From Caldifarciminota bacterium (lineage in GTDB: Bacteria > Hydrothermota > Tepidihabitantia > SM23-42), in assembly GCA_027026255.1 (NCBI GenBank), contig JALVOT010000009.1, positions 89,833 to 153,832 of the forward strand: DNA of 64,000 bases, given 5' to 3'. Both the position numbers and the translations under genes were made by a program. Numbering within the stretch: position 1 is the stretch's first letter; the number at the start of each line of letters is the position of its first letter. Positions 1 to 64,000 of the stretch are shown here, in pieces. Below the pieces are notes generated by a model. It worked only from the letters and a program-made list of their open reading frames with translations. It made no database searches and was not told the DNA's origin.

Positions 1-2
1 GC

Positions 3-350
3 GAACGGATTTCAATAAAACCCGGCCCGGCACTGGAGCACCTTTTCATTAAACCCGGTAAGAGTTCATTCCCGGAACTTTTGCGTATGGTTGATCAGGG
101 AATTATTGTGGCTGGTTCACTGGGGGCGCATAGTGGAAATATTCCCAACGGTGATTTTTCCATCGGTCTTTCTCCAGGTTTGTATATAAAAGATGGAAAG
201 ATTGCAGGTCGTCTTAAGGATGCAATGGTCGCCGGTAATATATATGAGGTAATGCAGAATATTGTGGGTATAGAAGATCGGGTCTATCCGGGTATGGCGG
301 GATATTTTCCGGCAATGCTTTTTGATAATGTCTCTGTAGCATCACGATAG
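3..350 (+). CDS. TldD/PmbA-family protein, C-terminal part (5' truncated by window edge)
   Basis: The reading frame is open from the first bases and ends with TAG at 350. It gives about 115 residues of a C-terminal region. The glycine-rich stretch (GSLGAHSGNIPNGDFSIG), the 'LYIKDGKIAGRLKDAMVAGN' segment and the closing 'NIVGIED' pattern are typical of the C-terminal domain of the TldD/PmbA family. These are zinc metalloprotease-like proteins that mature peptides such as microcin B17 or CcdA in E. coli. The catalytic metal motif lies upstream of the window, so I cannot tell the TldD and PmbA subfamilies apart. The next gene starts 13 bases downstream on the same strand. Confidence 0.7.
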   Translation, partial: ERISIKPGPALEHLFIKPGKSSFPELLRMVDQGIIVAGSLGAHSGNIPNGDFSIGLSPGLYIKDGKIAGRLKDAMVAGNIYEVMQNIVGIEDRVYPGMAGYFPAMLFDNVSVASR

Positions 351-363
351 TGTAGACAGCCCG

Positions 364-1023
364 ATGTTTTTTCTGCCGATTTCACTGCTATTTTTCTTGT
401 TGTTGATTCTAATCCTGCCGGCACTTTTTCTGTTTATTCCCGCCCATATCATTGGCTATGCATTTCAGAAACTTGGACTCAGCGCGGAAGCGGGATTGAG
501 TTTTTTTATCTTTTCACTCATCGGGAGCACGATAAATATTCCAATCAAGGAAGAACCCTGTTATGAGACCCCAAAAATTTCCTCGCTTGCACAGCTCTTT
601 TTTTCCCATATTTCTGCACCTGCTCAGAAAAGGGTGCTGGCGATAAATGTCGGCGGTGCAATACTGCCGTTGATGCTTGCCCTGTATCTGTTTTTGACCC
701 GTGCGCCATTTATTCCGACTCTCATTGCTACAGTAATAATGATAATCATTACAAAATACCTTGCCCGACCGGTGCCCAATGTGGGTATTGCGATGCCCGG
801 ACTTATGCCGCCTCTGTTTGCCGTAATCCTCGCCTGGATTTTATCACCTCATAATACAGCACCGGTTGCCTATGTTTCTGGTGTTTTGGGGACAATTATC
901 GGTGCTGATATATTAAACCTGCCGCGACTGAAGAAGATGTCCTGCGGTGTTATGAGTATTGGCGGTGCCGGAGTATTTGACGGAATCTACCTGGTCGGCA
1001 TCATCAGTCTAATCCTGGCATAG
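364..1023 (+). CDS. DUF1614-like integral membrane protein
   Basis: This 219-residue protein is very hydrophobic. The N-terminus is one long membrane segment (residues about 4-35), followed by several more helices to the C-terminus. The pattern of a short loop with 'GSTINIPI' near residue 60, a central 'LAINVGGAILPLMLALYL' and a glycine-rich end (GVMSIGGAGVFDGIYLVG) fits the DUF1614 family of uncharacterised membrane proteins. It follows the TldD-like gene by 13 bases and may be co-transcribed with it. It ends just before a hairpin shared with the convergent SurA operon. No function is established for the family. Confidence 0.65.
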   Translation: MFFLPISLLFFLLLILILPALFLFIPAHIIGYAFQKLGLSAEAGLSFFIFSLIGSTINIPIKEEPCYETPKISSLAQLFFSHISAPAQKRVLAINVGGAILPLMLALYLFLTRAPFIPTLIATVIMIIITKYLARPVPNVGIAMPGLMPPLFAVILAWILSPHNTAPVAYVSGVLGTIIGADILNLPRLKKMSCGVMSIGGAGVFDGIYLVGIISLILA

Positions 1024-1035
1024 CGATAACGATTT

Positions 1036-1058
1036 ATTTCCACTTCGTAAGTGGAAAT
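1036..1058. terminator. Bidirectional hairpin between convergent genes
   Basis: A perfect 10-bp stem with a 3-base loop (ATTTCCACTT, CGT, AAGTGGAAAT) lies between the stop codons of the DUF1614 gene and the convergent PPIase operon. T-rich stretches lie nearby on both sides, so it probably terminates both transcripts. Confidence 0.6.
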
Positions 1059-1067
1059 ATGGGGGGA

Positions 1068-2297
1068 TTAGAATTTTTTTACAAATACCTTTTCTTTTAA
1101 TTCATCAATTAATGCTTCATATCTTTTTTGTAGTTCCTGTTGATAAAGGTATTGGTATATTTTATCACGCAGGTCTTCAAAACTGAGAAGTTTCTTTTCA
1201 ATCCTTTTTTTCACATAAATCAGATGATACCCATAAGGTGTGAACAGGGGTTTACTTATCTCGCCTTCTTTCAGGTTTTTAACCACCTTATCAAACGGTG
1301 GGGTGAGTTGATTCAAATAGAATTCTCCCAGATTTATGTTCGGGTCGTCAGAGTATTGCTTCGCCAGTGAATCAAAATCCGCGCCGGCGATTACCCTGTT
1401 TCGAATTTTTTCTGCCAGTTTTTCATAACGGAGGGTATCGGCTTTTGTCGGACTTACCTTAATAAGAATTTGTCTTAAGAGCACCCAGTCCCTGTTTTTA
1501 TTGAGCACTTCAACAATATGATAACCGAGTCGGGTAAGAAATGGTTTGGATATCTTGCCCGGCTTGAGATTAAATACTACACTTTCAAATTCTTTAAAGG
1601 TTTCGCCTTTTTTAATCCTGCCCAGCATTCCACCTTTTTTCTTTGAATTTTCATCTTCGGAAAATTCCCTGGCGATGGTTGCGAAGTCCCCTCCCTGATA
1701 TAGAAGTTTGTAGACATCAAGGGCGCGTTCAAATGCCTTTTTTAATTCATTGGTATCAGGTTTTATCGTCAGAAGAATGTGGGCAAGTTCGACCCGGCCG
1801 GGTAAGACCCCGATGGAGTCTTTATTTTTTTCATAGAATCGTTTGACCTCAATCGGTGAAATCGTTATCCGCAGCCCAAATTTTTTTGAGAGCAGGCGCT
1901 GCATCAATGCCTGGGTTTTGGTATTCTCTTCATAGTATTTTTTCATCTGCTCCAGGCTTATATTTTGTTCATCAAGATATTTGAAGAAGTCGGCTTCAGA
2001 AGGAAATGATGAACGGATATTATCAATGGTCGCTTCAACATTCTTTCTGATCTCCTCGTCGCTGACGGTTATGGTTTCTTTTTCTGCTTCATAGAGAAGC
2101 AATTTTTTTGATATTAGTTGATCCCGGATATAATCACGAAGTTCATCTTTGGTTTTAAACATCTTAAGCAGGGCGGGCTGGGTTGCGGCAAGTTCCATAT
2201 TTTTATCAACTTCACTTTTGAGGATTATATCATTACCCACGAATGCCGTAATCTGGTCGGCTACGGTTGAGAATACAAAAAGAAGGATAAATGCCAT
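1068..2297 (-). CDS. SurA-like periplasmic chaperone with two PpiC parvulin domains
   Basis: This 409-residue protein starts with a short hydrophobic signal-like segment (MAFILLFVFSTVADQ). A SurA N-terminal helical region follows (about 20-160), then two parvulin rotamase domains (about 170-270 and 275-375). Each carries the parvulin signature: 'ELAHILL...FATIAREFSED...GGMLG' and 'LLRQILI...FDSLAKQYSDD', each ending in 'GYH.V' or 'GYHLI'. This is the domain order of SurA, which escorts outer-membrane proteins across the periplasm. It is the last gene of a three-gene operon of related proteins, 3 bases after the preceding gene. The second rotamase lacks the GG after the SDD motif, so it may be the less active one. 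Confidence 0.85.
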   Translation of the reverse strand: MAFILLFVFSTVADQITAFVGNDIILKSEVDKNMELAATQPALLKMFKTKDELRDYIRDQLISKKLLLYEAEKETITVSDEEIRKNVEATIDNIRSSFPSEADFFKYLDEQNISLEQMKKYYEENTKTQALMQRLLSKKFGLRITISPIEVKRFYEKNKDSIGVLPGRVELAHILLTIKPDTNELKKAFERALDVYKLLYQGGDFATIAREFSEDENSKKKGGMLGRIKKGETFKEFESVVFNLKPGKISKPFLTRLGYHIVEVLNKNRDWVLLRQILIKVSPTKADTLRYEKLAEKIRNRVIAGADFDSLAKQYSDDPNINLGEFYLNQLTPPFDKVVKNLKEGEISKPLFTPYGYHLIYVKKRIEKKLLSFEDLRDKIYQYLYQQELQKRYEALIDELKEKVFVKKF

Positions 2298-2300
2298 TAT

Positions 2301-3116
2301 TTATTTGAGCGGAGTCAAATCAATGGTTATTTTGTAATGCTGTTTAAGGCTGTCCACATAGTCTTTTAAGAATTTCTGATATTTTTTGGAGAGAAGATAA
2401 TTGTAGATTCCGTCGCGGTACTTACTGTAATCTGCCTTGGCGTAGATCTTTTTCTTGTCAATCATCTTAACAATCAGGTATGTACCCTGAAGATAGGGGA
2501 TGACATCGGAAATTTCACCCGGCTTCATCTTAAATATAATTTCTTCAGTTCCATAATCGGCAATTTGACCGCGGGGTAGGAATTCGGTTACCACCTTGGG
2601 ATTTTCCGGATTTTCATATTTGGTCAGGGAACGTTCCTTGGCAAGTTTAAAGAAGTCGGCACCCGCTCTAATCTCTTCTAATGTCTGCCGGGCGATTTCA
2701 TAACTGGGCAGCACAATCTGACCCAATTTCACCGCATACAGAAATTCTGATTTGTGTTTATCAAAATAATCTTTTATTTCAGATTCGGTCACTGTAGTGC
2801 TGCCGAAAGCCCGACGAATCAATATGCTTGCCAGCATATTCTTCTCATACTGCTCAATGACGAGTCTTATTGAGTCTTCCTGATCAATTTTCTGCTTCTT
2901 TGCTTCTAAATAGAGCATCTCCTGTTCAGCCCAGTTATTCAAAAGTTCCTTTAATTTTTCATCACTCAGTTGTTTATAATTTTGTTCCGGAATATATCGT
3001 TTAAAATCTTCTTTGGTGAGGGTAAAACCATCAACCTTAACAATTACATCCTTCTTTTTTTGCTGGGTACAAAATATTATTGAGGCAATGAAAATTATTG
3101 GTAAAAGTCTTTTCAC
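2301..3116 (-). CDS. PpiC/SurA-type peptidyl-prolyl isomerase, putative lipoprotein
   Basis: This 271-residue protein has a basic N-terminus, a hydrophobic stretch and a cysteine at residue 16 (IASIIFC), which looks like a lipoprotein signal although the lipobox is not ideal. A SurA-like N-terminal part (VDGFTLTKEDF) follows, then one parvulin domain from about residue 125 to 220 (KLGQIVLPSYEIARQTLEEI, FFKLAKERSLT, MKPGEISDVI). The start overlaps the stop of the upstream paralogue by four bases (ATGA), which indicates translational coupling. It probably folds envelope proteins together with its two neighbours. Confidence 0.75.
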   Translation of the reverse strand: MKRLLPIIFIASIIFCTQQKKKDVIVKVDGFTLTKEDFKRYIPEQNYKQLSDEKLKELLNNWAEQEMLYLEAKKQKIDQEDSIRLVIEQYEKNMLASILIRRAFGSTTVTESEIKDYFDKHKSEFLYAVKLGQIVLPSYEIARQTLEEIRAGADFFKLAKERSLTKYENPENPKVVTEFLPRGQIADYGTEEIIFKMKPGEISDVIPYLQGTYLIVKMIDKKKIYAKADYSKYRDGIYNYLLSKKYQKFLKDYVDSLKQHYKITIDLTPLK

Positions 3117-4405
3117 TTTTCCTCCTTGATTAATTCGGCGACTACCTGTTCATTTATTTGCGGGGAATATTTTTTGCGCAGACTGGTGAATAGATTGTTT
3201 CTCAGTGAATCAACCATAATTTCCCTTAATTTCGCCCGGACAATACGATACGCCTCCTGCGGTTTTTTATCTTTATATTCTTCCTTATGTGCCCGGTAGT
3301 ATTTTTCTACTGCTGAGAAGTCGATTGATACTTTTTGGAGCACTTCGTCAGTATAGAGTTTCTGATAGAGCAGGGTTGCCAGGGTCTGCTCAAGTCTCTT
3401 TTTTACAATAGGACGGGTATCAAAGTGGTCATTAATCGCTGCGTCATAGAGAAGGTCTGAGACAAGCACATTGTCGATTAATTTCCTGGGGTCGACATTT
3501 GCTTTTCGGTATTGATACTGAACAGCCTTACGGATTGTGCCCACTCGAACATAGGCAGTGTCGTATTTTTTCACAACCCATTTATTAAGGTCGGCTTCAG
3601 TTATCAGGGAATCAGGTTTTATAAGGGCATCAAGTCCTTCGGGATTGTATTCAATCTTCGCCTTCTGTAAAATTTGATTATAGAATTTCTCCCCTGCCTC
3701 GCTAATTTTTTCCTGACGGAGTCGGGCCTTTATATTTTCTACGACATCCTCAAACTTTGGTGTTTCCTCTTTTTTATGCTCCAGTATCTTGAAGATATGG
3801 AAATAATCACCCAGTTTAATCACCGGGGTGGTTTCCCCGACCTTGACTTTTTTAATTTTATCTAATATCTCAGGTGGGATAGAGGCAACTGAGAAACTTC
3901 CAATATCACCATTTTCGGATAGGGTATCAAGGGAATATTTAAGAAGGTCTTCAAATTTTGCACCTGTTTTGAGTTGCGTACTGACAAAATTTGCCAATGA
4001 ATCATTATCCAGGACAATATGGGCAAGGTGGTAGCGGTCAACTATCTGGTCATAGTATTTCCGTGCTTCAGCATCAGATATTGTAATTTTATTTACAACC
4101 TTATCTTCATAATAGCTGCGCCAGATTACCTCTTTACGCTGGGAATCAAGGGCTGACTTCACGATTGGGTCATTTTCATAGCCCCGCTGCCGTGCCTCTT
4201 CCACCACGAGCAACTGATTGATAAATTCATCAACCTTCTGACGCCGTCTCAGAGAGTCATCGGTCGGTGAAAACCTGAAGCGCTGGTTAAAATCATCTAC
4301 AGTATATTTAGTGCCATTGATGGTTACCAAGGTTTGGCTACCCTTAGAACATCCTATAAAGCTTATAATAAAAAAGATTGGTAAAAAGTATCGCATCGTC
4401 TTCAT
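3113..4405 (-). CDS. SurA/PpiC-like lipoprotein, first gene of the PPIase operon
   Basis: I chose the ATG at 4405, not one 63 bases upstream. It follows an AAAGGAG ribosome-binding site by a normal distance and gives a clean lipoprotein signal (MRYFLPIFFIISFIGC). The mature part begins with a SurA-type module (VTINGTKYTVDDF). It has one recognisable but shortened parvulin domain at about 140-225 (YHLAHIVLDNDSL, FEDLLKYSLDT, GDIGSFS) and a second SurA-like helical region towards the C-terminus. Total length is 430 residues. A promoter with a 16-bp spacer lies directly upstream. Confidence 0.75.
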   Translation of the reverse strand: MKTMRYFLPIFFIISFIGCSKGSQTLVTINGTKYTVDDFNQRFRFSPTDDSLRRRQKVDEFINQLLVVEEARQRGYENDPIVKSALDSQRKEVIWRSYYEDKVVNKITISDAEARKYYDQIVDRYHLAHIVLDNDSLANFVSTQLKTGAKFEDLLKYSLDTLSENGDIGSFSVASIPPEILDKIKKVKVGETTPVIKLGDYFHIFKILEHKKEETPKFEDVVENIKARLRQEKISEAGEKFYNQILQKAKIEYNPEGLDALIKPDSLITEADLNKWVVKKYDTAYVRVGTIRKAVQYQYRKANVDPRKLIDNVLVSDLLYDAAINDHFDTRPIVKKRLEQTLATLLYQKLYTDEVLQKVSIDFSAVEKYYRAHKEEYKDKKPQEAYRIVRAKLREIMVDSLRNNLFTSLRKKYSPQINEQVVAELIKEEK

Positions 4406-4427
4406 ATTTTTTTTCTCCTTTGAATTT

Positions 4428-4455
4428 ATTCTATATAAAAAAGGGCAAAAGTCAA
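4428..4455 (-). promoter_or_regulatory. Promoter of the PPIase operon
   Basis: Read on the minus strand: -35 TTGACT (4455-4450), 16-bp spacer, -10 TAGAAT (4433-4428). It lies 22 bases upstream of the ATG at 4405. Confidence 0.7.
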
Positions 4456-4613
4456 TATAGTTATGCAAATGTTAACAGACATTGTCAGCCGGAAATAATT
4501 TAATAATATTCTGTTTTTGTGGTCAGGATAGGAAAGATTCTTTTCGGCCGGAAAACGGTAGAAAAATTTAGAATACGGTAATTATTTATCGGATTATTAA
4601 GGATACAATTTTG

Positions 4614-5114
4614 ATGGTTGTTTCAGGCGTCAGAATTCTTGACAGGGGGATTTTTTCGGATATTATTGTTTTGATGCTGAAACTCACTGATGAACGGCGT
4701 GCCCGGGGTCCATATGTGGTAATTGAATGTCCAGAAAAGATTCCGTGTGATCCCTGTGTTGAGGCCTGTCCAAATAAGGCGATTTCGATGCCCGGCTCAA
4801 TGATTGAACTTCCCCGGGTCGATTATGAAAAGTGCACGGGATGTCTTATGTGCATTCCAAAGTGTCCGGGCCTTGCAATTTTTGTTATTGATGAGACCCC
4901 GGATGATTATTCGATTATTTATATCCCTTATGAATATTTACCACGACCGAAAAAGGATGATATTGTTCAGGGACTTGACCGTGAGGGTAAACCGATCTGT
5001 GAAGTCAAGATTACAAAGGTAATCGATTCACCCAAGTTTGATTTCTGTGCCATCCTTGGGTTTGCTGTACCCAAGGATATGGCACAGAAAATCAGAATGA
5101 TAAAATTAAGATAG
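4614..5114 (+). CDS. Two-cluster 4Fe-4S ferredoxin-like protein
   Basis: The 166-residue product has two cysteine clusters. The first, near residues 40-55, is CEKIPCDPCVEACP. The second, near residues 73-84, is CTGCLMCIPKCP, a classic bacterial 4Fe-4S motif. The C-terminal half has no cysteine cluster and reads as a small beta-rich domain (DREGKPICEVKITKVI). Similar proteins accompany flavin-dependent amino-acid oxidoreductases, but no such partner lies next to it here. I start at ATG 4614 because AAGGA lies about ten bases upstream. A second ATG at 4674 has no good ribosome-binding site. The gene ends two bases before the convergent propeller gene. Confidence 0.75.
   Translation: MVVSGVRILDRGIFSDIIVLMLKLTDERRARGPYVVIECPEKIPCDPCVEACPNKAISMPGSMIELPRVDYEKCTGCLMCIPKCPGLAIFVIDETPDDYSIIYIPYEYLPRPKKDDIVQGLDREGKPICEVKITKVIDSPKFDFCAILGFAVPKDMAQKIRMIKLR
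5042..5090. repeat. Long inverted repeat inside the end of the ferredoxin gene
   Basis: The arms 5042-5061 and 5069-5090 pair over about 20 bp, apart from a two-base bulge, with a 7-base loop. The arms begin TTTCTGTGCCA and end TGGCACAGAAA. The repeat lies within coding sequence, 24 bases before the stop codon, at a convergent gene boundary. Confidence 0.6.
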
Positions 5115-5116
5115 TT

Positions 5117-6244
5117 TTATTTCAGTAATATCAGCTTTTTCTTTAATGTTTCCTGTTTGTCTTTCAGAATCACAAAATAGACTCCTGCCTTTACCGGGAT
5201 AGAATTGTCATCGATTCCATCCCAGGTGATTGAACACTTGCCTGATTCAGCACTGCCGGTAAGTAATGTTTTTACCTTGCGACCGGTTGGATCATAAATG
5301 GAGCAACGGATATTGCGGGATTTTGTAAGGCAGAAGGATATATGCACAATACGGTTTGATGGATTGGGATATATTTTTATTTTATTGAGATTTTTTAAGG
5401 TAGTTGATTTTTCTTTGACTCCCACACCGTGGAAGCCGACAACCTTGGCGACCGCCGAGGGACAGCTGCTTCAAGTACCGTGGATAAACAGATTTATCCA
5501 GTAGGTGCCGTCTCGTGTATCAACTTCAATTCCTCTGATATTACTGCTGTCGTTGTTTGGATGGCAGTACCGGAAAAAGTCAAGAACACTGCAGTTCTCC
5601 GGATCAAGTGCAAATACTCCTGCACTATCTAAACGTCCACTGTTGTTGAAGAATGTATAGACATTTAAGAGATATGGTCCGCTTCCTCCTGCTGCCGGTT
5701 CATAGGCAAGACAGCGCGGTCCATACCAGGCGGTTCCTGGATGATTCATTTTACGGATTACATTACCCATTGTATCAACGCAGTAGATATATGCCTGATC
5801 TCCACCATTGTTTCTTCGGTCTGCAATATAGAGTTGTCGATTTTGTTCATCCCAGGCAAGACCCGATGGATATTCATTGGCAGGACTGTTAAATGAGCGC
5901 AGGATATTACCGGAGTGGTTGATTTTATATACCTTTTTTGTCTGTTGGTTCAAAACCCAGAATGTGCTATCATAGGCGCAGTATTTTATATCGGTGCAGC
6001 AACTGTCATTATTCGGTGTCGGAATGGTTCCATAGTTTGTAAGATTACTGTCGGCAGAAACAATCATAATGGTTTTTTTGTAGAGGTTGGTATAGTATAA
6101 GCGGTCGAGAACCGGGTCATAGGTTATACCATAGTTCCCATTAGGATGCACTTCTCTTAACCATAATCGCTCGCCCTGCGCAAATGCCTGTGAACAGCAT
6201 AGGCAGAGCGAGATAATGCTGAATAGCATTATCTTTTTGCGCAT
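5117..6244 (-). pseudogene. Secreted beta-propeller protein with FlgD-like sorting domain, interrupted by an in-frame TGA
   Basis: Codons 1-257 encode a signal peptide (cleavage near AFA-QG) and an NHL-like propeller (ITYDPVLDRLYYTN, GIEVDTRDGTYW). A TGA at 5473-5471 stops it. The same frame then continues to 5117 with a linker and a FlgD/T9SS-like C-terminal domain (IYPNPSNRIVHISF, YDPTGRKVKTL, GVYFVILK). The secreted protease at 46692 has the same propeller-linker-domain order without a stop. Its 'YDPRDGNYWV...KIAGFYGV' matches 'VDTRDGTYWI...KVVGFHGV' here, so the two halves belong to one 375-codon gene. The stop could be a real nonsense mutation, a sequencing error or recoding. If translation ends at the TGA, a propeller without its sorting domain is made. 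A good ribosome-binding site (AAAGGAGG) precedes the ATG. Confidence 0.8.
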
Positions 6245-6272
6245 AGGACCTCCTTTCTATAAGAATATTATT

Positions 6273-6300
6273 ATTATATTTAAAAGATAGGGAATGTCAA
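6273..6300 (-). promoter_or_regulatory. Promoter of the propeller gene
   Basis: On the minus strand: -35 TTGACA (6300-6295), 16-bp spacer, -10 TATAAT (6278-6273). A leader of about 22 bases carries AAAGGAGG before the ATG at 6244. Confidence 0.75.
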
Positions 6301-6308
6301 GTGAAAAT

Positions 6309-6551
6309 TCATCCTTTTTCTGATTCAATCCATTTTTTAAGTTCCTCTTTTGAGGGAATCCGGCCTGAACATTTTACCTTACCATTAATCACAAGCCCCG
6401 GAGTGGCGATAATCTTATATTTTGCAATTTCACTGATGTCCGTGACCTTCTGGACATCGGCTGGAATATTCATTTCAGCAAGGACATTGATTGTCCTCTT
6501 TTCCACTTCCTGACATCTGGGACAGCCAGCACCAAGGATTTTAATTTCCAT
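6309..6551 (-). CDS. Small thioredoxin-like redox-active disulfide protein (MTH895/TM0996 type)
   Basis: This 80-residue protein has the short thioredoxin fold of the MTH895/TM0996 family. The CPRC redox motif is at residues 10-13 (KILGAGCPRCQEVE) and the cis-proline segment is 'IIATPGLVINGKV'. It is the last gene of the ArsR-led operon and overlaps the preceding ferredoxin gene by 11 bases. In many anaerobes such mini-thioredoxins sit beside ArsP-like permeases. A role in keeping thiols of the permease or of a metal-handling step reduced is inference from this context. Confidence 0.85.
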   Translation of the reverse strand: MEIKILGAGCPRCQEVEKRTINVLAEMNIPADVQKVTDISEIAKYKIIATPGLVINGKVKCSGRIPSKEELKKWIESEKG

Positions 6552-6870
6552 TATTGCCTCCTTTCTTGATTGTTAATTTTCCTTCTTTTTTTAAGGCCTC
6601 TCTTACCTTGAGCCAGACCTTATTTTTTTTATAGATTTTTCTAATATAATCGCGGTCCGGAAAGCTTATTGCATCTTTCATACATAAGACCGCACAGGTG
6701 GTGCATCCGGGAACACAGTCATAAGGGTGTTTCACAAGCGGACCGGCATCAGTCCAGTTGTATACCTTCCGGCCGCAGTTCATACACATTCCGCATTTAA
6801 CACATTGGCTGTAATCAATTTCGGGAAACCAGTCAATCTTTTCCCGGGGATATCCCGCAAGCCAGGGCAT
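6541..6870 (-). CDS. Ferredoxin-like protein of the metal/redox operon
   Basis: The 109-residue product has two groups of cysteines. The first is CVKCGMCMNC (residues about 23-32). The second is CVPGCTTCAVLC (about 52-63). Together they could hold two 4Fe-4S clusters, though the spacing differs from classical 2[4Fe-4S] ferredoxins. The C-terminal third is lysine-rich. It lies 15 bases after the permease gene and overlaps the mini-thioredoxin. It probably supplies electrons to the redox proteins of the operon. Confidence 0.75.
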   Translation of the reverse strand: MPWLAGYPREKIDWFPEIDYSQCVKCGMCMNCGRKVYNWTDAGPLVKHPYDCVPGCTTCAVLCMKDAISFPDRDYIRKIYKKNKVWLKVREALKKEGKLTIKKGGNNGN

Positions 6871-6885
6871 AGCAACTCCTCCTTA

Positions 6886-8052
6886 TTAAAAGAGACCGCC
6901 GTATAACCAGCCCACTAAGGTGGAAAGGATAACAACGAGAATGATGTAGGTAAGGGTCTTTTTGGTGCCGATGATTGAGCGAATCACAAGCATTGAGGGA
7001 AGACTCACCGCAGGTCCAGCCAGAAGAAGGGATAGGGCAGGACCTTTGCCCATTCCGGCTCCAATTAGTCCCTGGAGGATTGGAACCTCGGTGAGGGTGG
7101 CAAAATACATAAAGGCACCGGCGATTGCCGCAAAGAAGTTTGAAAGGATTGAATTTCCTCCGACCAGCATGCTGATAAATTTCTCAGGGATTATTCCCGC
7201 CCCGGTATTGGGTCTTCCCAGGAGAAATCCTGCAACCATTACCCCGGCAAAGAGCAGTGGTAATATCTGCCGGGTAAAGACCCAGGTGGAGAAGGTCCAT
7301 TCAGAAATTTCCTGCTTTGTGAACCACTTAAAGAGGATGACCAATAAGAATATTAATGAACCACCAGCCAGATACCAGTGAATATTATAGACCGCATTCC
7401 AGAATCCAACCGCCTCCTTTGGTTTTGCCCATGCCGCAAAAATCAGGAGTAATATCAGGGATAAGAAGTAGAGACCATTCTGACCAAGGGTTCTCATCTT
7501 TTTCTGCTTGTGCTCCACTTCGGCAAATTCCTCGTCTTCTTTCTTTTCTGTTTTGAATATCACCGACATCAAGATGCCTATCACGATTGAGAAGACGACC
7601 GCGCCCACAGCCCGGGCGATGCCCAGTTCAAAGCCCAGCACTCTGGCGGTGAGGATGATTGCCAGAACATTGATTGCCGGACCTGCGTAGAGGAATGCGG
7701 TTGCCGGACCGATTCCCGCGCCACGGGTATAGATTCCGGCAAACATCGGCAGGACGGTGCAGGAGCAGACTGCAAGGATTGACCCGGAGACTGATGCGAT
7801 GCCGTAGGCAAGAGCCTTATTTGCCTTTGGACCAAAGTATTTTATCACCGCTTCCTTGGAGATGAAGATTGAGATTGCCCCGGCAATGAAAAATGCCGGA
7901 ATTAAACAGAAAAGGACATGCTTGCGGGCATATTCCTGTGCCATATAGAATGCTTCAAAAATCGCACCAGCGATTCTTGCCTGATCAAAGGGAATGAAAT
8001 AGAAGGCACAGAAGACAAGGATGAAGATAATGAGTCTGGTTTGATCTTTCAT
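6886..8052 (-). CDS. ArsP/DUF318-type permease
   Basis: This 388-residue protein has about ten membrane segments and a charged cytoplasmic loop near residues 165-185 (KTEKKEDEEFAEVEHKQKK). The CSCT motif at about 97-100 (ILAVCSCTVLPMFAGIY) and the glycine/proline-rich 'LYAGPAINVLAI' and 'LLAGPAVSLPSML' repeats are typical of the DUF318/ArsP permeases. That family includes organoarsenical and SO_0444-type metal efflux proteins. Its start overlaps the ccdA-like stop by four bases. Transport of an arsenical or a thiophilic metal fits the ArsR gene that leads the operon, but the substrate cannot be read from sequence. Confidence 0.8.
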   Translation of the reverse strand: MKDQTRLIIFILVFCAFYFIPFDQARIAGAIFEAFYMAQEYARKHVLFCLIPAFFIAGAISIFISKEAVIKYFGPKANKALAYGIASVSGSILAVCSCTVLPMFAGIYTRGAGIGPATAFLYAGPAINVLAIILTARVLGFELGIARAVGAVVFSIVIGILMSVIFKTEKKEDEEFAEVEHKQKKMRTLGQNGLYFLSLILLLIFAAWAKPKEAVGFWNAVYNIHWYLAGGSLIFLLVILFKWFTKQEISEWTFSTWVFTRQILPLLFAGVMVAGFLLGRPNTGAGIIPEKFISMLVGGNSILSNFFAAIAGAFMYFATLTEVPILQGLIGAGMGKGPALSLLLAGPAVSLPSMLVIRSIIGTKKTLTYIILVVILSTLVGWLYGGLF

Positions 8053-8750
8053 AAATATCCTCTATTTAAGAGAAAGAATATTCCAACCAGGATGATCAGC
8101 ACCGCCGCAATTTTTTGCAGCACCATATTTGCGGTTTTGAAATGTTTTGATTCCAGAAGGCCTTTTGCCGCACCGATTGAAGTTCCGGCGATGACAATGA
8201 GAATCGAATGGCCCAGGGCGTAGCAGAAAAGTAGTCCAATGCCGTAGACGATGCTGCCTTTGTTGGCAATCAGGATAAGGATTACTGCCAGGATCGGTAC
8301 TGCACAGGGGGTTGATACTACACCAAAGAGCATTCCCATAAGGATTGCACCGAGGAATCCTGCCTTTTGAGGATTCGCAATATTAAGGACCGGGATCGGG
8401 ATTTTTAATATGCCTAAGAGGTGGATTCCCATCAGAAGGCAGACGAAAAAGACAAGATAATTCCAGAACGAGCCGACATCACCGAGCAGCCGGCCGGTTC
8501 CTGCGGCAATAATTCCCAGAATTGAGAAGGTGATTGATAGTCCGATAACAAAGAAGAGGGAAAATAACAGGGATTTCTTTATACCGCTAAGTTCACCGGT
8601 TCCACCGACCAGACCGAGCATCAAGGGAATCATCGCCAGAACACAGGGGTTGGATGCGGTAACTATACCACCCAGAAAGACGACAATAAATGCAAGCCAG
8701 GGGTTGGTATTTATGATATGCTCAGCGTTCTGGAGTAGGGATTGAATCAT
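8049..8750 (-). CDS. CcdA-like thiol:disulfide membrane transporter
   Basis: This 233-residue protein has six membrane helices in the inverted-repeat layout of CcdA. Each half carries the conserved proline-cysteine: SNPCVLAMIPL near residue 35 and STPCAVPILAV near residue 147. CcdA proteins carry electrons from cytoplasmic thioredoxin to an extracytoplasmic thioredoxin. The upstream gene encodes an exported thioredoxin fusion, and the start overlaps its stop by four bases. The two therefore probably form one reductant-export unit. Confidence 0.88.
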   Translation of the reverse strand: MIQSLLQNAEHIINTNPWLAFIVVFLGGIVTASNPCVLAMIPLMLGLVGGTGELSGIKKSLLFSLFFVIGLSITFSILGIIAAGTGRLLGDVGSFWNYLVFFVCLLMGIHLLGILKIPIPVLNIANPQKAGFLGAILMGMLFGVVSTPCAVPILAVILILIANKGSIVYGIGLLFCYALGHSILIVIAGTSIGAAKGLLESKHFKTANMVLQKIAAVLIILVGIFFLLNRGYL

Positions 8751-9547
8751 TCAAGACCACAATCTTTCAAGTGGACGATAATACTATCTTTTGGAAAGAA
8801 TCCGATATGGCGATGCAACTCTTTGCCTTTTTTGTTGAAGAAGATCTGGGTGGGAATGAGCATAATTCGGTAATTGCGAGCCAGGGCTTGATTTTCTCGG
8901 ACATCAATCAGAATTACATTTGCTTTTCCTTTATATTCGCCTTTTAATTCTTTGATGATCGGTTTCATCTTATTGCAGGGGATACAGTTATTGGCGCCGA
9001 AATCGACCACGGTCGGCAAGCCATTTTTTATCGCCTTTTTGACCGGGTCCTTCAGTTTCTTCTTTTCCGCATTAAGCCATTTTTTGTTGCGGGTAATCTT
9101 CGCCTCTTTTTTGAGTTTTTCGATATATTCGGTGATTGCATCTTTTGCCTTCTGATTTTTGAGAAATTTCTGGATTTGATATTTCGCTTCGTTATATTTT
9201 GCACCCTTTAATTCTGATTTGTGTTCGTTGTAGAAATTTTTCATTTCGGTCTCGGTGATTTTTATCTTTGAGATAACCTCCCGGTCTAAGAGTTTTTTGA
9301 TTATAATATCCCTATCCTGATTCGCTTCACCAATTTTTAATGCCTTTGCTTTCTGGTATAAGAGTTCCTGGTTAATCATTTCTTCTAAAAATCCCGGTAA
9401 ATCATTTTCATACGCCTTTTTGACTTCATCCGATACCCGGGATAATTGATTATTCAGGGCATTGAGCGTAATTTTATGGCCGTTGACTGTAGCCAGGATT
9501 TCAGCCTGGACAAAAGATATGGATAATATCAATAAAATGAATTTCAT
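8747..9547 (-). CDS. Exported SurA-like/thioredoxin fusion protein
   Basis: The 266-residue product has a signal peptide (MKFILLILSISFVQA). A SurA/PpiC N-terminal-like region follows (about 17-160: ATVNGHKITLNALNNQL, FLEEMINQELLYQKA). A thioredoxin domain completes it (about 165-266: TVVDFGANNCIPCNKMKPII, with the CIPC motif and the cis-proline 'MLIPTQIFF'). I see no parvulin catalytic domain; the thioredoxin takes its place. CcdA, encoded next, would be its electron donor. The gene overlaps arsR upstream and ccdA downstream by four bases each. Confidence 0.8.
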   Translation of the reverse strand: MKFILLILSISFVQAEILATVNGHKITLNALNNQLSRVSDEVKKAYENDLPGFLEEMINQELLYQKAKALKIGEANQDRDIIIKKLLDREVISKIKITETEMKNFYNEHKSELKGAKYNEAKYQIQKFLKNQKAKDAITEYIEKLKKEAKITRNKKWLNAEKKKLKDPVKKAIKNGLPTVVDFGANNCIPCNKMKPIIKELKGEYKGKANVILIDVRENQALARNYRIMLIPTQIFFNKKGKELHRHIGFFPKDSIIVHLKDCGLE

Positions 9548-9861
9548 AAAACCTCCATAATTTTTTGTTTATTCTTAAGGTTTTTTAATATAATTTGATT
9601 TATAATCCGAAGGAGTGAGAAGACCGCGGGATCACAGACTTCATACCAGACTTCTTTCCCCTTTTTCTTATCCCTGACGATTCCTGCCCTTTTGAGAATC
9701 GCCAAATGATGAGAGACATTTGACTGCTCGCCACCGACATAGGGGATGATCTTGCAGACACAGCAAGGGCCGTCCTGCAGTTTCTCAAGAATTTTTAACC
9801 GGGTAGGATGGGCTAACGCCTTCAGCATTTCAGCCTTGAGCTCAAGTGATTCGCTCTTCAT
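9544..9861 (-). CDS. ArsR/SmtB-family metal-responsive repressor (leaderless)
   Basis: This 105-residue winged-helix protein (LKALAHPTRLKILEKL, then QSNVSHHLAILKRAGIV) carries a CCVC motif in the helix equivalent to the As(III)/metal site of ArsR (DGPCCVCKII). I start at the ATG at 9861. The -10 box TATAAT ends six bases upstream, so transcription should begin at or next to this ATG. An in-frame ATG at 9888 lies inside the promoter. The gene leads the operon of thioredoxin fusion, CcdA, permease, ferredoxin and mini-thioredoxin. An AT-rich stretch between -35 and -10 (TATGAAAATATTTAGATATA) is a likely operator for autoregulation. Confidence 0.85.
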   Translation of the reverse strand: MKSESLELKAEMLKALAHPTRLKILEKLQDGPCCVCKIIPYVGGEQSNVSHHLAILKRAGIVRDKKKGKEVWYEVCDPAVFSLLRIINQIILKNLKNKQKIMEVL

Positions 9862-9867
9862 ATTATG

Positions 9868-9895
9868 ATTATATCTAAATATTTTCATATGTCAA
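9868..9895 (-). promoter_or_regulatory. Promoter/operator of the arsR-permease operon
   Basis: Minus strand: -35 TTGACA (9895-9890), 16-bp spacer, -10 TATAAT (9873-9868), then six bases to the ATG. The same arrangement, slightly decayed, recurs at 12501-12529. Confidence 0.75.
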
Positions 9896-9995
9896 GTGCG
9901 GATTTTGAGGGTTGGAGGAGTATTTCCTTATTTTAATGAAAGACTTATTAATATATCTTGTCTCTCTTGGTGCTGATGATAAGTAAATCTAATGC

Positions 9996-10040
9996 TTGAC
10001 ATTTCACCGGGATTATGTATTATATAAGTATATGCTTATA
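9996..10040 (+). promoter_or_regulatory. Promoter and palindromic ArsR operator of the second arsR gene
   Basis: -35 TTGACA (9996-10001), 16-bp spacer, -10 TATTAT (10018-10023). Starting within the -10 box is the perfect inverted repeat TATAAG-6 nt-CTTATA (10023-10040), placed where bound ArsR would block transcription. A ribosome-binding site (AAGGGG) precedes the ATG at 10066. Confidence 0.75.
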
Positions 10041-10065
10041 TTCTTAAAATAGAAGGGGTGGTGAT

Positions 10066-10416
10066 ATGAGAGTAAATACCGAGGATATCGCCGAGTTCTT
10101 CAAGGTCCTGAGCGATCCGACGCGGTTGAGGATTATCACCCTGTTGTCTTCAAAACGCAGGATGTTTTGCGTGCGTGATCTGGCGCACAGACTCGGCGTC
10201 AGCCAACCGGCTGTATCTCAACACCTGCGGATTCTCAAGCATATGGGAATCCTGATGGGACGACGCCGCGGGTGCTGTATGCATTACAGTTTTAATCCCG
10301 CTGTTCTTGTCAGATATAAAAAAGAGATCGATAAAATTTTCAGGACTGCGTTTGAATGCTGCGGTCAGCAGGATGCTGACGAAGTTTGTTGTAATCAAAA
10401 GAAAGGGGGTGATTGA
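10066..10416 (+). CDS. ArsR-family transcriptional repressor with Cys-rich C-terminus
   Basis: This 116-residue winged-helix repressor (FFKVLSDPTRLRIITLLSS, SQPAVSQHLRILKHMGIL) keeps only one cysteine at the usual ArsR helix position (MFCVRDL). It adds a cysteine-rich tail (CCGQQDADEVCC) and a CC in the wing (RRGCCMHY), which could form the metal or metalloid sensing site. The palindrome over its own promoter suggests autoregulation. A small Cys-rich protein gene follows one base after its stop. It is divergent from the other arsR operon. Confidence 0.88.
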   Translation: MRVNTEDIAEFFKVLSDPTRLRIITLLSSKRRMFCVRDLAHRLGVSQPAVSQHLRILKHMGILMGRRRGCCMHYSFNPAVLVRYKKEIDKIFRTAFECCGQQDADEVCCNQKKGGD

Positions 10417-10417
10417 T

Positions 10418-10618
10418 ATGTGTTGTTGCACACCAGAAAAATCGTGCGGTGAACATCATCATACGAGGACGGGTATGTGCCGTCCTCCCAATATGTTCGG
10501 ACCTGCACCCGGGATTTTCAGCAAACGGAAGATGATCCAGCGACTCGAACTTTATCTTAATCAGCTGAAAGAAGAGATTCAGGATGTCGAAGAATACCTG
10601 GCGGAATTAAAAAAATAA
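10418..10618 (+). CDS. Small Cys/His-rich protein with coiled-coil C-terminus (DUF5320-like)
   Basis: I start at the ATG at 10418, which follows GGGGGTGAT and lies just after the arsR stop at 10416. The 66-residue product begins MCCCTPEKSCGEHHHTRTGM, a dense run of potential metal ligands. It ends in a charged heptad helix (RLELYLNQLKEEIQDVEEYL). The layout resembles small DUF5320-type proteins found beside metal and redox genes in anaerobes. Metal buffering or sensing together with the adjacent ArsR is inference. A strong terminator follows. Confidence 0.7.
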   Translation: MCCCTPEKSCGEHHHTRTGMCRPPNMFGPAPGIFSKRKMIQRLELYLNQLKEEIQDVEEYLAELKK

Positions 10619-10637
10619 AAATAATTCCTGATAAAGA

Positions 10638-10668
10638 GCGGTGGAGGTGGAAAAGACGCCTCTACCGC
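10638..10668. terminator. Hairpin between convergent genes
   Basis: GCGGTGGAGG (10638-10647) pairs with CCTCTACCGC (10659-10668) apart from one mismatch. It separates the Cys-rich protein gene from the convergent ABC permease and is flanked by A- and T-rich DNA. Confidence 0.6.
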
Positions 10669-10671
10669 ACC

Positions 10672-11412
10672 TCAAAATCTTTTAGACAGGGTTTTTTCGT
10701 GCCATTTGATTGCAATAATGAAAAACAGAATACTGAAACCAAGAAGAGCTAATAAATCAATGGCAGGGGTGAAATAACCTGTCTTTTGTATTGCATATCT
10801 GGATAAATCAGTATAATAAGTCAGGGGAGAGAAATAAGCAATAATGCTGAAGCCGCCCATCCTGGTGACAGGGATGAAAATTCCACTGATAAATATCAGA
10901 GGAAATTTTATTAAGTTTGACAGCATCATTATATTTGACGGATTGTCCGTGGGCGGAGCAGAGATCAGCAAACCCAGGGAGGAAAAGCAGAACGCAGCTA
11001 ATAATGTCCCGATAATTAGATATAAATTTACTATATTCAATCCCAATAAAATGATTCCCATTAATAAAATAAAGCCGGATATAAAAATACCGAACAGAAA
11101 AGAAGCGATTATGTCTCCCAGAATAATAGCCCATAAAGCGATGGGGGCTGAGACCAATCTTTCGAAAGTTCTCATACGCGTCTCCCAGGGGGCGATTATT
11201 GGTGAGATGGCGGAAGAGGTGAAGAAGAGCCCCATTGCCAATAAGCCGGGGATTAAAAAACTCATAGACAGTTGTCTTCCCACGGCAAAGGCTATGAATA
11301 GAAAAGCAGGCAGCAGTAATCCGAATACTACTACCGGGCCTTTCAAGTAATAAATAGACAAATCCTTTCTGGTTATAACCCATGCCCTTTTTAGCTGCTC
11401 GAAAATACTCAT
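10672..11412 (-). CDS. ABC-2 type exporter, membrane subunit
   Basis: This 246-residue protein has the six-helix ABC-2 permease layout: a cytoplasmic N-terminus (MSIFEQLKRAWVITRKDLSIYYLKGP), helices from about residue 25, a conserved 'FTSSAISPIIAPWETRMRTFERL' connecting helix and the late 'FISGIFIPVTRMGG' loop. The ATPase gene directly upstream overlaps it by four bases. Together they make a drug, lipid or natamycin-type exporter. The substrate is unknown. Confidence 0.88.
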   Translation of the reverse strand: MSIFEQLKRAWVITRKDLSIYYLKGPVVVFGLLLPAFLFIAFAVGRQLSMSFLIPGLLAMGLFFTSSAISPIIAPWETRMRTFERLVSAPIALWAIILGDIIASFLFGIFISGFILLMGIILLGLNIVNLYLIIGTLLAAFCFSSLGLLISAPPTDNPSNIMMLSNLIKFPLIFISGIFIPVTRMGGFSIIAYFSPLTYYTDLSRYAIQKTGYFTPAIDLLALLGFSILFFIIAIKWHEKTLSKRF

Positions 11413-12326
11413 TTTTCTCGTCCTCTGGTTAATTCCAGGAATATATCTTCAAGATTCGGCGCCAGGGTGTTTAGAGATATTATCTTATTGTCGGTAGAAC
11501 GGGAATATTCAACAAGTCCTGGAATAACACGTTCTGGATATTCTGTATGCAACCTGAACTTATCACCGATTTTTTCAATCCTGCTGACATCATTAAACAT
11601 CAATTCATCTTTCTTTATTTTTTTATCAAAAGCGACTTCAATAGAGATGGCACTTTTGATTAACTGTTTTAGTTTTTCAGGACGTTCGATTGCTATGATT
11701 TTACCATAATTCATTATTGCGATTCTATCGCATAACTGACCCGCCTCTTCTATATTATGGGTAGTTAAAAGGATTGTGATGCCGTCGTCATTAAACTTCC
11801 TGATGAGCCTTCTGATCAATCTCGTGCTTTCCACATCTAAACCAGAAGCAGGTTCATCCAAAAATAATATTTTCGGGTCATTCATTAAACCCATACCGAT
11901 TATTAATCTCTGTTTTAACCCTTTGGAAAGGATTTTCGCCTTTTGCTCTCTTTTTTCATATAACCCAAATATTTTTAACAACTGTTCTGCCTTTTTTGTT
12001 ATTTTATTTTTGTTCAACCCATACAGTCGTCCCATAAATGTCAAATTTTTAAAAGCAGTAAAGTCTGTATAAACATTAGTCATTTCAGGAACTATCCCCA
12101 TTAATTGTTTGGCTTTTATGGGATTTTCCTGGATATTATAACCACCGATAATTGCCGTTCCACTCGTGGGTTTAATGATGCCTGTAAGTATTCTGATTGT
12201 GGTTGTTTTTCCAGCACCATTAGGACCTAACAGGCCGAATATTTCTCCTTTTTGCACCTTGAAAGTTATTCCATCTACCGCCTTGAAGGAATTGAATTTT
12301 TTCACCAAACCACTTACCTTAATCAC
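11409..12326 (-). CDS. ABC exporter ATP-binding subunit
   Basis: The 305-residue protein has Walker A GPNGAGKTT (about 35-43), the degenerate signature LSKGLKQR, Walker B KILFLDEP and the H-loop LLTTHN. A C-terminal extension of about 90 residues is typical of ABC-2 (DrrA/CcmA-like) ATPases. The start is GTG at 12326. Upstream lies a decayed arsR copy on the same strand. The exporter may therefore be transcribed from a former arsR promoter and could belong to the metal-response group. That link is inference. Confidence 0.9.
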   Translation of the reverse strand: MIKVSGLVKKFNSFKAVDGITFKVQKGEIFGLLGPNGAGKTTTIRILTGIIKPTSGTAIIGGYNIQENPIKAKQLMGIVPEMTNVYTDFTAFKNLTFMGRLYGLNKNKITKKAEQLLKIFGLYEKREQKAKILSKGLKQRLIIGMGLMNDPKILFLDEPASGLDVESTRLIRRLIRKFNDDGITILLTTHNIEEAGQLCDRIAIMNYGKIIAIERPEKLKQLIKSAISIEVAFDKKIKKDELMFNDVSRIEKIGDKFRLHTEYPERVIPGLVEYSRSTDNKIISLNTLAPNLEDIFLELTRGREK

Positions 12327-12368
12327 ATTTTCACCATTTATGTATTTAGTCCTGAACCTTGAATGCTA

Positions 12369-12494
12369 TTAACATAAGGGGATTTTGCCGGTACAATAAG
12401 GTTTATCTTGCGGTTTTTTAAGGGCCCGACATCGGGTCGATTGAATCAGGGTCTTCAGCATTTCAGCCTTGAGCTTAAATGTTTCACTTTTCAC
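12369..12494 (-). pseudogene. Truncated, decayed copy of the arsR gene
   Basis: From a GTG at 12494 the frame reads VKSETFKLKAEMLK and continues for 41 codons to TAA at 12369. It aligns residue for residue with the start of the ArsR at 9861 (MKSESLELKAEMLK) and then drifts: 'TRCRALKKPQDKPYC' against 'TRLKILEKLQDGPCC'. The DNA-binding helices are missing. The similarity continues upstream through the promoter to about 12615, so a block covering the arsR 5' end and control region was duplicated. Confidence 0.75.
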
Positions 12495-12500
12495 ATTATG

Positions 12501-12529
12501 ACTATATCCAAATATTTTTCATATGTCAA
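12501..12529 (-). promoter_or_regulatory. Relic or active promoter before the ABC exporter
   Basis: Minus strand: TTGACA (12529-12524), 17-bp spacer, TATAGT (12506-12501), six bases before the GTG of the arsR remnant. It is the diverged copy of the arsR promoter, with one base added to the spacer. It may still drive the ABC genes. Confidence 0.55.
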
Positions 12530-12702
12530 GTGTGGAACTTGATAGTTAGTGAAACATTTTTGTTTTTTTTCTCGATAAAAGACTTATTAAATAAAAGACT
12601 TATTAATATATTTCGCCTTCTTTGAAGGGTGAGGATAAAGGGGGGGGCTTATTTTTATATTGGGTGAATAAAGTTCACCCCACCTTACCGCTGATTTTTC
12701 TA
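12530..12702. other. Intergenic region with arsR-upstream duplication and a hairpin
   Basis: The motif AAAGACTTATTAA occurs twice near 12588-12608 and once upstream of arsR near 9940-9952. A 7-bp hairpin (GGGTGAA, 5-base loop, TTCACCC) lies at 12662-12680. I see no gene here. Confidence 0.5.
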
Positions 12703-12730
12703 TTGACAGAAGGGCCTGGATGGATAAAAT
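12703..12730 (+). promoter_or_regulatory. Promoter of the lipoprotein gene
   Basis: -35 TTGACA (12703-12708), 16-bp spacer, -10 TAAAAT (12725-12730), with a leader of about 70 bases before the ATG at 12806. Confidence 0.65.
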
Positions 12731-12805
12731 TCATTATACAGGAGATGGAAACGGTATGTATTTTCTGCTATTATTTGTAGCCAATTAATGAAAGGAGGTT
12801 TTGAG

Positions 12806-13408
12806 ATGCTGAATCCAAAAAGATGGCTTGTGATTGCAGGCATAATGGTGCTTATTATCGGGTGCGGTGCGCCCCAGGAAAATGCCCCGGCGAAAAAGGC
12901 AGGACCAAAATTTGACCCCTATGCGCGGTTAACCGAGACTGAGGTAAAACAATTTATCAAGGCATATCCGATATTTCTTGAAGAGGCAAAGCGATATGGC
13001 AAGTCCCTTGAAAAATATGGCGGTGCGAAGAATCCCGGGGCGTATATGGCGCTATATACTGAAATAGGTGGAGTCAGTAAAAAGATTGATGCCACCCTGC
13101 GTGCGAAGACCGGTATGGGAATTAAGGGTTTATTTACTGCCTATGCAAAGATCAGCTATGCGTATGCTGCAATGAGTTTTAAGAAGGGGACAGTTCAATA
13201 TGATAAGATAATGAAGGAGATTGAGGCGAAGATGAATAATCCGAATATTCCTCCCGCCCAGAAAAAGGCATTTGCTGAACAACTAAAGAAATCCAAACAG
13301 ATGATGGTTAATGCAGATACGATGTTTCAGAATGTTCCGGATGAAAATATTAAAATTGTGGAAAAATACAGGGAGCAATTGGCTGCGGTGCTAAAAGGGA
13401 ACGACTGA
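12806..13408 (+). CDS. Putative lipoprotein of unknown function
   Basis: The start is the ATG at 12806, because the upstream in-frame ATG is directly followed by the AAAGGAGG that serves as ribosome-binding site. The 200-residue product has a lipoprotein signal (WLVIAGIMVLIIGC). The mature part is highly charged and helical, rich in lysine and alanine (EVKQFIKAYPIFLEEAKRYG, AKMNNPNIPPAQKKAFAEQL). I recognise no family. It precedes the substrate-binding/TonB fusion gene but has its own promoter. Confidence 0.75.
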   Translation: MLNPKRWLVIAGIMVLIIGCGAPQENAPAKKAGPKFDPYARLTETEVKQFIKAYPIFLEEAKRYGKSLEKYGGAKNPGAYMALYTEIGGVSKKIDATLRAKTGMGIKGLFTAYAKISYAYAAMSFKKGTVQYDKIMKEIEAKMNNPNIPPAQKKAFAEQLKKSKQMMVNADTMFQNVPDENIKIVEKYREQLAAVLKGND

Positions 13409-13470
13409 ACAGAATTATCTTTTGAACTGCAAATTTCAGGGGGATGAAAAAGGGTGCCCTGTTCTTCGCC

Positions 13471-13498
13471 TTGACAGGAATAAAATTAGAAATATAAT
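13471..13498 (+). promoter_or_regulatory. Promoter of the SBP-TonB fusion gene
   Basis: -35 TTGACA (13471-13476), 16-bp spacer, -10 TATAAT (13493-13498). AGGAGG lies just before the ATG at 13521. Confidence 0.75.
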
Positions 13499-13520
13499 GT
13501 ATTTATAATTAGGAGGCTTT

Positions 13521-15575
13521 ATGAAAAAGTTGTTTTCCATTCTGATTGTTCTTTTAATGGGATGTATTATGTGTGCAAAAAATGAGGCGAAGATTGAAGG
13601 TGAACCCGGTGGAAGGCTTGTTATTGGAACCACCGATTTTGTTTCCGAAATTTCGCCGCTTAAACCAAATGTTTTCGCTTCAAATGAACTCCTCGATTTA
13701 TTGTTTTTAAGACTCCATCGTGTCGATCCCGCAACCGGTAAGATGGTTCCGGAACTTGCTGTATCCTGGGAATTTTCTGAAGATTTAAGTTCAATCACAT
13801 ATTATCTGCGTAAGGATGTTAAGTGGTGGGATGGTAAGCCGGTAACTGCAGATGATATTATTTTTACATATAAGAAGATGAAGGACCCAAAGACCGCTTA
13901 TCCTAATATCGCTTCGCTCCGATTCATAAAGAAGGTTGAGAAGGTTAATGATTATGCAGTGAGATTTACCTTCAGTAAGGTTTATGCAGACCTATTGACC
14001 GATTCCAATATAATGCCCGTAGCCAGATCTGCTTACAAAAAGTTGGGGGCGGATTTTGGGCAGATGCCGGTTGGTAATGGTCCTTATAAACTAAAGGAAT
14101 TTGTTCCCGGGTCCGGAGCGTTACTCGTTGTGAATAAAGAATTTTATCGAGGCCGTCCACCGCTTGATGAAATTTATATCCGTTTTTATTCAAATAGCGA
14201 TGATATGATTTCCGATTTCAGTAACGGCACCTTAGACCTTGTTTTGAATATTGACCCGGGGGCAGCCAAGGAATTGGAGAAGAATAAGAATATCAGGATC
14301 GATTCCCGACCCGGAAATTCATATACCTTTATCGGCTGGAATTTGAGGAATGGTCATCTTCGTGATAAGGAAGTCCGTAAGGCCTTATCCCTGGCAATAA
14401 ATGAGAAGATGATTCTGAATGAGGTCTTTAAGGGAATGGGAAAACTCTCCCTGGGTCCATTGCCGCCCTCATCCTGGGCTTATAATAGTAATATAAAACC
14501 ATTGGGCTATGATTTGAAAAAGGCGCAGGCGATTCTGGCGAAAAAGGGATTTGAAGACAGGAATCGCAATAAAATTCTGGATAAGGACCGGAAGGATTTT
14601 ATCCTCAATTTGATAACCAATGTGGAAAGTCCGGAAAGGGTGAAGATGCTGCGTCTTGTTGCTGATGATTTGAAGAAACTTGGTATTAAGGTAAAGGCCC
14701 GGGCATTGGATACGCGTTCATTTATTAAGGCACTTATCAAGGGTGATTTTGATGGTTATATAATGGCCTGGAGTGTGGATAATAAGATTGACCCAACCGT
14801 ATCCTGGAGTTCAGACCCGAAGAAGGGACGATACAATTTTATTGGCTATAAGAATCCTAAGGTAGATACGCTTATTAATTTAGCATCTTCAATGCTGGAT
14901 AGAAAAAAGGCAAAGAAGTTATGGGGTGAATTTCAGAGGATTGTTTATCAGGATATTCCTTACACATTCCTTGTGGCGCCGGATAGAATTTCTGCGACCT
15001 ATAAAAGGGTAAGAGGAATAAAGGGCGGTATCAGTCTTTCCCGGGTATATACCTATTGGATTCCAAAAAATGAAAGACGTGTTGCAGTGGCGGTGAACAT
15101 TCCTGCAAAAAAAGAAAAGAAGCCAACCGAAGAAGTTATTGTATCAAAGACTGAAACGGTGAAGGAGACTCCAGAGGAAAAGGCTAAATCTCTGAAAAAA
15201 CCACCTGTAACAGTTACACCGGAGAAGCTCCTGGCTGCTGCAGCGAAAAAGGAAACCACTGCAGTGGCAAAGGAGGTGGCGCCAATTCCACCACCCAAAC
15301 CCTCAGTAATTACCCGGGCGAAACCTATTAAGAAGGTGCAGCCAAGATATCCCGAGGCAGCAAAGTCAATCGCCGCCCAGGGCAGGGTGGTTGTGCGGGT
15401 GCTCGTTGGTAAAGATGGTAAGGTGAAGAAGGCGGAAGTCATAAAAAGTTTTGGCAATCCTGCCTGTGAAGAAGCAGCAATTGCCGCGGCAAAGAAATGG
15501 GTCTTTAAACCAGCGACCAAAGACGGCGTTCCATTTGAACAGCGTATTTATATTCCGTTTGATTTTAAGCCGTAA
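13521..15575 (+). CDS. Family 5 solute-binding protein fused to a TonB C-terminal domain
   Basis: The 684-residue product starts with a signal sequence containing LMGC, possibly a lipoprotein. Residues about 30-510 are an oligopeptide/nickel-type family 5 binding protein (GRLVIGTTDFVSEISPL, VPELAVSWEFSEDL, WWDGKPVTADDIIFTYKKM, NGPYKLKEFVPG, VRKALSLAINE). A Pro/Lys/Glu-rich linker (about 525-600) leads to a TonB C-terminal domain (PRYPEAAKSIAAQGRVVVRV, AAIAAAKKWVFKPA). No ABC permease genes are adjacent. TonB-C domains normally contact outer-membrane receptors. Here the domain is tied to a ligand-binding protein instead of a membrane anchor. The reading frame is continuous across the junction. 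Confidence 0.85.
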   Translation: MKKLFSILIVLLMGCIMCAKNEAKIEGEPGGRLVIGTTDFVSEISPLKPNVFASNELLDLLFLRLHRVDPATGKMVPELAVSWEFSEDLSSITYYLRKDVKWWDGKPVTADDIIFTYKKMKDPKTAYPNIASLRFIKKVEKVNDYAVRFTFSKVYADLLTDSNIMPVARSAYKKLGADFGQMPVGNGPYKLKEFVPGSGALLVVNKEFYRGRPPLDEIYIRFYSNSDDMISDFSNGTLDLVLNIDPGAAKELEKNKNIRIDSRPGNSYTFIGWNLRNGHLRDKEVRKALSLAINEKMILNEVFKGMGKLSLGPLPPSSWAYNSNIKPLGYDLKKAQAILAKKGFEDRNRNKILDKDRKDFILNLITNVESPERVKMLRLVADDLKKLGIKVKARALDTRSFIKALIKGDFDGYIMAWSVDNKIDPTVSWSSDPKKGRYNFIGYKNPKVDTLINLASSMLDRKKAKKLWGEFQRIVYQDIPYTFLVAPDRISATYKRVRGIKGGISLSRVYTYWIPKNERRVAVAVNIPAKKEKKPTEEVIVSKTETVKETPEEKAKSLKKPPVTVTPEKLLAAAAKKETTAVAKEVAPIPPPKPSVITRAKPIKKVQPRYPEAAKSIAAQGRVVVRVLVGKDGKVKKAEVIKSFGNPACEEAAIAAAKKWVFKPATKDGVPFEQRIYIPFDFKP

Positions 15576-15608
15576 TAAATCTTCCGGGACTGTCTCGAAC
15601 GGGTTTCT

Positions 15609-17117
15609 TTATCTGGGTTTTAGAATACCATAGGGAAGGATTATTTCTTCCATTGATATTCCACCATGCTGGAATGTGAACTTGAATTCTTTTTCATATT
15701 CAGTAGGCTTTGTAGGATAGATAAAGTAGTAATCTTCTTTGGCGATTGCAAAACGGACCGAGGGGTCTTCCGCCGGCAAATAAATATCTCCGGGATTATT
15801 CAGAAGGAGGGCGGTTTTTCTATCCACCCTTAATGCCGGGCCATATTTATATCTGAGGTTTGGAGAAATCTCTCTGCCGCCGTAGATAATGCTGGGCCGA
15901 CGCACCCTGATAAATCCGTGATCGGTGGTGAGGATGATTTGCCTCTTTTTATGGGCGATTTTCTTGAATATTTCAAATATCGGTGATAGAGGAAACCAGT
16001 AACTTAAGAGGTTTAAGAGAACACGTTCATCATCAAGGACGCCCTTCATATTGCCGCGACCCGGGATGGAGTGGAGAAGTAGGTCAAAGAAATTTATGAT
16101 AACCACTACAATGTCAGCGGATTCGTTCACAACCTTCTGGACATTTTTTGAGATCTCGTCGATGGACGAAAGTTTATAAAATGCAAACCTTACTCTTAAA
16201 TTGTGGTGTTTCAGCTGCTCGGTAAGCAGCATCTTTTCAAACCGATTTTGACCCTTTTCTTTGAATGTCCAGTATTGGGGATAGCGCTGGACAATATTTA
16301 AAGGGAGCATACCGGCAAAGATTGCATTTCTTGAATAGGGGGTTGCGGTTGGAATTATTGAAAAGTAGTATTGGGTTGTTATCTCAAAATAGTCTCTCAT
16401 ATATATGGTCAATTTAAGATATTGGTCAAGCCTCATAGAATCGAAAATGACGAAATATAACGGTCCTTCCTTGAGTTTGGGGAGGATGACCTGGGGAATT
16501 ATCTGATGTGATAGTATCGGGCCTTTTCCTTTAAGAAAATTTTCATATTGGGATTCGATGAATTTTACAAAGCCGGCATTGGCTTCTTTCTTTTTTTCTT
16601 GATGAAGTTGGCCGAGGTCTTTATTGCCGAAATCGAGCAATCTCATATCCCAGGAGACGATAGCCCGATAGTAATTAATCCATTCATCGGAATCGCGCGG
16701 TTCGGTAAACTGACGGAATTGCGTGGCATATTCTTCAGCTATTTTCTCTGCAATGATAATCCTTCTTTTCAGGGTCCTGTTAAGAACCGAGAGCAGTTGA
16801 TTGAAGCTGAAGGGTTTTGTAATATAATCATCCACCCAGCCACCATATGCCTGCTTCATAAGATTTTCTTCCTCACTTTTTGTTACCATCACTACGAGCT
16901 GCTGGGAGTTTTCACTTTTGATTCTTCTGAGAACTTCGAGGCCGTCAACCCCGGGCATTATTTCATCGAGGAATATCAGGTCAAAAACTTCCTGATTTGC
17001 CTGTCTGACACCATCTTCACCGCTTGTTGCGGTCTTCACCTCATAGCCTTCTTTTTTCAAGAGGTAAATAAATGGCTTTAAAAGTTCAATTTCATCGTCA
17101 ATCCATAAAATTTTCAT
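15609..17117 (-). CDS. PorX-like response regulator with PglZ (alkaline phosphatase-fold) domain
   Basis: The 502-residue protein has an N-terminal receiver domain (MKILWIDDEIELLKPFIYLL, phosphoacceptor Asp in FDLIFLDEIMPG, Lys in YITKPFS). A helical linker follows, then a PglZ/alkaline-phosphatase-fold domain (FVIFDSMRLDQYLKL near 215-230, ILTTDHGFIRVRRP near 395-408). This is the architecture of PorX, the regulator of type IX secretion in Bacteroidota. It overlaps the histidine kinase gene by 20 bases and is the last gene of the clpXP operon. Its coupling to secretion here is inference, supported by FlgD/T9SS-like sorting domains on two secreted proteins in this window. Confidence 0.88.
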   Translation of the reverse strand: MKILWIDDEIELLKPFIYLLKKEGYEVKTATSGEDGVRQANQEVFDLIFLDEIMPGVDGLEVLRRIKSENSQQLVVMVTKSEEENLMKQAYGGWVDDYITKPFSFNQLLSVLNRTLKRRIIIAEKIAEEYATQFRQFTEPRDSDEWINYYRAIVSWDMRLLDFGNKDLGQLHQEKKKEANAGFVKFIESQYENFLKGKGPILSHQIIPQVILPKLKEGPLYFVIFDSMRLDQYLKLTIYMRDYFEITTQYYFSIIPTATPYSRNAIFAGMLPLNIVQRYPQYWTFKEKGQNRFEKMLLTEQLKHHNLRVRFAFYKLSSIDEISKNVQKVVNESADIVVVIINFFDLLLHSIPGRGNMKGVLDDERVLLNLLSYWFPLSPIFEIFKKIAHKKRQIILTTDHGFIRVRRPSIIYGGREISPNLRYKYGPALRVDRKTALLLNNPGDIYLPAEDPSVRFAIAKEDYYFIYPTKPTEYEKEFKFTFQHGGISMEEIILPYGILKPR

Positions 17118-18246
17118 TTTTCACCTCTGGAATATAAATTTGAAATGTTGTTCCCTTGGCACTGGTGCTCTTTAAAATGAGTTTTCCCTGGTGATAATCT
17201 TCAATAATTCGTTTGGTCAGGGCAAGACCAAGACCCCACCCATATTTTTTTGTAGTGTAGCCGGGCTGGAATATTTTTTTCTCTTTCTTTATTCCTTTAC
17301 CGGTATCAGCAATCTGTATAATTGCCCCATCACGGGTGAATGTCTTTATTGAAATCTCTCCCGGCTCTGAGCCGATTGCATCAAGACCATTTTTAATGAT
17401 GTTTTCAATAGCCCATCCTAACAGGATATCGTCAAATTTAATTCGGGGAAGGGGCTGATAGTCTTCAGAGAATTTAATTTTTCTGTGCGCCCTTCTCTTT
17501 ATATAATCGACCGCCTTGCGGATACAATCGAGCGGTTCTTTCATTGTTAATCTCGGTGGTAGTCCAATTCTTGAGAATTTTTCCAGGACCTCTTTCATTC
17601 TTACGGCATCTTCTTCAATTCCTTTATAGACTTCAGGGTCGATCGAACCCTTGATTGCCTCAAGCCATCCTGAAAGGGAAGAAAGCGGTGTGGCGAGTTG
17701 GTGCGCAGTTTCTTTGGCAAGTGAATTCCAGATTTTTTCTTCTTCGCTCTTTCTGTATACCAGATAACCCCAGAAACCTAAGAATAGAAAGGCAATCAGA
17801 AATACTGTTTCTACAAAGGGGAGGATCTGCAGGGAACGGGTAAACGGTGAGAGCCCATAATGGACATAGCCGACAAGGACAGAGTCTGCGCCGTGGCGAA
17901 TAACCATCGGTATCGGGGACTGAAGCCGATCAAGGTTTTTGATTACTTTGTTCAAGTCTTTTTCTTTTACATTCTTTGCAGAATATGGTCGACCCTCAGC
18001 ATCGGTAAGAACAACAGGAAAGTCTATCTTCTCGATAACTTCTTTATAAAAGATTTCTACAAGCCTCTCTTCATCAATTCCAGGACCCCGGGCAAATTCA
18101 GCAAAGAGCCGGGAGGTTGTTTCGGTTTCCTTTTTTATCCTTTGAATAAGATAATTGGCATAGATGAATGTGACGATGCCGATTATTCCGATACCAATAA
18201 GAAAATAGATTACCAGTGCCCGGGAACTGAGTTTATGGCGTAGCAT
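17098..18246 (-). CDS. Membrane sensor histidine kinase (PorY-like partner)
   Basis: The 382-residue kinase has two membrane helices (about 10-30 and 145-162) around a periplasmic sensor. The H box is AHQLATPLSSLSGW, a variant common in Bacteroidota/FCB kinases. The catalytic domain has the N box ENIIKNGLDAIG, the G1 box DTGKGI and GWGLGLAL. It overlaps the response regulator by 20 bases and the preceding hypothetical gene by 14, so this is a cognate pair. Confidence 0.88.
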   Translation of the reverse strand: MLRHKLSSRALVIYFLIGIGIIGIVTFIYANYLIQRIKKETETTSRLFAEFARGPGIDEERLVEIFYKEVIEKIDFPVVLTDAEGRPYSAKNVKEKDLNKVIKNLDRLQSPIPMVIRHGADSVLVGYVHYGLSPFTRSLQILPFVETVFLIAFLFLGFWGYLVYRKSEEEKIWNSLAKETAHQLATPLSSLSGWLEAIKGSIDPEVYKGIEEDAVRMKEVLEKFSRIGLPPRLTMKEPLDCIRKAVDYIKRRAHRKIKFSEDYQPLPRIKFDDILLGWAIENIIKNGLDAIGSEPGEISIKTFTRDGAIIQIADTGKGIKKEKKIFQPGYTTKKYGWGLGLALTKRIIEDYHQGKLILKSTSAKGTTFQIYIPEVKNENFMD

Positions 18247-18622
18247 TTTTGTAAAATTTTGCCTGGTGTAAAAGTTTATCGGCGCGGTCGATTAATTTGG
18301 CGAAGTCAACGCCGCCATTTATAATAATTTCCGGAAATCCTTTTAATAACTGATAATCTTTGCGGGACGGTGATTCCGCGGGATTTTCAATGACAGCTTT
18401 ATGGTTATCTTCTCCTGCAGTCAGTTCAAATGAAATGCGGCCTTCTCGTTTTATAATTTTATGTTCCAGCAATTCTTCTCTACCACCTTCTTTCTGATTC
18501 AGAAAGGATGCCTTTCCGGCAAGGGCTTTGCAGATAATATTACCGAGTATTTTGATATTGGGATTGGGTAATTCGTTTTCATTAATTTCTTGGATTGCGT
18601 TATGGACAGCGGATTTCAACAT
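18233..18622 (-). CDS. Hypothetical protein in the clpXP-porX operon
   Basis: A 129-residue soluble protein without recognisable domains. The N-terminal half is helical (AVHNAIQEINENELPNPNIKIL). A charged middle (KEGGREELLEHKIIKREGRI) and a short helical C-terminus follow. Its start overlaps the previous stop by one base and its end overlaps the kinase start by 14 bases. This tight packing is the main evidence that it is a real gene. Function unknown. Confidence 0.65.
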   Translation of the reverse strand: MLKSAVHNAIQEINENELPNPNIKILGNIICKALAGKASFLNQKEGGREELLEHKIIKREGRISFELTAGEDNHKAVIENPAESPSRKDYQLLKGFPEIIINGGVDFAKLIDRADKLLHQAKFYKNATP

Positions 18623-19359
18623 TAGAGTATCTTCTTTTTTAAGAGACGGGCGAATTGATGGAGCTCGTCCTTTTTACCATAATAGGCATCGGCAACAGAT
18701 AAGATTTGAAAACGAAGGGTGCCCTGTTCAGGAATCTCCCTGCCGATGAGTATTCTGTCACCTTCCCATTCAATTTCCTGACCATCGTTTATTACGAGGA
18801 GAGGGGATTTTTTCTTGAGTTCTTTGAGAATTTTTTTTGTTTCCCTTTTTTGAAATTTAAAAATTCTATCGGGCTTTGCCCCGGGGATTTTGAGAAATTG
18901 GCGCAGGGATTCAATGCCGTCTTTAATCAGGATATTGTAGTATGGGAAATACGGTTTGTCATAGAATGTTATACGGCGTTCTGAATTTATGAGATAGGGG
19001 AGATGGAGATTTGCCGGATTGTTCAAGTCAATGAGGTAGTGAAAGTTTTGATTAATGAATCTTTTCTTCAGTTGTTTGAACGGCTCAGTAAATAATCTTA
19101 TCGGCTTCTGGTAGTATATTATCTCAAAGAGTTTTGGTTTTATAAGTTCAAGGATATCGGCAAGGGTTTGTGGGCTCAGTAATTTTACTGTTCCTTTTTT
19201 CTTTAGACCGGCAATAAATGGAATATATTTTAAAAGACCGGTGAGATTATCCGGCAGTGAAACAAAAAAGTCTGCCTTTTTTTTCGAGCCCAGGGGCCGA
19301 AATTTCTTTTTGAATTTGTTCTTACTTGTCTTAAGATAGACCGGGGTAAATATTTTCAC
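18622..19359 (-). CDS. Hypothetical protein, weakly glycosyltransferase-9-like
   Basis: A 245-residue basic protein. Segments such as [20 protein letters not shown] followed by an aromatic 'YFPYYNILI' faintly resemble the fold order of heptosyltransferase-type (GT9) enzymes, but I see no convincing catalytic motif. The start overlaps clpX by four bases. It may be specific to this lineage. I would leave it as a protein of unknown function. Confidence 0.6.
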
Positions 19360-20570
19360 TGCGCGCGTCTTTTTTTGATTCTGATATATTTTGGTTTTGC
19401 ATTTTTGGTGAATACATCTTTAGTAATAATACACTTTTCAATTCCGCTAAGATCAGGGAGATGGAACATTATGTCGAGCATATAATTTTCCATAATTGAC
19501 CTCAGCGCCCTTGCCCCGGTATTGTAAGCCATCGCCCGGTTGGCGATTTCATTCAGGGCATCCTTTGTGAATTCTAATTTTACTCCTTCCATCTGGAAAT
19601 ATTTTGAATATTGTTTGATTAATGAATTCTTTGGTTTCACCAGGATATCAATCAGGGCATTATGAGATAGTTTGTGCAGCGGACCAATAACCGGAACCCT
19701 GCCGACAAATTCCGGAATGAGTCCATATTTTATCAAATCTTCAGGCTGTATCCGGGCAATAATTTCATCATAATTTTTTTCTTTTCTCTGCAGCCCGGCG
19801 GTAAATCCGATATTTGAACGATTTAATCTTCGGACGATAATATCTTCAATACCTGTAAATGTTCCACCCAGGATAAAGAGGATACTACTCGTATTTATGC
19901 GCAGGTATTCCTGTTCGGGATGCTTGCGTCCACCCTGGGGAGGAACATTGGCATCAGTCCCTTCAATAATTTTCAGAAGCGCCTGTTGAACACCTTCACC
20001 GGAGACATCTCTGGTGATGGATGGGGAATCAGATTTGCGGGCAATTTTGTCAACCTCATCAAGATAGATAATGCCGATTTCGGCAAGTTTGATATTGTAA
20101 TTTGCCGCCTGGATTAATTTAAGCAGGATATTTTCGACATCTTCACCGACATATCCGGCTTCTGTAAGGGGCGTGGCGTCAGCAATTGTAAATGGAACAT
20201 GGAGGAGTCGGGCAAGGGTTTGTGCAATCAGCGTTTTACCGGTTCCGGTTGGACCGACCAGCAGGATATTACTTTTCTGAATTTCTACATCCCGGCTGCG
20301 TGTGGTGATTCTTTTGTAGTGATTATAGACGGCAACCGAGATTGTGATTTTCGCCCTTTCCTGACCAATAACATATTCATCGAGAAAGGATTTAATCTCT
20401 GAAGGTTTGGGCAGGATGAAATTTTCTAATTTTGAAATCTGCTGTTCGTCCTTGAGGAGTTCGTGGCACAGCTCAATACATTCATCGCAGATGTATGCGT
20501 GGTGTCCTTTGAAAAGCCTTTTTACTACTGATTTCGGACGCTGACAGAATGAACAGACAATTTTCGGCAT
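19356..20570 (-). CDS. clpX: ClpX, ATPase subunit of the ClpXP protease
   Basis: 404 residues with the N-terminal zinc-binding domain (CSFCQRPK near 6-13 and CDECIELC near 28-35). The AAA+ core has Walker A GPTGTGKT, Walker [12 protein letters not shown], the pore-loop region [11 protein letters not shown] and sensor motifs (GTGARALRS). ClpX unfolds substrates for ClpP. The ATG overlaps the clpP stop by one base, in the usual tig-clpP-clpX order. Confidence 0.97.
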
Positions 20571-21157
20571 TATTCCTTCCTCTTTTCAAGAATTCCATCG
20601 ATTATGCCATATTTCTTGGCTTCATATGCGGACATAAAATAATTTCTATCGGTATCCTTGGCAATCTTTTCCTCGGGTTGACCGGTATGTTTGGCAAAAA
20701 TTTTATTCAGAACCTCTCTTATGGTTAGAACCTCTTTGGCATGGATTGCAATGTCTGATGCCTGACCTTGAAATGCACCTTCGGGTTGATGGATCATCAC
20801 CCTTGCATGGGGAAGGGCAAATCGTTTTCCTTTTGTCCCGGCGGCAAGAAGCAGTGCCGCCATACTTGCTGCCATACCAATACAGATTGTTGAGACCGAC
20901 GGTTTTATGAATTGGATTGTGTCGTAGATTGCAAGCCCGGATGATACAACCCCGCCTGGGGAATTTATATAGAGATAGATTTCTTTATTGGGGTCTTCAG
21001 CCTCAAGGAATAAGAGTTGCGCCATAACCAGGTTGGCAACTGTGTCATCGATTGGTGTTCCAATAAATATAATTCTTTCTTTAAGCAGACGGGAATATAT
21101 ATCATATGCCCTTTCACCCCGGCCGGTCTGCTCAATGACGAATGGAACCGGTATCAT
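20570..21157 (-). CDS. clpP: ClpP, serine protease subunit
   Basis: 195 residues. The catalytic triad is visible: Ser in [14 protein letters not shown], His in RVMIHQPEG, and Asp in [11 protein letters not shown]. The N-terminus [20 protein letters not shown] is the standard axial-loop start. It is preceded by AAAGGAGG although it lies inside the 3' end of tig, an overlap of 26 bases. Confidence 0.97.
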
Positions 21158-22334
21158 TAATTGCCTCCTTTGGTGATATTATACGATTCCTTTCAGTTAT
21201 TTTTGCATTTTTCAAAAGGAATTCAAATGTCCGCTCCCGGGTTAACATTATTCTTAAATATTCCGTTATCTCTTTGTTCGCCTTAAGGTTTAATTTTTTA
21301 ATCATATCTTCAATTTCTGATTCCGAAATCTTAATCTCTTCTTTACTGGCAATTTTATCAATAATCAGATTGAGCCGCGCCCTTTTTTCTGCCCGGGGCC
21401 AGAATCTTTCTTTATTACTGTCGGAATTGGGAAGTTCAAAATCTTTGAGTAATTTTTCATATTCGCGCTGAATTAATGAATCGGGAAGCGGGAATTGATG
21501 ATGTTCCAGAAGGATATGAGCGATTGATTCTTTTAATTCATCGGTTTCCCTTACCTTTTCGTTTTCTTTCATCTCCGTAAGGAGTTTTTCCTTAAGTTCT
21601 TTGAGGTTCTTGTAGCCAAGTTTTTGGGCAAAGGCGTCGTCAATTTCAGGAACAACCTGTTCTTCTATCCGATGGACAGTTATGCTATATTTTTGATCAC
21701 CGATTTCAACCTCTTTTGTTTCACCTTTTTTAATACCAACCAGTATGCGGTTGAACTCATCAGGTAAACTGCGGTCGCCAATCCTGAATGATGAATTTTT
21801 TTCTTGTAGCTTTATCTCGCCGTCTTTTTCAATAGTAAATTCACCGATGACAAAGTCATCTACAGCAGCAGGTCTTGAAATCTCACGCCGATGTCCATAT
21901 TTTTCCTGGAGGTCTTTCATCGCCTGTTTAAGCAGAAGGTCATCCGGGATTGGTTCTTCTTTCAGCACCTCTATCCCGATATAGTTATCAACATCAAAAT
22001 CCGGAATTACCTCGACGCGAAGCTGGAATTTTATTTTTTCACCTTCTTCAATATTTTTCAATTCAGCCTGGGCTGCAGGACGCCATTTTATTTCCTGGAG
22101 AAATTTTAGATATGTATTAGTAAGGAGTTTATCTAAGGCGCGCGCCTTTAAATCGTTGAAGTAACGGGTTTTTATCAGGGTTTTGGGAACTTTGCCCTTT
22201 CTGAAACCGTTGAGTTTTAAGTTTTTTCTCAACTGTTCTGCTTCCTGATCAATTAAGTTTTCCAGTTCGGTCCCGGGAACCCTTAATTCAAATTCCTTAA
22301 CCGTTGCCATATCTTTGGAGATTTCGTATTCCAA
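21132..22334 (-). CDS. tig: Trigger factor (TTG start directly after a tRNA gene)
   Basis: The 400-residue chaperone starts at a TTG (22334). AAAGGAG lies five bases upstream and overlaps the last base of the tRNA-Leu CCA end. The ribosome-binding domain carries [12 protein letters not shown] (the family motif is GFRxGKxP). An FKBP-like domain ([28 protein letters not shown]) and the long helical C-terminus follow. Frames reaching further upstream only translate the tRNA. Its last residues overlap clpP. It is the first protein gene of the operon. Confidence 0.95.
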
Positions 22335-22345
22335 ATTTGCTCCTT

Positions 22346-22430
<85 letters not shown>

Positions 22431-22442
22431 ATCACCTTAAAA

Positions 22443-22470
22443 ATTATATTCCAAAAAGGTTATTTGTCAA
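22443..22470 (-). promoter_or_regulatory. Promoter of the tRNA-Leu-tig-clpPX operon
   Basis: Minus strand: TTGACA (22470-22465), 16-bp spacer, TATAAT (22448-22443), 12 bases before the tRNA. I see no other promoter before clpX, so the tRNA and protease genes probably share it. The 190 bases from here to the yebC promoter show nothing I can name. Confidence 0.75.
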
Positions 22471-22661
22471 GGAATTACGGAAAAGGCCCGAGGTATCTTT
22501 ATGATGGTAAACGCTTTGCTGTAATAAACACTATCGCTGTACTGAGGGCACAAAATGCGGAACTAAAGAAACTGAAATTTCTACGCATCGGATAAACTAA
22601 ATGAACCGGACGGGCGGCGATGTAAAAAATCTATAATTATAATATCTGGTAACTATAGGTC

Positions 22662-22689
22662 TTGACTTACTTTAAATTTTATGTAGAAT
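22662..22689 (+). promoter_or_regulatory. Promoter of yebC-ruvCAB
   Basis: -35 TTGACT (22662-22667), 16-bp spacer, -10 TAGAAT (22684-22689). CAGGAG precedes the ATG at 22708. Confidence 0.7.
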
Positions 22690-22707
22690 AGTCCAGGAGT
22701 GTGATTT

Positions 22708-23466
22708 ATGTCAGGACATTCAAAATGGTCAAAAATTAAGAGAAAGAAGGCAAGTGCGGATGCCTCAAGGGGAAGACTGTTTTCAAAGTTGATCCGGGCG
22801 ATAACCATTGCGGCACGACACGGCGGTGGTGACCCGGATGCCAATCCCAGACTTCGGGCGGCAATTGATGAGGCAAAGGCAGTCAATATGCCCAATGATA
22901 ATATTGAAAGGGCAATAAAAAGGGGCACCGGTGAGATTGCCGGTCAGACCTTAGAAGAGGTCACCTATGAGGCCTATGGTCCCAGTGGTGTGGCGATTCT
23001 TATCGAGGCGGTTACGGATAATCGAAATCGAACGACCCAGGAGATAAGGCATATTCTCTCGCGCCACAATGGCAGTCTTGGTACAGCAGGTTCTGTTGCC
23101 TGGCAGTTTCAGGCCCAGGGAATTATCAGTATAGATGCGAAAAAATATGATGAAGATACCATAATCGCCTATGCCCTGGAAGGCGGTGCTGCAGATGTTA
23201 AAACTGAAGACAATACCTACCAGATAATCTGTACATCAGATAACTTTTCAAAGGTAAAATCAATCCTTGAGAATAATAATATTGAAATCTTAGGCAGTGA
23301 GTTAACCAAAACACCACAGAGCACAGTCCCGATATCGGGGAAGGATGCAGAAAAGATTTTAAAACTCTATGAAGCACTTGATGAGCTTGAAGATGTTCAG
23401 CATGTCTATGCCAATTTTGATATACCTGAAGAGGTGATGGAGAAGATTTCTTCAGAGACAGGTTGA
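22708..23466 (+). CDS. yebC: YebC/PmpR-family protein (TACO1)
   Basis: 252 residues starting with the family hallmark MSGHSKWSKIKRKKASADAS. The body has MPNDNIERAIKRGTGE and GPSGVAILIEAVTDNRNRT. Members act as transcription regulators or as translation factors that relieve ribosome stalling on proline runs. It heads the ruvC-ruvA-ruvB operon, a frequent arrangement. Confidence 0.95.
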   Translation: MSGHSKWSKIKRKKASADASRGRLFSKLIRAITIAARHGGGDPDANPRLRAAIDEAKAVNMPNDNIERAIKRGTGEIAGQTLEEVTYEAYGPSGVAILIEAVTDNRNRTTQEIRHILSRHNGSLGTAGSVAWQFQAQGIISIDAKKYDEDTIIAYALEGGAADVKTEDNTYQIICTSDNFSKVKSILENNNIEILGSELTKTPQSTVPISGKDAEKILKLYEALDELEDVQHVYANFDIPEEVMEKISSETG

Positions 23467-23927
23467 AGATTATCGGTATCGACCCCGGCATCAATGCCAC
23501 CGGATACAGTATAATTAAAAATGGCAGGGCAGTCTTCACCGGCACAATCAGGCCAAGGGCGCGATTAACCTATAAAAAGATTGGTGAAATTTGTAAGAGA
23601 CTTGAATCACTGATAGGTGAAAATCAACCAGATTATGCAGTTCTGGAAAAGGTCTTCTATCGTAAAAATATCCGCACCCTGATATGCTCTTCTGAATTGA
23701 GGGGCGCAATTATTCTGACAATATCCCGTGCCGATATTAAATTACTTGAATATACACCAGCCCAGATAAAACTGGCAATTACCGGCAATGGTCGGGCGTC
23801 AAAAAGGCAGGTTCGTTATATTGTTGAGAGAACTTTCCTGGACGATTCCAAAAGAAATTCGAGTCACGCCATTGATGCAGTGGCAATTGCCGGGACTGCA
23901 TACCGAAGATTGAAAAGGTCGGGATGA
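23463..23927 (+). CDS. ruvC: RuvC Holliday-junction resolvase
   Basis: 154 residues with the catalytic acids in place: Asp in IIGIDPGINATGY, Glu in YAVLEKVFYRKN, and the final acids in SSHAIDAVAIAGTAY. The only plausible start is a TTG overlapping the yebC stop, with AAGATTTCTTCAGAGACAGG upstream. RuvC cuts Holliday junctions moved by RuvAB, encoded next. Confidence 0.95.
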   Translation: MKIIGIDPGINATGYSIIKNGRAVFTGTIRPRARLTYKKIGEICKRLESLIGENQPDYAVLEKVFYRKNIRTLICSSELRGAIILTISRADIKLLEYTPAQIKLAITGNGRASKRQVRYIVERTFLDDSKRNSSHAIDAVAIAGTAYRRLKRSG

Positions 23928-24466
23928 TTGGCAGATTAAAGGGTAGAATATTAGAAAAGTCTCCGCCGTTTTTGATTCTGGATGTTTCAGGTATAGGATT
24001 TACGATTCAGTCACCATTATCAACATTTGACCATATTAAAGTGGGTCAGGAGATGGTTTTCTTCACGAAATGTTTAATAAAAGAGGATGAGGCATTTATC
24101 TATGGATTTCTCCAGAAGAATCAACTTGAGATGTTCGAGACCCTGCTTTCGGTTCCTGGTTTGGGTCCTAAATCAGGGTTGAACCTCCTTTCAAATTTTT
24201 CGCCTGATGAGATTGCCCAGGCGATTGAAGCCGAGAATACTGAATTGCTTTCTTCGGTTCCCAAGATTGGTAAGAAACTTGCGAGCAAGATCATCCTTGA
24301 GTTAAAAGGAAAATTGAGTTTTCAGACTGAATCCGGTGTTTTCACCCGGGCGATTCAGGCACTCTGCTCTCTGGGATTGACCAGAAATGAAGCAATCCAG
24401 CGATTAAAAGGACTTCCCCGGAATCTACCATTAGAACAACTTGTAAAGGAGGCATTGAGGAAATAA
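23924..24466 (+). CDS. ruvA: RuvA Holliday-junction binding protein
   Basis: 180 residues. The OB-fold N-terminus ([20 protein letters not shown]), tandem helix-hairpin-helix motifs ([16 protein letters not shown] and [16 protein letters not shown]) and a short C-terminal domain III that contacts RuvB are all visible. It overlaps the ruvC stop by four bases. Confidence 0.96.
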
Positions 24467-24468
24467 TT

Positions 24469-25482
24469 ATGGAGAAGATGACAATCAGTCAGAGACTTGA
24501 CGGCGAAGAAATTTATGAACTTACACTCCGTCCCCGGAAATTAAAGGAATTTGTTGGTCAGAAAGGTATAGTAGAAAATTTAAAGGTTTTTATCCAGGCG
24601 GCGAAGAAGCGTCGTGAATCACTTGAGCATATTCTGTTATTCGGCCCGCCGGGTCTGGGGAAAACGACCCTTGCCCATATTATCGCCCGGGAAATGGGGG
24701 TAAATATCTATCCCACATCAGGTCCGATTCTGGAAAGGCCGTTTGATTTGGCCGGGATCTTGAGCAATCTTAATAAAGGTGATATTCTTTTCATTGATGA
24801 GGTTCATAGAATCAATAAGGCGGTGGAAGAATATCTCTATCCTGCATTAGAAGATTTCGCCCTGGATGTGATGCAGGATAAAGGGGTTGGTGCCCAGGTA
24901 TTAAGGCTGAAACTGAATCAATTTACTTTAATCGGGGCGACGACCCGTTCAGGACTTCTCACCTCTCCGCTGCGTTCAAGATTCGGTATTACATTTCGGC
25001 TTGATTACTATCCAGTCAAGGACCTTTATAAAATTATAAAGCGTGCGGCAAAGATTCTCAAGATTGAGATTACTGATGAGGCGGCTGCCGAGATTTCTTC
25101 GCGTTCCCGGGGAACTCCAAGGATTGCCAACCGTCTATTAAGAAGAGTAAGGGATTTTGCCCAGGTAAAGGAGAAGGCAGAAATTGACCTTGAGATATGT
25201 GAATATGCCTTAGAAAGATTGGAGGTTGATAAGCGCGGCCTTGATGAAATGGATAAAAGAATCATCAAGACGATTATTGAAAAATTTAATGGTGGACCGG
25301 TAGGTATAAAGAGCCTTGCTGTTGCTGTAGGTGAAGATGCCCAGACCATTGAGGAGGTTTTCGAGCCCTTCTTAATAATGGAGGGATTTATCAAGAGGTC
25401 ACCGCGCGGCAGACAGGCAACTGCCTTGGCGTATGAACATTTCAAGATAAAACTTTCACACGGACCTTTATTCAACGAATAA
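24469..25482 (+). CDS. ruvB: RuvB branch-migration ATPase
   Basis: 337 residues. Walker A is [12 protein letters not shown], Walker B is [17 protein letters not shown] and sensor 1 is GATTRSG. The arginine finger lies in [11 protein letters not shown]. The winged-helix C-terminus ends with [18 protein letters not shown]. It begins two bases after ruvA. Confidence 0.97.
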
Positions 25483-25567
25483 GAGACTGATTCAGCCCTC
25501 AGTGATATCGGTATAAATAAGGTTTTTTGAAAATCGGTATTTTCATCCGGGAACGAATCAGTTTCTC
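25483..25567. terminator. Nested hairpins between ruvB and the convergent hydrolase gene
   Basis: Outer arms GAGACTGATTC (25483-25493) and GAATCAGTTTCTC (25555-25567) can pair with small bulges. An inner perfect stem (GAAAAT, CGGT, ATTTTC) lies at 25529-25544. A convergent termination region is likely. Confidence 0.5.
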
Positions 25568-25615
25568 AGAATGGGTCTGGCTTCTATTAAATTCCCCGGG
25601 ATAAGACCCGACGCA

Positions 25616-26290
25616 TTATCTTTTTTCTCTTATACTATTTTCGATAAGCCAGATTAGTCCATTCAAGAGTTCTTTATTGGTCGGCGGGCTGTGTTCACCC
25701 GGAGAGACAATAAGGGTATCCATTATACCATAATTATGAAAGAGATTTTTCATCGAGATATTGTCATTCAGGTTCCAGTCCTTATCGCGTGAAATAAGAT
25801 ATATAAATCTATTTTTTAGTTTTCCTGGTCGGAAGAAGTTCAGGCAGCCTTTATGTGCACAAACAGCAACTACTCCACAAAAATCTTCAGGGTGTTGAAA
25901 GAGTTCAGCCAATGCCTGGACCCCCATTCCAGAAAAGCCGTAGATGAAGATACGTCTTATGTCCACTGGATAGTCGCGCACCAATTTTTCATAGGTTGCC
26001 ATAATATCATTATCGTTCTTTTTAAAACTTCTGTGGTTTTTACTTTTGTGGCAGGATGCCATTATAATATCAAGACTATCTGCGATAGGGCGAAGTGAAT
26101 CTAAATCCTTTGCATCGGCACCGGTGCAGCTGAGCACAATCAGACCGGGTAAAAATTTTGTAGTATCGGCAGCATTCGGGATGTAAAAACAGTCAGAATC
26201 TGCATCGACAACAATGTTTTCTGCACCTTGCAGTGAGAAATTGAATAAAAGAGATATTAAGAATAGAAACTTTGTTATTCTAATTCCCAT
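25616..26290 (-). CDS. Secreted alpha/beta-hydrolase (esterase-like)
   Basis: 224 residues. A signal peptide (LFLISLLFNFSLQGA) precedes a compact alpha/beta-hydrolase. The nucleophile elbow is GFSGMG (about 124-129). A candidate acid lies in ISRDKDWN (near 170). The histidine is in SPGEHSPPTNKEL (near 198). The family is close to predicted esterases of the phospholipase/carboxylesterase type. Substrate unknown. I see no clear promoter, but the gene is monocistronic by position. Confidence 0.75.
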   Translation of the reverse strand: MGIRITKFLFLISLLFNFSLQGAENIVVDADSDCFYIPNAADTTKFLPGLIVLSCTGADAKDLDSLRPIADSLDIIMASCHKSKNHRSFKKNDNDIMATYEKLVRDYPVDIRRIFIYGFSGMGVQALAELFQHPEDFCGVVAVCAHKGCLNFFRPGKLKNRFIYLISRDKDWNLNDNISMKNLFHNYGIMDTLIVSPGEHSPPTNKELLNGLIWLIENSIREKR

Positions 26291-26393
26291 AATCGCCTCA
26301 TTTTATAGATTCGGTTCTATGAACTGACAGGTTAAGAAGAAATAAAGAACTGATTGTACAACACCTGGAATCTTCTTCCGGTCGATGATTTGA

Positions 26394-27719
26394 TTAGAAG
26401 GTGAATGATAGGATATAAGCCCTGGATGGTATATTAAGGCCTGAGCAGAGACCAAGGGAAATCGCTGTCTCGGGATGAAATTGCAGTCTGCTGTGGCTTT
26501 TAGAACTACCTGCCTTAATTAGTTTTGCAGTGATTAATGAACCGACTACATCACCGATCAAGGCTGAGCTCCAATAAAGCCTGGAGTCCCGGGAATTTGT
26601 CAGGTATGCGATACCTACGCCGGTTAATGCCCCGGCATAACCACCGAGACAAATAATATTTCCTTCACTTTCAGTAAAATTTCTGTTTCGGATAATCTTG
26701 TATCCTGCGGCAGAGCCCAGACCAAGGCCGACAAGTCCGGCAGCGATATAAGCATTTTCAGAAAATTTTTCTTTACCAACCCAGGATAATGCTACTGGCA
26801 GAGCCAGTCCTCCTACTATCCCGGATTGTTGAAAAATTATCGGGTCTCCATCATCTAAAGACAGTTTTTTTGTTAATAATACACCGGCTGCCATACCACC
26901 ACCAAGTCCGACCAGTGAAGTAGCAAGATACTGTTTACCGCTGAATCTATGGTTTTCCCAGTTGTCGAATAAGCCAAGCATAGCTGCTGCACCGACTGCT
27001 GAAAAATCACCGGTAGTAAAAATTGTGTGACCCCTGCCCATACTTAAATTGAATCGATTAACCGACTGAAATCCCATATATTCACCGACTATACTGCCGC
27101 CGGTTGTAATGAATGCTCCGGGGCTTTTAAACAAATGCATTCCGCCCATAGCACTCAGGGCGCCGGCGATGTATAATCCGTGAATTCCGCCGAGCAGATA
27201 CATTTCCGCATGTGCCTTTGAAACATCACAATGACCTGTTGATAGCAGTGGAATAAAAAATCCCGCTGCACTTGATAGCATATATATTGCGACTCCGATA
27301 TGTGCGTCTTTTGGTCTAACCCCTGCGGTTATAAGGGGTGCCTGGGTACCATAGGCAAAGATAAAAGAGTATCCAAGGAATCTGCTGAAACCAGAACGGT
27401 CTCTGGCTCCTTTTCCCTGAATTTTAAGTTTTGTAATTTCATTTTTTATCTGTAACCGGGTCTCTTCTGAAATAGGGATGCGTTTTTTCACAAGTGTTTT
27501 ATCTTTTTTCGAGTATATTTCAATAACATAAGAAGAATCCGGTTTACGAAGTAAAAGGGCTTTATTTATTTCTGGATAGTTTGTAAAAAATGTAATCTCC
27601 TGTGCCATAAGGCTGTCAATTTCATAAATCTGCCCTGCGGGATCAAATGGGACCTGTGTTTCTATTATACCGGCATTTGATTCAAAACCGATGATGCTGA
27701 ACAGAATTAAAAACTCCAT
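26394..27719 (-). CDS. Glycine-rich multi-helix membrane protein of unknown function
   Basis: 441 residues with an N-terminal signal (MEFLILFSIIGFESNA) and a short soluble region (about 17-105). About ten hydrophobic glycine/alanine-rich segments follow, each with motifs such as GAYAGALTGVGIAYL or GLVGLGLGSAAGYKI. The repeated G-rich pattern suggests an internally duplicated membrane domain. I recognise no family. AAGGAGG precedes the start. The left end of a MITE-like element begins 67 bases upstream. Confidence 0.7.
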   Translation of the reverse strand: MEFLILFSIIGFESNAGIIETQVPFDPAGQIYEIDSLMAQEITFFTNYPEINKALLLRKPDSSYVIEIYSKKDKTLVKKRIPISEETRLQIKNEITKLKIQGKGARDRSGFSRFLGYSFIFAYGTQAPLITAGVRPKDAHIGVAIYMLSSAAGFFIPLLSTGHCDVSKAHAEMYLLGGIHGLYIAGALSAMGGMHLFKSPGAFITTGGSIVGEYMGFQSVNRFNLSMGRGHTIFTTGDFSAVGAAAMLGLFDNWENHRFSGKQYLATSLVGLGGGMAAGVLLTKKLSLDDGDPIIFQQSGIVGGLALPVALSWVGKEKFSENAYIAAGLVGLGLGSAAGYKIIRNRNFTESEGNIICLGGYAGALTGVGIAYLTNSRDSRLYWSSALIGDVVGSLITAKLIKAGSSKSHSRLQFHPETAISLGLCSGLNIPSRAYILSFTF

Positions 27720-27744
27720 TTTTACCTCCTTGTATTATTATATA

Positions 27745-27772
27745 ATTATAATCAAAAGAATAATTATTTCAA
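27745..27772 (-). promoter_or_regulatory. Promoter of the glycine-rich membrane protein gene
   Basis: Minus strand: TTGAAA (27772-27767), 16-bp spacer, TATAAT (27750-27745). The end of the mobile-like element lies 13 bases beyond the -35. Confidence 0.65.
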
Positions 27773-27785
27773 GTATCTTGAACCC

Positions 27786-28165
27786 CTGACTCCTCTCCAC
27801 TGTTTGTTTCGGTTTTTTGTAAGCACAATATAGCCGGGGGGCGTCTCGCCCCGAGGCAGGGCGCCCGGCGAGTATGAAATGAGTTGAGGATGACAAACCT
27901 CCAGCGGGCGGCGGGGACGCCGCCCGCGCTGAAAAAAATGGAAATGCCGCCCACGCTGAGAAAAATGGAAACGCCGGCCGCACTGAGAAAAATGGAACCG
28001 GGCGAAAATAGCAGAAAAATTTTTCAAATGACCAATAAATAAAAGTAAAACGAAGTTGTTGAATATTTTTCGTCTTGGTTTACTAATCTCAGGGAAGTTT
28101 ATTCTGTCCAGAATACCGTTGCAATTAATCAAGGAGGCATAATGAAAAAAGTAAAGAGGAGTCAG
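27786..28165. mobile_element. MITE-like element, copy 1
   Basis: A 380-bp element bounded by CTGACTCCTCTCCAC (27786-27800) and the imperfect inverse GTAAAGAGGAGTCAG (28151-28165). Inside are the hairpin GGGGCGTCTCGCCCC (27838-27852), a very strong GC-rich hairpin near 27901-27931, and about three 27-base tandem units (core GCCGCCC..GCTGA.AAAA). An AAGGAGG followed by ATG lies at the right end. It is about 85-90% identical to the copy at 45909. No transposase is encoded. I see no target duplication here, so this copy may be the older one. Confidence 0.8.
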
Positions 28166-28177
28166 AATATAAAATGA

Positions 28178-28205
28178 TTGACAAAAATTGAATATTGAAT
28201 AGAAT
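28178..28205 (+). promoter_or_regulatory. Promoter of the DUF2273 gene (leaderless)
   Basis: -35 TTGACA (28178-28183), 16-bp spacer, -10 TAGAAT (28200-28205). The ATG at 28211 is only five bases downstream and has no ribosome-binding site. The promoter starts 12 bases after the MITE-like element. Confidence 0.65.
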
Positions 28206-28210
28206 TGTAT

Positions 28211-28381
28211 ATGAAAAAATTCAGTAAGCCGATACTCGGGGCGGTTGTTGCGGGAATAGTTGGTGTATTCTTTGCCGTGGTGGGATTCTGGCGCACCCTG
28301 ATGATTGCCTTTTTAATCGTTCTGGGTTATCTTATCGGCTCATATTTAGAAAGCAAAAAAGAGCGAGAGAAAGAAGATTAA
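28211..28381 (+). CDS. DUF2273-like small membrane protein
   Basis: The 56-residue product has a short basic N-terminus (MKKFSKPILG), two hydrophobic helices separated by GFWRT, and a charged C-terminal tail (YLESKKEREKED). The helix-GF.(K/R)T-helix-YLIGSYLE layout matches the DUF2273 family of two-helix inner-membrane proteins. Those often occur with Asp23/AmaP envelope-stress genes, but none is adjacent here. There is no Shine-Dalgarno. The promoter spacing predicts a leaderless mRNA. Confidence 0.7.
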   Translation: MKKFSKPILGAVVAGIVGVFFAVVGFWRTLMIAFLIVLGYLIGSYLESKKEREKED

Positions 28382-28652
28382 TTAGAAACCCGGACTTTAT
28401 AAAGATGCGTGATTTTATTTTGAGGCAATAACCCCAATTATTTTTTCTGATTTGTACGAAATAACCCGGTGCCGAAACTATTAGTGGTAAGAATAAAGAT
28501 AAGTTTTTGCACAATACCCTTAATTATCTTGTTGGATTTATCGTTTTCCATTTATCAAGCCGGATTCGTAGAGATTCAAGAGCCAATTTTAATATCTGAT
28601 TTTGATTAAATCAATCCCTTTCGGTAAGATTGTTTTGACTTAATTCGCTATA
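28382..28652. other. Intergenic region before parA, no gene seen
   Basis: About 270 AT-rich bases with no convincing coding frame. I looked for a parS-like palindrome (GTTTCACGTGAAAC type) for the ParAB pair and found none here. Confidence 0.5.
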
Positions 28653-28680
28653 TTGACTTTCTCGGAAAATTTGTTACAAT
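28653..28680 (+). promoter_or_regulatory. Promoter of parAB-dapAB (leaderless)
   Basis: -35 TTGACT (28653-28658), 16-bp spacer, -10 TACAAT (28675-28680), six bases before the parA ATG. Another TTGACT lies about 20 bases upstream. Confidence 0.7.
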
Positions 28681-28686
28681 ACTGTA

Positions 28687-29445
28687 ATGAAAAAGATCGC
28701 GCTGTGCAATCAAAAAGGCGGCGTAGGAAAGACTACTACCGCAGTAAACCTTACTGCTGGTCTGTCTCTGGCGGAGAAGAATGTATTACTTGCAGATATT
28801 GACCCTCAGGCTAATGCAACAAGTGGTTTTGGTATTGATTATAAGAATCTGAAGATTTCGATTTATGATTGCCTTTCATCCGCGTCTAATATCAAGGATG
28901 CGATTATTAAAACGAAATGGCCAAGGATTGCGGTTTTACCTTCTACACCGGACCTGGCCGGCGCAGAGATTGAACTTATTGGTGAAAAGAACCGGGAATT
29001 TTGTTTAAGCCGGGCATTACAACTCGTTGAGAATGAATATGATTACTGTATTGTTGATTGTCCACCATCCCTGGGTCTGTTAACGATCAATGGTCTGGTT
29101 GCCTGTGATAGTGTGATTGTACCGATTCAGTGTGAATATTATGCATTAGAAGGCCTTGAAAAATTGTTAAAAACCCTTAAAATGATAAAGAATAACTTAA
29201 ATAAACATCTTTATATCGAAGGGCTGCTTCTTACAATGTTTGATGCCCGATTGAATCTTACCAAAGATGTGGTTGAAGATATTCAGCGCCATTTTCCTGA
29301 TGTAGTATTTAAGACCGTTATTCCCCGTTCGGTACGGATTGCAGAATCGCCTTCTTATGGAAAATCGGTTATTCACTATCGCATATCATCTTCAGGTGCC
29401 CAGGCATATCTTAATTTAACAAGGGAGATATTAAACCATGCGTAA
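28687..29445 (+). CDS. parA: ParA/Soj chromosome-partitioning ATPase
   Basis: 252 residues with the deviant Walker A KGGVGKTTTAVNL near the N-terminus, Walker A' LLADIDPQANAT and Walker B YDYCIVDCPPSLGLL. It is of the small chromosomal Soj type, without an N-terminal DNA-binding extension. It overlaps parB by eight bases. No ribosome-binding site precedes the ATG, consistent with a leaderless start. Confidence 0.95.
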   Translation: MKKIALCNQKGGVGKTTTAVNLTAGLSLAEKNVLLADIDPQANATSGFGIDYKNLKISIYDCLSSASNIKDAIIKTKWPRIAVLPSTPDLAGAEIELIGEKNREFCLSRALQLVENEYDYCIVDCPPSLGLLTINGLVACDSVIVPIQCEYYALEGLEKLLKTLKMIKNNLNKHLYIEGLLLTMFDARLNLTKDVVEDIQRHFPDVVFKTVIPRSVRIAESPSYGKSVIHYRISSSGAQAYLNLTREILNHA

Positions 29446-30292
29446 GAGGGCATTAGGTAAGGGATTGGATTCATTGATACCTTCAAAAGAGGAAGAAGTT
29501 TTGGCTGAAAGTTATCGATTCATTCCAATAGATGCGATAAAACCCAATCCATATCAACCCCGGACAAAGATTAATGATGCCGATATTAAAGAGTTGGCTG
29601 CTTCAATAAAAGAAAAGGGTGTTATTGAACCGATTGTTGTCAAACGGGTTGATGACTATTTTATATTGGCGGCTGGAGAGAGGAGGCTTTTGGCAGCACG
29701 CAAGGTCGGTTTGAAAGAGATTCCGGCACTTGTAAAGGATCTTACAGATAAAGAATTACTTGAAATTGGTTTGATTGAAAATCTTCATCGTCAGGATTTG
29801 AATCCGATTGAAGAGGCGTGTGCCTATGAACAGCTCAATAAAAAATTTGGGCTTACCCATGAAGAGATTGCCCAACTTGTTGGCAAGGACCGTTCAACCG
29901 TAACCAATCTTCTTAGACTACTCAGCCTGCCTGAGCGATTAAGAAGATATCTGGAGAGCGGAAAGATGAGTATTGGTCATGCCCGTGCCCTGCTTGGACT
30001 GGATGATGAATTTAAAATGTTGGAGATTGGTGAACGTATTGTTACTGAGGAACTTTCGGTGCGGGCGGTTGAGGCATTGATTAAAAGAGCTATGAAAAAA
30101 CAGCGGATTACACCGGCGCGTGAAAAGGACCCGAACCTTTTAATTCTTGAAGAAGAGTTGTCAAAACTTCTCCATACCAAGGTGGTAATCAATTGGTTAA
30201 AGAACAAGGGGAGCCTTACTATCTTCTGTTACGAACTTGATGATTTTAATCGCATCTATGAAATATTAAAAAGAGGGAAAAAGGAGGTTTGA
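29438..30292 (+). CDS. parB: ParB/Spo0J chromosome-partitioning protein
   Basis: 284 residues. The ParB N-terminal CTPase/sulfiredoxin-like domain (IKPNPYQPR, GVIEPIVVKR, LAAGERRLLAARKVG, IENLHRQDLNPIEEA), the helix-turn-helix (LTHEEIAQLVGKDRSTVTNLLRL) and a short C-terminal dimerisation part are present. The stop overlaps the dapA ATG. Confidence 0.95.
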   Translation: MRKRALGKGLDSLIPSKEEEVLAESYRFIPIDAIKPNPYQPRTKINDADIKELAASIKEKGVIEPIVVKRVDDYFILAAGERRLLAARKVGLKEIPALVKDLTDKELLEIGLIENLHRQDLNPIEEACAYEQLNKKFGLTHEEIAQLVGKDRSTVTNLLRLLSLPERLRRYLESGKMSIGHARALLGLDDEFKMLEIGERIVTEELSVRAVEALIKRAMKKQRITPAREKDPNLLILEEELSKLLHTKVVINWLKNKGSLTIFCYELDDFNRIYEILKRGKKEV

Positions 30293-31170
30293 TGTTTAAG
30301 GGTTCTTATGTGGCAGTTGTTACACCTTTCAAACAGGGAATCCTTGATGAAGACGGTTTGAGAAAGAATTTAAGATTTTTACTTGAAAATAATTCCCAGG
30401 GGATTGTCGCCTGTGCCACAACCGGTGAGAGTCCCAGTTTGACCGATGATGAGTTTAAGAGGGTTATCGGTATAGCTGTTGAGGAGTGTAAGGGTAAGGT
30501 TTCGGTAATCGCCGGGGCCGGGACAAATTCTACCAAGAAGACGATTAAACTTATTGAAATGGCAACCCTGGCGGGGGCTGATGCTGCCCTGGTAGTTACA
30601 CCATACTATAATAAACCAACCCAAGAGGGTCTGTATGAACATTATCAGGAGGTGAGTCGGGCGAGTAAGATTCCTGTTATTATCTATAATGTTCCAGGAA
30701 GGACCGGGTGTAATATCCTGCCCAGTACTGTAGCACGGTTGAATAATGATTGTGAAAATATTGTTGGTATTAAGGAGGCAAGTGGTAATCTCGACCAGGT
30801 TAGTGAATTGGTGAGATTGTGCGGTGAGGATTTTGATATATTGTCCGGTGATGATTCATTGACATTCCCGATGCTTGCACTTGGCGCTAAAGGGGTTATT
30901 TCTGTGGTCGCCAATATTTTTCCAAATGATATGAGTATGATGTGTAAGTCATTCTTTGATGGTGATATCGTCCGGGCAAGAAGATTACATTTAAAACTTT
31001 TTCCTGTGGTGAAGGCGCTCTTCATCGAAACAAATCCTATTCCGGTAAAAAAGGCGATGGAGTTGATGGGTATGCCGGCCGGCAAGCCGCGATTACCATT
31101 GGTGGAGATGAGCGAAAAGAATGTTCCGACCCTGAAGAAGGCACTTTCTGATTATGGGGCCTGCTTATGA
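30292..31170 (+). CDS. dapA: 4-hydroxy-tetrahydrodipicolinate synthase
   Basis: 292 residues (start at ATG 30292 with AAGGAGG upstream). The Schiff-base lysine lies in VGIKEASGN and the catalytic tyrosine in VIIYNVPGRTG. The substrate-binding TTGESPSL and the TIM-barrel repeat pattern match DapA. It condenses pyruvate with aspartate semialdehyde, the first committed step to diaminopimelate and lysine. dapB follows with a four-base overlap. Confidence 0.95.
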   Translation: MFKGSYVAVVTPFKQGILDEDGLRKNLRFLLENNSQGIVACATTGESPSLTDDEFKRVIGIAVEECKGKVSVIAGAGTNSTKKTIKLIEMATLAGADAALVVTPYYNKPTQEGLYEHYQEVSRASKIPVIIYNVPGRTGCNILPSTVARLNNDCENIVGIKEASGNLDQVSELVRLCGEDFDILSGDDSLTFPMLALGAKGVISVVANIFPNDMSMMCKSFFDGDIVRARRLHLKLFPVVKALFIETNPIPVKKAMELMGMPAGKPRLPLVEMSEKNVPTLKKALSDYGACL

Positions 31171-31955
31171 TCAAGATTGTAGTATGTGGTATTTGTGGTC
31201 GGATGGGAAAGGAGATTGTTCAGTTAGTAGAATCACTCGACGATATTATGATTGTTGGCGGGGTAGAGGTTTCCGGACACAAAGAAATTGGTAAATCGAT
31301 TCATAATATTAATATATATGATGAACTTGCTGAAATTATTGGAGAGGCAGATTGTGTAGTAGAGTTCACAAATCCTTCGGCAACGATTGAGCATCTTTCT
31401 AATTCCGGACAATTTAAAAAACCCTATGTTATCGGAACGACCGGCTTTTCCGAAGAAGAGATTGATAGGATTAAATCATACTCAAAGGAATTTCCCATCT
31501 TTCTTGCACCAAATATGTCAAGGGGGGTAAATCATCTATACAATTTAATCAGGTTGACATCAAGGGTTCTCAGAGACTATGATATTGAGGTTGTTGAGAC
31601 CCATCACCGGAATAAAAAGGATGCACCATCGGGAACGGCAAAAGAGATTGTCCGGGTTATAGAATCGGTCAGGCCGGATACAAGATTTGTTTATGGTCGT
31701 GAGGGTATGGTGGATAAGCGTAAGAAAGATGAGGTGTGTATAAATTCGGTGCGGGGTGGAGATGTTGCTGGTGAACATCGGGTGCTCTTTCTGGGCGATG
31801 GTGAATTTATTGAACTGCGTCATTATGCTACATCCCGAAGATGTTTTGCAGCCGGGGCGGTTGATGCAGTTCGTTTTATAGTAGATAAAGGGCCTGGTCT
31901 ATACACAATGCAGCAGCTGCTTCCTCAGGGTCAAATCTCGACAATGGACAAATGA
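31167..31955 (+). CDS. dapB: 4-hydroxy-tetrahydrodipicolinate reductase
   Basis: 262 residues. The nucleotide-binding GICGRMGKEI, the 'EFTNPSAT' loop, 'GTTGF', and the catalytic EVVETHHRNKKDAPSGTA (His and Lys) are all present. It reduces the DapA product with NAD(P)H. It ends the parAB-dapAB operon. Confidence 0.95.
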   Translation: MIKIVVCGICGRMGKEIVQLVESLDDIMIVGGVEVSGHKEIGKSIHNINIYDELAEIIGEADCVVEFTNPSATIEHLSNSGQFKKPYVIGTTGFSEEEIDRIKSYSKEFPIFLAPNMSRGVNHLYNLIRLTSRVLRDYDIEVVETHHRNKKDAPSGTAKEIVRVIESVRPDTRFVYGREGMVDKRKKDEVCINSVRGGDVAGEHRVLFLGDGEFIELRHYATSRRCFAAGAVDAVRFIVDKGPGLYTMQQLLPQGQISTMDK

Positions 31956-31965
31956 TTTCTGATAA

Positions 31966-32135
31966 CAGGGGGTATATTCCCCTGGTTGCAGTATAAACCG
32001 CGCAATAATCCGCCATTCTAAAGTAAAACGAAGCGTTCTGAATCTGGTGCTCCAATGCTCTGATACCCAAGACCCGCACTATCGGGGCGAGACGCCCCTT
32101 TAGCTTTCCGGGGAGCTCAGAGGTCGTCTCGACCT
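31966..32135. other. Intergenic region with three hairpins, related to the MITE-like elements
   Basis: Hairpin CAGGGG-7 nt-CCCCTG lies at 31966-31984 and may end the dap transcript. GGGGCGAGACGCCCC (32084-32098) is the exact reverse complement of the hairpin inside both MITE-like elements. AGGTCGTCTCGACCT (32121-32135) shares the TCT loop. The words AAGTAAAACGAAG near 32021 also occur in both elements, so this may be a decayed third relative. The terminal repeats are not visible. Confidence 0.5.
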
Positions 32136-32170
32136 GCGAGCTGTGGTAGAGACAAATAATTCATCCGGGA

Positions 32171-32198
32171 TTGACAAATTTAATAAAAGGGGTATAAT
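32171..32198 (+). promoter_or_regulatory. Promoter of rtcB
   Basis: -35 TTGACA (32171-32176), 16-bp spacer, -10 TATAAT (32193-32198). AAGGAGG lies before the ATG at 32219. Confidence 0.75.
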
Positions 32199-32218
32199 TT
32201 TTTACAAGGAGGTATTTT

Positions 32219-33673
32219 ATGGGCTGGCAAGGTGAGTTGATCAAGATTGACAATTATCGCTATAAGATTCCCCGGACTTATAAATCAGGGATGCACACTG
32301 ATGGAATAATTTTTGCATCAGAGCGGATGATTTCTCAGATAAAAGAAGATAAGGCACCGGAGCAGGTGGCGAATGTAGCAACCCTGCCCGGGATTGTCGG
32401 ATATTCTATGGCAATGCCTGATATTCACTGGGGTTATGGTTTTCCCATTGGCGGGGTTGCCGGTTTCGATGTCGAGACCGGGGTTATTTCACCGGGTGGG
32501 GTTGGATATGATATTAACTGTGGAGTCCGTTTGTTGAGAACCGACCTGCGATATGATGACATAAAGAATAAGATTCCTGAACTTGTTAAGGCACTTTTTA
32601 AGAATGTGCCTTCGGGTGTCGGCTCGACCGGTAAGATTCGGATTGATGAACGGGAAGTAAAGGAGGTTTTAAGGCTCGGTGCAAAATGGGCGGTAAAAAA
32701 GGGTTTTGGATGGGATGAGGATATTGAGCGGATTGAAGAACACGGGTGTTTACAGGGCGCTGAACCTGACAGGGTATCCAGGCGTGCTCTGGAAAGGGGT
32801 CGGCCCCAGCTCGGAACCCTGGGTGCGGGAAATCATTTTCTTGAAATTCAGATGGTGCAGGATATCTATGACCGTGCCGCTGCCGAGAAGATGGGTATTC
32901 AGGAACCGGGACAGGTTACAGTAATGATTCATACTGGTTCTCGTGGTCTGGGTTATCAGGTTTGTGATGATAATGTTCGTCTTCTGGGTAAGGTGACTCG
33001 TAAATATGGAATAGATATTCCGGACCGCCAACTTGCCTGTGCTCCGATAAAATCTCCTGAAGGTGAAATGTATTTTGCTCAGATGGCGTGCGCAGCAAAT
33101 TACGCCTGGGCAAATCGTCAGTGCATTATGCACTGGGTAAGGGAGGCATTTGAAAAGGTTTTGGCGAAGAGGGCAGAGGATCTTGGGATGTTGCTTGTTT
33201 ATGATGTCGCCCACAATATTGCCAAGTTTGAAACCCATAAAGTTAACGATAGATTGATAAAGTTATGTGTGCATCGTAAGGGGGCAACCCGGGCTTTTTA
33301 TAAGGGACATAAGGATATTCCCGGGGTTTATAAAGAGATTGGTCAGCCAGTCCTTATCCCTGGAGATATGGGGAGCTCTTCGTATCTGCTTCTGGGAACT
33401 GCCCGGGCAATGCAGGAGACATTTGGTTCAACCTGTCACGGTGCTGGTCGGGTGCTTTCCCGGACCCGGGCGCTGAAAAAAACCCGGGGCCGAAGGATTG
33501 ATAAAGAACTGCTCTCAAAGGGTATATATGTTCTTTCTGCAAGTAGTGAGGTGCTGCGTGAGGAGGTTCCCGAGGCATATAAGGATATTGATATGGTTGT
33601 TGATGCAGTGCATAATGCAGGGATTTCCAGAAAGATTGCACGGATGAGGCCGTTGGGTGTGGTAAAGGGCTGA
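32219..33673 (+). CDS. rtcB: RtcB RNA ligase
   Basis: 484 residues, the length of archaeal/bacterial RtcB. Metal-binding motifs are visible: GGVGYDINCGVRLL (Asp and Cys), LGAGNHFLE, and MIHTGSRGLGYQ. STCHGAGRVLSR contains the histidine that is guanylylated in the family. RtcB joins 2',3'-cyclic phosphate to 5'-OH RNA ends in tRNA splicing or RNA repair. No archease or RNA cyclase gene is adjacent. uvrC follows after 13 bases, so the two may share a transcript. Confidence 0.96.
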   Translation: MGWQGELIKIDNYRYKIPRTYKSGMHTDGIIFASERMISQIKEDKAPEQVANVATLPGIVGYSMAMPDIHWGYGFPIGGVAGFDVETGVISPGGVGYDINCGVRLLRTDLRYDDIKNKIPELVKALFKNVPSGVGSTGKIRIDEREVKEVLRLGAKWAVKKGFGWDEDIERIEEHGCLQGAEPDRVSRRALERGRPQLGTLGAGNHFLEIQMVQDIYDRAAAEKMGIQEPGQVTVMIHTGSRGLGYQVCDDNVRLLGKVTRKYGIDIPDRQLACAPIKSPEGEMYFAQMACAANYAWANRQCIMHWVREAFEKVLAKRAEDLGMLLVYDVAHNIAKFETHKVNDRLIKLCVHRKGATRAFYKGHKDIPGVYKEIGQPVLIPGDMGSSSYLLLGTARAMQETFGSTCHGAGRVLSRTRALKKTRGRRIDKELLSKGIYVLSASSEVLREEVPEAYKDIDMVVDAVHNAGISRKIARMRPLGVVKG

Positions 33674-33686
33674 GCGTTTATTTTTG

Positions 33687-35462
33687 ATGTCGTCTGAGCT
33701 TAAGAAGGCTTTTGAACAGGCTCCGCGTCTGCCCGGTGTATACCTTTTTAAGAACAGCAAAAACCGAATCATATACATCGGTAAGGCGACAAACTTAAGG
33801 AATCGCCTCGTTTCTTATCTTAATCGTGATGACCCGCGTGCCCGGATTTTACTTCGTAATACTACAAATTTCGATATTATTATTACAGCTTCAGAGACCG
33901 AAGCCCTTACATTAGAAGAGTCATTGATTAAATTGCATAAACCACGCTATAATGTCCGGTTAAAGGATGATAAAAAGTTTCCGTACCTGAAATTGACCAT
34001 CGGCGAAGATTTTCCCAGAATATTCTTTACCCGTGATTTGCGCCCGGATGGGTCTTTGATATTTGGTCCTTATACAAGTGCCCGTGCCCTGAGGCGCACC
34101 CGTGATGCCCTCTGTAGAATATTTAAACTCGTCTCCTGTACCCGGGATTTATCAAAATCTTATCCAAGACCCTGCCTTGAATATAATCTTTCCCGGTGTG
34201 CTGGTCCGTGTGTGGGTAAGATTGGTAAAGTAGATTATCAACAATCAGTAAAGAAGGCAATTCAGTTTCTAAGGGGTAATTCTGATGAACTGGAAAAGAA
34301 GATTGAAAAGAAGATGTGGGACTATGCCCGAAAAGAAAATTTCGAGGCGGCAAAGATTCTTCGTGACCAGCTTCTTGCAATCCGCAGGATTTCCCGGCGT
34401 CAACAGGTAGTAACCGGTGATAATATCGACCGTGATATTATCGGTATCGCAAGGACCGGATTAAATTGTGTCGCCTGTCTATTTAGAATCAGGGCGAATC
34501 GATTAATCAGCAAGGAGATATTCCATCTGAAAATCTCATACCATACGAGCGATGCAGAGATAGCCGGTGCATTTATTCGTTTGATCTATACCCATCTCTC
34601 TTTTGTTCCCGGGGAAATTGTAATATCGGCCACACCACAACAATGGGATGTGCAGAAGAGATGGTTTCAGGAAAAGGGATTTAAGGTGAAACTCGGTTCG
34701 ATGAAGAAAGAGTCCATAAGACATCTATTGGGATGGGCAGAGAAGAATGCGGAAAGTGAACTTGCAAAAAAGGTGGTGAAGAAAAGAATTCCACCCGTAA
34801 TCCTTGAACTACAGGAACTGTTGAAACTTGCCAAACCACCACGCTGGATTGAGGCGTTTGATATATCAAATCTGCAGGAAAAGTTTGCCGTCGGTTCTTC
34901 AGTCGCATTTTACGACGGCCGTCCGCATAAGCAGCGTTATCGTCGATATCGGATTAAAAGGGTAGCGGGTCAGAATGATTTTGCAATGATGACCGAGATT
35001 GTGAATCGTCGGATAGAGGATTTAAAAGAAGAGAAAAAATTCCCTGAACTTTTACTTATTGATGGTGGAAGGGGGCAGCTGAATTCGGCACTTAAGGTAT
35101 TGAAAAAGGTTAATTTAGAAATTCCGGTATATGCACTTGCCAAAAGAAGTGACCAACTTTTTGACCCGAACGGTAATGTAGTTTCCCTGCCTATGAATTC
35201 CCGGGCTGTGATATTCTTGAAGAGATTGAGGGATGAGGCACATCGTTTTGCAATCACCTATCATCGAAAGGTGCGAAAGATGGTTTTGACCAGTTCCCTG
35301 CTCGACCGTATTGCCGGGATTGGTAAGGGAAGGCGATTGAGAATTTTAAAGTATTTTGGTAGTATTGATATGCTTAAAAAGGCATCTGAGGATGAGATTG
35401 CACGGGTTCCCGGGATTGGAAAGAAACTTGCCCGGACAATCTATCAATGGCTCCATACTTAG
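33687..35462 (+). CDS. uvrC: UvrC, excinuclease ABC subunit C
   Basis: 591 residues from ATG 33687. Features in order: GIY-YIG nuclease (LPGVYLFKNSKNRIIYIGKA), the four-cysteine-like region (CLEYNLSRCAGPCVG), the UVR domain (KMWDYARKENFEAAKILRDQ), the RNase H-like nuclease (EAFDISNLQE, LLIDGGRGQLNSA) and the tandem helix-hairpin-helix (IAGIGKGRRLRIL, VPGIGKKLARTIY). It makes both incisions in nucleotide excision repair. uvrA lies about 3 kb downstream in its own unit. Confidence 0.96.
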   Translation: MSSELKKAFEQAPRLPGVYLFKNSKNRIIYIGKATNLRNRLVSYLNRDDPRARILLRNTTNFDIIITASETEALTLEESLIKLHKPRYNVRLKDDKKFPYLKLTIGEDFPRIFFTRDLRPDGSLIFGPYTSARALRRTRDALCRIFKLVSCTRDLSKSYPRPCLEYNLSRCAGPCVGKIGKVDYQQSVKKAIQFLRGNSDELEKKIEKKMWDYARKENFEAAKILRDQLLAIRRISRRQQVVTGDNIDRDIIGIARTGLNCVACLFRIRANRLISKEIFHLKISYHTSDAEIAGAFIRLIYTHLSFVPGEIVISATPQQWDVQKRWFQEKGFKVKLGSMKKESIRHLLGWAEKNAESELAKKVVKKRIPPVILELQELLKLAKPPRWIEAFDISNLQEKFAVGSSVAFYDGRPHKQRYRRYRIKRVAGQNDFAMMTEIVNRRIEDLKEEKKFPELLLIDGGRGQLNSALKVLKKVNLEIPVYALAKRSDQLFDPNGNVVSLPMNSRAVIFLKRLRDEAHRFAITYHRKVRKMVLTSSLLDRIAGIGKGRRLRILKYFGSIDMLKKASEDEIARVPGIGKKLARTIYQWLHT

Positions 35463-35496
35463 GGTTTTCTGGTTTGTCCGGTTCATTTTCCGGTCG

Positions 35497-36240
35497 TTAT
35501 GTTTTTGGATTTATGGTGAGTCTTACTTTATTAATTTTTCTTCGGGTTGCTTCTAAAATTTTGAATTTTAAATTTTCGTAGGTGATTTCTTCACCCACCT
35601 CAGGAATACGGTCGGCATATTTTTGAATAAGTCCACCGATTGTCGAGACATCTTTTTCGTCAATATTTATATTCAACATTTCTGCAAAGTCGTCGAGTTC
35701 CATCTTGGTATTCAAGATATACTCATTTGGAGAAATCTTTTCAATCAAAGGTTTTTTTCGCAGGTCAAATTCGTCTTCGATCTCACCGACAATTTCCTCA
35801 AGTATATCTTCGATGGTGATAATTCCTGATACCCCGCCAAATTCATCGATTACCACAGCAAGAGAGAGTCTCATCTTTTGCAGTTCTAAAAAGACATCAA
35901 GGGCCGGTCGATCTTCATAGACAAAATGGGGTAGTCTTACAAATTCAACAACCGGATAGTCTTTATATTCATTCCAGAAAAGAATAATATCTTTTATATA
36001 GAGGATGCCCACAATCTGGTCTAAGTTTTTAAAATAGACCGGATAGCGCGAGTAATGATATTTTTTATAAACATTCAGGGCCTGGCTGATTTTTGTGTTA
36101 TAGGAAAAAGCGGTTACTTCATTTTTGGGCACCATAATCTTATCAAGGGCTTTTTCTCTGATTTCCAGAATGCCGGCAATCATCTTCTGCTCTCGTTTGT
36201 CGATTTTACCGAGATCCAGAAGACCCTTTTTTAACTTCAA
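35497..36240 (-). CDS. CBS-pair/CorC-domain protein without membrane domain
   Basis: 247 residues. A helical N-terminus (KREQKMIAGILEIREKAL) leads into a CBS pair (KIMVPKNEVTAFSYNTKI; LAVVIDEFGGVSGIITIEDI) and a CorC/HlyC C-terminal domain from about 165 (YILNTKMELDDFAEMLNI). Full-length relatives carry a DUF21 membrane domain in front; this one lacks it, like CorC/YbeX. In E. coli CorC is linked to Mg/Co efflux and to ribosome maturation. Its place in a ribosomal-protein operon fits the second link. Confidence 0.88.
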   Translation of the reverse strand: MKLKKGLLDLGKIDKREQKMIAGILEIREKALDKIMVPKNEVTAFSYNTKISQALNVYKKYHYSRYPVYFKNLDQIVGILYIKDIILFWNEYKDYPVVEFVRLPHFVYEDRPALDVFLELQKMRLSLAVVIDEFGGVSGIITIEDILEEIVGEIEDEFDLRKKPLIEKISPNEYILNTKMELDDFAEMLNINIDEKDVSTIGGLIQKYADRIPEVGEEITYENLKFKILEATRRKINKVRLTINPKT

Positions 36241-36257
36241 TTTATGCTGAAATAATT

Positions 36258-36740
36258 CTATTTATTGAATTCTGTTTCGCCAAATTTTTCCGGTTTTGTG
36301 TTTCTCAGGCGCTGTTTTAATACATCAACCGCCTTATCACCTTTGAGCACTATGCCGTTCTGTTCCATAATTGTATCCTTAACCCAGATACTGCTATTTG
36401 TGCGCAGGGCAAGGGCAATTGAATCAGAAGGTCGGGCATCGATTGCAAAAATTTTTCCGTCCGCCTCAATATAGATTTTTGCAAAGTATGTATCATCTTT
36501 CAAATCAACAATTCCAATCTTTGTAACCTTCGCCTTAAATGTATCAAGGATGATTTTCATCAGATCATGGGTCAGGGGGCGTTTCGGTTTCACCCCTTCC
36601 AAAGAGATTGCAATATTCCAGGCCTGTCCTTCGTCAATCCATATGGGTAGGGTCCGCTGGCCGTGCTTTTCTTTCAGTAGAACTACATAACTATGCCATT
36701 GCTGATCCTCAACAACCGCATTGACGATTACTTCTAAAAT
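36258..36740 (-). CDS. Bifunctional nuclease (BFN/DUF151) family protein, apparent ATT start
   Basis: The family core (RTLPIWIDEGQAWNIAISLEG, PLTHDLMKIIL, DARPSDSIALALR) runs without interruption from 36738 to 36258. The only ATG/GTG/TTG that could start it is a TTG at 36602, which would discard the conserved LPIWI strand. An ATT at 36740 lies two bases after the rplI stop and follows AAGGGAG by five bases, ideal for initiation. It gives 160 residues, the usual family length. I therefore call ATT the start. BFN proteins are described as nucleases in plants; their bacterial role is unclear. The gene sits between rplI and the CBS protein. Confidence 0.82.
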   Translation of the reverse strand: MLEVIVNAVVEDQQWHSYVVLLKEKHGQRTLPIWIDEGQAWNIAISLEGVKPKRPLTHDLMKIILDTFKAKVTKIGIVDLKDDTYFAKIYIEADGKIFAIDARPSDSIALALRTNSSIWVKDTIMEQNGIVLKGDKAVDVLKQRLRNTKPEKFGETEFNK

Positions 36741-36741
36741 A

Positions 36742-37191
36742 TTAACTCCCTTCTTTTTCCAGAATAAACCTGAATTTTGAACTAACCTTTTGAGGGAGAT
36801 TTACTACAATCTCATATGTCCCCGGTTGTTTGATGGGTTCTTCAAGGAGAATATTTTTTTTGTCAATCAAAATCCCCTCTTTTTTCAATAATTCAGCAAG
36901 GGTTTGTGAAGTGATACTGCCGAATGTTTTACCTTCAATATCTGATTTAATTGTGCTTTTTATCGTAAGATTATTAATCTGTTCGGCAATATCCATACTC
37001 TTTCTTCTTATGCGCTGAATATGCTGGGAAAATCTTTCTTCATTTTTCTTAAGTCCTCTAAGGTTACCACGGGTTGCGGGAATCGCAAGTTTTTTTGGAA
37101 AGAGATAGTTCCGTGCATAACCATCTTTGACTTCGACAACATCAAATGGTTTGCCCAGTCCGGGCACTGATTTTAAGAGGATAATCTTCAT
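36742..37191 (-). CDS. rplI: 50S ribosomal protein bL9
   Basis: 149 residues with the bL9 N-terminal motif ([36 protein letters not shown]). A long connecting helix and the C-terminal RNA-binding domain follow (LLEEPIKQPGTYEIVVNLPQ). The start overlaps the rpsR stop by one base. Confidence 0.97.
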   Translation of the reverse strand: MKIILLKSVPGLGKPFDVVEVKDGYARNYLFPKKLAIPATRGNLRGLKKNEERFSQHIQRIRRKSMDIAEQINNLTIKSTIKSDIEGKTFGSITSQTLAELLKKEGILIDKKNILLEEPIKQPGTYEIVVNLPQKVSSKFRFILEKEGS

Positions 37192-37394
37192 TATTTAATT
37201 TCGTATGGTAACAGGGCAATTTCCCGGGCGCGCTTTATCGCCTGGGCAAGTTTGCGTTGATGCCAGGAACAAAGGCCGGTTATACGCGCGCTGAGAATTT
37301 TACCCCGTTCATTTATAAATCCTTTGAGCAAGGATGTATCTTTATAATCTATTTTATCAATTCGGTTTTTGCAAAATCGGCATCTTTTTCTCAT
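37191..37394 (-). CDS. rpsR: 30S ribosomal protein bS18 (zinc-binding form)
   Basis: 67 residues. The [20 protein letters not shown] and [20 protein letters not shown] segments are characteristic. CRFC near the N-terminus together with GLCSWH supplies the ligand set of the zinc-containing S18 variant. It lies 12 bases after ssb. Confidence 0.97.
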
Positions 37395-37406
37395 TTATTT
37401 CTCCTT

Positions 37407-37841
37407 TTAAAACGGGGTGTCGATGTCAATCTCTTCTTTGACTTCTTCAACTTCAGCTACTGGTTCAGCCGGTGCCGGTGTCGGTGCAGTTTCGATTGTA
37501 TCAAGAAATTGGATACGGCGCGCGACGATTTCAATAGAGGAACGTTTGTCACCCTGATTCGTTTCCCATTGATTGGAACGGAGTCTTCCTTCTAACAATA
37601 TTGCGCTTCCCTTTTTCAGATACTCATTTGCCAGTTCTGCCTGTCTACGCCAGGCAACTACATTTATAAAGAGCGTTTCTTCCTGAGTTTCGCCAGTTTC
37701 TTTATTCTTATAGCGCCGGGTTGTGGCGATCCTGAACCTACAGACTGGTGCGCCTTTCTGTGTATATCTTAATTCGGGATCAGCCACCAATCTACCGATA
37801 AGCTGAACTGAGTTCAGATAGCCTAAGCGGAGTTTGCTCAT
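37407..37841 (-). CDS. ssb: Single-stranded DNA-binding protein
   Basis: 144 residues. An OB fold (NSVQLIGRLVADPELRYTQKG, LEGRLRSNQWETNQGDKRSS), a proline/glutamate-rich linker and the acidic tip ending DIDTPF, which recruits repair partners. It starts on the last base of the rpsF stop, in the classical rpsF-ssb-rpsR order. Confidence 0.97.
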   Translation of the reverse strand: MSKLRLGYLNSVQLIGRLVADPELRYTQKGAPVCRFRIATTRRYKNKETGETQEETLFINVVAWRRQAELANEYLKKGSAILLEGRLRSNQWETNQGDKRSSIEIVARRIQFLDTIETAPTPAPAEPVAEVEEVKEEIDIDTPF

Positions 37842-38128
37842 TATTTCTCCTTCAAAAAGATAATGAATCTAAGAATCTTATCACTATGTTTTAATCCAGT
37901 CTTGATTTTGGTAATACCGGATGGTTGAGCCGCAAAGTTATAATTGACATAGTAACCCTCGTTCTGTTTTTTTATCGGGTAGGCAAGCGTCTTTTTACCT
38001 AAATTTTTATAATTGACCTTGCCCTTACCTTCCCGGGTAATGAGTTCCTCGACATTTTTTATTTCTTTTTCAAGTTTTTCTTCATCCAGTTTGGGATGGA
38101 AGATGAACATTGCCTCATAGTTTCTCAT
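37841..38128 (-). CDS. rpsF: 30S ribosomal protein bS6 (leaderless)
   Basis: 95 residues starting MRNYEAMFIFHPKLDEEKLE, the standard bS6 start. Candidate starts further upstream lie within or beyond the promoter and are rejected. The -10 box ends seven bases before this ATG and there is no Shine-Dalgarno, so the transcript is probably leaderless. First gene of the ribosomal operon. Confidence 0.96.
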   Translation of the reverse strand: MRNYEAMFIFHPKLDEEKLEKEIKNVEELITREGKGKVNYKNLGKKTLAYPIKKQNEGYYVNYNFAAQPSGITKIKTGLKHSDKILRFIIFLKEK

Positions 38129-38135
38129 AGTTTGA

Positions 38136-38163
38136 ATTATATATATTATTTTTGTAAAGTCAA
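38136..38163 (-). promoter_or_regulatory. Promoter of the rpsF-ssb-rpsR-rplI operon (leaderless)
   Basis: Minus strand: TTGACT (38163-38158), 16-bp spacer, TATAAT (38141-38136), then seven bases to the rpsF ATG. Confidence 0.75.
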
Positions 38164-38232
38164 CTATAATTTTCACTGCTGCCGCACTTTTTTTACAGCG
38201 AAGCGTTTTCTCAGCGGCATCAAGTATCCTTC

Positions 38233-38260
38233 TTGACACTACCCGCCGGTTGATTATTAT
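38233..38260 (+). promoter_or_regulatory. Promoter of uvrA (leaderless)
   Basis: -35 TTGACA (38233-38238), 16-bp spacer, -10 TATTAT (38255-38260). The ATG at 38267 is six bases downstream. An ATG at 38261 touches the -10 and would not be in the transcript. I see no LexA-like box. Confidence 0.7.
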
Positions 38261-38266
38261 ATGGTG

Positions 38267-41089
38267 ATGAAAGACGGTATTATGATTAAGGGTGCCCGGG
38301 TGCATAATCTCAAGAATATAGATATTTTTATTCCCAGAAACAAATTTGTCGTTATTACGGGAATATCCGGTTCCGGGAAATCATCTCTGGCGTTTGACAC
38401 ACTCTATGCAGAAGGCAAGCGCCGTTATGTGGAGTCGTTATCCGCCTATGCCCGGCAGTTTCTTGGAATGATGGATAAACCTGATGTTGATGAAATAACC
38501 GGGCTCTCTCCGGCAATTGCCATTCAGCAGAGGAGCTCGGCGCGCAATCCCCGTTCGACCGTGGGTACGGTAACCGAAATTTATGACTATTTGCGCGTGC
38601 TATTTGCCCGTATCGGTGTTCCTTATTGTTATCGTTGCGGCCGACTTATTGAATCTCAGACAACCGACCAGATTGTTGATAGGATTTTAAATCTCCCTGA
38701 AGGTTCGAAAATAGTTGTGCTTGCACCTTTAGTGCGTGGTCGTAAAGGAGAATATAAGGATTTTTTGAACCGTCTGAAAAGGCGGGGTTATGTCCGGGTC
38801 AGGGTTGATGGAAAGATTTATGATATTGAGAAGGTGCCGGAACTTGCCCGATATAAAAAGCATAATATTGAAATTGTGATTGACCGGTTGATTCTAAAGG
38901 CACGCATCCGTAAAAGGCTTGCCGATTCAGTTGAACTTGGATTGAAAGAGGGAGAGGGTATTGTGACGATTCTTATCGATGAACAGAAGGAAAAGACCTT
39001 CAGCCAGAAACTTGCCTGTGTTCACTGCGGCATCAGTTATCCTGAAATATCACCCCGGATGTTCAGTTTCAATTCACCCTATGGCGCGTGTCCACATTGT
39101 GATGGACTGGGCATAAAGATGGAGATTGATTCAGAAAAGGTTGTTTCCAATCCTCAGGTTTCAATCCTCGATGGTGCAATCGACCCTTACGGCTATCCAG
39201 GAAACTGGCGCACTGCATTACTTAAGGCTCTGGCAAAGAAATTAAAATTTGACTTAAAAACACCATTTTATAAGTTACCCAGGAGCATAAAAGAGAAGAT
39301 TTTATATGGTGAAGATATTCCAATTACTGTAGAATATCGAAGAAAGGACGGAACCGGTCGGGGCAGATTCGAGGAATTTTTTGAGGGCGTTATTCCTGAA
39401 TTGATGAGACGTTATCGTCAAACAAAATCCCAGGCAGTGCGTCAGGAGATTGAGGATTATATGACATTCAGCCTTTGTCCCCGATGTAATGGGGCACGAT
39501 TGAAACCGGAAAGTCTGGCAATAAAGATCGGTTTGAAGAATATCGCGGAATTGACTGCAGTGTCGGTTAAGAATGCGTTAAAATATTTTGAAAATCTTCA
39601 ATTATCAGAAAAGGATTTGCGGATCGGCGGTGAATTGATTAAAGAGATTAAGCGTCGGCTGAGGTTCCTCGATGCGGTTGGGCTTGATTATCTCACCCTG
39701 AATCGCACCACGGAAACCCTGGCCGGGGGCGAGGAACAGAGGGTTAGACTTGCCACCCAGATAGGTTCCGGTCTGGTTGGTGTTTTATATATCCTTGATG
39801 AGCCTTCTATCGGTCTGCATTTGAGGGATAATAAAAGGTTATTGAAAACCCTTAAGGAGTTGCGCGACTTAGGCAATACGGTGGTCGTGGTTGAGCATGA
39901 TGCCGAGACGATTCACAACGCCGATTATGTGATTGACCTTGGACCCGGGGCGGGTGATGCCGGAGGTTATGTTGTCGCAACCGGTACCCCCAAGGAGATA
40001 GCAAAGAATAGAAAATCTATTACCGGGGCGTATATATCCGGGCTGAAAAAGATTAAAATTCCTGAAATGAGAAGGCAGCCGACCGGCAGGAGGTTAATTA
40101 TAAAGGGTGCAGAGGCAAATAATTTGAAATCGATTGATGTAAAAATCCCATTGGGCCTGTTTGTTGTCGTAACCGGGGTGAGCGGTTCGGGAAAATCGAC
40201 CCTGATTGTAGATACACTTTATCGTGCCCTGGCCCAGAGGTTTCATCATTCAAGATATCCACCGGGCGCACACAAGGCAATTATCGGGGCTGACTATATT
40301 GATAAAGTGGTGAATATTGACCAGTCTCCAATCGGCCGCACTCCCAGGTCAAATCCTGCGACCTATACCAGTGCCTGGACACCGATAAGGGAACTTTTTG
40401 CCCAGCTTCCTGAGTCAAGGATGCGTGGATATCGTCCGGGCAGATTCTCTTTTAATGTTCCGGGTGGAAGATGTGAACAGTGTGAGGGCGCAGGTATTTT
40501 ATGGATTGAGATGCATTTTTTGCCTGATGTCTATGTGACCTGTGATGCCTGTAATGGTAAGAGGTTTAATCGGGAGACCTTAGAGGTTAAATATAAGGGT
40601 AAGAATATCAGTGATATTCTTAATATGTCGGTTGAGGAGGCACTCCAATTTTTTCAGCATATACCGGTAATTAAAAGAAAACTGCAGTTGCTCAGTAATG
40701 TTGGGTTGGGATATATAAAACTGGGACAATCAGCAACCACACTTTCCGGCGGCGAGGCACAGCGGGTAAAACTTGCTAAGGAGCTTGCCAGGGTGGCAAC
40801 CGGCAGAACCCTTTATATCCTTGATGAACCCACCACGGGTTTACATTTTGAGGATGTGAAATTATTATTGAATGTGCTCAATCGTCTTGTTGACCGGGGT
40901 AATACGGTTATTGTAATTGAACATAATATGGAGGTGATAAAGGGTGCGGACTGGATTATTGATCTGGGACCAGAGGGTGGTGATGAAGGCGGTGAGGTTG
41001 TCTGTGCAGGTCGTCCCGAGGATATTATCAATGTAAAGAAATCCTATACCGGGAAATTTTTAAAGGCGATACTAAATACCAGACATTGA
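38267..41089 (+). CDS. uvrA: UvrA, excinuclease ABC subunit A
   Basis: 940 residues from ATG 38267 ([20 protein letters not shown]). Two ABC ATPase modules are present: Walker [20 protein letters not shown] and [15 protein letters not shown]; signatures [12 protein letters not shown] and [12 protein letters not shown]; Walker [13 protein letters not shown] and [12 protein letters not shown]. Zinc modules are CVHCGIS...CPHCDG, YRCGR...CPRCNG and the C-terminal CEQCEGAG...CDACNGKRF. UvrA recognises bulky DNA damage with UvrB. I start at 38267 because the promoter position predicts transcription beginning there. Confidence 0.97.
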
Positions 41090-41246
41090 TTTTTCAATCT
41101 TATGGTTCGCCGGCGACGAAAAGATAATTATTTTTTTGATGTCAACGGAAGTCAGGTCTAATTCCTTTTCACTTTTTGACGGCTCGGGAAGTGAAGGTGC
41201 GGGTGTCCAACAGCAGGGACGGTATTGTTATCGATGTCTTTATCGG
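41090..41246. other. Intergenic region before tRNA-Asp
   Basis: About 155 bases with no coding frame or clear structure. Confidence 0.5.
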
Positions 41247-41274
41247 TTGACATTTTTTAAAATATAACTATAAT
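41247..41274 (+). promoter_or_regulatory. Promoter of tRNA-Asp
   Basis: -35 TTGACA (41247-41252), 16-bp spacer, -10 TATAAT (41269-41274), nine bases before the tRNA. Confidence 0.75.
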
Positions 41275-41283
41275 TGAAACTAC

Positions 41284-41358
41284 GGGGTCGTAGTTCAGTT
41301 TGGTTAGAACGCCTGCCTGTCACGCAGGAGGTCGCGAGTTCAAGTCTCGTCGGCCCCG
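41284..41358 (+). tRNA. tRNA-Asp (anticodon GTC)
   Basis: A 75-base cloverleaf. The acceptor GGGGTCG pairs with CGGCCCC (one G-T pair), the discriminator base is G, the D arm is TAGTTCAGTTTGGTTAGAA, the anticodon stem-loop CCTGCCTGTCACGCAGG contains GTC at 41319-41321, and the T loop is GTTCAAGTC. CCA is not encoded, unlike the tRNA-Leu in this window. A T-run follows directly. Confidence 0.97.
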
Positions 41359-41452
41359 TTTTTTTATTCCCTCCCGGAGGATTCAAAGAACACCCATCTT
41401 TTCCTGTCCTGGAAACTAAAAAGTAGAGGTTTCTTTTTTTTTCTGTTTTTTC

Positions 41453-41481
41453 TTGACATTATGTTTTTACAGATATATAAT
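41453..41481 (+). promoter_or_regulatory. Promoter of the transglutaminase-like gene pair
   Basis: -35 TTGACA (41453-41458), 17-bp spacer, -10 TATAAT (41476-41481). The leader is about 110 bases. AAGGAGG precedes the ATG at 41597. Confidence 0.65.
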
Positions 41482-41596
41482 AAATTCAGATATAGAAACG
41501 GTTGAATTCCGGATTGAAATCTGATGGGCGACTTTTTCTATTTTATTTCGTAATTTTTTATAGAAGACAAAGTGATTTTTTAAAGAAGGAGGTTTT

Positions 41597-43504
41597 ATGA
41601 AGAAACTTTTGATGCTTGGCGGGCTGCTGCTTCTCACCTGCACTGCAGGGTTGAGATATCCTCTGGTTCTTGATGAGGTAGCAGGTAATGATAAGTATAG
41701 CAAGGCGAATGCCCTGATTGTTTTCGATTCTACAAACATTGAACTGCATCGAGACGGCACAAATCACATAAGGTATCATAAATTGGTTCAGGTATTCAAT
41801 TCACTCGGCAGAAAGGATTTTGGCGAGGTGACATTCAGTTATATTACCATTTATGATACGATTAAGGTTTTGTATGCAGCGGTAATAACACCGGCAAGGA
41901 AGGTGATAAGGGTTCCTGAGGATAATATTACTGATATGCCGATGCCCGCCTGGGAGGGTTCAAAATTTTATATTCCCAACTTGAGAATTGTGAAGATCGT
42001 ATTTCCAGAACTTATGGACGGTGGTGCAATTGAATATGTGGTGGAATCGATAAATCATAACCCACCCTTTGATTCCACATTTGATTGGTGGGAACTTTTT
42101 GAGACGACCGAACCGATAAGGGAAAAGGTTCTTAGATTATCCCTTCCTTTTGATATGCCCTTGAAATATCGGGTTGAGAATGGCGAGATTAGCCATACCG
42201 ATACCATTATAAAGAATAGGAAGGTCCATACCTGGCAGAAAAATGATGTGGCGAAGGTGGTGATGGAACCTTCTATGCCGCCGCTGAGTACAGTTTTGAC
42301 CAAACTCTTATTCACCTGTACCAATTTCTGGGAGGATTATTCACGCCGGTATTATCGAATGAGTGAACCGAAATTGATTCCTGATTCAGTTCTTATAGAT
42401 AAGACAGAAGATTTAGTCCAGAACGCCCGGACATTTGATGATACGGTGCGCGCCCTTTATGAGTATGTGAATAAAGAGGTGCGCTATGTTGAGACGAGAT
42501 TAATCGGTAAAAAGGGTGGTTATGAGCCCGCCCCGGTGAGTTTTACATTCAGAAACAAATATGGGGTGTGCCGGGATAAGGCGGCATTACTTGTTTCGAT
42601 GCTGAGAACTGCAGGAATCAAAAAGGCCTATATGGTGCTGACCAATCCCTTTATTGAAAAGATGGCAAAGGATATGCCTGTAGTATCACAATTCAATCAT
42701 GCCATTGTTGCGATTGAAACCGATACCGGCTATATCTATCTCGATCCCACCGTCGAGGGTTCAGTAGAATATCTTATGCCGTTTGAAGATGGTAAGGCGG
42801 TGCTTGTTGCAACAAAAAAAGGTGAGGATATCGCGCAGACACCGGTTAGACCACCGGAGGTTAATCTGGCGGATATTACTGCATCCGGAGAACTGACCCT
42901 TGATAAGACCCTGCATCAGACACTTTTAATTAAAGGCAGGGGTCTGATTGATTTACAACTGCGCCGGCTGGTACAGATGATGACCAGTGAACAGATAAAA
43001 CAGATTTTTTTGAAGGGGTTAAAAGAGCAGTATCCACAGGCGCGCATCGATTCCATTCAATCTTCCGAGCCGAAAAATTTTAGCAAACAGATGGAGATTA
43101 AGGTTTTTATAACCATTCCTGATTATGTCCTGAAAATTGGTAAGGAATGGCATCTAACATCAGGAAGAACTTCAAGTCTGTCTTTTGGTGCGCAGGGTAT
43201 ATGGAATCTTGAGGAGCGAAAATATCCGCTGTTTATGGGGATAAAGGTCGCTACCCGGGTCAGGTCAGTATTGAAGTATTCGAAGATGCTCAGGATTAAA
43301 TCATTACCCGAAGAATTCATCTATGATGATGATTCATTCCGGGCGCATATTCGCTATGCCGGTAAAAATGGAGTTATTGAAAACGAAACCGAGATTGTCT
43401 TTAAACAGGTACAGTATGATCCTGATAAATATCTTCAGGTAAAGAAATGTATAAAGAAGCTTGAAGAATATCAGGGTAAAGAGGTTGTTCTGGTGGAAAA
43501 ATAA
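41597..43504 (+). CDS. Secreted DUF3857/transglutaminase-like protein
   Basis: 635 residues. Signal peptide (MKKLLMLGGLLLLTCTAG, possibly lipid-modified at its Cys). A DUF3857 domain spans about 25-260 (LHRDGTNHIRYHKLVQVFNS). The transglutaminase core has Cys in NKYGVCRDKAALLVSML, His in SQFNHAIVAIE and Asp in YLDPTVEGS. A C-terminal beta-rich region follows. Such proteins are common in FCB bacteria and are thought to act on exported peptides or cell-envelope proteins. The triad is intact. A paralogue follows after nine bases. Confidence 0.85.
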   Translation: MKKLLMLGGLLLLTCTAGLRYPLVLDEVAGNDKYSKANALIVFDSTNIELHRDGTNHIRYHKLVQVFNSLGRKDFGEVTFSYITIYDTIKVLYAAVITPARKVIRVPEDNITDMPMPAWEGSKFYIPNLRIVKIVFPELMDGGAIEYVVESINHNPPFDSTFDWWELFETTEPIREKVLRLSLPFDMPLKYRVENGEISHTDTIIKNRKVHTWQKNDVAKVVMEPSMPPLSTVLTKLLFTCTNFWEDYSRRYYRMSEPKLIPDSVLIDKTEDLVQNARTFDDTVRALYEYVNKEVRYVETRLIGKKGGYEPAPVSFTFRNKYGVCRDKAALLVSMLRTAGIKKAYMVLTNPFIEKMAKDMPVVSQFNHAIVAIETDTGYIYLDPTVEGSVEYLMPFEDGKAVLVATKKGEDIAQTPVRPPEVNLADITASGELTLDKTLHQTLLIKGRGLIDLQLRRLVQMMTSEQIKQIFLKGLKEQYPQARIDSIQSSEPKNFSKQMEIKVFITIPDYVLKIGKEWHLTSGRTSSLSFGAQGIWNLEERKYPLFMGIKVATRVRSVLKYSKMLRIKSLPEEFIYDDDSFRAHIRYAGKNGVIENETEIVFKQVQYDPDKYLQVKKCIKKLEEYQGKEVVLVEK

Positions 43505-43513
43505 GGGGGCAGG

Positions 43514-45388
43514 ATGATGTTATTACTTTTTTTGATTTTGCAACTCCACTATAATTATAATCCGGCGGATTATCCGGACGCCGCCGGATTGATTATCGAT
43601 GACCGTGTGGAGCTTAAGGTCGATAAAGATTTCAAAAAAGAGCAGCACAGGATTTTTCGGGTCTATATCTTCAATACCCGGGGTCGAGAGCGATATGCGG
43701 ATTTTTTTGAGAAATATAATAGTAAACGGCAGAATCTAATCTTGTTGAAGACCCGGACTGTTCTTGAAAGTGGAAAGATTATTCAGCCGGAAAAAAAGGC
43801 GATTTCAGACCTGAGCACGGTCCAGGGATTTATTGCGCCTGCCTATAAACATTATCGAACCCGCTCGGTTTCGTATTCGGATGTTAATGCCGGTGTTTTA
43901 CTCGAGTATGAATCGAAAAAGACCGATAAATACAAGTCTTCAGATAAACATATTTCGGGTATTGTGGTATTTCAGAAGAAAGACCCGATTTTACATAAAG
44001 AGTATAGTTTACGAATACCTGCTAAGGTTAAGTTGCACCAGGCGAGTTTCGGTGGAGTTAAATTTAAAAAGATAGAGGACGGTGGTTTTGTTGATTGCTG
44101 CTGGTGGGTTGATTCGACCGCCCGGCTGAAGAGTGAGCCGGGTATGATACCTCTGGAAGAGTTTGCACCGCGTGTGGTCTTTACAAACTTTAAAGACTGG
44201 TCTGAAGTTGGGGGGTGGTTATGGAAGAAATTTGAAAAGGCGATTGTAGTATCAAAAGAGATGAAAAATAGTGTTGCTGAACTTAAGGGTAAGGAGCGAA
44301 TAAAAGTTATATCCAGTATCTATGGTGATGCGGTCAAAAACTGGCGTGATATTCCTCTGGGGGTTGATGATGTCGGTTATACACCTATGCGTGCGGATAA
44401 GGTGTATAAGAATCGTTACGGGAATCAGATTGATAAGTGTGCACTCCTGATTGCTCTACTCGGGGCGGCAGATATTGAGGCATATCCTGCTTATATCTCT
44501 TTTTCTGAATCAAAGGAAAAACTTCCCCTGCCTGATTATTTTAAGTCAGTCGTTGTTGCGGTTCCCTATGAAGGCAGGTTTATATATCTTGACCCGCGAT
44601 TTCCAGAAAGGGGTGGTGTATTATTTTCTCTGTATGGTATTCTCTTTAAAGAAAATAGTAATTTTCCATTAATGCCTGATATTGTTGCGCGTTATGCATT
44701 TATTGTGAAGCCGGATACTTTTCTGTTTTCTAAGGTTCCGGGTTATAAGTCAGATATTGCTGATCTCGATATGGATATTAATGTTACATCTGATCGTTCC
44801 ATTACCGGAACAGTTCGATCCCGGCTTACAGGTATTTGTGCAGTAATCGCGCGGAGTAAGTTGCGTCATAAAAAAGAGAAGGAGCAGATTATCGCAATGG
44901 AGAAATTGCTGGGTCAATTGAGCACCGGTGCTAAACTGAAGGATTTTGAGATTAAAGGACTTGATGATCCGGAAAGCGATGTAGAGATTTCCGTTCAGTT
45001 TGAATGTCTAAATTATCTGATTAAAGAAGGTGATAGGCTGAGGTTTGTTATTCCACCCCCACTCTTTACTTTTATTAATATCGGCTCGATATTTGGTATG
45101 GAAGAGCGGATATATCCATTTACGGTCTGGACATCCTATGGTATCCATTCAGTCCTGAATATCAATTTTCCGGAAAATCTTAAGGTTATCTACTTACCGC
45201 CGACAGTTTCGGTAGATAATCCTGCCGCCCGGGCGGATGTCAGATATAGGTCTGAGCCGGGGGTTGTGAAGATTGAGAAGAGGTTTGTCTTTAAGAAATC
45301 CGACTATCAACCGGATGAATTTTCAGAACTGCAGGATGTTTATAACCGATATCGCTCGATAGAACAGCAGTTGATTATCCTCGAGTAG
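43514..45388 (+). CDS. DUF3857/transglutaminase-like paralogue with lost active site
   Basis: 624 residues with the same domain order as the preceding protein: signal MMLLLFLILQLHYNYNPADY, a DUF3857-like half (YYNSKRQN-like beta region, RTRSVSYSDVNAGVLLEYES), then the transglutaminase fold. Where the neighbour has YGVCRDKAALL, this has YGNQIDKCALL. Where it has FNHAIVAIE, this has YFKSVVVAV. Both Cys and His of the triad are therefore replaced, although Asp (IYLDPRF) remains. It is probably a non-catalytic partner or binding protein. Tandem with the active paralogue and likely co-expressed. Confidence 0.8.
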   Translation: MMLLLFLILQLHYNYNPADYPDAAGLIIDDRVELKVDKDFKKEQHRIFRVYIFNTRGRERYADFFEKYNSKRQNLILLKTRTVLESGKIIQPEKKAISDLSTVQGFIAPAYKHYRTRSVSYSDVNAGVLLEYESKKTDKYKSSDKHISGIVVFQKKDPILHKEYSLRIPAKVKLHQASFGGVKFKKIEDGGFVDCCWWVDSTARLKSEPGMIPLEEFAPRVVFTNFKDWSEVGGWLWKKFEKAIVVSKEMKNSVAELKGKERIKVISSIYGDAVKNWRDIPLGVDDVGYTPMRADKVYKNRYGNQIDKCALLIALLGAADIEAYPAYISFSESKEKLPLPDYFKSVVVAVPYEGRFIYLDPRFPERGGVLFSLYGILFKENSNFPLMPDIVARYAFIVKPDTFLFSKVPGYKSDIADLDMDINVTSDRSITGTVRSRLTGICAVIARSKLRHKKEKEQIIAMEKLLGQLSTGAKLKDFEIKGLDDPESDVEISVQFECLNYLIKEGDRLRFVIPPPLFTFINIGSIFGMEERIYPFTVWTSYGIHSVLNINFPENLKVIYLPPTVSVDNPAARADVRYRSEPGVVKIEKRFVFKKSDYQPDEFSELQDVYNRYRSIEQQLIILE

Positions 45389-45389
45389 A

Positions 45390-45674
45390 ATGGTAAATCT
45401 TCAGATTGAGGTTGTGGAGATTCAGGGTGAATGCCCGGTATATAAAAAGGGGGATCGATTTTTTATTGTTGATGGTTTCCGATTACATTCAAAAATCGAA
45501 CTCTGTCTCCATTCTTTAAGTTCGATAATGCCTTATTATGCGGCATTGAGTCGGGGAGTTTCCGCGCGGGAATTGGGTCTGGGTAAGGATGCGGCGTTTG
45601 TCCAGTGTCTTGACCCCTGCAGGTTTACAAATGGCGGGACGGTTATCTTCAGGATTACTACGGAACTATCTTAA
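45390..45674 (+). CDS. TIGR04076-family protein
   Basis: 94 residues with the family layout: an early VVEIQGECPVYKKGDRFFI strand region, a central 'LCLHSLSSIMPYYAALSRGV' and a late Cys-containing 'VQCLDPC' followed by VIFRI. The family has no known function and has conserved cysteines that might bind metal. It begins one base after the preceding stop and may belong to the same transcript. Confidence in the gene is high, in function nil. Confidence 0.8.
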   Translation: MVNLQIEVVEIQGECPVYKKGDRFFIVDGFRLHSKIELCLHSLSSIMPYYAALSRGVSARELGLGKDAAFVQCLDPCRFTNGGTVIFRITTELS

Positions 45675-45900
45675 ATAACTATTTTAAAAGTTTGTGAGAT
45701 ATGTGCGTACGGGGGTCCTTTGTGTTAAGTGCAGTGAAGTATTTTTTTATCCTTCGTTGGTCTTTTCGGAAGAGACGAAATCTCATTAGGTTAGAAGAAT
45801 AATTGTATCTGGCATTACTGAGAGATGTCTGATTTCATACTGCATCCAATCTCCATTTGACCAAGGTCGTTAATATTGGCTGAACCAGGCGAATATAGTT
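45675..45900. other. Intergenic region before the second MITE-like element
   Basis: No convincing gene, RNA or promoter is visible in about 225 bases. Confidence 0.5.
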
Positions 45901-45908
45901 AGTTTTAT

Positions 45909-46314
45909 CTGACTCCTCTCCACTGTTTGTTTCGGTTTTTTGTAAATTATGTTACAATATAGCCGGGGGGCGTCTCGCCCCGAGGCAGGGCGCCCGGCGA
46001 GCTGCCGGAGTTTCTGAAACGAGTTGAGGATGACAAACCTCCAGCGGGCGGCGGGGACGCCGCCCGCGCTGAAAAAACCAGGGACGCCGCCCGCGCTGAA
46101 AAAACCAGGGACGCCGGCCGCGCTGAGAAAAATGGAACCGGGCGAAGATGGTAGAGAAATTTTTCAAATGACCAATAAAATAATATAAAAAAAGTAAAAC
46201 GAAGTTGTTGAGTATTTTTCGTCTTGGTTTAATAATCTCAGGGAAGTTTATTCTGTCCAGAATACCGTTGCAATCAATCAAGGAGGCATAATGAAAAAAG
46301 TGGAGAGGAGTCAG
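45909..46314. mobile_element. MITE-like element, copy 2, with possible target duplication
   Basis: A 406-bp element with perfect 15-bp terminal inverted repeats: CTGACTCCTCTCCAC (45909-45923) and its complement (46300-46314). It is flanked by AGTTTTAT on both sides (45901-45908 and 46316-46323, one extra C before the right copy), a likely target-site duplication. It contains the GGGGCGTCTCGCCCC hairpin, a long GC-rich hairpin, three 27-base tandem units and AAGGAGG plus ATG at the right end. No transposase is encoded. It closely matches the copy at 27786; the differences are in the tandem units and a short insertion. Confidence 0.85.
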
Positions 46315-46326
46315 CAGTTTTATCCC

Positions 46327-46354
46327 TTGACAGTTTGTGATAATTGTATATAAT
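46327..46354 (+). promoter_or_regulatory. Promoter upstream of the subtilase gene
   Basis: -35 TTGACA (46327-46332), 16-bp spacer, -10 TATAAT (46349-46354). It starts 12 bases after the MITE-like element and would give a leader of about 330 bases to the ATG at 46692. Confidence 0.65.
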
Positions 46355-46372
46355 ATAATAATATAAAAGTTA

Positions 46373-46617
46373 ATAGGTGTTCGAAAATAGGTGATTTTTA
46401 CGGTGTATCTAATCCGTGGTGATATTTGACAACTTAGTTTTAATTACATCGCTTCTATCGGTATTTGATGATAGATAGGCGAAATCAGTAAAAACTTATT
46501 GAGAGATGTAATGCTAATGGTCTGTATTTCACGATTTTTAACTATAGAAATAATTGGAAAAGTTAAATTTTTGTAAATTATTGTAAATAAGGGGTTTCGT
46601 GATTTTCGAATACCTAT
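46373..46617. repeat. 245-bp structured element with 16-bp inverted ends in the subtilase leader
   Basis: The ends ATAGGTGTTCGAAAAT (46373-46388) and ATTTTCGAATACCTAT (46602-46617) are inverted repeats with one mismatch. A second inverted pair, ATTACATC (46443-46450) and GATGTAAT (46505-46512), lies inside, enclosing a smaller CTATC/GATAG stem. It may be another MITE-like insertion or a long structured 5' leader. Confidence 0.55.
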
Positions 46618-46691
46618 AAATTATGGAAAGGAGGTGATAACAACAAAGAAACATTGAACATTTAATATCTTTTATCTTGAAAGGAGGTAAT

Positions 46692-49600
46692 ATGTCATTA
46701 GGTTTGTGCCTAATATTATTGATAAGTCTTCACCCGCAGGAGTTAAGCCCACTGATTAATCCACCAATGACACAATATTTTAATCCTGAATATCGTGCTG
46801 AATACGATTATATCTCAATCAACGGCTATCGCTTCAATCCTAAAAAAGATGTTCCCAATATACCTGAAGAACTGAGAGGAGAGACTGGATACTATCTAAT
46901 CCAGATTAAGGGTCCGGTATTTGATGATATGAAGAGACTGATTGAATCTTATGGGGTTCGATTAGCCGAATATATACCTTATAATACATTCATCGCTCGA
47001 ATGAATTCTACCCAGAAGTCGATTATTGAAGGGTTATCTTTTGTGAATTGGGTAGGTAATTATGAACCTGCATATAAGATAAGTCCACTTTTTAAAGAAA
47101 TAAGAGATGAAAATAAGATGGTCCTTCTACTCTTCAATGATGCAGATGTCCAGGGTGTTGTTAATGACCTAAGGAAGATAGGATGCGAAATTTTGGATAT
47201 TGAATTGACTAAGGATAATAAGGTTGTTGAGATTCGTGCTGAACATTCAAAGATTGCAGAAATGAGTCATATCCCGGGGATTATGTGGATTGAGCCCTGG
47301 GCAGAGACTGTGCTCTTCAACTCCAATGCCCAGTGGGTTACCCAGACCTGGAAACAGAATAATCGCCGAATCTGGAATAAAGGGATTGATGGTGAAGGCC
47401 AGGTTGTAACGACCAGTGATACAGGGATCTTAACTTCTCATAATATGGTGAGGGACCCATCTCATCCGATTAATAATGTTGGAGATTATCCAAATCATCG
47501 TAAGATTATTGCTTATAAGATTCCATATGGCTCATCAGCTACATTCGGTGATAATGCTGCTGGTTCCTGGCATGGAACTCATACCTGTGGAACTATCTGT
47601 GGCGATGATTCTTATGTGAACGGGACTGAACCGGACGATGGTATTTCTATAAAGGCAAAGATCTATTTTGAGGATATCGGTAATGATCAGGGCAACGTAT
47701 CCTTTCCCAGCAATTATGATAATCTTTGGCAACCACCCTACGATGGAAATGCTGGTGGTGCAGCAAGGTCCAGTTCAAATTCCTGGGGGCAGACATCCGG
47801 TAATTCATATACAATGGGGTCACGGATGGTTGATATATTTATGTGGAATCATAAAGATTTCTTGATTTCCTTCTCTGCAGGTAATGATGGCCCAGGTTCA
47901 AACACGGTTCGTCCTCCATCCACCGCAAAGGATTGTATTACGGCCGGGGCATGTGGAAATGGTGCTGGTGGCAATCAGGTGGCATCTTTTTCCAGTCGCG
48001 GTCCGACTGCGGATAATCGAATAAAACCTACGGTTACTGCTCCAGGTTTAAATCTCAGGTCTTCAGTAGGTCCCAATAATAATAGTTATACACTGATGTC
48101 AGGTACCAGTATGGCTTCACCCTGTATTGGTGGTAATATGGCATTGGTCAGGGATTATTTTGCCAGCGGCTTTTATCCGACCGGGGTTGAAACTCCATCT
48201 AATGCCTGGGGTTATATCAGTGCAGCAATGGTAAAGGCAATTCTTATAAATAGTGCAAAGCCTGATATTCATGGGGTAACAATTCCTGATAATAATACAG
48301 GTTGGGGTAGAATCTGTCTTGATAATGTTCTCTATTTTGCAAATGACATCCGTAAACTTGCAGTATGGGACGACACATCAGGTGTTAGCACCGGTCAGAC
48401 AAAGACTTTCCAGGTATCGGTCAACAATCGATCAGAACCGTTGAAAATTACATTGGTCTGGACCGATTATTATGCTACATCTGGAGCCAATCCGGCAATT
48501 GTTAATGACCTTAATCTTAGGGTGACTGCACCAGGTGGGGCTAAATATCGCGGGAATCAGTATTCTGGTGGGCAATCAATACCTAATCCCAATTCCTGGG
48601 ATACCAGGAATGTTGAGGAAAATGTCCGGCGTGATGTTCCTGAGACCGGAACCTGGACAATTGAAGTTATTGGTCAGAATGTTGCTCAGGGTCCTCAACC
48701 ATTTGCCCTGGTGGTTTCTGGTGGTTTAGGTGATCCGGCTGATCCTGTGCTCCATATTAGTGGAGATTTAATTGAGGATCCATCACCCGGGGGAAATGGT
48801 AATGGCAGGATTGATCCTGGTGATACTGTTTATCTAACCGACACCCTGGTAAATTCTTCAGCTGCCGGGGTCACGGGTTGTGTTGGGAAGTTAAGGACAT
48901 CCAGCGCCTATGTTACACTTTTGGACTCAGTAAGTAATTTTGGGGCTGTTCCAGTTGGTGATACTGTACATAATGGTTCAAGTCGATTCAGATTTTCAGT
49001 GTCAAGTTCGACCCCTGAGGGTACGATGATTACATTTGTTCTTCATCTCACAGGTGGCGGTGGCTATGTTCAGGATATTGAGTTTGAATTGACAGTTGGC
49101 TTTCCAGGTCTTCAGGTTATCTGGGGGCCAAAACAGCTTCAGATTGAACCTGGTGACACCCATTTTATATATGGGCTTGGGTATAATCCCAATAACAACC
49201 GGCTCTATGTCACTAACTTTTATGAACGCCATATCTATATGTATACCTCGGATAGTAATGCGACCTATCTGGGATATATCAATGCACCTGATTCAATGGG
49301 GACTGATATAAAGTATTGTTCTTATGACAGTACTCTATGGTTTGCCGGTGGTAATACCAAAAAGGTTTACAAGATTGATTTGAATGGGAATGTTCTGAGG
49401 CAATTTAGCAACCCGGCAAGTACATATCCGTGCGGCCTTGCCTGGCTTGAATCATCACGACTGCTTTATCTTTCTGATCGTTTGAATAACAGCACAAATT
49501 CATACATTTATAAAAGCGATACCGTTGGGAATTGGAATTTGCGGATTGATATTCCTTTAAAAGCAGTGAATGCAACCCGATGCCTTGCATTGGAACCGAA

Positions 49601-50150
49601 CAATCCGGATATATCACTCTTGTTGATCTATACAGCATTTAACAGTAATAATACCCTTGATTCTGTGGGTTTATATGAGCTTGATCGGGAATACGGAGAT
49701 GTTATTCAAAGGATTTTGTTCCCGGGCTGGAATGTACGGGGTGTAGAATATGATCCGAGGGATGGTAATTATTGGGTGACGATTGCCGAAGGACCTGACC
49801 GTTCGATTGTGAAGATTGCTGGTTTTTATGGTGTTATCCCGGGGGTTAAAGAACAGAGGTTAATAAACGCACATCCGTTCTTCCTCGCCCCGGCTATACC
49901 CAACCCATTTGCTAATCAGGTGAAATTTTCTTATTCAATTCCATCAAAGATGAAGGTGAAACTGGCACTCTATGATGTAACTGGAAGGCTTGTGACCACT
50001 CTTGTTAATGGTGTTGAGACGCCGGGTGTGAAGACAATTATATGGGATGGTAAGACCGACAATGGTTCACTGATATCTAATGGGGTCTACTTCTGCTATC
50101 TCGAAACTGAGGCTGGCTCACTTGTGAGGAAGGTTGTTCACACAAGATAA
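46692..50150 (+). CDS. Large secreted subtilisin-like (S8) protease with propeller and sorting domain
   Basis: 1152 residues from ATG 46692 (AAAGGAGG just upstream). A short signal segment and long propeptide precede the S8 domain. The triad is near D243 (VVTTSDTGI), H294 (GSWHGTHTCGT) and S473 (LMSGTSMASPC). Next comes a P-domain-like beta sandwich (about 590-680: LNLRVTAPGGAKY, GTWTIEVIG), then a Gly/Asp-rich segment. An NHL-like propeller (about 800-1045: GLGYNPNNNRLYVTNF, GVEYDPRDGNYWV) and a FlgD/T9SS-like C-terminal domain (PFANQVKFSYSI, YDVTGRLVTTLV, GVYFCYLETEAG) complete it. The last two modules match the interrupted gene at 5117-6244. The protein is probably exported and processed at the C-terminus. 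Confidence 0.92.
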   Translation: MSLGLCLILLISLHPQELSPLINPPMTQYFNPEYRAEYDYISINGYRFNPKKDVPNIPEELRGETGYYLIQIKGPVFDDMKRLIESYGVRLAEYIPYNTFIARMNSTQKSIIEGLSFVNWVGNYEPAYKISPLFKEIRDENKMVLLLFNDADVQGVVNDLRKIGCEILDIELTKDNKVVEIRAEHSKIAEMSHIPGIMWIEPWAETVLFNSNAQWVTQTWKQNNRRIWNKGIDGEGQVVTTSDTGILTSHNMVRDPSHPINNVGDYPNHRKIIAYKIPYGSSATFGDNAAGSWHGTHTCGTICGDDSYVNGTEPDDGISIKAKIYFEDIGNDQGNVSFPSNYDNLWQPPYDGNAGGAARSSSNSWGQTSGNSYTMGSRMVDIFMWNHKDFLISFSAGNDGPGSNTVRPPSTAKDCITAGACGNGAGGNQVASFSSRGPTADNRIKPTVTAPGLNLRSSVGPNNNSYTLMSGTSMASPCIGGNMALVRDYFASGFYPTGVETPSNAWGYISAAMVKAILINSAKPDIHGVTIPDNNTGWGRICLDNVLYFANDIRKLAVWDDTSGVSTGQTKTFQVSVNNRSEPLKITLVWTDYYATSGANPAIVNDLNLRVTAPGGAKYRGNQYSGGQSIPNPNSWDTRNVEENVRRDVPETGTWTIEVIGQNVAQGPQPFALVVSGGLGDPADPVLHISGDLIEDPSPGGNGNGRIDPGDTVYLTDTLVNSSAAGVTGCVGKLRTSSAYVTLLDSVSNFGAVPVGDTVHNGSSRFRFSVSSSTPEGTMITFVLHLTGGGGYVQDIEFELTVGFPGLQVIWGPKQLQIEPGDTHFIYGLGYNPNNNRLYVTNFYERHIYMYTSDSNATYLGYINAPDSMGTDIKYCSYDSTLWFAGGNTKKVYKIDLNGNVLRQFSNPASTYPCGLAWLESSRLLYLSDRLNNSTNSYIYKSDTVGNWNLRIDIPLKAVNATRCLALEPNNPDISLLLIYTAFNSNNTLDSVGLYELDREYGDVIQRILFPGWNVRGVEYDPRDGNYWVTIAEGPDRSIVKIAGFYGVIPGVKEQRLINAHPFFLAPAIPNPFANQVKFSYSIPSKMKVKLALYDVTGRLVTTLVNGVETPGVKTIIWDGKTDNGSLISNGVYFCYLETEAGSLVRKVVHTR

Positions 50151-50154
50151 AAGA

Positions 50155-50205
50155 TAAAAAAACAGGGGCTGAGTGGAAGATTATTCTTGCCTTGGCTCCT
50201 GTTTT
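50155..50205 (+). terminator. Intrinsic terminator of the subtilase gene
   Basis: An ACAGGGGC arm (from 50162) pairs with GCTCCTGT across a 22-base loop and is followed by a T-run (TTTTTATTTTTG). The sequence from here to 50404 contains no gene I can see. Confidence 0.65.
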
Positions 50206-50404
50206 TATTTTTGTTATTTTCTTTATTAATTAAGTAAAATTTTTTTGTTCACTCCTTTTTATCTTCAGAAAATAAATTCCCTTAATAAGCAGTATTAAAT
50301 TGATGCCGATTCTTTACACTTACGAGTTTTAAGTTTGATATTTCAATAATTGTGCAACTGTAATATTATTTCGTATTTTTGATTTATGGACAGTATCGGC
50401 GATT

Positions 50405-51850
50405 TTAAAGGGATGATTTGTGTTTCAATGGTTTGGGTCCGGTTAGATATTTTACCAAGAGGCTCAAAAAGATATAGAAACCAGGCAGAATCAAAAAACG
50501 AAATCTCATATTCTCGCCGGCTTCGATGAAGCTGCTCAATAAAGTTACATACAGCATATTAAATAAAAGATAACGCAGGACGATCAGCTTATTTCTGTTT
50601 AAGCCTGGAATATTGATACGCTGGAACACGACTAAAAAAGCCCAGATAAATATAAATGGAATAAAAATGTATAGAAAATTGAAATGGAATACCTTTTCCC
50701 GGCCGTAGCGATTTTGATAGGTTCTATGCCAGAGACCTTCTAAGATATCTCCAGTTAAGAAGTTTTCATAAATGTCGACCCAGGCGATTATTCGTTTGCG
50801 GTTTTCGGTACGGAATATTACTTCATCTGAGCAGGGCCTTAGATAATGGTATCCTGCCTTAAGCACAGAGAGGAGATAGTATCGGGGGAATTTCTCTATC
50901 AGGGATAATGCGGATTTAAAGTATAATCTGGATACCTTGAGATAGCCGATATGGTTGAAGTTGACAAACCCGGTCGATTTATATTTTTTGTCAAGGACCG
51001 GAATCTGGGTGCAGGTATCAAAGTTTGCAAAGTCCTTATATAAATCAGGGCTGCGGAATGGTGGTATCAGGGCGATTCTGGATACCGCGCCGTTTTTTAT
51101 CAGGGGTATAATCTTCTTTTCAGGAATGGTTGTGGTCATTTTAATAAGGCTCATACCAAGCCAGGAACTCAATCCAGGCTCTTTGAATATTAAGTAATTT
51201 TTTATATACAGGGTAGAGACAAACAATAACGGAAACAGGGCAAGGGCGATAACCCTTGATTTTTCTTTCGCTATGGACAGAACAAAGATAAAGATTGCTA
51301 TAAACCATATGATATGAAAGAGGCTTCTTGTTATTACAATGAGCATTATTATAGAAAAGAAAATAAAGAGATTGGTGCCGGAACGGTTTTGAAGATAGGC
51401 ATATAGAAACAGGGTGGAGAGGAGAAGCAGCAGGGCAACAGGATATGTATAAAACAGCCAGTTTTCATAGAGGATAACCGGGGGGCTTATGCAGAAAAAC
51501 AGAGAAAAAATAAGGGCGATGATTGGTGAATTACTCAATTCATTTATTAAGAGAAAAAGGGATAAAGTGATTAAAAATCCTGAAACGATATAGACTGCGG
51601 AAAAGGCGGTATTTATGAGATGGGGTGGGAGTTTAAGTATAAGTCCGATAAAGAGGTTGAAACCCGGAGGCTGGATATGGAGATAGTATAGGCTTTGAAA
51701 GAGATTTGTTCTCAGGTCAATCGGGTCAAGAAATTGATAGAACCAGCTTAGTGTTGTAGTATTAAGTCTTATGCCCAGATGATAAAGATATATCCGGGAA
51801 AGGATAAACCCTGCGGTTAATATAATGGCGCACTTCGATTTTCTGCTCAT
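50405..51850 (-). CDS. Polytopic GT-C-like glycosyltransferase or membrane protein
   Basis: 481 residues with about ten membrane helices. The first lumenal loop contains FLDPIDLRTNLFQSLYYLHIQPPG, the acidic/proline arrangement seen in dolichyl/undecaprenyl-phosphate-sugar transferases of the GT-C fold. The last part is a large soluble loop (about 240-375) followed by more helices. It likely glycosylates a lipid or exported protein, but I cannot name substrate or donor. It follows the YbbR gene after ten bases on the minus strand. Confidence 0.7.
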   Translation of the reverse strand: MSRKSKCAIILTAGFILSRIYLYHLGIRLNTTTLSWFYQFLDPIDLRTNLFQSLYYLHIQPPGFNLFIGLILKLPPHLINTAFSAVYIVSGFLITLSLFLLINELSNSPIIALIFSLFFCISPPVILYENWLFYTYPVALLLLLSTLFLYAYLQNRSGTNLFIFFSIIMLIVITRSLFHIIWFIAIFIFVLSIAKEKSRVIALALFPLLFVSTLYIKNYLIFKEPGLSSWLGMSLIKMTTTIPEKKIIPLIKNGAVSRIALIPPFRSPDLYKDFANFDTCTQIPVLDKKYKSTGFVNFNHIGYLKVSRLYFKSALSLIEKFPRYYLLSVLKAGYHYLRPCSDEVIFRTENRKRIIAWVDIYENFLTGDILEGLWHRTYQNRYGREKVFHFNFLYIFIPFIFIWAFLVVFQRINIPGLNRNKLIVLRYLLFNMLYVTLLSSFIEAGENMRFRFLILPGFYIFLSLLVKYLTGPKPLKHKSSL

Positions 51851-51860
51851 TTCGCAGGGA

Positions 51861-52772
51861 TTAGTAGATTTTTATCTTAAATCTTTTTGGTTTTGAATAG
51901 ATCGGCTTTATATATGGTGGGAGCACGATTTCCGCTGGAAGGTTATAGTTTCCAGGCCGATAATTCCTCAGTTCAATCCTGACCTGGATACTATGTTTGG
52001 AAAGATGTTCAACCCTTGAGCGGGGTCCGGATACAATCAATGTATCCAGATTTAATTTTTCTGAGGATACATTCTGGCTTCGTGAATATATAAGTTTAAG
52101 CGGAATCCGGGTAAATATCTTTTCCACCGCAGTATCGATTTCAATCTTCACATTGACATAATTCTTTGACAGATTGATTAATGGAGGTTTTATAATCGCC
52201 AGCTTTGCACTAAAAGAAAGGGCACGATTCTTGACTGATAGGGATTCAGTAGATAGTTCATTCAGATTGTTAAGAATGCTTCGGGGTCCGACCACCTTTA
52301 TTGTATCATAGATATATATCCGATTTACGGCATAACCAGGTTTTAATGTTCCTTTCAGGGGAATTGATATGTTAATATTTTTTTCGGTTTTTTTGTCAAT
52401 CGACACGGTGATTGATTTTTTGTAGTAAGATACTTTTACTACTTGCTGATCTATGGGTAGAAAAAGTTCCTTGGTCGGGATGGTGTTTTTTCCGGGTTTC
52501 TTTTTTAATAGACTGCATTGCGCCCTGGGATTGGTCGCCCAGATACTGAAGAGTGCTCCACCGCGTCCAATAAATTTTGCCTTGATAGTCGGCACTGAAT
52601 CAATAAGAATTAATGAATCCGGAAGGTCTGTGTATACGATATTAATATCCTTTTCATATTGATAATCGGATCCGATGGCAACAAACACCCAGAGACCAAA
52701 TGCGAATATGATGGCGAATAATTTTCTTATCGGGTCATTGATGATGAAACGGGCGATTTTTTTCAACTCCAT
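51861..52772 (-). CDS. YbbR/CdaR-like extracytoplasmic protein (leaderless)
   Basis: 303 residues. One N-terminal membrane helix (LFAIIFAFGLWVFVAIG) anchors two or three YbbR-type beta domains (DINIVYTDLPDSLIL; VVGPRSILNNLNELSTESL; LIVSGPRSRVEHLSKHSI). In Firmicutes CdaR regulates the c-di-AMP cyclase CdaA, usually encoded next to it. No cyclase gene is adjacent here. The ATG lies six bases after the -10 box, with no Shine-Dalgarno. Confidence 0.85.
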   Translation of the reverse strand: MELKKIARFIINDPIRKLFAIIFAFGLWVFVAIGSDYQYEKDINIVYTDLPDSLILIDSVPTIKAKFIGRGGALFSIWATNPRAQCSLLKKKPGKNTIPTKELFLPIDQQVVKVSYYKKSITVSIDKKTEKNINISIPLKGTLKPGYAVNRIYIYDTIKVVGPRSILNNLNELSTESLSVKNRALSFSAKLAIIKPPLINLSKNYVNVKIEIDTAVEKIFTRIPLKLIYSRSQNVSSEKLNLDTLIVSGPRSRVEHLSKHSIQVRIELRNYRPGNYNLPAEIVLPPYIKPIYSKPKRFKIKIY

Positions 52773-52778
52773 ATTTGA

Positions 52779-52806
52779 ATTATATATAATAGCGATAAAT
52801 AATCAA
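52779..52806 (-). promoter_or_regulatory. Promoter of the ybbR-GT-C operon (leaderless)
   Basis: Minus strand: TTGATT (52806-52801), 16-bp spacer, TATAAT (52784-52779), then six bases to the ATG at 52772. Confidence 0.65.
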
Positions 52807-52950
52807 GGGTGAATTCCATTGACTTTTTTGCATACTTTAACTTAATCTCTGAAATGAAAGATGTATGTTACAATGTAGCGGAGTTGGAAAAAGATTAATC
52901 CTTAATGTAAGATAACAAAATGCTGTGCAGTGGTTGGCACAGAGGGACGG

Positions 52951-52978
52951 TTGACTTTTGAGGAAACTTAAATAAAAT
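52951..52978 (+). promoter_or_regulatory. Promoter of the Cys-His-Ser-Ala/radical SAM operon
   Basis: -35 TTGACT (52951-52956), 16-bp spacer, -10 TAAAAT (52973-52978). AAAGGAGG (52985-52992) follows, so the leader is very short. The next genes to 58854 lie within eight bases of each other or overlap. Confidence 0.65.
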
Positions 52979-52996
52979 ATCGGTAAAGGAGGTATG

Positions 52997-53386
52997 ATGA
53001 ATTTACCTTATGGCGAAATAAAGGGTAAGACATTGATTATGCGTTTTTCTACTGCGGATTTTTCTATCGCATCGGTACTCAGTGCAATTAAGATTCACCT
53101 TGATGTCATTGAAAATATGAATGTCAGTTTTCTTGGTGCCGAAACCGAGGTGATTGCCGGACCAAATCCGGTTTTCCAGCCGGTTCCGGTAATTGCCCAG
53201 TTTGAATATCTTGGAAAAGAGAAGCCTCAGGAGATTCTGCAAAGGGTTTATCAGATTGTCTGGCAGGGGATTGTTGATTCGTTCCCGGATGAGAAATCCT
53301 GGGCTGAGGCCAAGGAGGCATATTCTGCATTTGTCTCCGCCCAGGCAGACCTTTTGCGTGCCCGGATTGAGGCGGCCCGGGAATAG
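52997..53386 (+). CDS. Small protein of unknown function at the head of the radical SAM operon
   Basis: I choose ATG 52997 over ATG 52994 because it sits four bases after AAAGGAGG. The 129-residue product has no signal peptide and no cysteine. The first half is beta-rich (YGEIKGKTLIMRFSTADFSI, NVSFLGAETEVIAGPNPVF). The second half is helical and acidic (PQEILQRVYQIVWQGIVDSF, AQADLLRARIEAARE). I recognise no family. Being first in the operon it could be an accessory or chaperone of the modification system. It is not an obvious RiPP precursor. Confidence 0.7.
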   Translation: MNLPYGEIKGKTLIMRFSTADFSIASVLSAIKIHLDVIENMNVSFLGAETEVIAGPNPVFQPVPVIAQFEYLGKEKPQEILQRVYQIVWQGIVDSFPDEKSWAEAKEAYSAFVSAQADLLRARIEAARE

Positions 53387-53394
53387 TTTAATAG

Positions 53395-54897
53395 ATGCTC
53401 CTTCTTTTTCTCCTCAGCCTGAGTATTGACCTGCGCTGGGTCGAGACTGATGTTTCTCTGCTCAGGGATGGCAGGGCGGATTTTGTCTACAAGATTCATT
53501 ATGAAGTGCGCACCGGCAAGATGCACGGTTTTTATCTCCAGGCTCTTGGTGTTGAACCATATTTTGATTACGAAGGTTCTTATGCGATAAGTTCAGGTGG
53601 TCATAGGTATCGCTTAGACATTAAGGAACTGGGTGATAAATACGACATTGTCCTTGACCGAGGTCAGGCATTTGGTCCGGGTGAGATTACATATATCATC
53701 CATTTCGGTGGTGACCTTGGCCGTGCGGGAAATCTTGCATATACTAAGAGTAAATTCGGGGAACTTGTGGTGCTCCACTGGGCACCGGTTCAATGGGATG
53801 AGCCGTTAGAACATTATACAGTTTATGTCCATTATCCAATTGCGCTGGGCAGCAAAAGTGTTAATCCTGAAGATATTGGTTTCCGCACCGAGAAATTTAT
53901 GAACGAGAATTATCTGCTTTCTTATTATGGCCAGCAATATCAGGGTAAATATTGGTTTACAGTACGCATCCATAAGGATGATGTTCAAACCCGGGAGAAG
54001 ATTATGATTCAGCAATATGTGCCTGCCAGATATTTTGATGTTGCAAAGTTTGGCAGGGCTGGAATAAGGCACAGAACAAAACCGGGCAAAAGATTTCCGG
54101 TTGAACTGGTCTATATGATTTTCTATCTTGTTCCTTATCTCTTTTATTCCCATCGTAAGGCAAAGAAACTTAAGGGTGCATATAGTGATGTTGCAAGTCT
54201 GAACTGGTTAAGGGATGATTGGATTCCTCCCAAGATTGAAGTATCAAGTTTTCGAAAGTCTGGTAAGGTTGCAAAACTTGATTTGATTGAGGCGGCACTG
54301 TTCCTTGATTATCCAGTTAATAAGGTTTTTACAATCCTCGCCCAGAAATTGGCTGAGCAGAAGGTGATTGAAATTATTTCAGGTGAGCCCCTGAAGATAA
54401 AGGTTCTTTCCCGACCCGGTAATCTAAGATATTATGAACAGGGTTTCTGTGATGCTGTAAAATCGGATGGCACCCTTGACCAGACAAGGCTGAAGGCACT
54501 TATCAATGAGGTGGTGCAGAAGATTTCCGCCAGGGTATGGGATTGTGATTTAGAATCGACCCGGGCGTACTACACCGAAAAGATTGGTTCACCATCAGCA
54601 GAAAGACCTATTGACAAAGAATATGATAGAAAGGAATACTACGATTATCTGATGAATCGAGAGTTTGTGCGGCTACACTATTATCGGAATGTAGAACAGG
54701 GAATGGGTGTATATTCTGCTCCGATGAAGAATTATTCGGCATTCATCCATTCGGACGCCTGCCATTCTGCCTGCTATGTTCATACCGCCTGTCATGATGC
54801 CTGCCACTCGGCGTGCCATTCAGCCTGCCACTCTGCCTGCCATTCTGCCTGCCACTCGGCGTGCCATTCAGCCTGTGTGAGCGGCGGTGCACATTAA
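53395..54897 (+). CDS. DUF2207-like membrane protein ending in a Cys-His-Ser-Ala repeat tail
   Basis: 500 residues. A short N-terminal hydrophobic signal leads into a beta-rich extracytoplasmic domain (about 14-225: VSLLRDGRADFVYKIHYEV, FGPGEITYIIHFGG) that resembles DUF2207. One membrane helix follows (about 233-252, VELVYMIFYLVPYLFYSH), then a cytoplasmic region with a winged-helix-like segment (KLDLIEAALFLDYPVNKVF). Residues 456-494 hold ten cysteines: seven CHSA units plus CYVHTA, CHDA and a final Cys before VSGGAH. In typical DUF2207 proteins the tail is glycine/serine-rich. The tail faces the cytoplasm by topology. The stop codon overlaps the start of a radical SAM gene, which suggests the tail is its substrate. 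Confidence 0.85.
   Translation: MLLLFLLSLSIDLRWVETDVSLLRDGRADFVYKIHYEVRTGKMHGFYLQALGVEPYFDYEGSYAISSGGHRYRLDIKELGDKYDIVLDRGQAFGPGEITYIIHFGGDLGRAGNLAYTKSKFGELVVLHWAPVQWDEPLEHYTVYVHYPIALGSKSVNPEDIGFRTEKFMNENYLLSYYGQQYQGKYWFTVRIHKDDVQTREKIMIQQYVPARYFDVAKFGRAGIRHRTKPGKRFPVELVYMIFYLVPYLFYSHRKAKKLKGAYSDVASLNWLRDDWIPPKIEVSSFRKSGKVAKLDLIEAALFLDYPVNKVFTILAQKLAEQKVIEIISGEPLKIKVLSRPGNLRYYEQGFCDAVKSDGTLDQTRLKALINEVVQKISARVWDCDLESTRAYYTEKIGSPSAERPIDKEYDRKEYYDYLMNREFVRLHYYRNVEQGMGVYSAPMKNYSAFIHSDACHSACYVHTACHDACHSACHSACHSACHSACHSACHSACVSGGAH
54802..54873 (+). repeat. Six tandem 12-base units encoding Cys-His-Ser-Ala
   Basis: Units begin TGC and differ only at synonymous positions (CAC/CAT, TCG/TCA/TCT, GCG/GCC). 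Units 5-6 repeat the exact sequence of units 1-2. A seventh, separate unit lies upstream at 54760-54771. Confidence 0.9.
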
Positions 54898-56213
54898 TGG
54901 ATAGGACAATTAATTACAATCTAAATTGGGTGGATGATTTTATTAAGGGGATTAAGGATTTTATCTATGTCCGAAACCAGGATCGATTATTGATTCTGGT
55001 GCCGAATCAGGTATACAGGCTGAACCAGAGCGGTGTGGATATCCTTAATTTTCTCCTGAAAGGCAATTCAATTTGTGAACTGCTCAAACAGGTGGGTGAT
55101 ACTGCCGAGCGCCGTGTCCATCTTCACTATTTTTTCTGTGATCTGCGTGCAGTGGTGTGTGGATGTCTTCGGGAAACTGAGAATCGGAAGGCGGTTGCCT
55201 ATTATGAATTTTCCGGGGCGCCGAATGAATATCCGGTCCTTTCTGAAATTGCCGTTACCTATCGTTGCAACCTGCGCTGCAGGTTTTGTTATGTGGGGGA
55301 TAAGGATTATCAGGAGTTGAATAGCAATGATCTTAAAAAGATTCTCTTTAAGATTTTCAATGATGCCCGGGTGCCATCGGTAAGTTTTACAGGTGGGGAA
55401 CCGCTTTTAAGGGATGATATTGTTGAACTGGTTGCATATGCAGGAGAGATTGGATTGTGGACAAATATGATTACCAACGGCACCCTGTTGAATAAGGATT
55501 TAGTGCAGGAACTACGGGCTGCCGGATTGCGCAGTGCCCAGGTAAGTATTGAGGGTTCTTGTGCCCGGGTTCATGATGCGCTCACCGGTGTTGCCGGTTC
55601 ATTTGATGCTACGCTTAGGGGAATAGAATTACTGAAACAGGCGGGAATTGCAGTTCATACAAATACGACAGTATCACGCGCTAATCTTTCAGACCTTTCA
55701 AATATTGTTGAACTTGTCAAAATCCGGGGTTTACCAAGACTTTCAATGAATCTTTTAATACCCTGTGGTGAGGCGGATACGGAAAGGGGTCTCTGGGTTT
55801 CTTATGAGGAGATCGGTGATTATATCTTAAGAACAAAGGAACGGGCAGATTCTCTCGGGATTCAGTTTCTCTGGTATTCACCGGTTGCGCTCTGTAAATT
55901 CAATCCGATCGCCTACGGGTTTGGAAATAAATCCTGTGCCGCAATCACCGGGCTTTTGAGTATTGACCCCTTAGGCAATATTATTCCCTGTTCCTCCTGG
56001 CGTATGCCGGTGGGTAATTTTTTGAAGAAAAGTTTTAAGGAAATCTGGAATTCTGAGATGCTCAGTTATTTCAAAAATGCCGAATATGCACCAGACCGTT
56101 GTCATCAATGCACTTATTTTGATATCTGTAAAGGGGCCTGTCCTTTATACTGGAAGGTCCACAGTCCTGGAGAACTGGATGGAAGACCATCGCGTCTATC
56201 TCATATTGGATAG
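54897..56213 (+). CDS. Radical SAM/SPASM enzyme with PqqD-like N-terminal domain
   Basis: 438 residues from the ATG overlapping the preceding TAA. Residues about 20-90 match a PqqD-like peptide-recognition domain (RLLILVPNQVYRLNQSGVDI, then LLKGNSICELLKQV). The radical SAM core has CNLRCRFC (C124, C128, C131), the GGEP motif (VSFTGGEPLLRDD) and later strands (TNTTVSRANLSDL). A SPASM domain follows: Cys near 347 (NKSCAAITG) and 365 (NIIPCSSW), then CHQC, C and C at about 402, 405, 411 and 415, enough for auxiliary 4Fe-4S clusters. This is the architecture of RiPP-maturing enzymes. The most plausible target is the Cys-rich tail encoded immediately upstream. Confidence 0.92.
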   Translation: MDRTINYNLNWVDDFIKGIKDFIYVRNQDRLLILVPNQVYRLNQSGVDILNFLLKGNSICELLKQVGDTAERRVHLHYFFCDLRAVVCGCLRETENRKAVAYYEFSGAPNEYPVLSEIAVTYRCNLRCRFCYVGDKDYQELNSNDLKKILFKIFNDARVPSVSFTGGEPLLRDDIVELVAYAGEIGLWTNMITNGTLLNKDLVQELRAAGLRSAQVSIEGSCARVHDALTGVAGSFDATLRGIELLKQAGIAVHTNTTVSRANLSDLSNIVELVKIRGLPRLSMNLLIPCGEADTERGLWVSYEEIGDYILRTKERADSLGIQFLWYSPVALCKFNPIAYGFGNKSCAAITGLLSIDPLGNIIPCSSWRMPVGNFLKKSFKEIWNSEMLSYFKNAEYAPDRCHQCTYFDICKGACPLYWKVHSPGELDGRPSRLSHIG

Positions 56214-57087
56214 GATTTCACCTCAATTGCGGGGATTGATTTCCACACTGTTAATTGCCGCAGGGTTCATCCTGCAACTCGATGCAAAAAATATTCTTGT
56301 CGGTATTCCGCTTATTGTCGGCTGTCTGGTTTTTAACCTGATGAAGGGGATAAAGATAAAAAGGGTTATTGCCGAAAAGTTACAGTGGCAGGAGGTGACA
56401 CCAGCCAAGATTGAACAGATTTTTGCCCAGTGCCAGCGTATAAAAAAGTTCAGAACCTTTGGTATCCAGGCGATTATAATATATATTATAATTGTTGTAT
56501 TTTTGTTCTCCTTTGCCTTTCCTTTATTGAGTTTGCTCCGGTTGCAGTTTGGAATCATTGCCGCACTCTTTGATGCCTTGATACTTTTTAGTGGCTTGAT
56601 TTTTACCGGTCAGCGTCGGGCCTGGATGCCACCAGGACTTGATATAAAGGCGCGGATTGTTAAGAGGATATTAGAATCACCTCTGGTGAAGACCCCCGGG
56701 CTGAAGGTTATCCCCTATCTTAAGGTGGGGATGCGTCAGGATGGTTCATTTCCCCAGGATGCAAGGGTTTTGATAAAATTTCTTGATGCCCCGGAGGATT
56801 TTATTGGTCTGCAGGGTCAGATATCAATTAATGCGGTTGGGGGGAAGTCTTATCCATACTTTTATGTGGTAATCATTGCAAAACCAGAGTTTGGATTATT
56901 GGAGAAATTTAAGGTGCGCTCAATTGAGAAGTTGACGATTGAAAAGAAGCACAGCGGTGATGTAGATGTTATCGTAATCAGACAGCATACTACAAAAAGG
57001 ACCGGATATTATACAAACGAAAATGCACAGGATTATATCCTCGCCCAGGGTATTAAACAGGCCCGCTCGATTCTGGGTATTTCTTAG
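56179..57087 (+). CDS. Membrane protein of unknown function in the radical SAM operon
   Basis: 302 residues from ATG 56179 (GGAG upstream), overlapping the radical SAM gene by 35 bases. Hydrophobic segments lie at about 18-30, 37-55, 95-115 and 120-138. A soluble C-terminal region (about 145-302) contains MPPGLDIKARIVKRI, QDARVLIKFLDAPEDFIGLQ and TKRTGYYTNENAQDYILAQG. I recognise no family. The overlap indicates coupled expression. A role in membrane assembly or anchoring of the modified protein is speculation. Confidence 0.75.
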   Translation: MEDHRVYLILDRISPQLRGLISTLLIAAGFILQLDAKNILVGIPLIVGCLVFNLMKGIKIKRVIAEKLQWQEVTPAKIEQIFAQCQRIKKFRTFGIQAIIIYIIIVVFLFSFAFPLLSLLRLQFGIIAALFDALILFSGLIFTGQRRAWMPPGLDIKARIVKRILESPLVKTPGLKVIPYLKVGMRQDGSFPQDARVLIKFLDAPEDFIGLQGQISINAVGGKSYPYFYVVIIAKPEFGLLEKFKVRSIEKLTIEKKHSGDVDVIVIRQHTTKRTGYYTNENAQDYILAQGIKQARSILGIS

Positions 57088-57090
57088 TCG

Positions 57091-58854
57091 ATGCGTTATA
57101 TTTTTATCGGTTCAATTGTTGTTATACTGATCGCTACATTTTTTTCATTTATTCCTGTTTTGAATAATGGATTTGTGAACTGGGATGATGATATTCTTCT
57201 CACCAGAAATCCTGACATAAGGCAAATTTCCCTTTCCCGGTTAAAAAATATCTTCAGTTCATTTTATGGCGGAACATATATCCCCCTGACAATACTGAGT
57301 TTCTCAGTTGAATACCGCTTTTTCGGTAAAGACCCTAAGATTTACCATTTAACCAATCTTTTATTACATATATTGAATTGCCTCTCTGTTTTTTTGCTGG
57401 TCTTCTTCTTAACGAAGAATATTACCATCGCCTTTATCACCGCCCTCTTATTTGGTATTCATCCACTCCGGGTCGAATCGGTTGCCTGGGTTACCGAGCG
57501 TAAGGATGTGCTCTACGCTTTTTTCTTCTTCACTTCTCTGCTCCTTTATCTTCACTACATCGATAGTAAAAGATTATGCTGCTACATATTTTCCATAATT
57601 CTGTTTTTATTTTCTTTCCTTGCCAAAGGGATGGCGATGACCCTTCCCTTTGTATTATTACTCATTGATTGGTTTCGGGCAAGAAAATTTGAAAGGTCGG
57701 TACTGCTGGAGAAGATCCCATTTTTCGTCATTGCGATAATCTCCGCGGTATTTGCGATATTAGCCCAGCAGACCCTTAAGGGACATACATTCTCCTTCTT
57801 TAAGAATATCATTATTTCATCCTATACCCTTGTCTTTTATCTCTCCAGGATTATCCTGCCGGTCGGTCTTGCCCCATTTTATCCATTTCCTCTAAATATT
57901 GCTGATAAACCGCCCCTGGTGTTTTTCCTCGCTCCGTTTATTTTTATTCTATTTTTGGGTTTGATTATAATGTCACGGCGCCGCACAAATAAAATTCTTT
58001 TCGGCGGACTGTTTTTTATTATTACAATCTTACCGGTTGCCCAGATAATCCCGGTTGCCGGGCCGGAGATTACTGCGAATCGCTATACCTATATCCCATC
58101 GGTGGGGATTCTTTTTATTCTTGCATATATATTTTTTGTACTGATGAAAAATAGAAATCTGCGGGTTATTGCCATCTTGGGGCTTATCGTGATTGCTGGA
58201 TTTTATTCTTCTCAGACCTTCAAGCGGTGTCGGTTCTGGAAGGATAGTATTACATTGTGGAATGAGGTGTTAAAAAGGTATCCAGAATCTCCCCATGCCT
58301 ATAATCAGAGGGGTCTGGCATATTTAGAGAGGGGAAGCTATACCCGGGCGATTGGGGATTTTTCCCGGGCGATAGCAATAAATCCTGATTTTGCTGGTTC
58401 TTATAATAATCGGGGGATTGCATATCGTGCTGCAGGCAGATATGGCCAGGCGTATAATGATTTTTCTGAGGCGATTTTTATTGATTCAAGTTTTGTCGAT
58501 GCATTTTATAATCGGGGAAACCTATTAATGAAGGTGGGGGAATTTTCCCGGGCGATTGATGATTATTCTTATGTATTGAAGATAAGGCCTGATTATCTTG
58601 AGGCATACATCAACCGGGGGAATGCCTATGGAAGAGAGGGTGAGTATCAAAGGGCGATTGAGGACTATAATCGGGTTCTGGAGATTGAGCCTGATAATTC
58701 CCGGGCACTTTATAACCGTGCAGTTGCCTATTACGGTCTGGGACGGTATAAAGATGCATTGAATGATATAAGGCGATTGAAGAATCTGGGTTATCCAGTT
58801 GAACCGGATATTATTGATATACTGAAGAAAAATATTCAGGGATCGATTAAGTAA
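57091..58854 (+). CDS. TMTC-like membrane glycosyltransferase with TPR repeats
   Basis: 587 residues. The N-terminal two thirds hold about ten membrane helices with the TMTC-like motifs FVNWDDDILLTRNPDI, PLTILSFSVEYRFFG, LFGIHPLRVESVAWVTERKD and AGPEITANRYTYIPSVG. The C-terminal third has five TPR units (AYNQRGLAYLERGSYTRAIG and so on). Such proteins are annotated as protein O-mannosyltransferase-like. It begins three bases after the preceding stop, so it may be part of the radical SAM operon; a functional link is unproven. Confidence 0.85.
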   Translation: MRYIFIGSIVVILIATFFSFIPVLNNGFVNWDDDILLTRNPDIRQISLSRLKNIFSSFYGGTYIPLTILSFSVEYRFFGKDPKIYHLTNLLLHILNCLSVFLLVFFLTKNITIAFITALLFGIHPLRVESVAWVTERKDVLYAFFFFTSLLLYLHYIDSKRLCCYIFSIILFLFSFLAKGMAMTLPFVLLLIDWFRARKFERSVLLEKIPFFVIAIISAVFAILAQQTLKGHTFSFFKNIIISSYTLVFYLSRIILPVGLAPFYPFPLNIADKPPLVFFLAPFIFILFLGLIIMSRRRTNKILFGGLFFIITILPVAQIIPVAGPEITANRYTYIPSVGILFILAYIFFVLMKNRNLRVIAILGLIVIAGFYSSQTFKRCRFWKDSITLWNEVLKRYPESPHAYNQRGLAYLERGSYTRAIGDFSRAIAINPDFAGSYNNRGIAYRAAGRYGQAYNDFSEAIFIDSSFVDAFYNRGNLLMKVGEFSRAIDDYSYVLKIRPDYLEAYINRGNAYGREGEYQRAIEDYNRVLEIEPDNSRALYNRAVAYYGLGRYKDALNDIRRLKNLGYPVEPDIIDILKKNIQGSIK

Positions 58855-58865
58855 TAAGAGAGGTT

Positions 58866-59648
58866 TTAGTGTATGTAGAATTCCGGCCGGCGGTCCTTCA
58901 GGAGGTCGTTGTGCTCGGTTATCTTTTTATTAAGGGCCTGGCCCGGGTCGATATCCACCACCCTTAGACATTCCTGTTGTCTTACCCTTACCAGAATCTT
59001 GCCATTCGGTGCTACTATCTGGCTCTTACCGATGAATTGATAGACCTTATTGTCCCGTGTTTCTTTTCCGGTGCGGTTTGCCGTGACAATGAATATATGG
59101 TTTTCGATTGCCCGTGTTTTCATCGAGTCCGGGCAATGGGGGAGAACCAGGTTTGCGGAGTGCAGTATCACCTGGGCGCCTTTCAGGGCAAGGGTCCTTG
59201 AAGATTCTGGATATATCCAGTCAAAACATATAATCATACCCAATTTTACTTTGTGATATTCAAAGACAAAAAATCCGGTATCCCCGGGTTCAAAGAGAAG
59301 TTTTTCTTCATAAAAGAGATGGGTTTTACGATAGACCTTTATAGATTTTTCAGGTGTAATAAATGCCGTTGAGTTGTAAAATTTTCCGCCCTGTTTTTCA
59401 GCAAATCCAAAGGCGAATGCACAGTTCAGTTTTTTTGATAGGGTATGGATAAATTTCATAGTCGGTCCATCTTTTGTCTCTGCAAGTTGTGATAATTCAT
59501 TCTTATTCAGGAATGTATAGCCGGTGTTGAATAGTTCGGGCAGGACAATTATATCTGCTTCAGTATTTTTTAATAATGTCCTGACCCTTTCTAAATTTTT
59601 CTGCTTTTTGCCAAATTGTGGGCTGAATTGAAGAAATCCTATTTTCAT
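58866..59648 (-). CDS. Carbon-nitrogen hydrolase (nitrilase family)
   Basis: 260 residues with the Glu-Lys-Cys triad: IIVLPELFNTGY, VYRKTHLF, and LGMIICFDWIYPES. Length and motifs fit branch 10-13 type omega-amidase or carbamoylase-like members. Substrate not determinable. It ends the LUD operon (the next gene's stop touches its start) and is convergent with the TPR gene. Confidence 0.9.
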   Translation of the reverse strand: MKIGFLQFSPQFGKKQKNLERVRTLLKNTEADIIVLPELFNTGYTFLNKNELSQLAETKDGPTMKFIHTLSKKLNCAFAFGFAEKQGGKFYNSTAFITPEKSIKVYRKTHLFYEEKLLFEPGDTGFFVFEYHKVKLGMIICFDWIYPESSRTLALKGAQVILHSANLVLPHCPDSMKTRAIENHIFIVTANRTGKETRDNKVYQFIGKSQIVAPNGKILVRVRQQECLRVVDIDPGQALNKKITEHNDLLKDRRPEFYIH

Positions 59649-60311
59649 TTAGAACCCAAGATTTTTGTTAATGAGAAAGACTGAAATATCGGTCTGGAAC
59701 GGGCAATAATGGATTATGGTGGTGATGCGGCAGATTCTTTTTCTGGTATTGCAGTTCTGGCAGGTCCCGGTTCGGGTACAGGGGACATCGGCGCTGACCC
59801 TTTTTGCATTTTTTACTCCAGCGATATTATGGGCACGCTCTATTCCCTGTTCAATAGAATTGACAATCTTATTGATCCCCGCGATGATAAAGACATTTTT
59901 CGGGCCAAATATCATATGGGCAACACGATTACCCACACCGTCGATGTTGATAATTTCTCCCCGGGTGGTTATCGCATTGGCACTGGTAAGATAATAATCT
60001 GCTTCTCCTTCCAATCGCCTTGGTTCTTTATCGGTCTCTTCTGTAAGGCCCTTTTCCCAGTGTTGATATATCTTATTTCCTCTTTTCTTTAATTTTTCTA
60101 TGATACCGAGTTGTCTGATTGTAACCGAACCTGGAATCCCGATTGTAGAATTCTTCGGGATTCGCCTTGAGAGGGTTTTCATCAATCCTTTTTCATCCAT
60201 AAAGAAATTTGCCTTGAATCCCCTTTTTATCAATGCCTTTGTAGTATTTGATAAAAGCGTTTTATTAAACCAATCCCGGGCAGAGTTGTAATTCAGCCCT
60301 GATGTTTTCAT
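59649..60311 (-). CDS. LUD-domain (LutC/YkgG-like) protein
   Basis: 220 residues. LUD-type segments are clear: LIKRGFKANFFMDEKGLMKT, NSTIGIPGSVTIRQLGIIE, DYYLTSANAITTRGEIINIDGVGNRV, FIIAGINKIVNSIEQGIERA. A C-terminal cysteine group (PCTRTGTCQNCNTRKRIC) may bind a metal or cluster, as in stand-alone LUD proteins of anaerobes. In lactate utilisation LUD proteins belong to LutABC, but the other subunits are absent here. It is followed immediately by the nitrilase gene. Confidence 0.88.
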   Translation of the reverse strand: MKTSGLNYNSARDWFNKTLLSNTTKALIKRGFKANFFMDEKGLMKTLSRRIPKNSTIGIPGSVTIRQLGIIEKLKKRGNKIYQHWEKGLTEETDKEPRRLEGEADYYLTSANAITTRGEIINIDGVGNRVAHMIFGPKNVFIIAGINKIVNSIEQGIERAHNIAGVKNAKRVSADVPCTRTGTCQNCNTRKRICRITTIIHYCPFQTDISVFLINKNLGF

Positions 60312-60353
60312 TGATGCCTCCTTTTTATGACATCCGGCTGTAAAAATCTTTTG

Positions 60354-60382
60354 ATTATAGTATATTTTTTAAAAAAAGTCAA
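60354..60382 (-). promoter_or_regulatory. Promoter of the LUD-nitrilase operon
   Basis: Minus strand: TTGACT (60382-60377), 17-bp spacer, TATAAT (60359-60354). AAAAAGGAGG lies before the ATG at 60311. Confidence 0.65.
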
Positions 60383-60520
60383 TCCAGAATTACTATTATT
60401 TTTCTCTCTTTCTTCCCCCTCTGATGGCTGTCTGATTTGACTCCATAGAAGTATAAGCTATTTTATTCTTTTCAAAAAAATTTACACACAATTCTAAACA
60501 TTACCCGATTTTAGTGATTG

Positions 60521-60548
60521 TTGACAAATTCTATTTTTTGATTAAAAT
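60521..60548 (+). promoter_or_regulatory. Promoter of the kinase/NTPase/TPR gene
   Basis: -35 TTGACA (60521-60526), 16-bp spacer, -10 TAAAAT (60543-60548), with AAGGTAGGA before the ATG at 60573. Confidence 0.7.
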
Positions 60549-60572
60549 TATGCTGTTATAAAGGTAGGACTA

Positions 60573-63500
60573 ATGGATGCAATAACGGATTATAAAATTA
60601 TAGAAACTATTAGGAAAACGAATTATGCCCAAGTCTATAAGGTAAGGAAAGATAGAAGATTTTATATTCTTAAGATTGCTGCTGAAGCTAACTCCGAACT
60701 CAATGCATTGATTTCTAGAGAATTTCAAATTCTTTCCTGTTTCAAACATAAAAATATTGTGAGAGTTTTTGATTATAGCGTACTACCTGATAAACGGACA
60801 TATTTTACTGCGGAATTTATCAAAGGCGTGCCAATAAATCAATATCTTAAAGGTTATTCTATAGAATTTATTAATGCATTCCTTCAGATTCTCGATGCTT
60901 TAATTCAACTACATAACCGTGATTATTTTCATGGTGATCTGAAACCTGAGCACATTCTATATGTTCCCCCAAAGCGGAAAGCTGTACTAATAGATTTTGG
61001 TTTCGCATCATTAAGAACAGATTGGCAAGATCCGAGGGGGACATATTTTTATATGGCGCCTGAGGTTATAAAAGGCATCGGGATTAACCAGCAAAGTGAC
61101 TTATATTCACTCGGCGTCATAATGTATGAAATTCTATCATCAAAGCAAAAACTCAATTTAAAATATAAATTGCAACGTCTAAAGGTTAATAAAACATCAT
61201 TTTTGTACAATCTTGATTCTAGTATTCCCGAAAGTATTAGCAATATTGTAACACGCCTTTTGAATACAGAACCTGCACTACGACCGACAATTGGCGAAAT
61301 TTATGAAACATTTGTCAAATTCAGTAGTAAAAAGCAGACAAAAGGAATAAAACCGAAAATTTCACTGCCTAACTTCACCTTTATTGATGTTAATGAAATT
61401 TTAAGCCGATTAGATGTTAATAACACAAGTGGCGAAACTTTTATTATTTGTGGCGATAAAGGACTTGGGAAGACGAGAATTTTAAACGAATTGCGCTATC
61501 GCTATTTTCTGGCTGGGGATGATGTTATAATAATTTTAGACAAAACGAGAAAAATTTTTTCGAGAGTTTCTGAGTGTATAGGTTATTCTATTAAAGAACT
61601 TGAATCCAAAGATAAATATACCGTTTTTGAAGAAATTACTGAATTACTGAAGAAGAATTCTAAACCTTTAATAATAATGGTCGATAATTTAGATAAATTT
61701 GATAAATTTGACCACGATTTTTTCCGCTACCTTGGTCACAGCATCTGTGGTTCAAAAATAACCTTGATCGCTACTTCATTAAATTCTACTGCAATAGAAA
61801 AGATGAATTTCAAAATCATTAGGCTAAAGCATTTTAATAAAAATGAAATAAAGAAACTTATTCACACGAGTTTTACTAATTTTATAGAGCCTCAAGAACT
61901 TGTTGATTGGCTCTCTGATGTAAGTGGTGGTAATCCACTTTTTATTGAAGAAATTTTGCGATTGTTATTCAGAAAAAATTTACTTTATTATAAAGAAAAT
62001 AAATGGTGCGTTGATAATTCATTTAAAAAGATAGCTTATCCTAGAAATGTTGAAGATATTATTTTTAGTAAGATTACGGGTTTAGATAGTCTTGCGTTTA
62101 AGATTTTACAAACCTTTATTTTATGTGATAATCCAATTGAACCTTATTTTATAATAAAAATTTTTGGTGATGAATCTATAGCTAAACTCGATTTCCTGAA
62201 TCAATTAGGTTTAATTAGGCTAAGTCAATTGAACAAAAGAATTGCATATACGATTACAAGCCGGATAATAAGTGATATTGCGGATAAAAAGATTAATTCT
62301 AAAGAGCGGTATCTTTTGTCAAAGAGATGCTATACTACGCTTAAAAAGTATTTTTCAGAACAGCCTGAATATTATCCACACATTGCTAAATGCGCAACTG
62401 CGTGTAATGAAATTTATGATGCCTATAAATATTCTTTGAGAGCTGCCGAAAATGAAGAAAATGCCTATAATCTGAAGAGGAGTTTGGAATTTTTCAAAAA
62501 AGCTATTTATTATGCTAAAAGTTTTGATCCCGCTAAAGTATCAAAATTATGGTTTAATATTGGAAAGATTGAGCATAAATTAGGATATATAAATGAAGCC
62601 ATAGTTGCTTGCAAAAATGCATTAGAATGTGCAAAAGAATTTGAAAAGTCAGAGATTCTTTATTATCTGGGGCTTGCTCATCAAACAAAGGGAATCCATA
62701 ATAAAGCGATAGAATATTTCTACAAGGCGATTGAACTACAGCAGGAAAAGAATATAAAATATGTGAATATTATGAATAGCCTCTGTTATAGCCTTATCTC
62801 ATTATATAAATATTCTGATGCTAAGTCTCTCCTTAAAGAATCTTTGATTGTTGCTGGATCTTTAAACTCACAAGAATTACAGGCAAATGTTCTATATTTA
62901 TTTGCGCTACTTGAATGGTATCGGCAGAATTATGATAGAGCTATAGAAATCACAAAAGAGATATTGGAGATGATTACTGGAACGAAAGAGTTAAAACAGG
63001 CTAATGTATACTATGCTTTTCTTGGGGCACTTTTTCAACAAAAGGGTGATTTTAAAGAAGCTGAAGAAATTTCTGTTTATGCATTACAATTATCAGTATC
63101 AGCAAAGGACGTCAATTCTTTAATTACTAACTTGGTAAATCTTGCTTTAATTAAAAAACAACAAATGAAATATAATAAGGCAATTCAATTATTTTCTTCA
63201 GCATTTGATTACGCTAACAAAATCGGTGATGAAAAAAAATGTGCGATAATCTTGGGTAATATGGCTAATATTTATGAGATAAAGGGCGATTTCAATAAAG
63301 CGATGAACTATAATATAAAAGCGAGTAAGTTATCTCCAACTGAAACTATGGTTATTTATAACATTGCTATGCTTCATTTCAAAAAAGGTGAATTAGATTC
63401 TGCGAAAAAATCATTGAATGATATCCTCAAAATATCTGATGATTGTTTATACTATTTTGGTCAAGCAATAATTAATAGCTATTTCAATAAAATTACTGAA

Positions 63501-64000
63501 GCAGAAAAAAATCTTGATACAGGTTTTCAAATATTGACGTCCAAAATCGATTTATTTAAAAGGCTTGAATGTGATCTAAAAACTGTAGAGGTCTATTATA
63601 CTCTCCGAAAGTACAATAAATGTAATGAATATGCCACGAAGGTGTTAAAATCATTTCCTGTGTGTTCAAGAGAATACCTGATGATATCTGCAATACAGAA
63701 TCTAAGCAAGTTTATTATCAATAATCAAGCTGAGACTAATATTAGCGCAGTTCTTACAAAACTTAAAAAATTCGATTGTCTTTTTGATTGGGCATATCTT
63801 AAGAGATTAGAATTTAGCGCATTATTTGAGAAATATGGGGACGATGCACTTTTAGATATTATTAGTGAATTGTCAGAAGTAGAAGAGATTTTTAAAAATG
63901 TTGGTGCAAAAATCGAATTAGACAGCATTCACAAAATGAAAGACTTTGCATTACTTAATATCAAAGAACAGTTTCTCAAGAAAACAATTTCGCAGGAATA
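60573..64000 (+). CDS. Ser/Thr protein kinase-NTPase-TPR regulator (3' truncated by window edge)
   Basis: The frame is open from ATG 60573 to the window end, at least 1142 codons with no stop. A eukaryotic-type kinase domain comes first (about 1-255): Lys34 in YILKIAAE, the catalytic loop HGDLKPEHI (His120-Asp122), DFGFAS at about 141 and MAPEV. A STAND/AAA-like NTPase follows (Walker A GDKGLGKTR near 294-302, Walker B LIIMVDNLDK near 370). From about 600 on there are ten or so TPR-like helical pairs (GYINEAIVACKNALECAKEF, GDFNKAMNYNIKASKL). The layout resembles PknK/AfsK-type signal integrators. GC content is clearly lower than in neighbouring genes, which suggests later acquisition or different selection. 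The usual C-terminal output domain would lie beyond the window. Confidence 0.88.
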   Translation, partial: MDAITDYKIIETIRKTNYAQVYKVRKDRRFYILKIAAEANSELNALISREFQILSCFKHKNIVRVFDYSVLPDKRTYFTAEFIKGVPINQYLKGYSIEFINAFLQILDALIQLHNRDYFHGDLKPEHILYVPPKRKAVLIDFGFASLRTDWQDPRGTYFYMAPEVIKGIGINQQSDLYSLGVIMYEILSSKQKLNLKYKLQRLKVNKTSFLYNLDSSIPESISNIVTRLLNTEPALRPTIGEIYETFVKFSSKKQTKGIKPKISLPNFTFIDVNEILSRLDVNNTSGETFIICGDKGLGKTRILNELRYRYFLAGDDVIIILDKTRKIFSRVSECIGYSIKELESKDKYTVFEEITELLKKNSKPLIIMVDNLDKFDKFDHDFFRYLGHSICGSKITLIATSLNSTAIEKMNFKIIRLKHFNKNEIKKLIHTSFTNFIEPQELVDWLSDVSGGNPLFIEEILRLLFRKNLLYYKENKWCVDNSFKKIAYPRNVEDIIFSKITGLDSLAFKILQTFILCDNPIEPYFIIKIFGDESIAKLDFLNQLGLIRLSQLNKRIAYTITSRIISDIADKKINSKERYLLSKRCYTTLKKYFSEQPEYYPHIAKCATACNEIYDAYKYSLRAAENEENAYNLKRSLEFFKKAIYYAKSFDPAKVSKLWFNIGKIEHKLGYINEAIVACKNALECAKEFEKSEILYYLGLAHQTKGIHNKAIEYFYKAIELQQEKNIKYVNIMNSLCYSLISLYKYSDAKSLLKESLIVAGSLNSQELQANVLYLFALLEWYRQNYDRAIEITKEILEMITGTKELKQANVYYAFLGALFQQKGDFKEAEEISVYALQLSVSAKDVNSLITNLVNLALIKKQQMKYNKAIQLFSSAFDYANKIGDEKKCAIILGNMANIYEIKGDFNKAMNYNIKASKLSPTETMVIYNIAMLHFKKGELDSAKKSLNDILKISDDCLYYFGQAIINSYFNKITEAEKNLDTGFQILTSKIDLFKRLECDLKTVEVYYTLRKYNKCNEYATKVLKSFPVCSREYLMISAIQNLSKFIINNQAETNISAVLTKLKKFDCLFDWAYLKRLEFSALFEKYGDDALLDIISELSEVEEIFKNVGAKIELDSIHKMKDFALLNIKEQFLKKTISQE

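Follow-up and report, generated by a model that had tools for sequence, protein, structure and literature searches.

Why should a membrane protein whose C-terminus is built from Cys-His-Ser-Ala (CHSA) units be encoded directly ahead of a radical SAM enzyme? The question is raised by a four-gene locus in a Caldifarciminota bacterium, on contig JALVOT010000009.1, of which we analysed a stretch of 64,000 nucleotides (the window). The original prediction, made from this DNA alone, held that the enzyme modifies the cytoplasmic tail of the membrane protein. Here we consider the proteins, the association of enzyme and tail across genomes, and the chemistry that the pairing may imply.

Layout of the locus

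The four tightly packed genes described originally are all present (Table 1). The ATG of gene 3 overlaps the TAA of gene 2, as had been noted, and the start of gene 4 overlaps gene 3. The single promoter proposed for the run is less secure: the site exists, but promoter-like sites in the region number 14 against 9.7 in shuffles (sd 3.0) and are not clearly in excess. Neither gene 1 nor gene 4 matches a Pfam family above cut-off, and comparison with solved folds gave nothing convincing for either. Gene 4 is an accessory gene of the CHSA cassette and accompanies the enzyme where enzyme and substrate are unlinked. Upstream of the cassette, at 46677-50150 of the window, lies a large, apparently unrelated subtilisin-like protease with a C-terminal sorting-type domain.

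Table 1. Features of the four-gene locus, in window coordinates.
Feature	Position	Strand	Remark
Candidate promoter TTGACT-N16-TAAAAT, ahead of the four-gene run	52951..52978	+	weak
Gene 1, 130 aa	52994..53386	+	seen in own-lineage loci only (also in L270)
Gene 2, 500 aa, divergent DUF2207 membrane scaffold with CHSA tail	53395..54897	+	predicted substrate
C-terminal tail of gene 2, CHSACYVHTACHDA(CHSA)6CVSGGAH	54760..54894	+	10 Cys
Gene 3, 438 aa, RRE-radical SAM-SPASM enzyme	54897..56213	+	predicted tail maturase
N-terminal PqqD-like (RRE) region of gene 3	54918..55220	+	relatives' weak PqqD matches
Radical SAM motif CNLRCRFC	55266..55289	+	
SPASM region of gene 3, CX2CX5CX3C	55893..56141	+	
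Gene 4, 302 aa, membrane protein with soluble beta-domain	56179..57087	+	

A DUF2207 scaffold with a conserved Cys tail

By profile comparison, gene 2 is a divergent DUF2207 scaffold. Taken singly it scores marginally against the Pfam model (PF09972; 24.0 bits, cut-off 24.4), yet its ortholog in genome G020 exceeds the cut-off (27.9 bits), and a profile-profile comparison of the CHSA scaffold with twelve canonical DUF2207 proteins gives an E value of 1.1e-8 spanning the outside and inside domains, in keeping with the DUF2207-like domain first proposed. The AlphaFold2 model contains a confident beta-domain (residues 10-210), a single long helix (236-266) corresponding to the one membrane helix expected, and a winged-helix-like, mostly helical domain at about 290-400; the linker is disordered and the tail helix is of low confidence. 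The main hydrophobic peak falls at the same helix in most orthologs. The proposed signal segment is upheld in the orthologs, which carry classical signal peptides, but is atypical in the gene 2 copy, where it has no basic residues. From the orthologs' signal peptides and the one membrane helix, we infer that the tail is cytosolic, on the same side as the enzyme. The homologous canonical DUF2207 protein SMU.243 of S. mutans is likewise reported to have its large N-terminus outside and its C-terminus inside (PMC10457818); unlike the CHSA scaffold, canonical proteins have a Gly/Ser-rich, Cys-free tail and no enzyme. The outside domain of gene 2 (53422-54024, residues 10-210) has a fold like those of the ribophorin I and M1 aminopeptidase N-terminal domains, a likeness of fold only, from which no function is inferred.

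The tail itself is a Cys repeat, not the Gly-rich tail that is typical, although not formally defining, of DUF2207. Counting places ten Cys within the 39 residues 456-494 of gene 2, as originally reported. In the window's own lineage (its family, order and class; genomes G000-G027), the tail is identical letter for letter save the last residue in about 21 relatives, the bodies of which show 50-79% identity, more than chance would give. Among 66 distinct tail DNAs from many phyla, CHSA tails hold eight to twelve Cys, and in the core repeats Cys, His and Ala are almost invariant, with Ser the sole freely variable position (S, D, N, H or Q). Across these same DNAs, 61% of identical tail residues are encoded by different codons, near free codon choice. 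To judge from this pattern, the CHSA tail is under strict selection.

The enzyme has the features of a peptide maturase

Gene 3 is predicted to be a radical SAM/SPASM peptide maturase, with the CxxxCxxC core, SPASM domain and N-terminal RRE of such enzymes. Its Pfam scores are well above cut-off for Radical_SAM (94.8 bits; cut-off 29.5) and SPASM (42.2; cut-off 21.5). The CxxxCxxC core is found in 74/74 tail-associated enzymes and CX2CX5CX3C in 60/74, some of the remainder being incomplete sequences. Single sequences show the PqqD-like domain weakly; it is seen through relatives of gene 3, 12 of 15 of which match PqqD (best E 2.5e-4); in one sister enzyme the match (24.4 bits) is above the Pfam cut-off of 23.4. 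These results agree with the domain assignment made at the outset. Comparison of the RRE region with solved structures returned chance matches only; for the enzyme, the best-scoring solved relative is SkfB. All NCBIfam models score below their cut-offs for enzyme and scaffold alike, in the CHSA class as in the CACA class described below.

Enzyme and tail occur together

The CHSA tail turned up in some 60 genomes belonging to about nine phyla. Except at breaks in the assemblies, the enzyme accompanies it in each of them, nearby or, in two, elsewhere in the genome. Genome counts are approximate, since several loci were reached via more than one search, and many of the genomes are metagenome assemblies in which some loci end at contig edges. 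In the own lineage, the tail gene is followed immediately by the enzyme gene and gene 4, and a further genome of the phylum (G113) has the same cassette. Enzyme loss in G018 and G020 is only apparent and due to N-gaps in the assembly scaffolds; in G020 a 38-residue start is common to both sides of the gap. Two genomes, G980 and G834, have no enzyme linked to the tail gene; there, another contig encodes both the enzyme and gene 4. Four members of the family yielded no tail (G012, G016, G013 and G010); they have weaker generic matches only, and no enzyme of the clade.

In other phyla, tails were located with a DNA-pattern scan, one genome per species. Among the matches listed, CHSA tails occur in Myxococcales, Acidobacteria, Kiritimatiellae, Chloroflexi, Planctomycetota, Abditibacteriota, Proteobacteria/Gammaproteobacteria and Spirochaetales (record names), and the enzyme adjoins the tail gene or is one gene away in all but one of these loci. 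The exception, in G147, is an extra copy of the tail with no enzyme of its own next to it, in a genome that has the cassette elsewhere. The reverse test gives the same picture: an enzyme at E<1e-50 occurs in 13/294 Planctomycetota genomes, and 12 of these enzymes adjoin a CHSA tail (or a locus broken inside the tail), while one adjoins a CACA tail. In an Abditibacteriota locus, a LemA gene (L127:4751-5293, minus strand) lies directly upstream of the CHSA cassette. At another locus (L387:4548-11484), two CHSA scaffolds and two copies of gene 4 surround a single enzyme, which suggests one enzyme serving two substrates.

DUF2207 proteins with Gly-rich tails serve as a control. Of 147 genomes of the own phylum, 52 have DUF2207 matches, and 20 DUF2207 regions were refetched with larger flanks. 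The tail is Gly-rich and Cys-free in 19 of them, the remaining gene being cut short, and the enzyme is nearby in 0/20. Because several of these regions stop shortly after the gene, the absence rests mainly on regions with a downstream flank longer than 2 kb and on a whole-genome search of ten Gly-tailed genomes, which found weaker generic matches only and no clade enzyme. The enzyme is nearby for 29/30 Cys tails and 0/19 Gly tails (Fisher p about 1e-12). The original prediction had expected Cys-rich tails with the enzyme and Gly-rich tails without it, and this is the distribution found, across about nine phyla and with none of 20 Gly-tailed regions as an exception; we saw neither enzyme homologs that are never near Cys tails nor such tails common without the enzyme, the two patterns named in advance as counter-evidence. 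Its central claim, that the enzyme modifies the tail, is supported by this co-occurrence and by the contrast with Gly tails.

Could the tail be an ordinary unmodified repeat, metal-binding or of low complexity, next to an unrelated enzyme? CHxx repeats do arise often in DNA, and most other matches of the pattern scan are short spurious ORFs. We nevertheless regard this as highly improbable, and as already largely refuted, given that the number and letters of the repeats are nearly fixed while their codons vary, and that enzyme and tail co-occur across phyla, even unlinked. A different reading, in which the scaffold is the partner of the enzyme (an electron donor, a metal donor or an anchor) rather than its substrate, predicts the same association, which would also arise in that case.

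Several repeat-bearing sequences were set aside. Apparent CHDA-like repeats in G059 (L033/L055) were judged to be a frame artefact of repetitive DNA, with scaffold and enzyme absent. Eight viral contigs have CHSA-coding repeats, and a viral origin was rejected, as none of the eight has the scaffold, the enzyme or gene 4. Short SACHSACHSA / SSKHNAY repeat frames, without scaffold or enzyme, occur in viral contigs at L397:2895-3089, L398:6022-6303 and L400:6495-6689. The CACA tail had no match in viral contigs, and plasmids gave no match.

A sister class with its own tail and enzyme clade

A second class of scaffolds ends in CACACACAGCACACAGGGR or CACACAGCACACACAGGGR (CACA) and has an enzyme clade of its own; its loci include L234-L239, L357-L375, L377 and L379. 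These scaffolds were found in six own-phylum genomes, one Planctomycetota genome, two of the Myxococcota set and about 20 Acidobacteriota, and nearly all have the enzyme in the same neighbourhood. They are homologous to the CHSA scaffold (E 5.5e-21) and to canonical DUF2207 (E 1.1e-12). The CACA tail consists of Cys, Ala and Gly only, and its Cys part follows a stretch rich in Gly.

We built a tree of 89 enzymes, comprising 23 CACA enzymes, 55 CHSA enzymes and other radical SAM proteins. The CHSA and CACA enzymes form separate groups, which unite (99/96) to the exclusion of the other radical SAM proteins; the exact root is unsure because the outgroup branches are long. Tail type changes twice in all on this tree, a number as low as this being reached in 0/200 shuffles. 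At a finer scale, the tail variants CVSSCAGSF and CHSGGSF and a CFxGCFxQP leader sort into subclades of the CHSA enzymes, a fine tracking that operon co-inheritance alone could give.

Two CACA neighbourhoods have further genes of note. Beside the CACA-type pair at L385, a second enzyme-like protein (6377-7648, minus strand) has a SPASM match and no radical SAM core match, and is possibly a degenerate partner. At L239, an SPFH/Band 7 protein with zinc ribbons (7388-8509, minus strand) and a small zinc-ribbon membrane protein (7032-7382, minus strand) lie upstream of the scaffold; the latter recurs in other CACA loci.

The two classes bear on the suggestion that the tail carries a metal or cofactor for the enzyme, which would itself act on some other molecule, such as a heme or small peptide. 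Metals can be bound by Cys/His repeats, and among the curated models those of the heme enzymes AhbD and NirJ give the CHSA enzymes their highest scores. Those scores (AhbD 173 and NirJ2 144 bits; cut-off 500) are, however, about a third of the cut-off or less, so that membership was rejected, and the CACA enzymes score best to PqqE. The PqqD-like domain points to a peptide substrate, there are two different tails, each with its own enzyme clade, and in the neighbourhoods inspected we noticed no further small ORF that is conserved. We therefore consider a carrier role of this kind distinctly unlikely.

Comparison with known systems

The closest published idea is the association of TIGR04222 membrane proteins, which have Cys-rich C-termini, with adjoining MNIO (DUF692) enzymes (PMC12452194, 2025). 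Both systems place a RiPP-type modifying enzyme beside a membrane scaffold with a low-complexity, Cys-containing C-terminal tail. They differ in the enzyme, which is radical SAM/SPASM here and MNIO there; in the tail, with strict CHSA or CA repeats here and Gly/Ser-rich sequence in TIGR04222; in its predicted location, cytosolic for CHSA and periplasmic for TIGR04222 (PMC12452194); and in the enzyme association, near complete here, whereas many TIGR04222 proteins have no MNIO. Some CHSA scaffolds have a sub-threshold match to the TIGR04222 profile in their cytosolic domain (2.5e-7), with a best score of 30.6 bits against a cut-off of 43, and no MNIO enzyme was noticed by eye among the neighbours in the loci listed.

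Three other groups are similar in part. The Cys-Xaa-Xaa-Xaa repeat radical SAM target TIGR04117 (NCBIfam) also has Cys at every fourth residue and a radical SAM enzyme beside it; the CHSA tail reaches 23.2 bits against a cut-off of 50, with the match limited to the tail region, and was not assigned to it. The ranthipeptide and sactipeptide maturases PapB, SkfB, CteB and StsB share the radical SAM core, SPASM-type auxiliary domain and N-terminal RRE, but act on short peptides, in contrast to the tails of 500-aa membrane proteins considered here; curated models of these maturases all score far below cut-off for the CHSA enzyme, PapB giving a generic radical SAM match (88 bits; cut-off 340). The His-Xaa-Ser systems (HxsA/HxsB/HxsC) likewise have His/Ser-containing repeats beside radical SAM genes, but Ser is the variable position in CHSA, which has one enzyme plus gene 4, and the HxsC4 match (89 bits; cut-off 500) is again generic. 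The kinship drawn earlier to ranthipeptide and His-Xaa-Ser systems thus fails as membership. In the literature searched, which included few subscription papers, so that a description elsewhere is possible, no paper joined radical SAM enzymes with DUF2207 or mentioned CHSA or CACA tails.

A model for tail modification

We conclude that the locus is very probably a dedicated modification cassette for a membrane-anchored protein; co-occurrence and co-evolution strongly support action of the enzyme on the CHSA tail, as far as sequence comparison can indicate. In the model that we propose, the scaffold would sit in the membrane with the beta-domain on the outer side, and both the winged-helix-like domain and the (CHSA)n tail would reach into the cytosol. 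Family knowledge suggests that the enzyme would bind its substrate through the PqqD-like RRE and work along the repeats by means of SAM-derived radicals, with the SPASM clusters helping. The most likely chemistry would be Cys thioether formation, repeated along the tail, to give a rigid sulfur-bridged or His/Cys-lined tail beneath the membrane.

Which residue would accept the sulfur? Ser varies, and so is an unlikely acceptor. If both enzyme clades carry out the same chemistry, the acceptor would be Ala, Gly or Cys, the sole residues available in the CACA tail, and on that premise a Cys-to-Ala thioether is our best, if tentative, guess. The enzyme might instead modify the tail without any cross-link; it could, for example, epimerise Ala or some other residue, or desaturate or decarboxylate Cys. 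The near invariance of Ala in both tail classes is in keeping with such a reaction, as is the presence of the epimerase YydG among the remote solved relatives, but the invariant Cys and His of every unit would be left unexplained, and SPASM enzymes of comparable build mostly form thioether or C-C links. We consider a reaction without links unlikely.

A role for the thioether-bearing or otherwise modified tail, perhaps in metal binding or envelope stress sensing, is speculative. The LemA gene of the CHSA locus, the SPFH/zinc-ribbon protein of the CACA locus and the stress phenotypes of a DUF2207 mutant (PMC10457818) together hint at envelope stress.

Implications

The association described here connects a widespread family of envelope proteins with a family of radical SAM enzymes that has no curated name. 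It also amounts to a natural experiment, in which one scaffold carries either a Gly tail without an enzyme or one of two Cys tails with two enzyme clades. Such near-total conservation of a tandem repeat is unusual and poses a testable chemical question, namely which atom accepts the Cys sulfur. Considered together with the MNIO/TIGR04222 pairs, these cassettes suggest that unrelated enzymes converged on the Cys-rich tails of membrane proteins. Tentatively, DUF2207-type scaffolds with interchangeable Cys tails and their own radical SAM/SPASM clades may form a new class, whose product would be a membrane-tethered, modified Cys/His rod (a polythioether or other) that is used in place and not released as a natural product. 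The prediction is that modified proteins, not peptides, would be found in many uncultured phyla.
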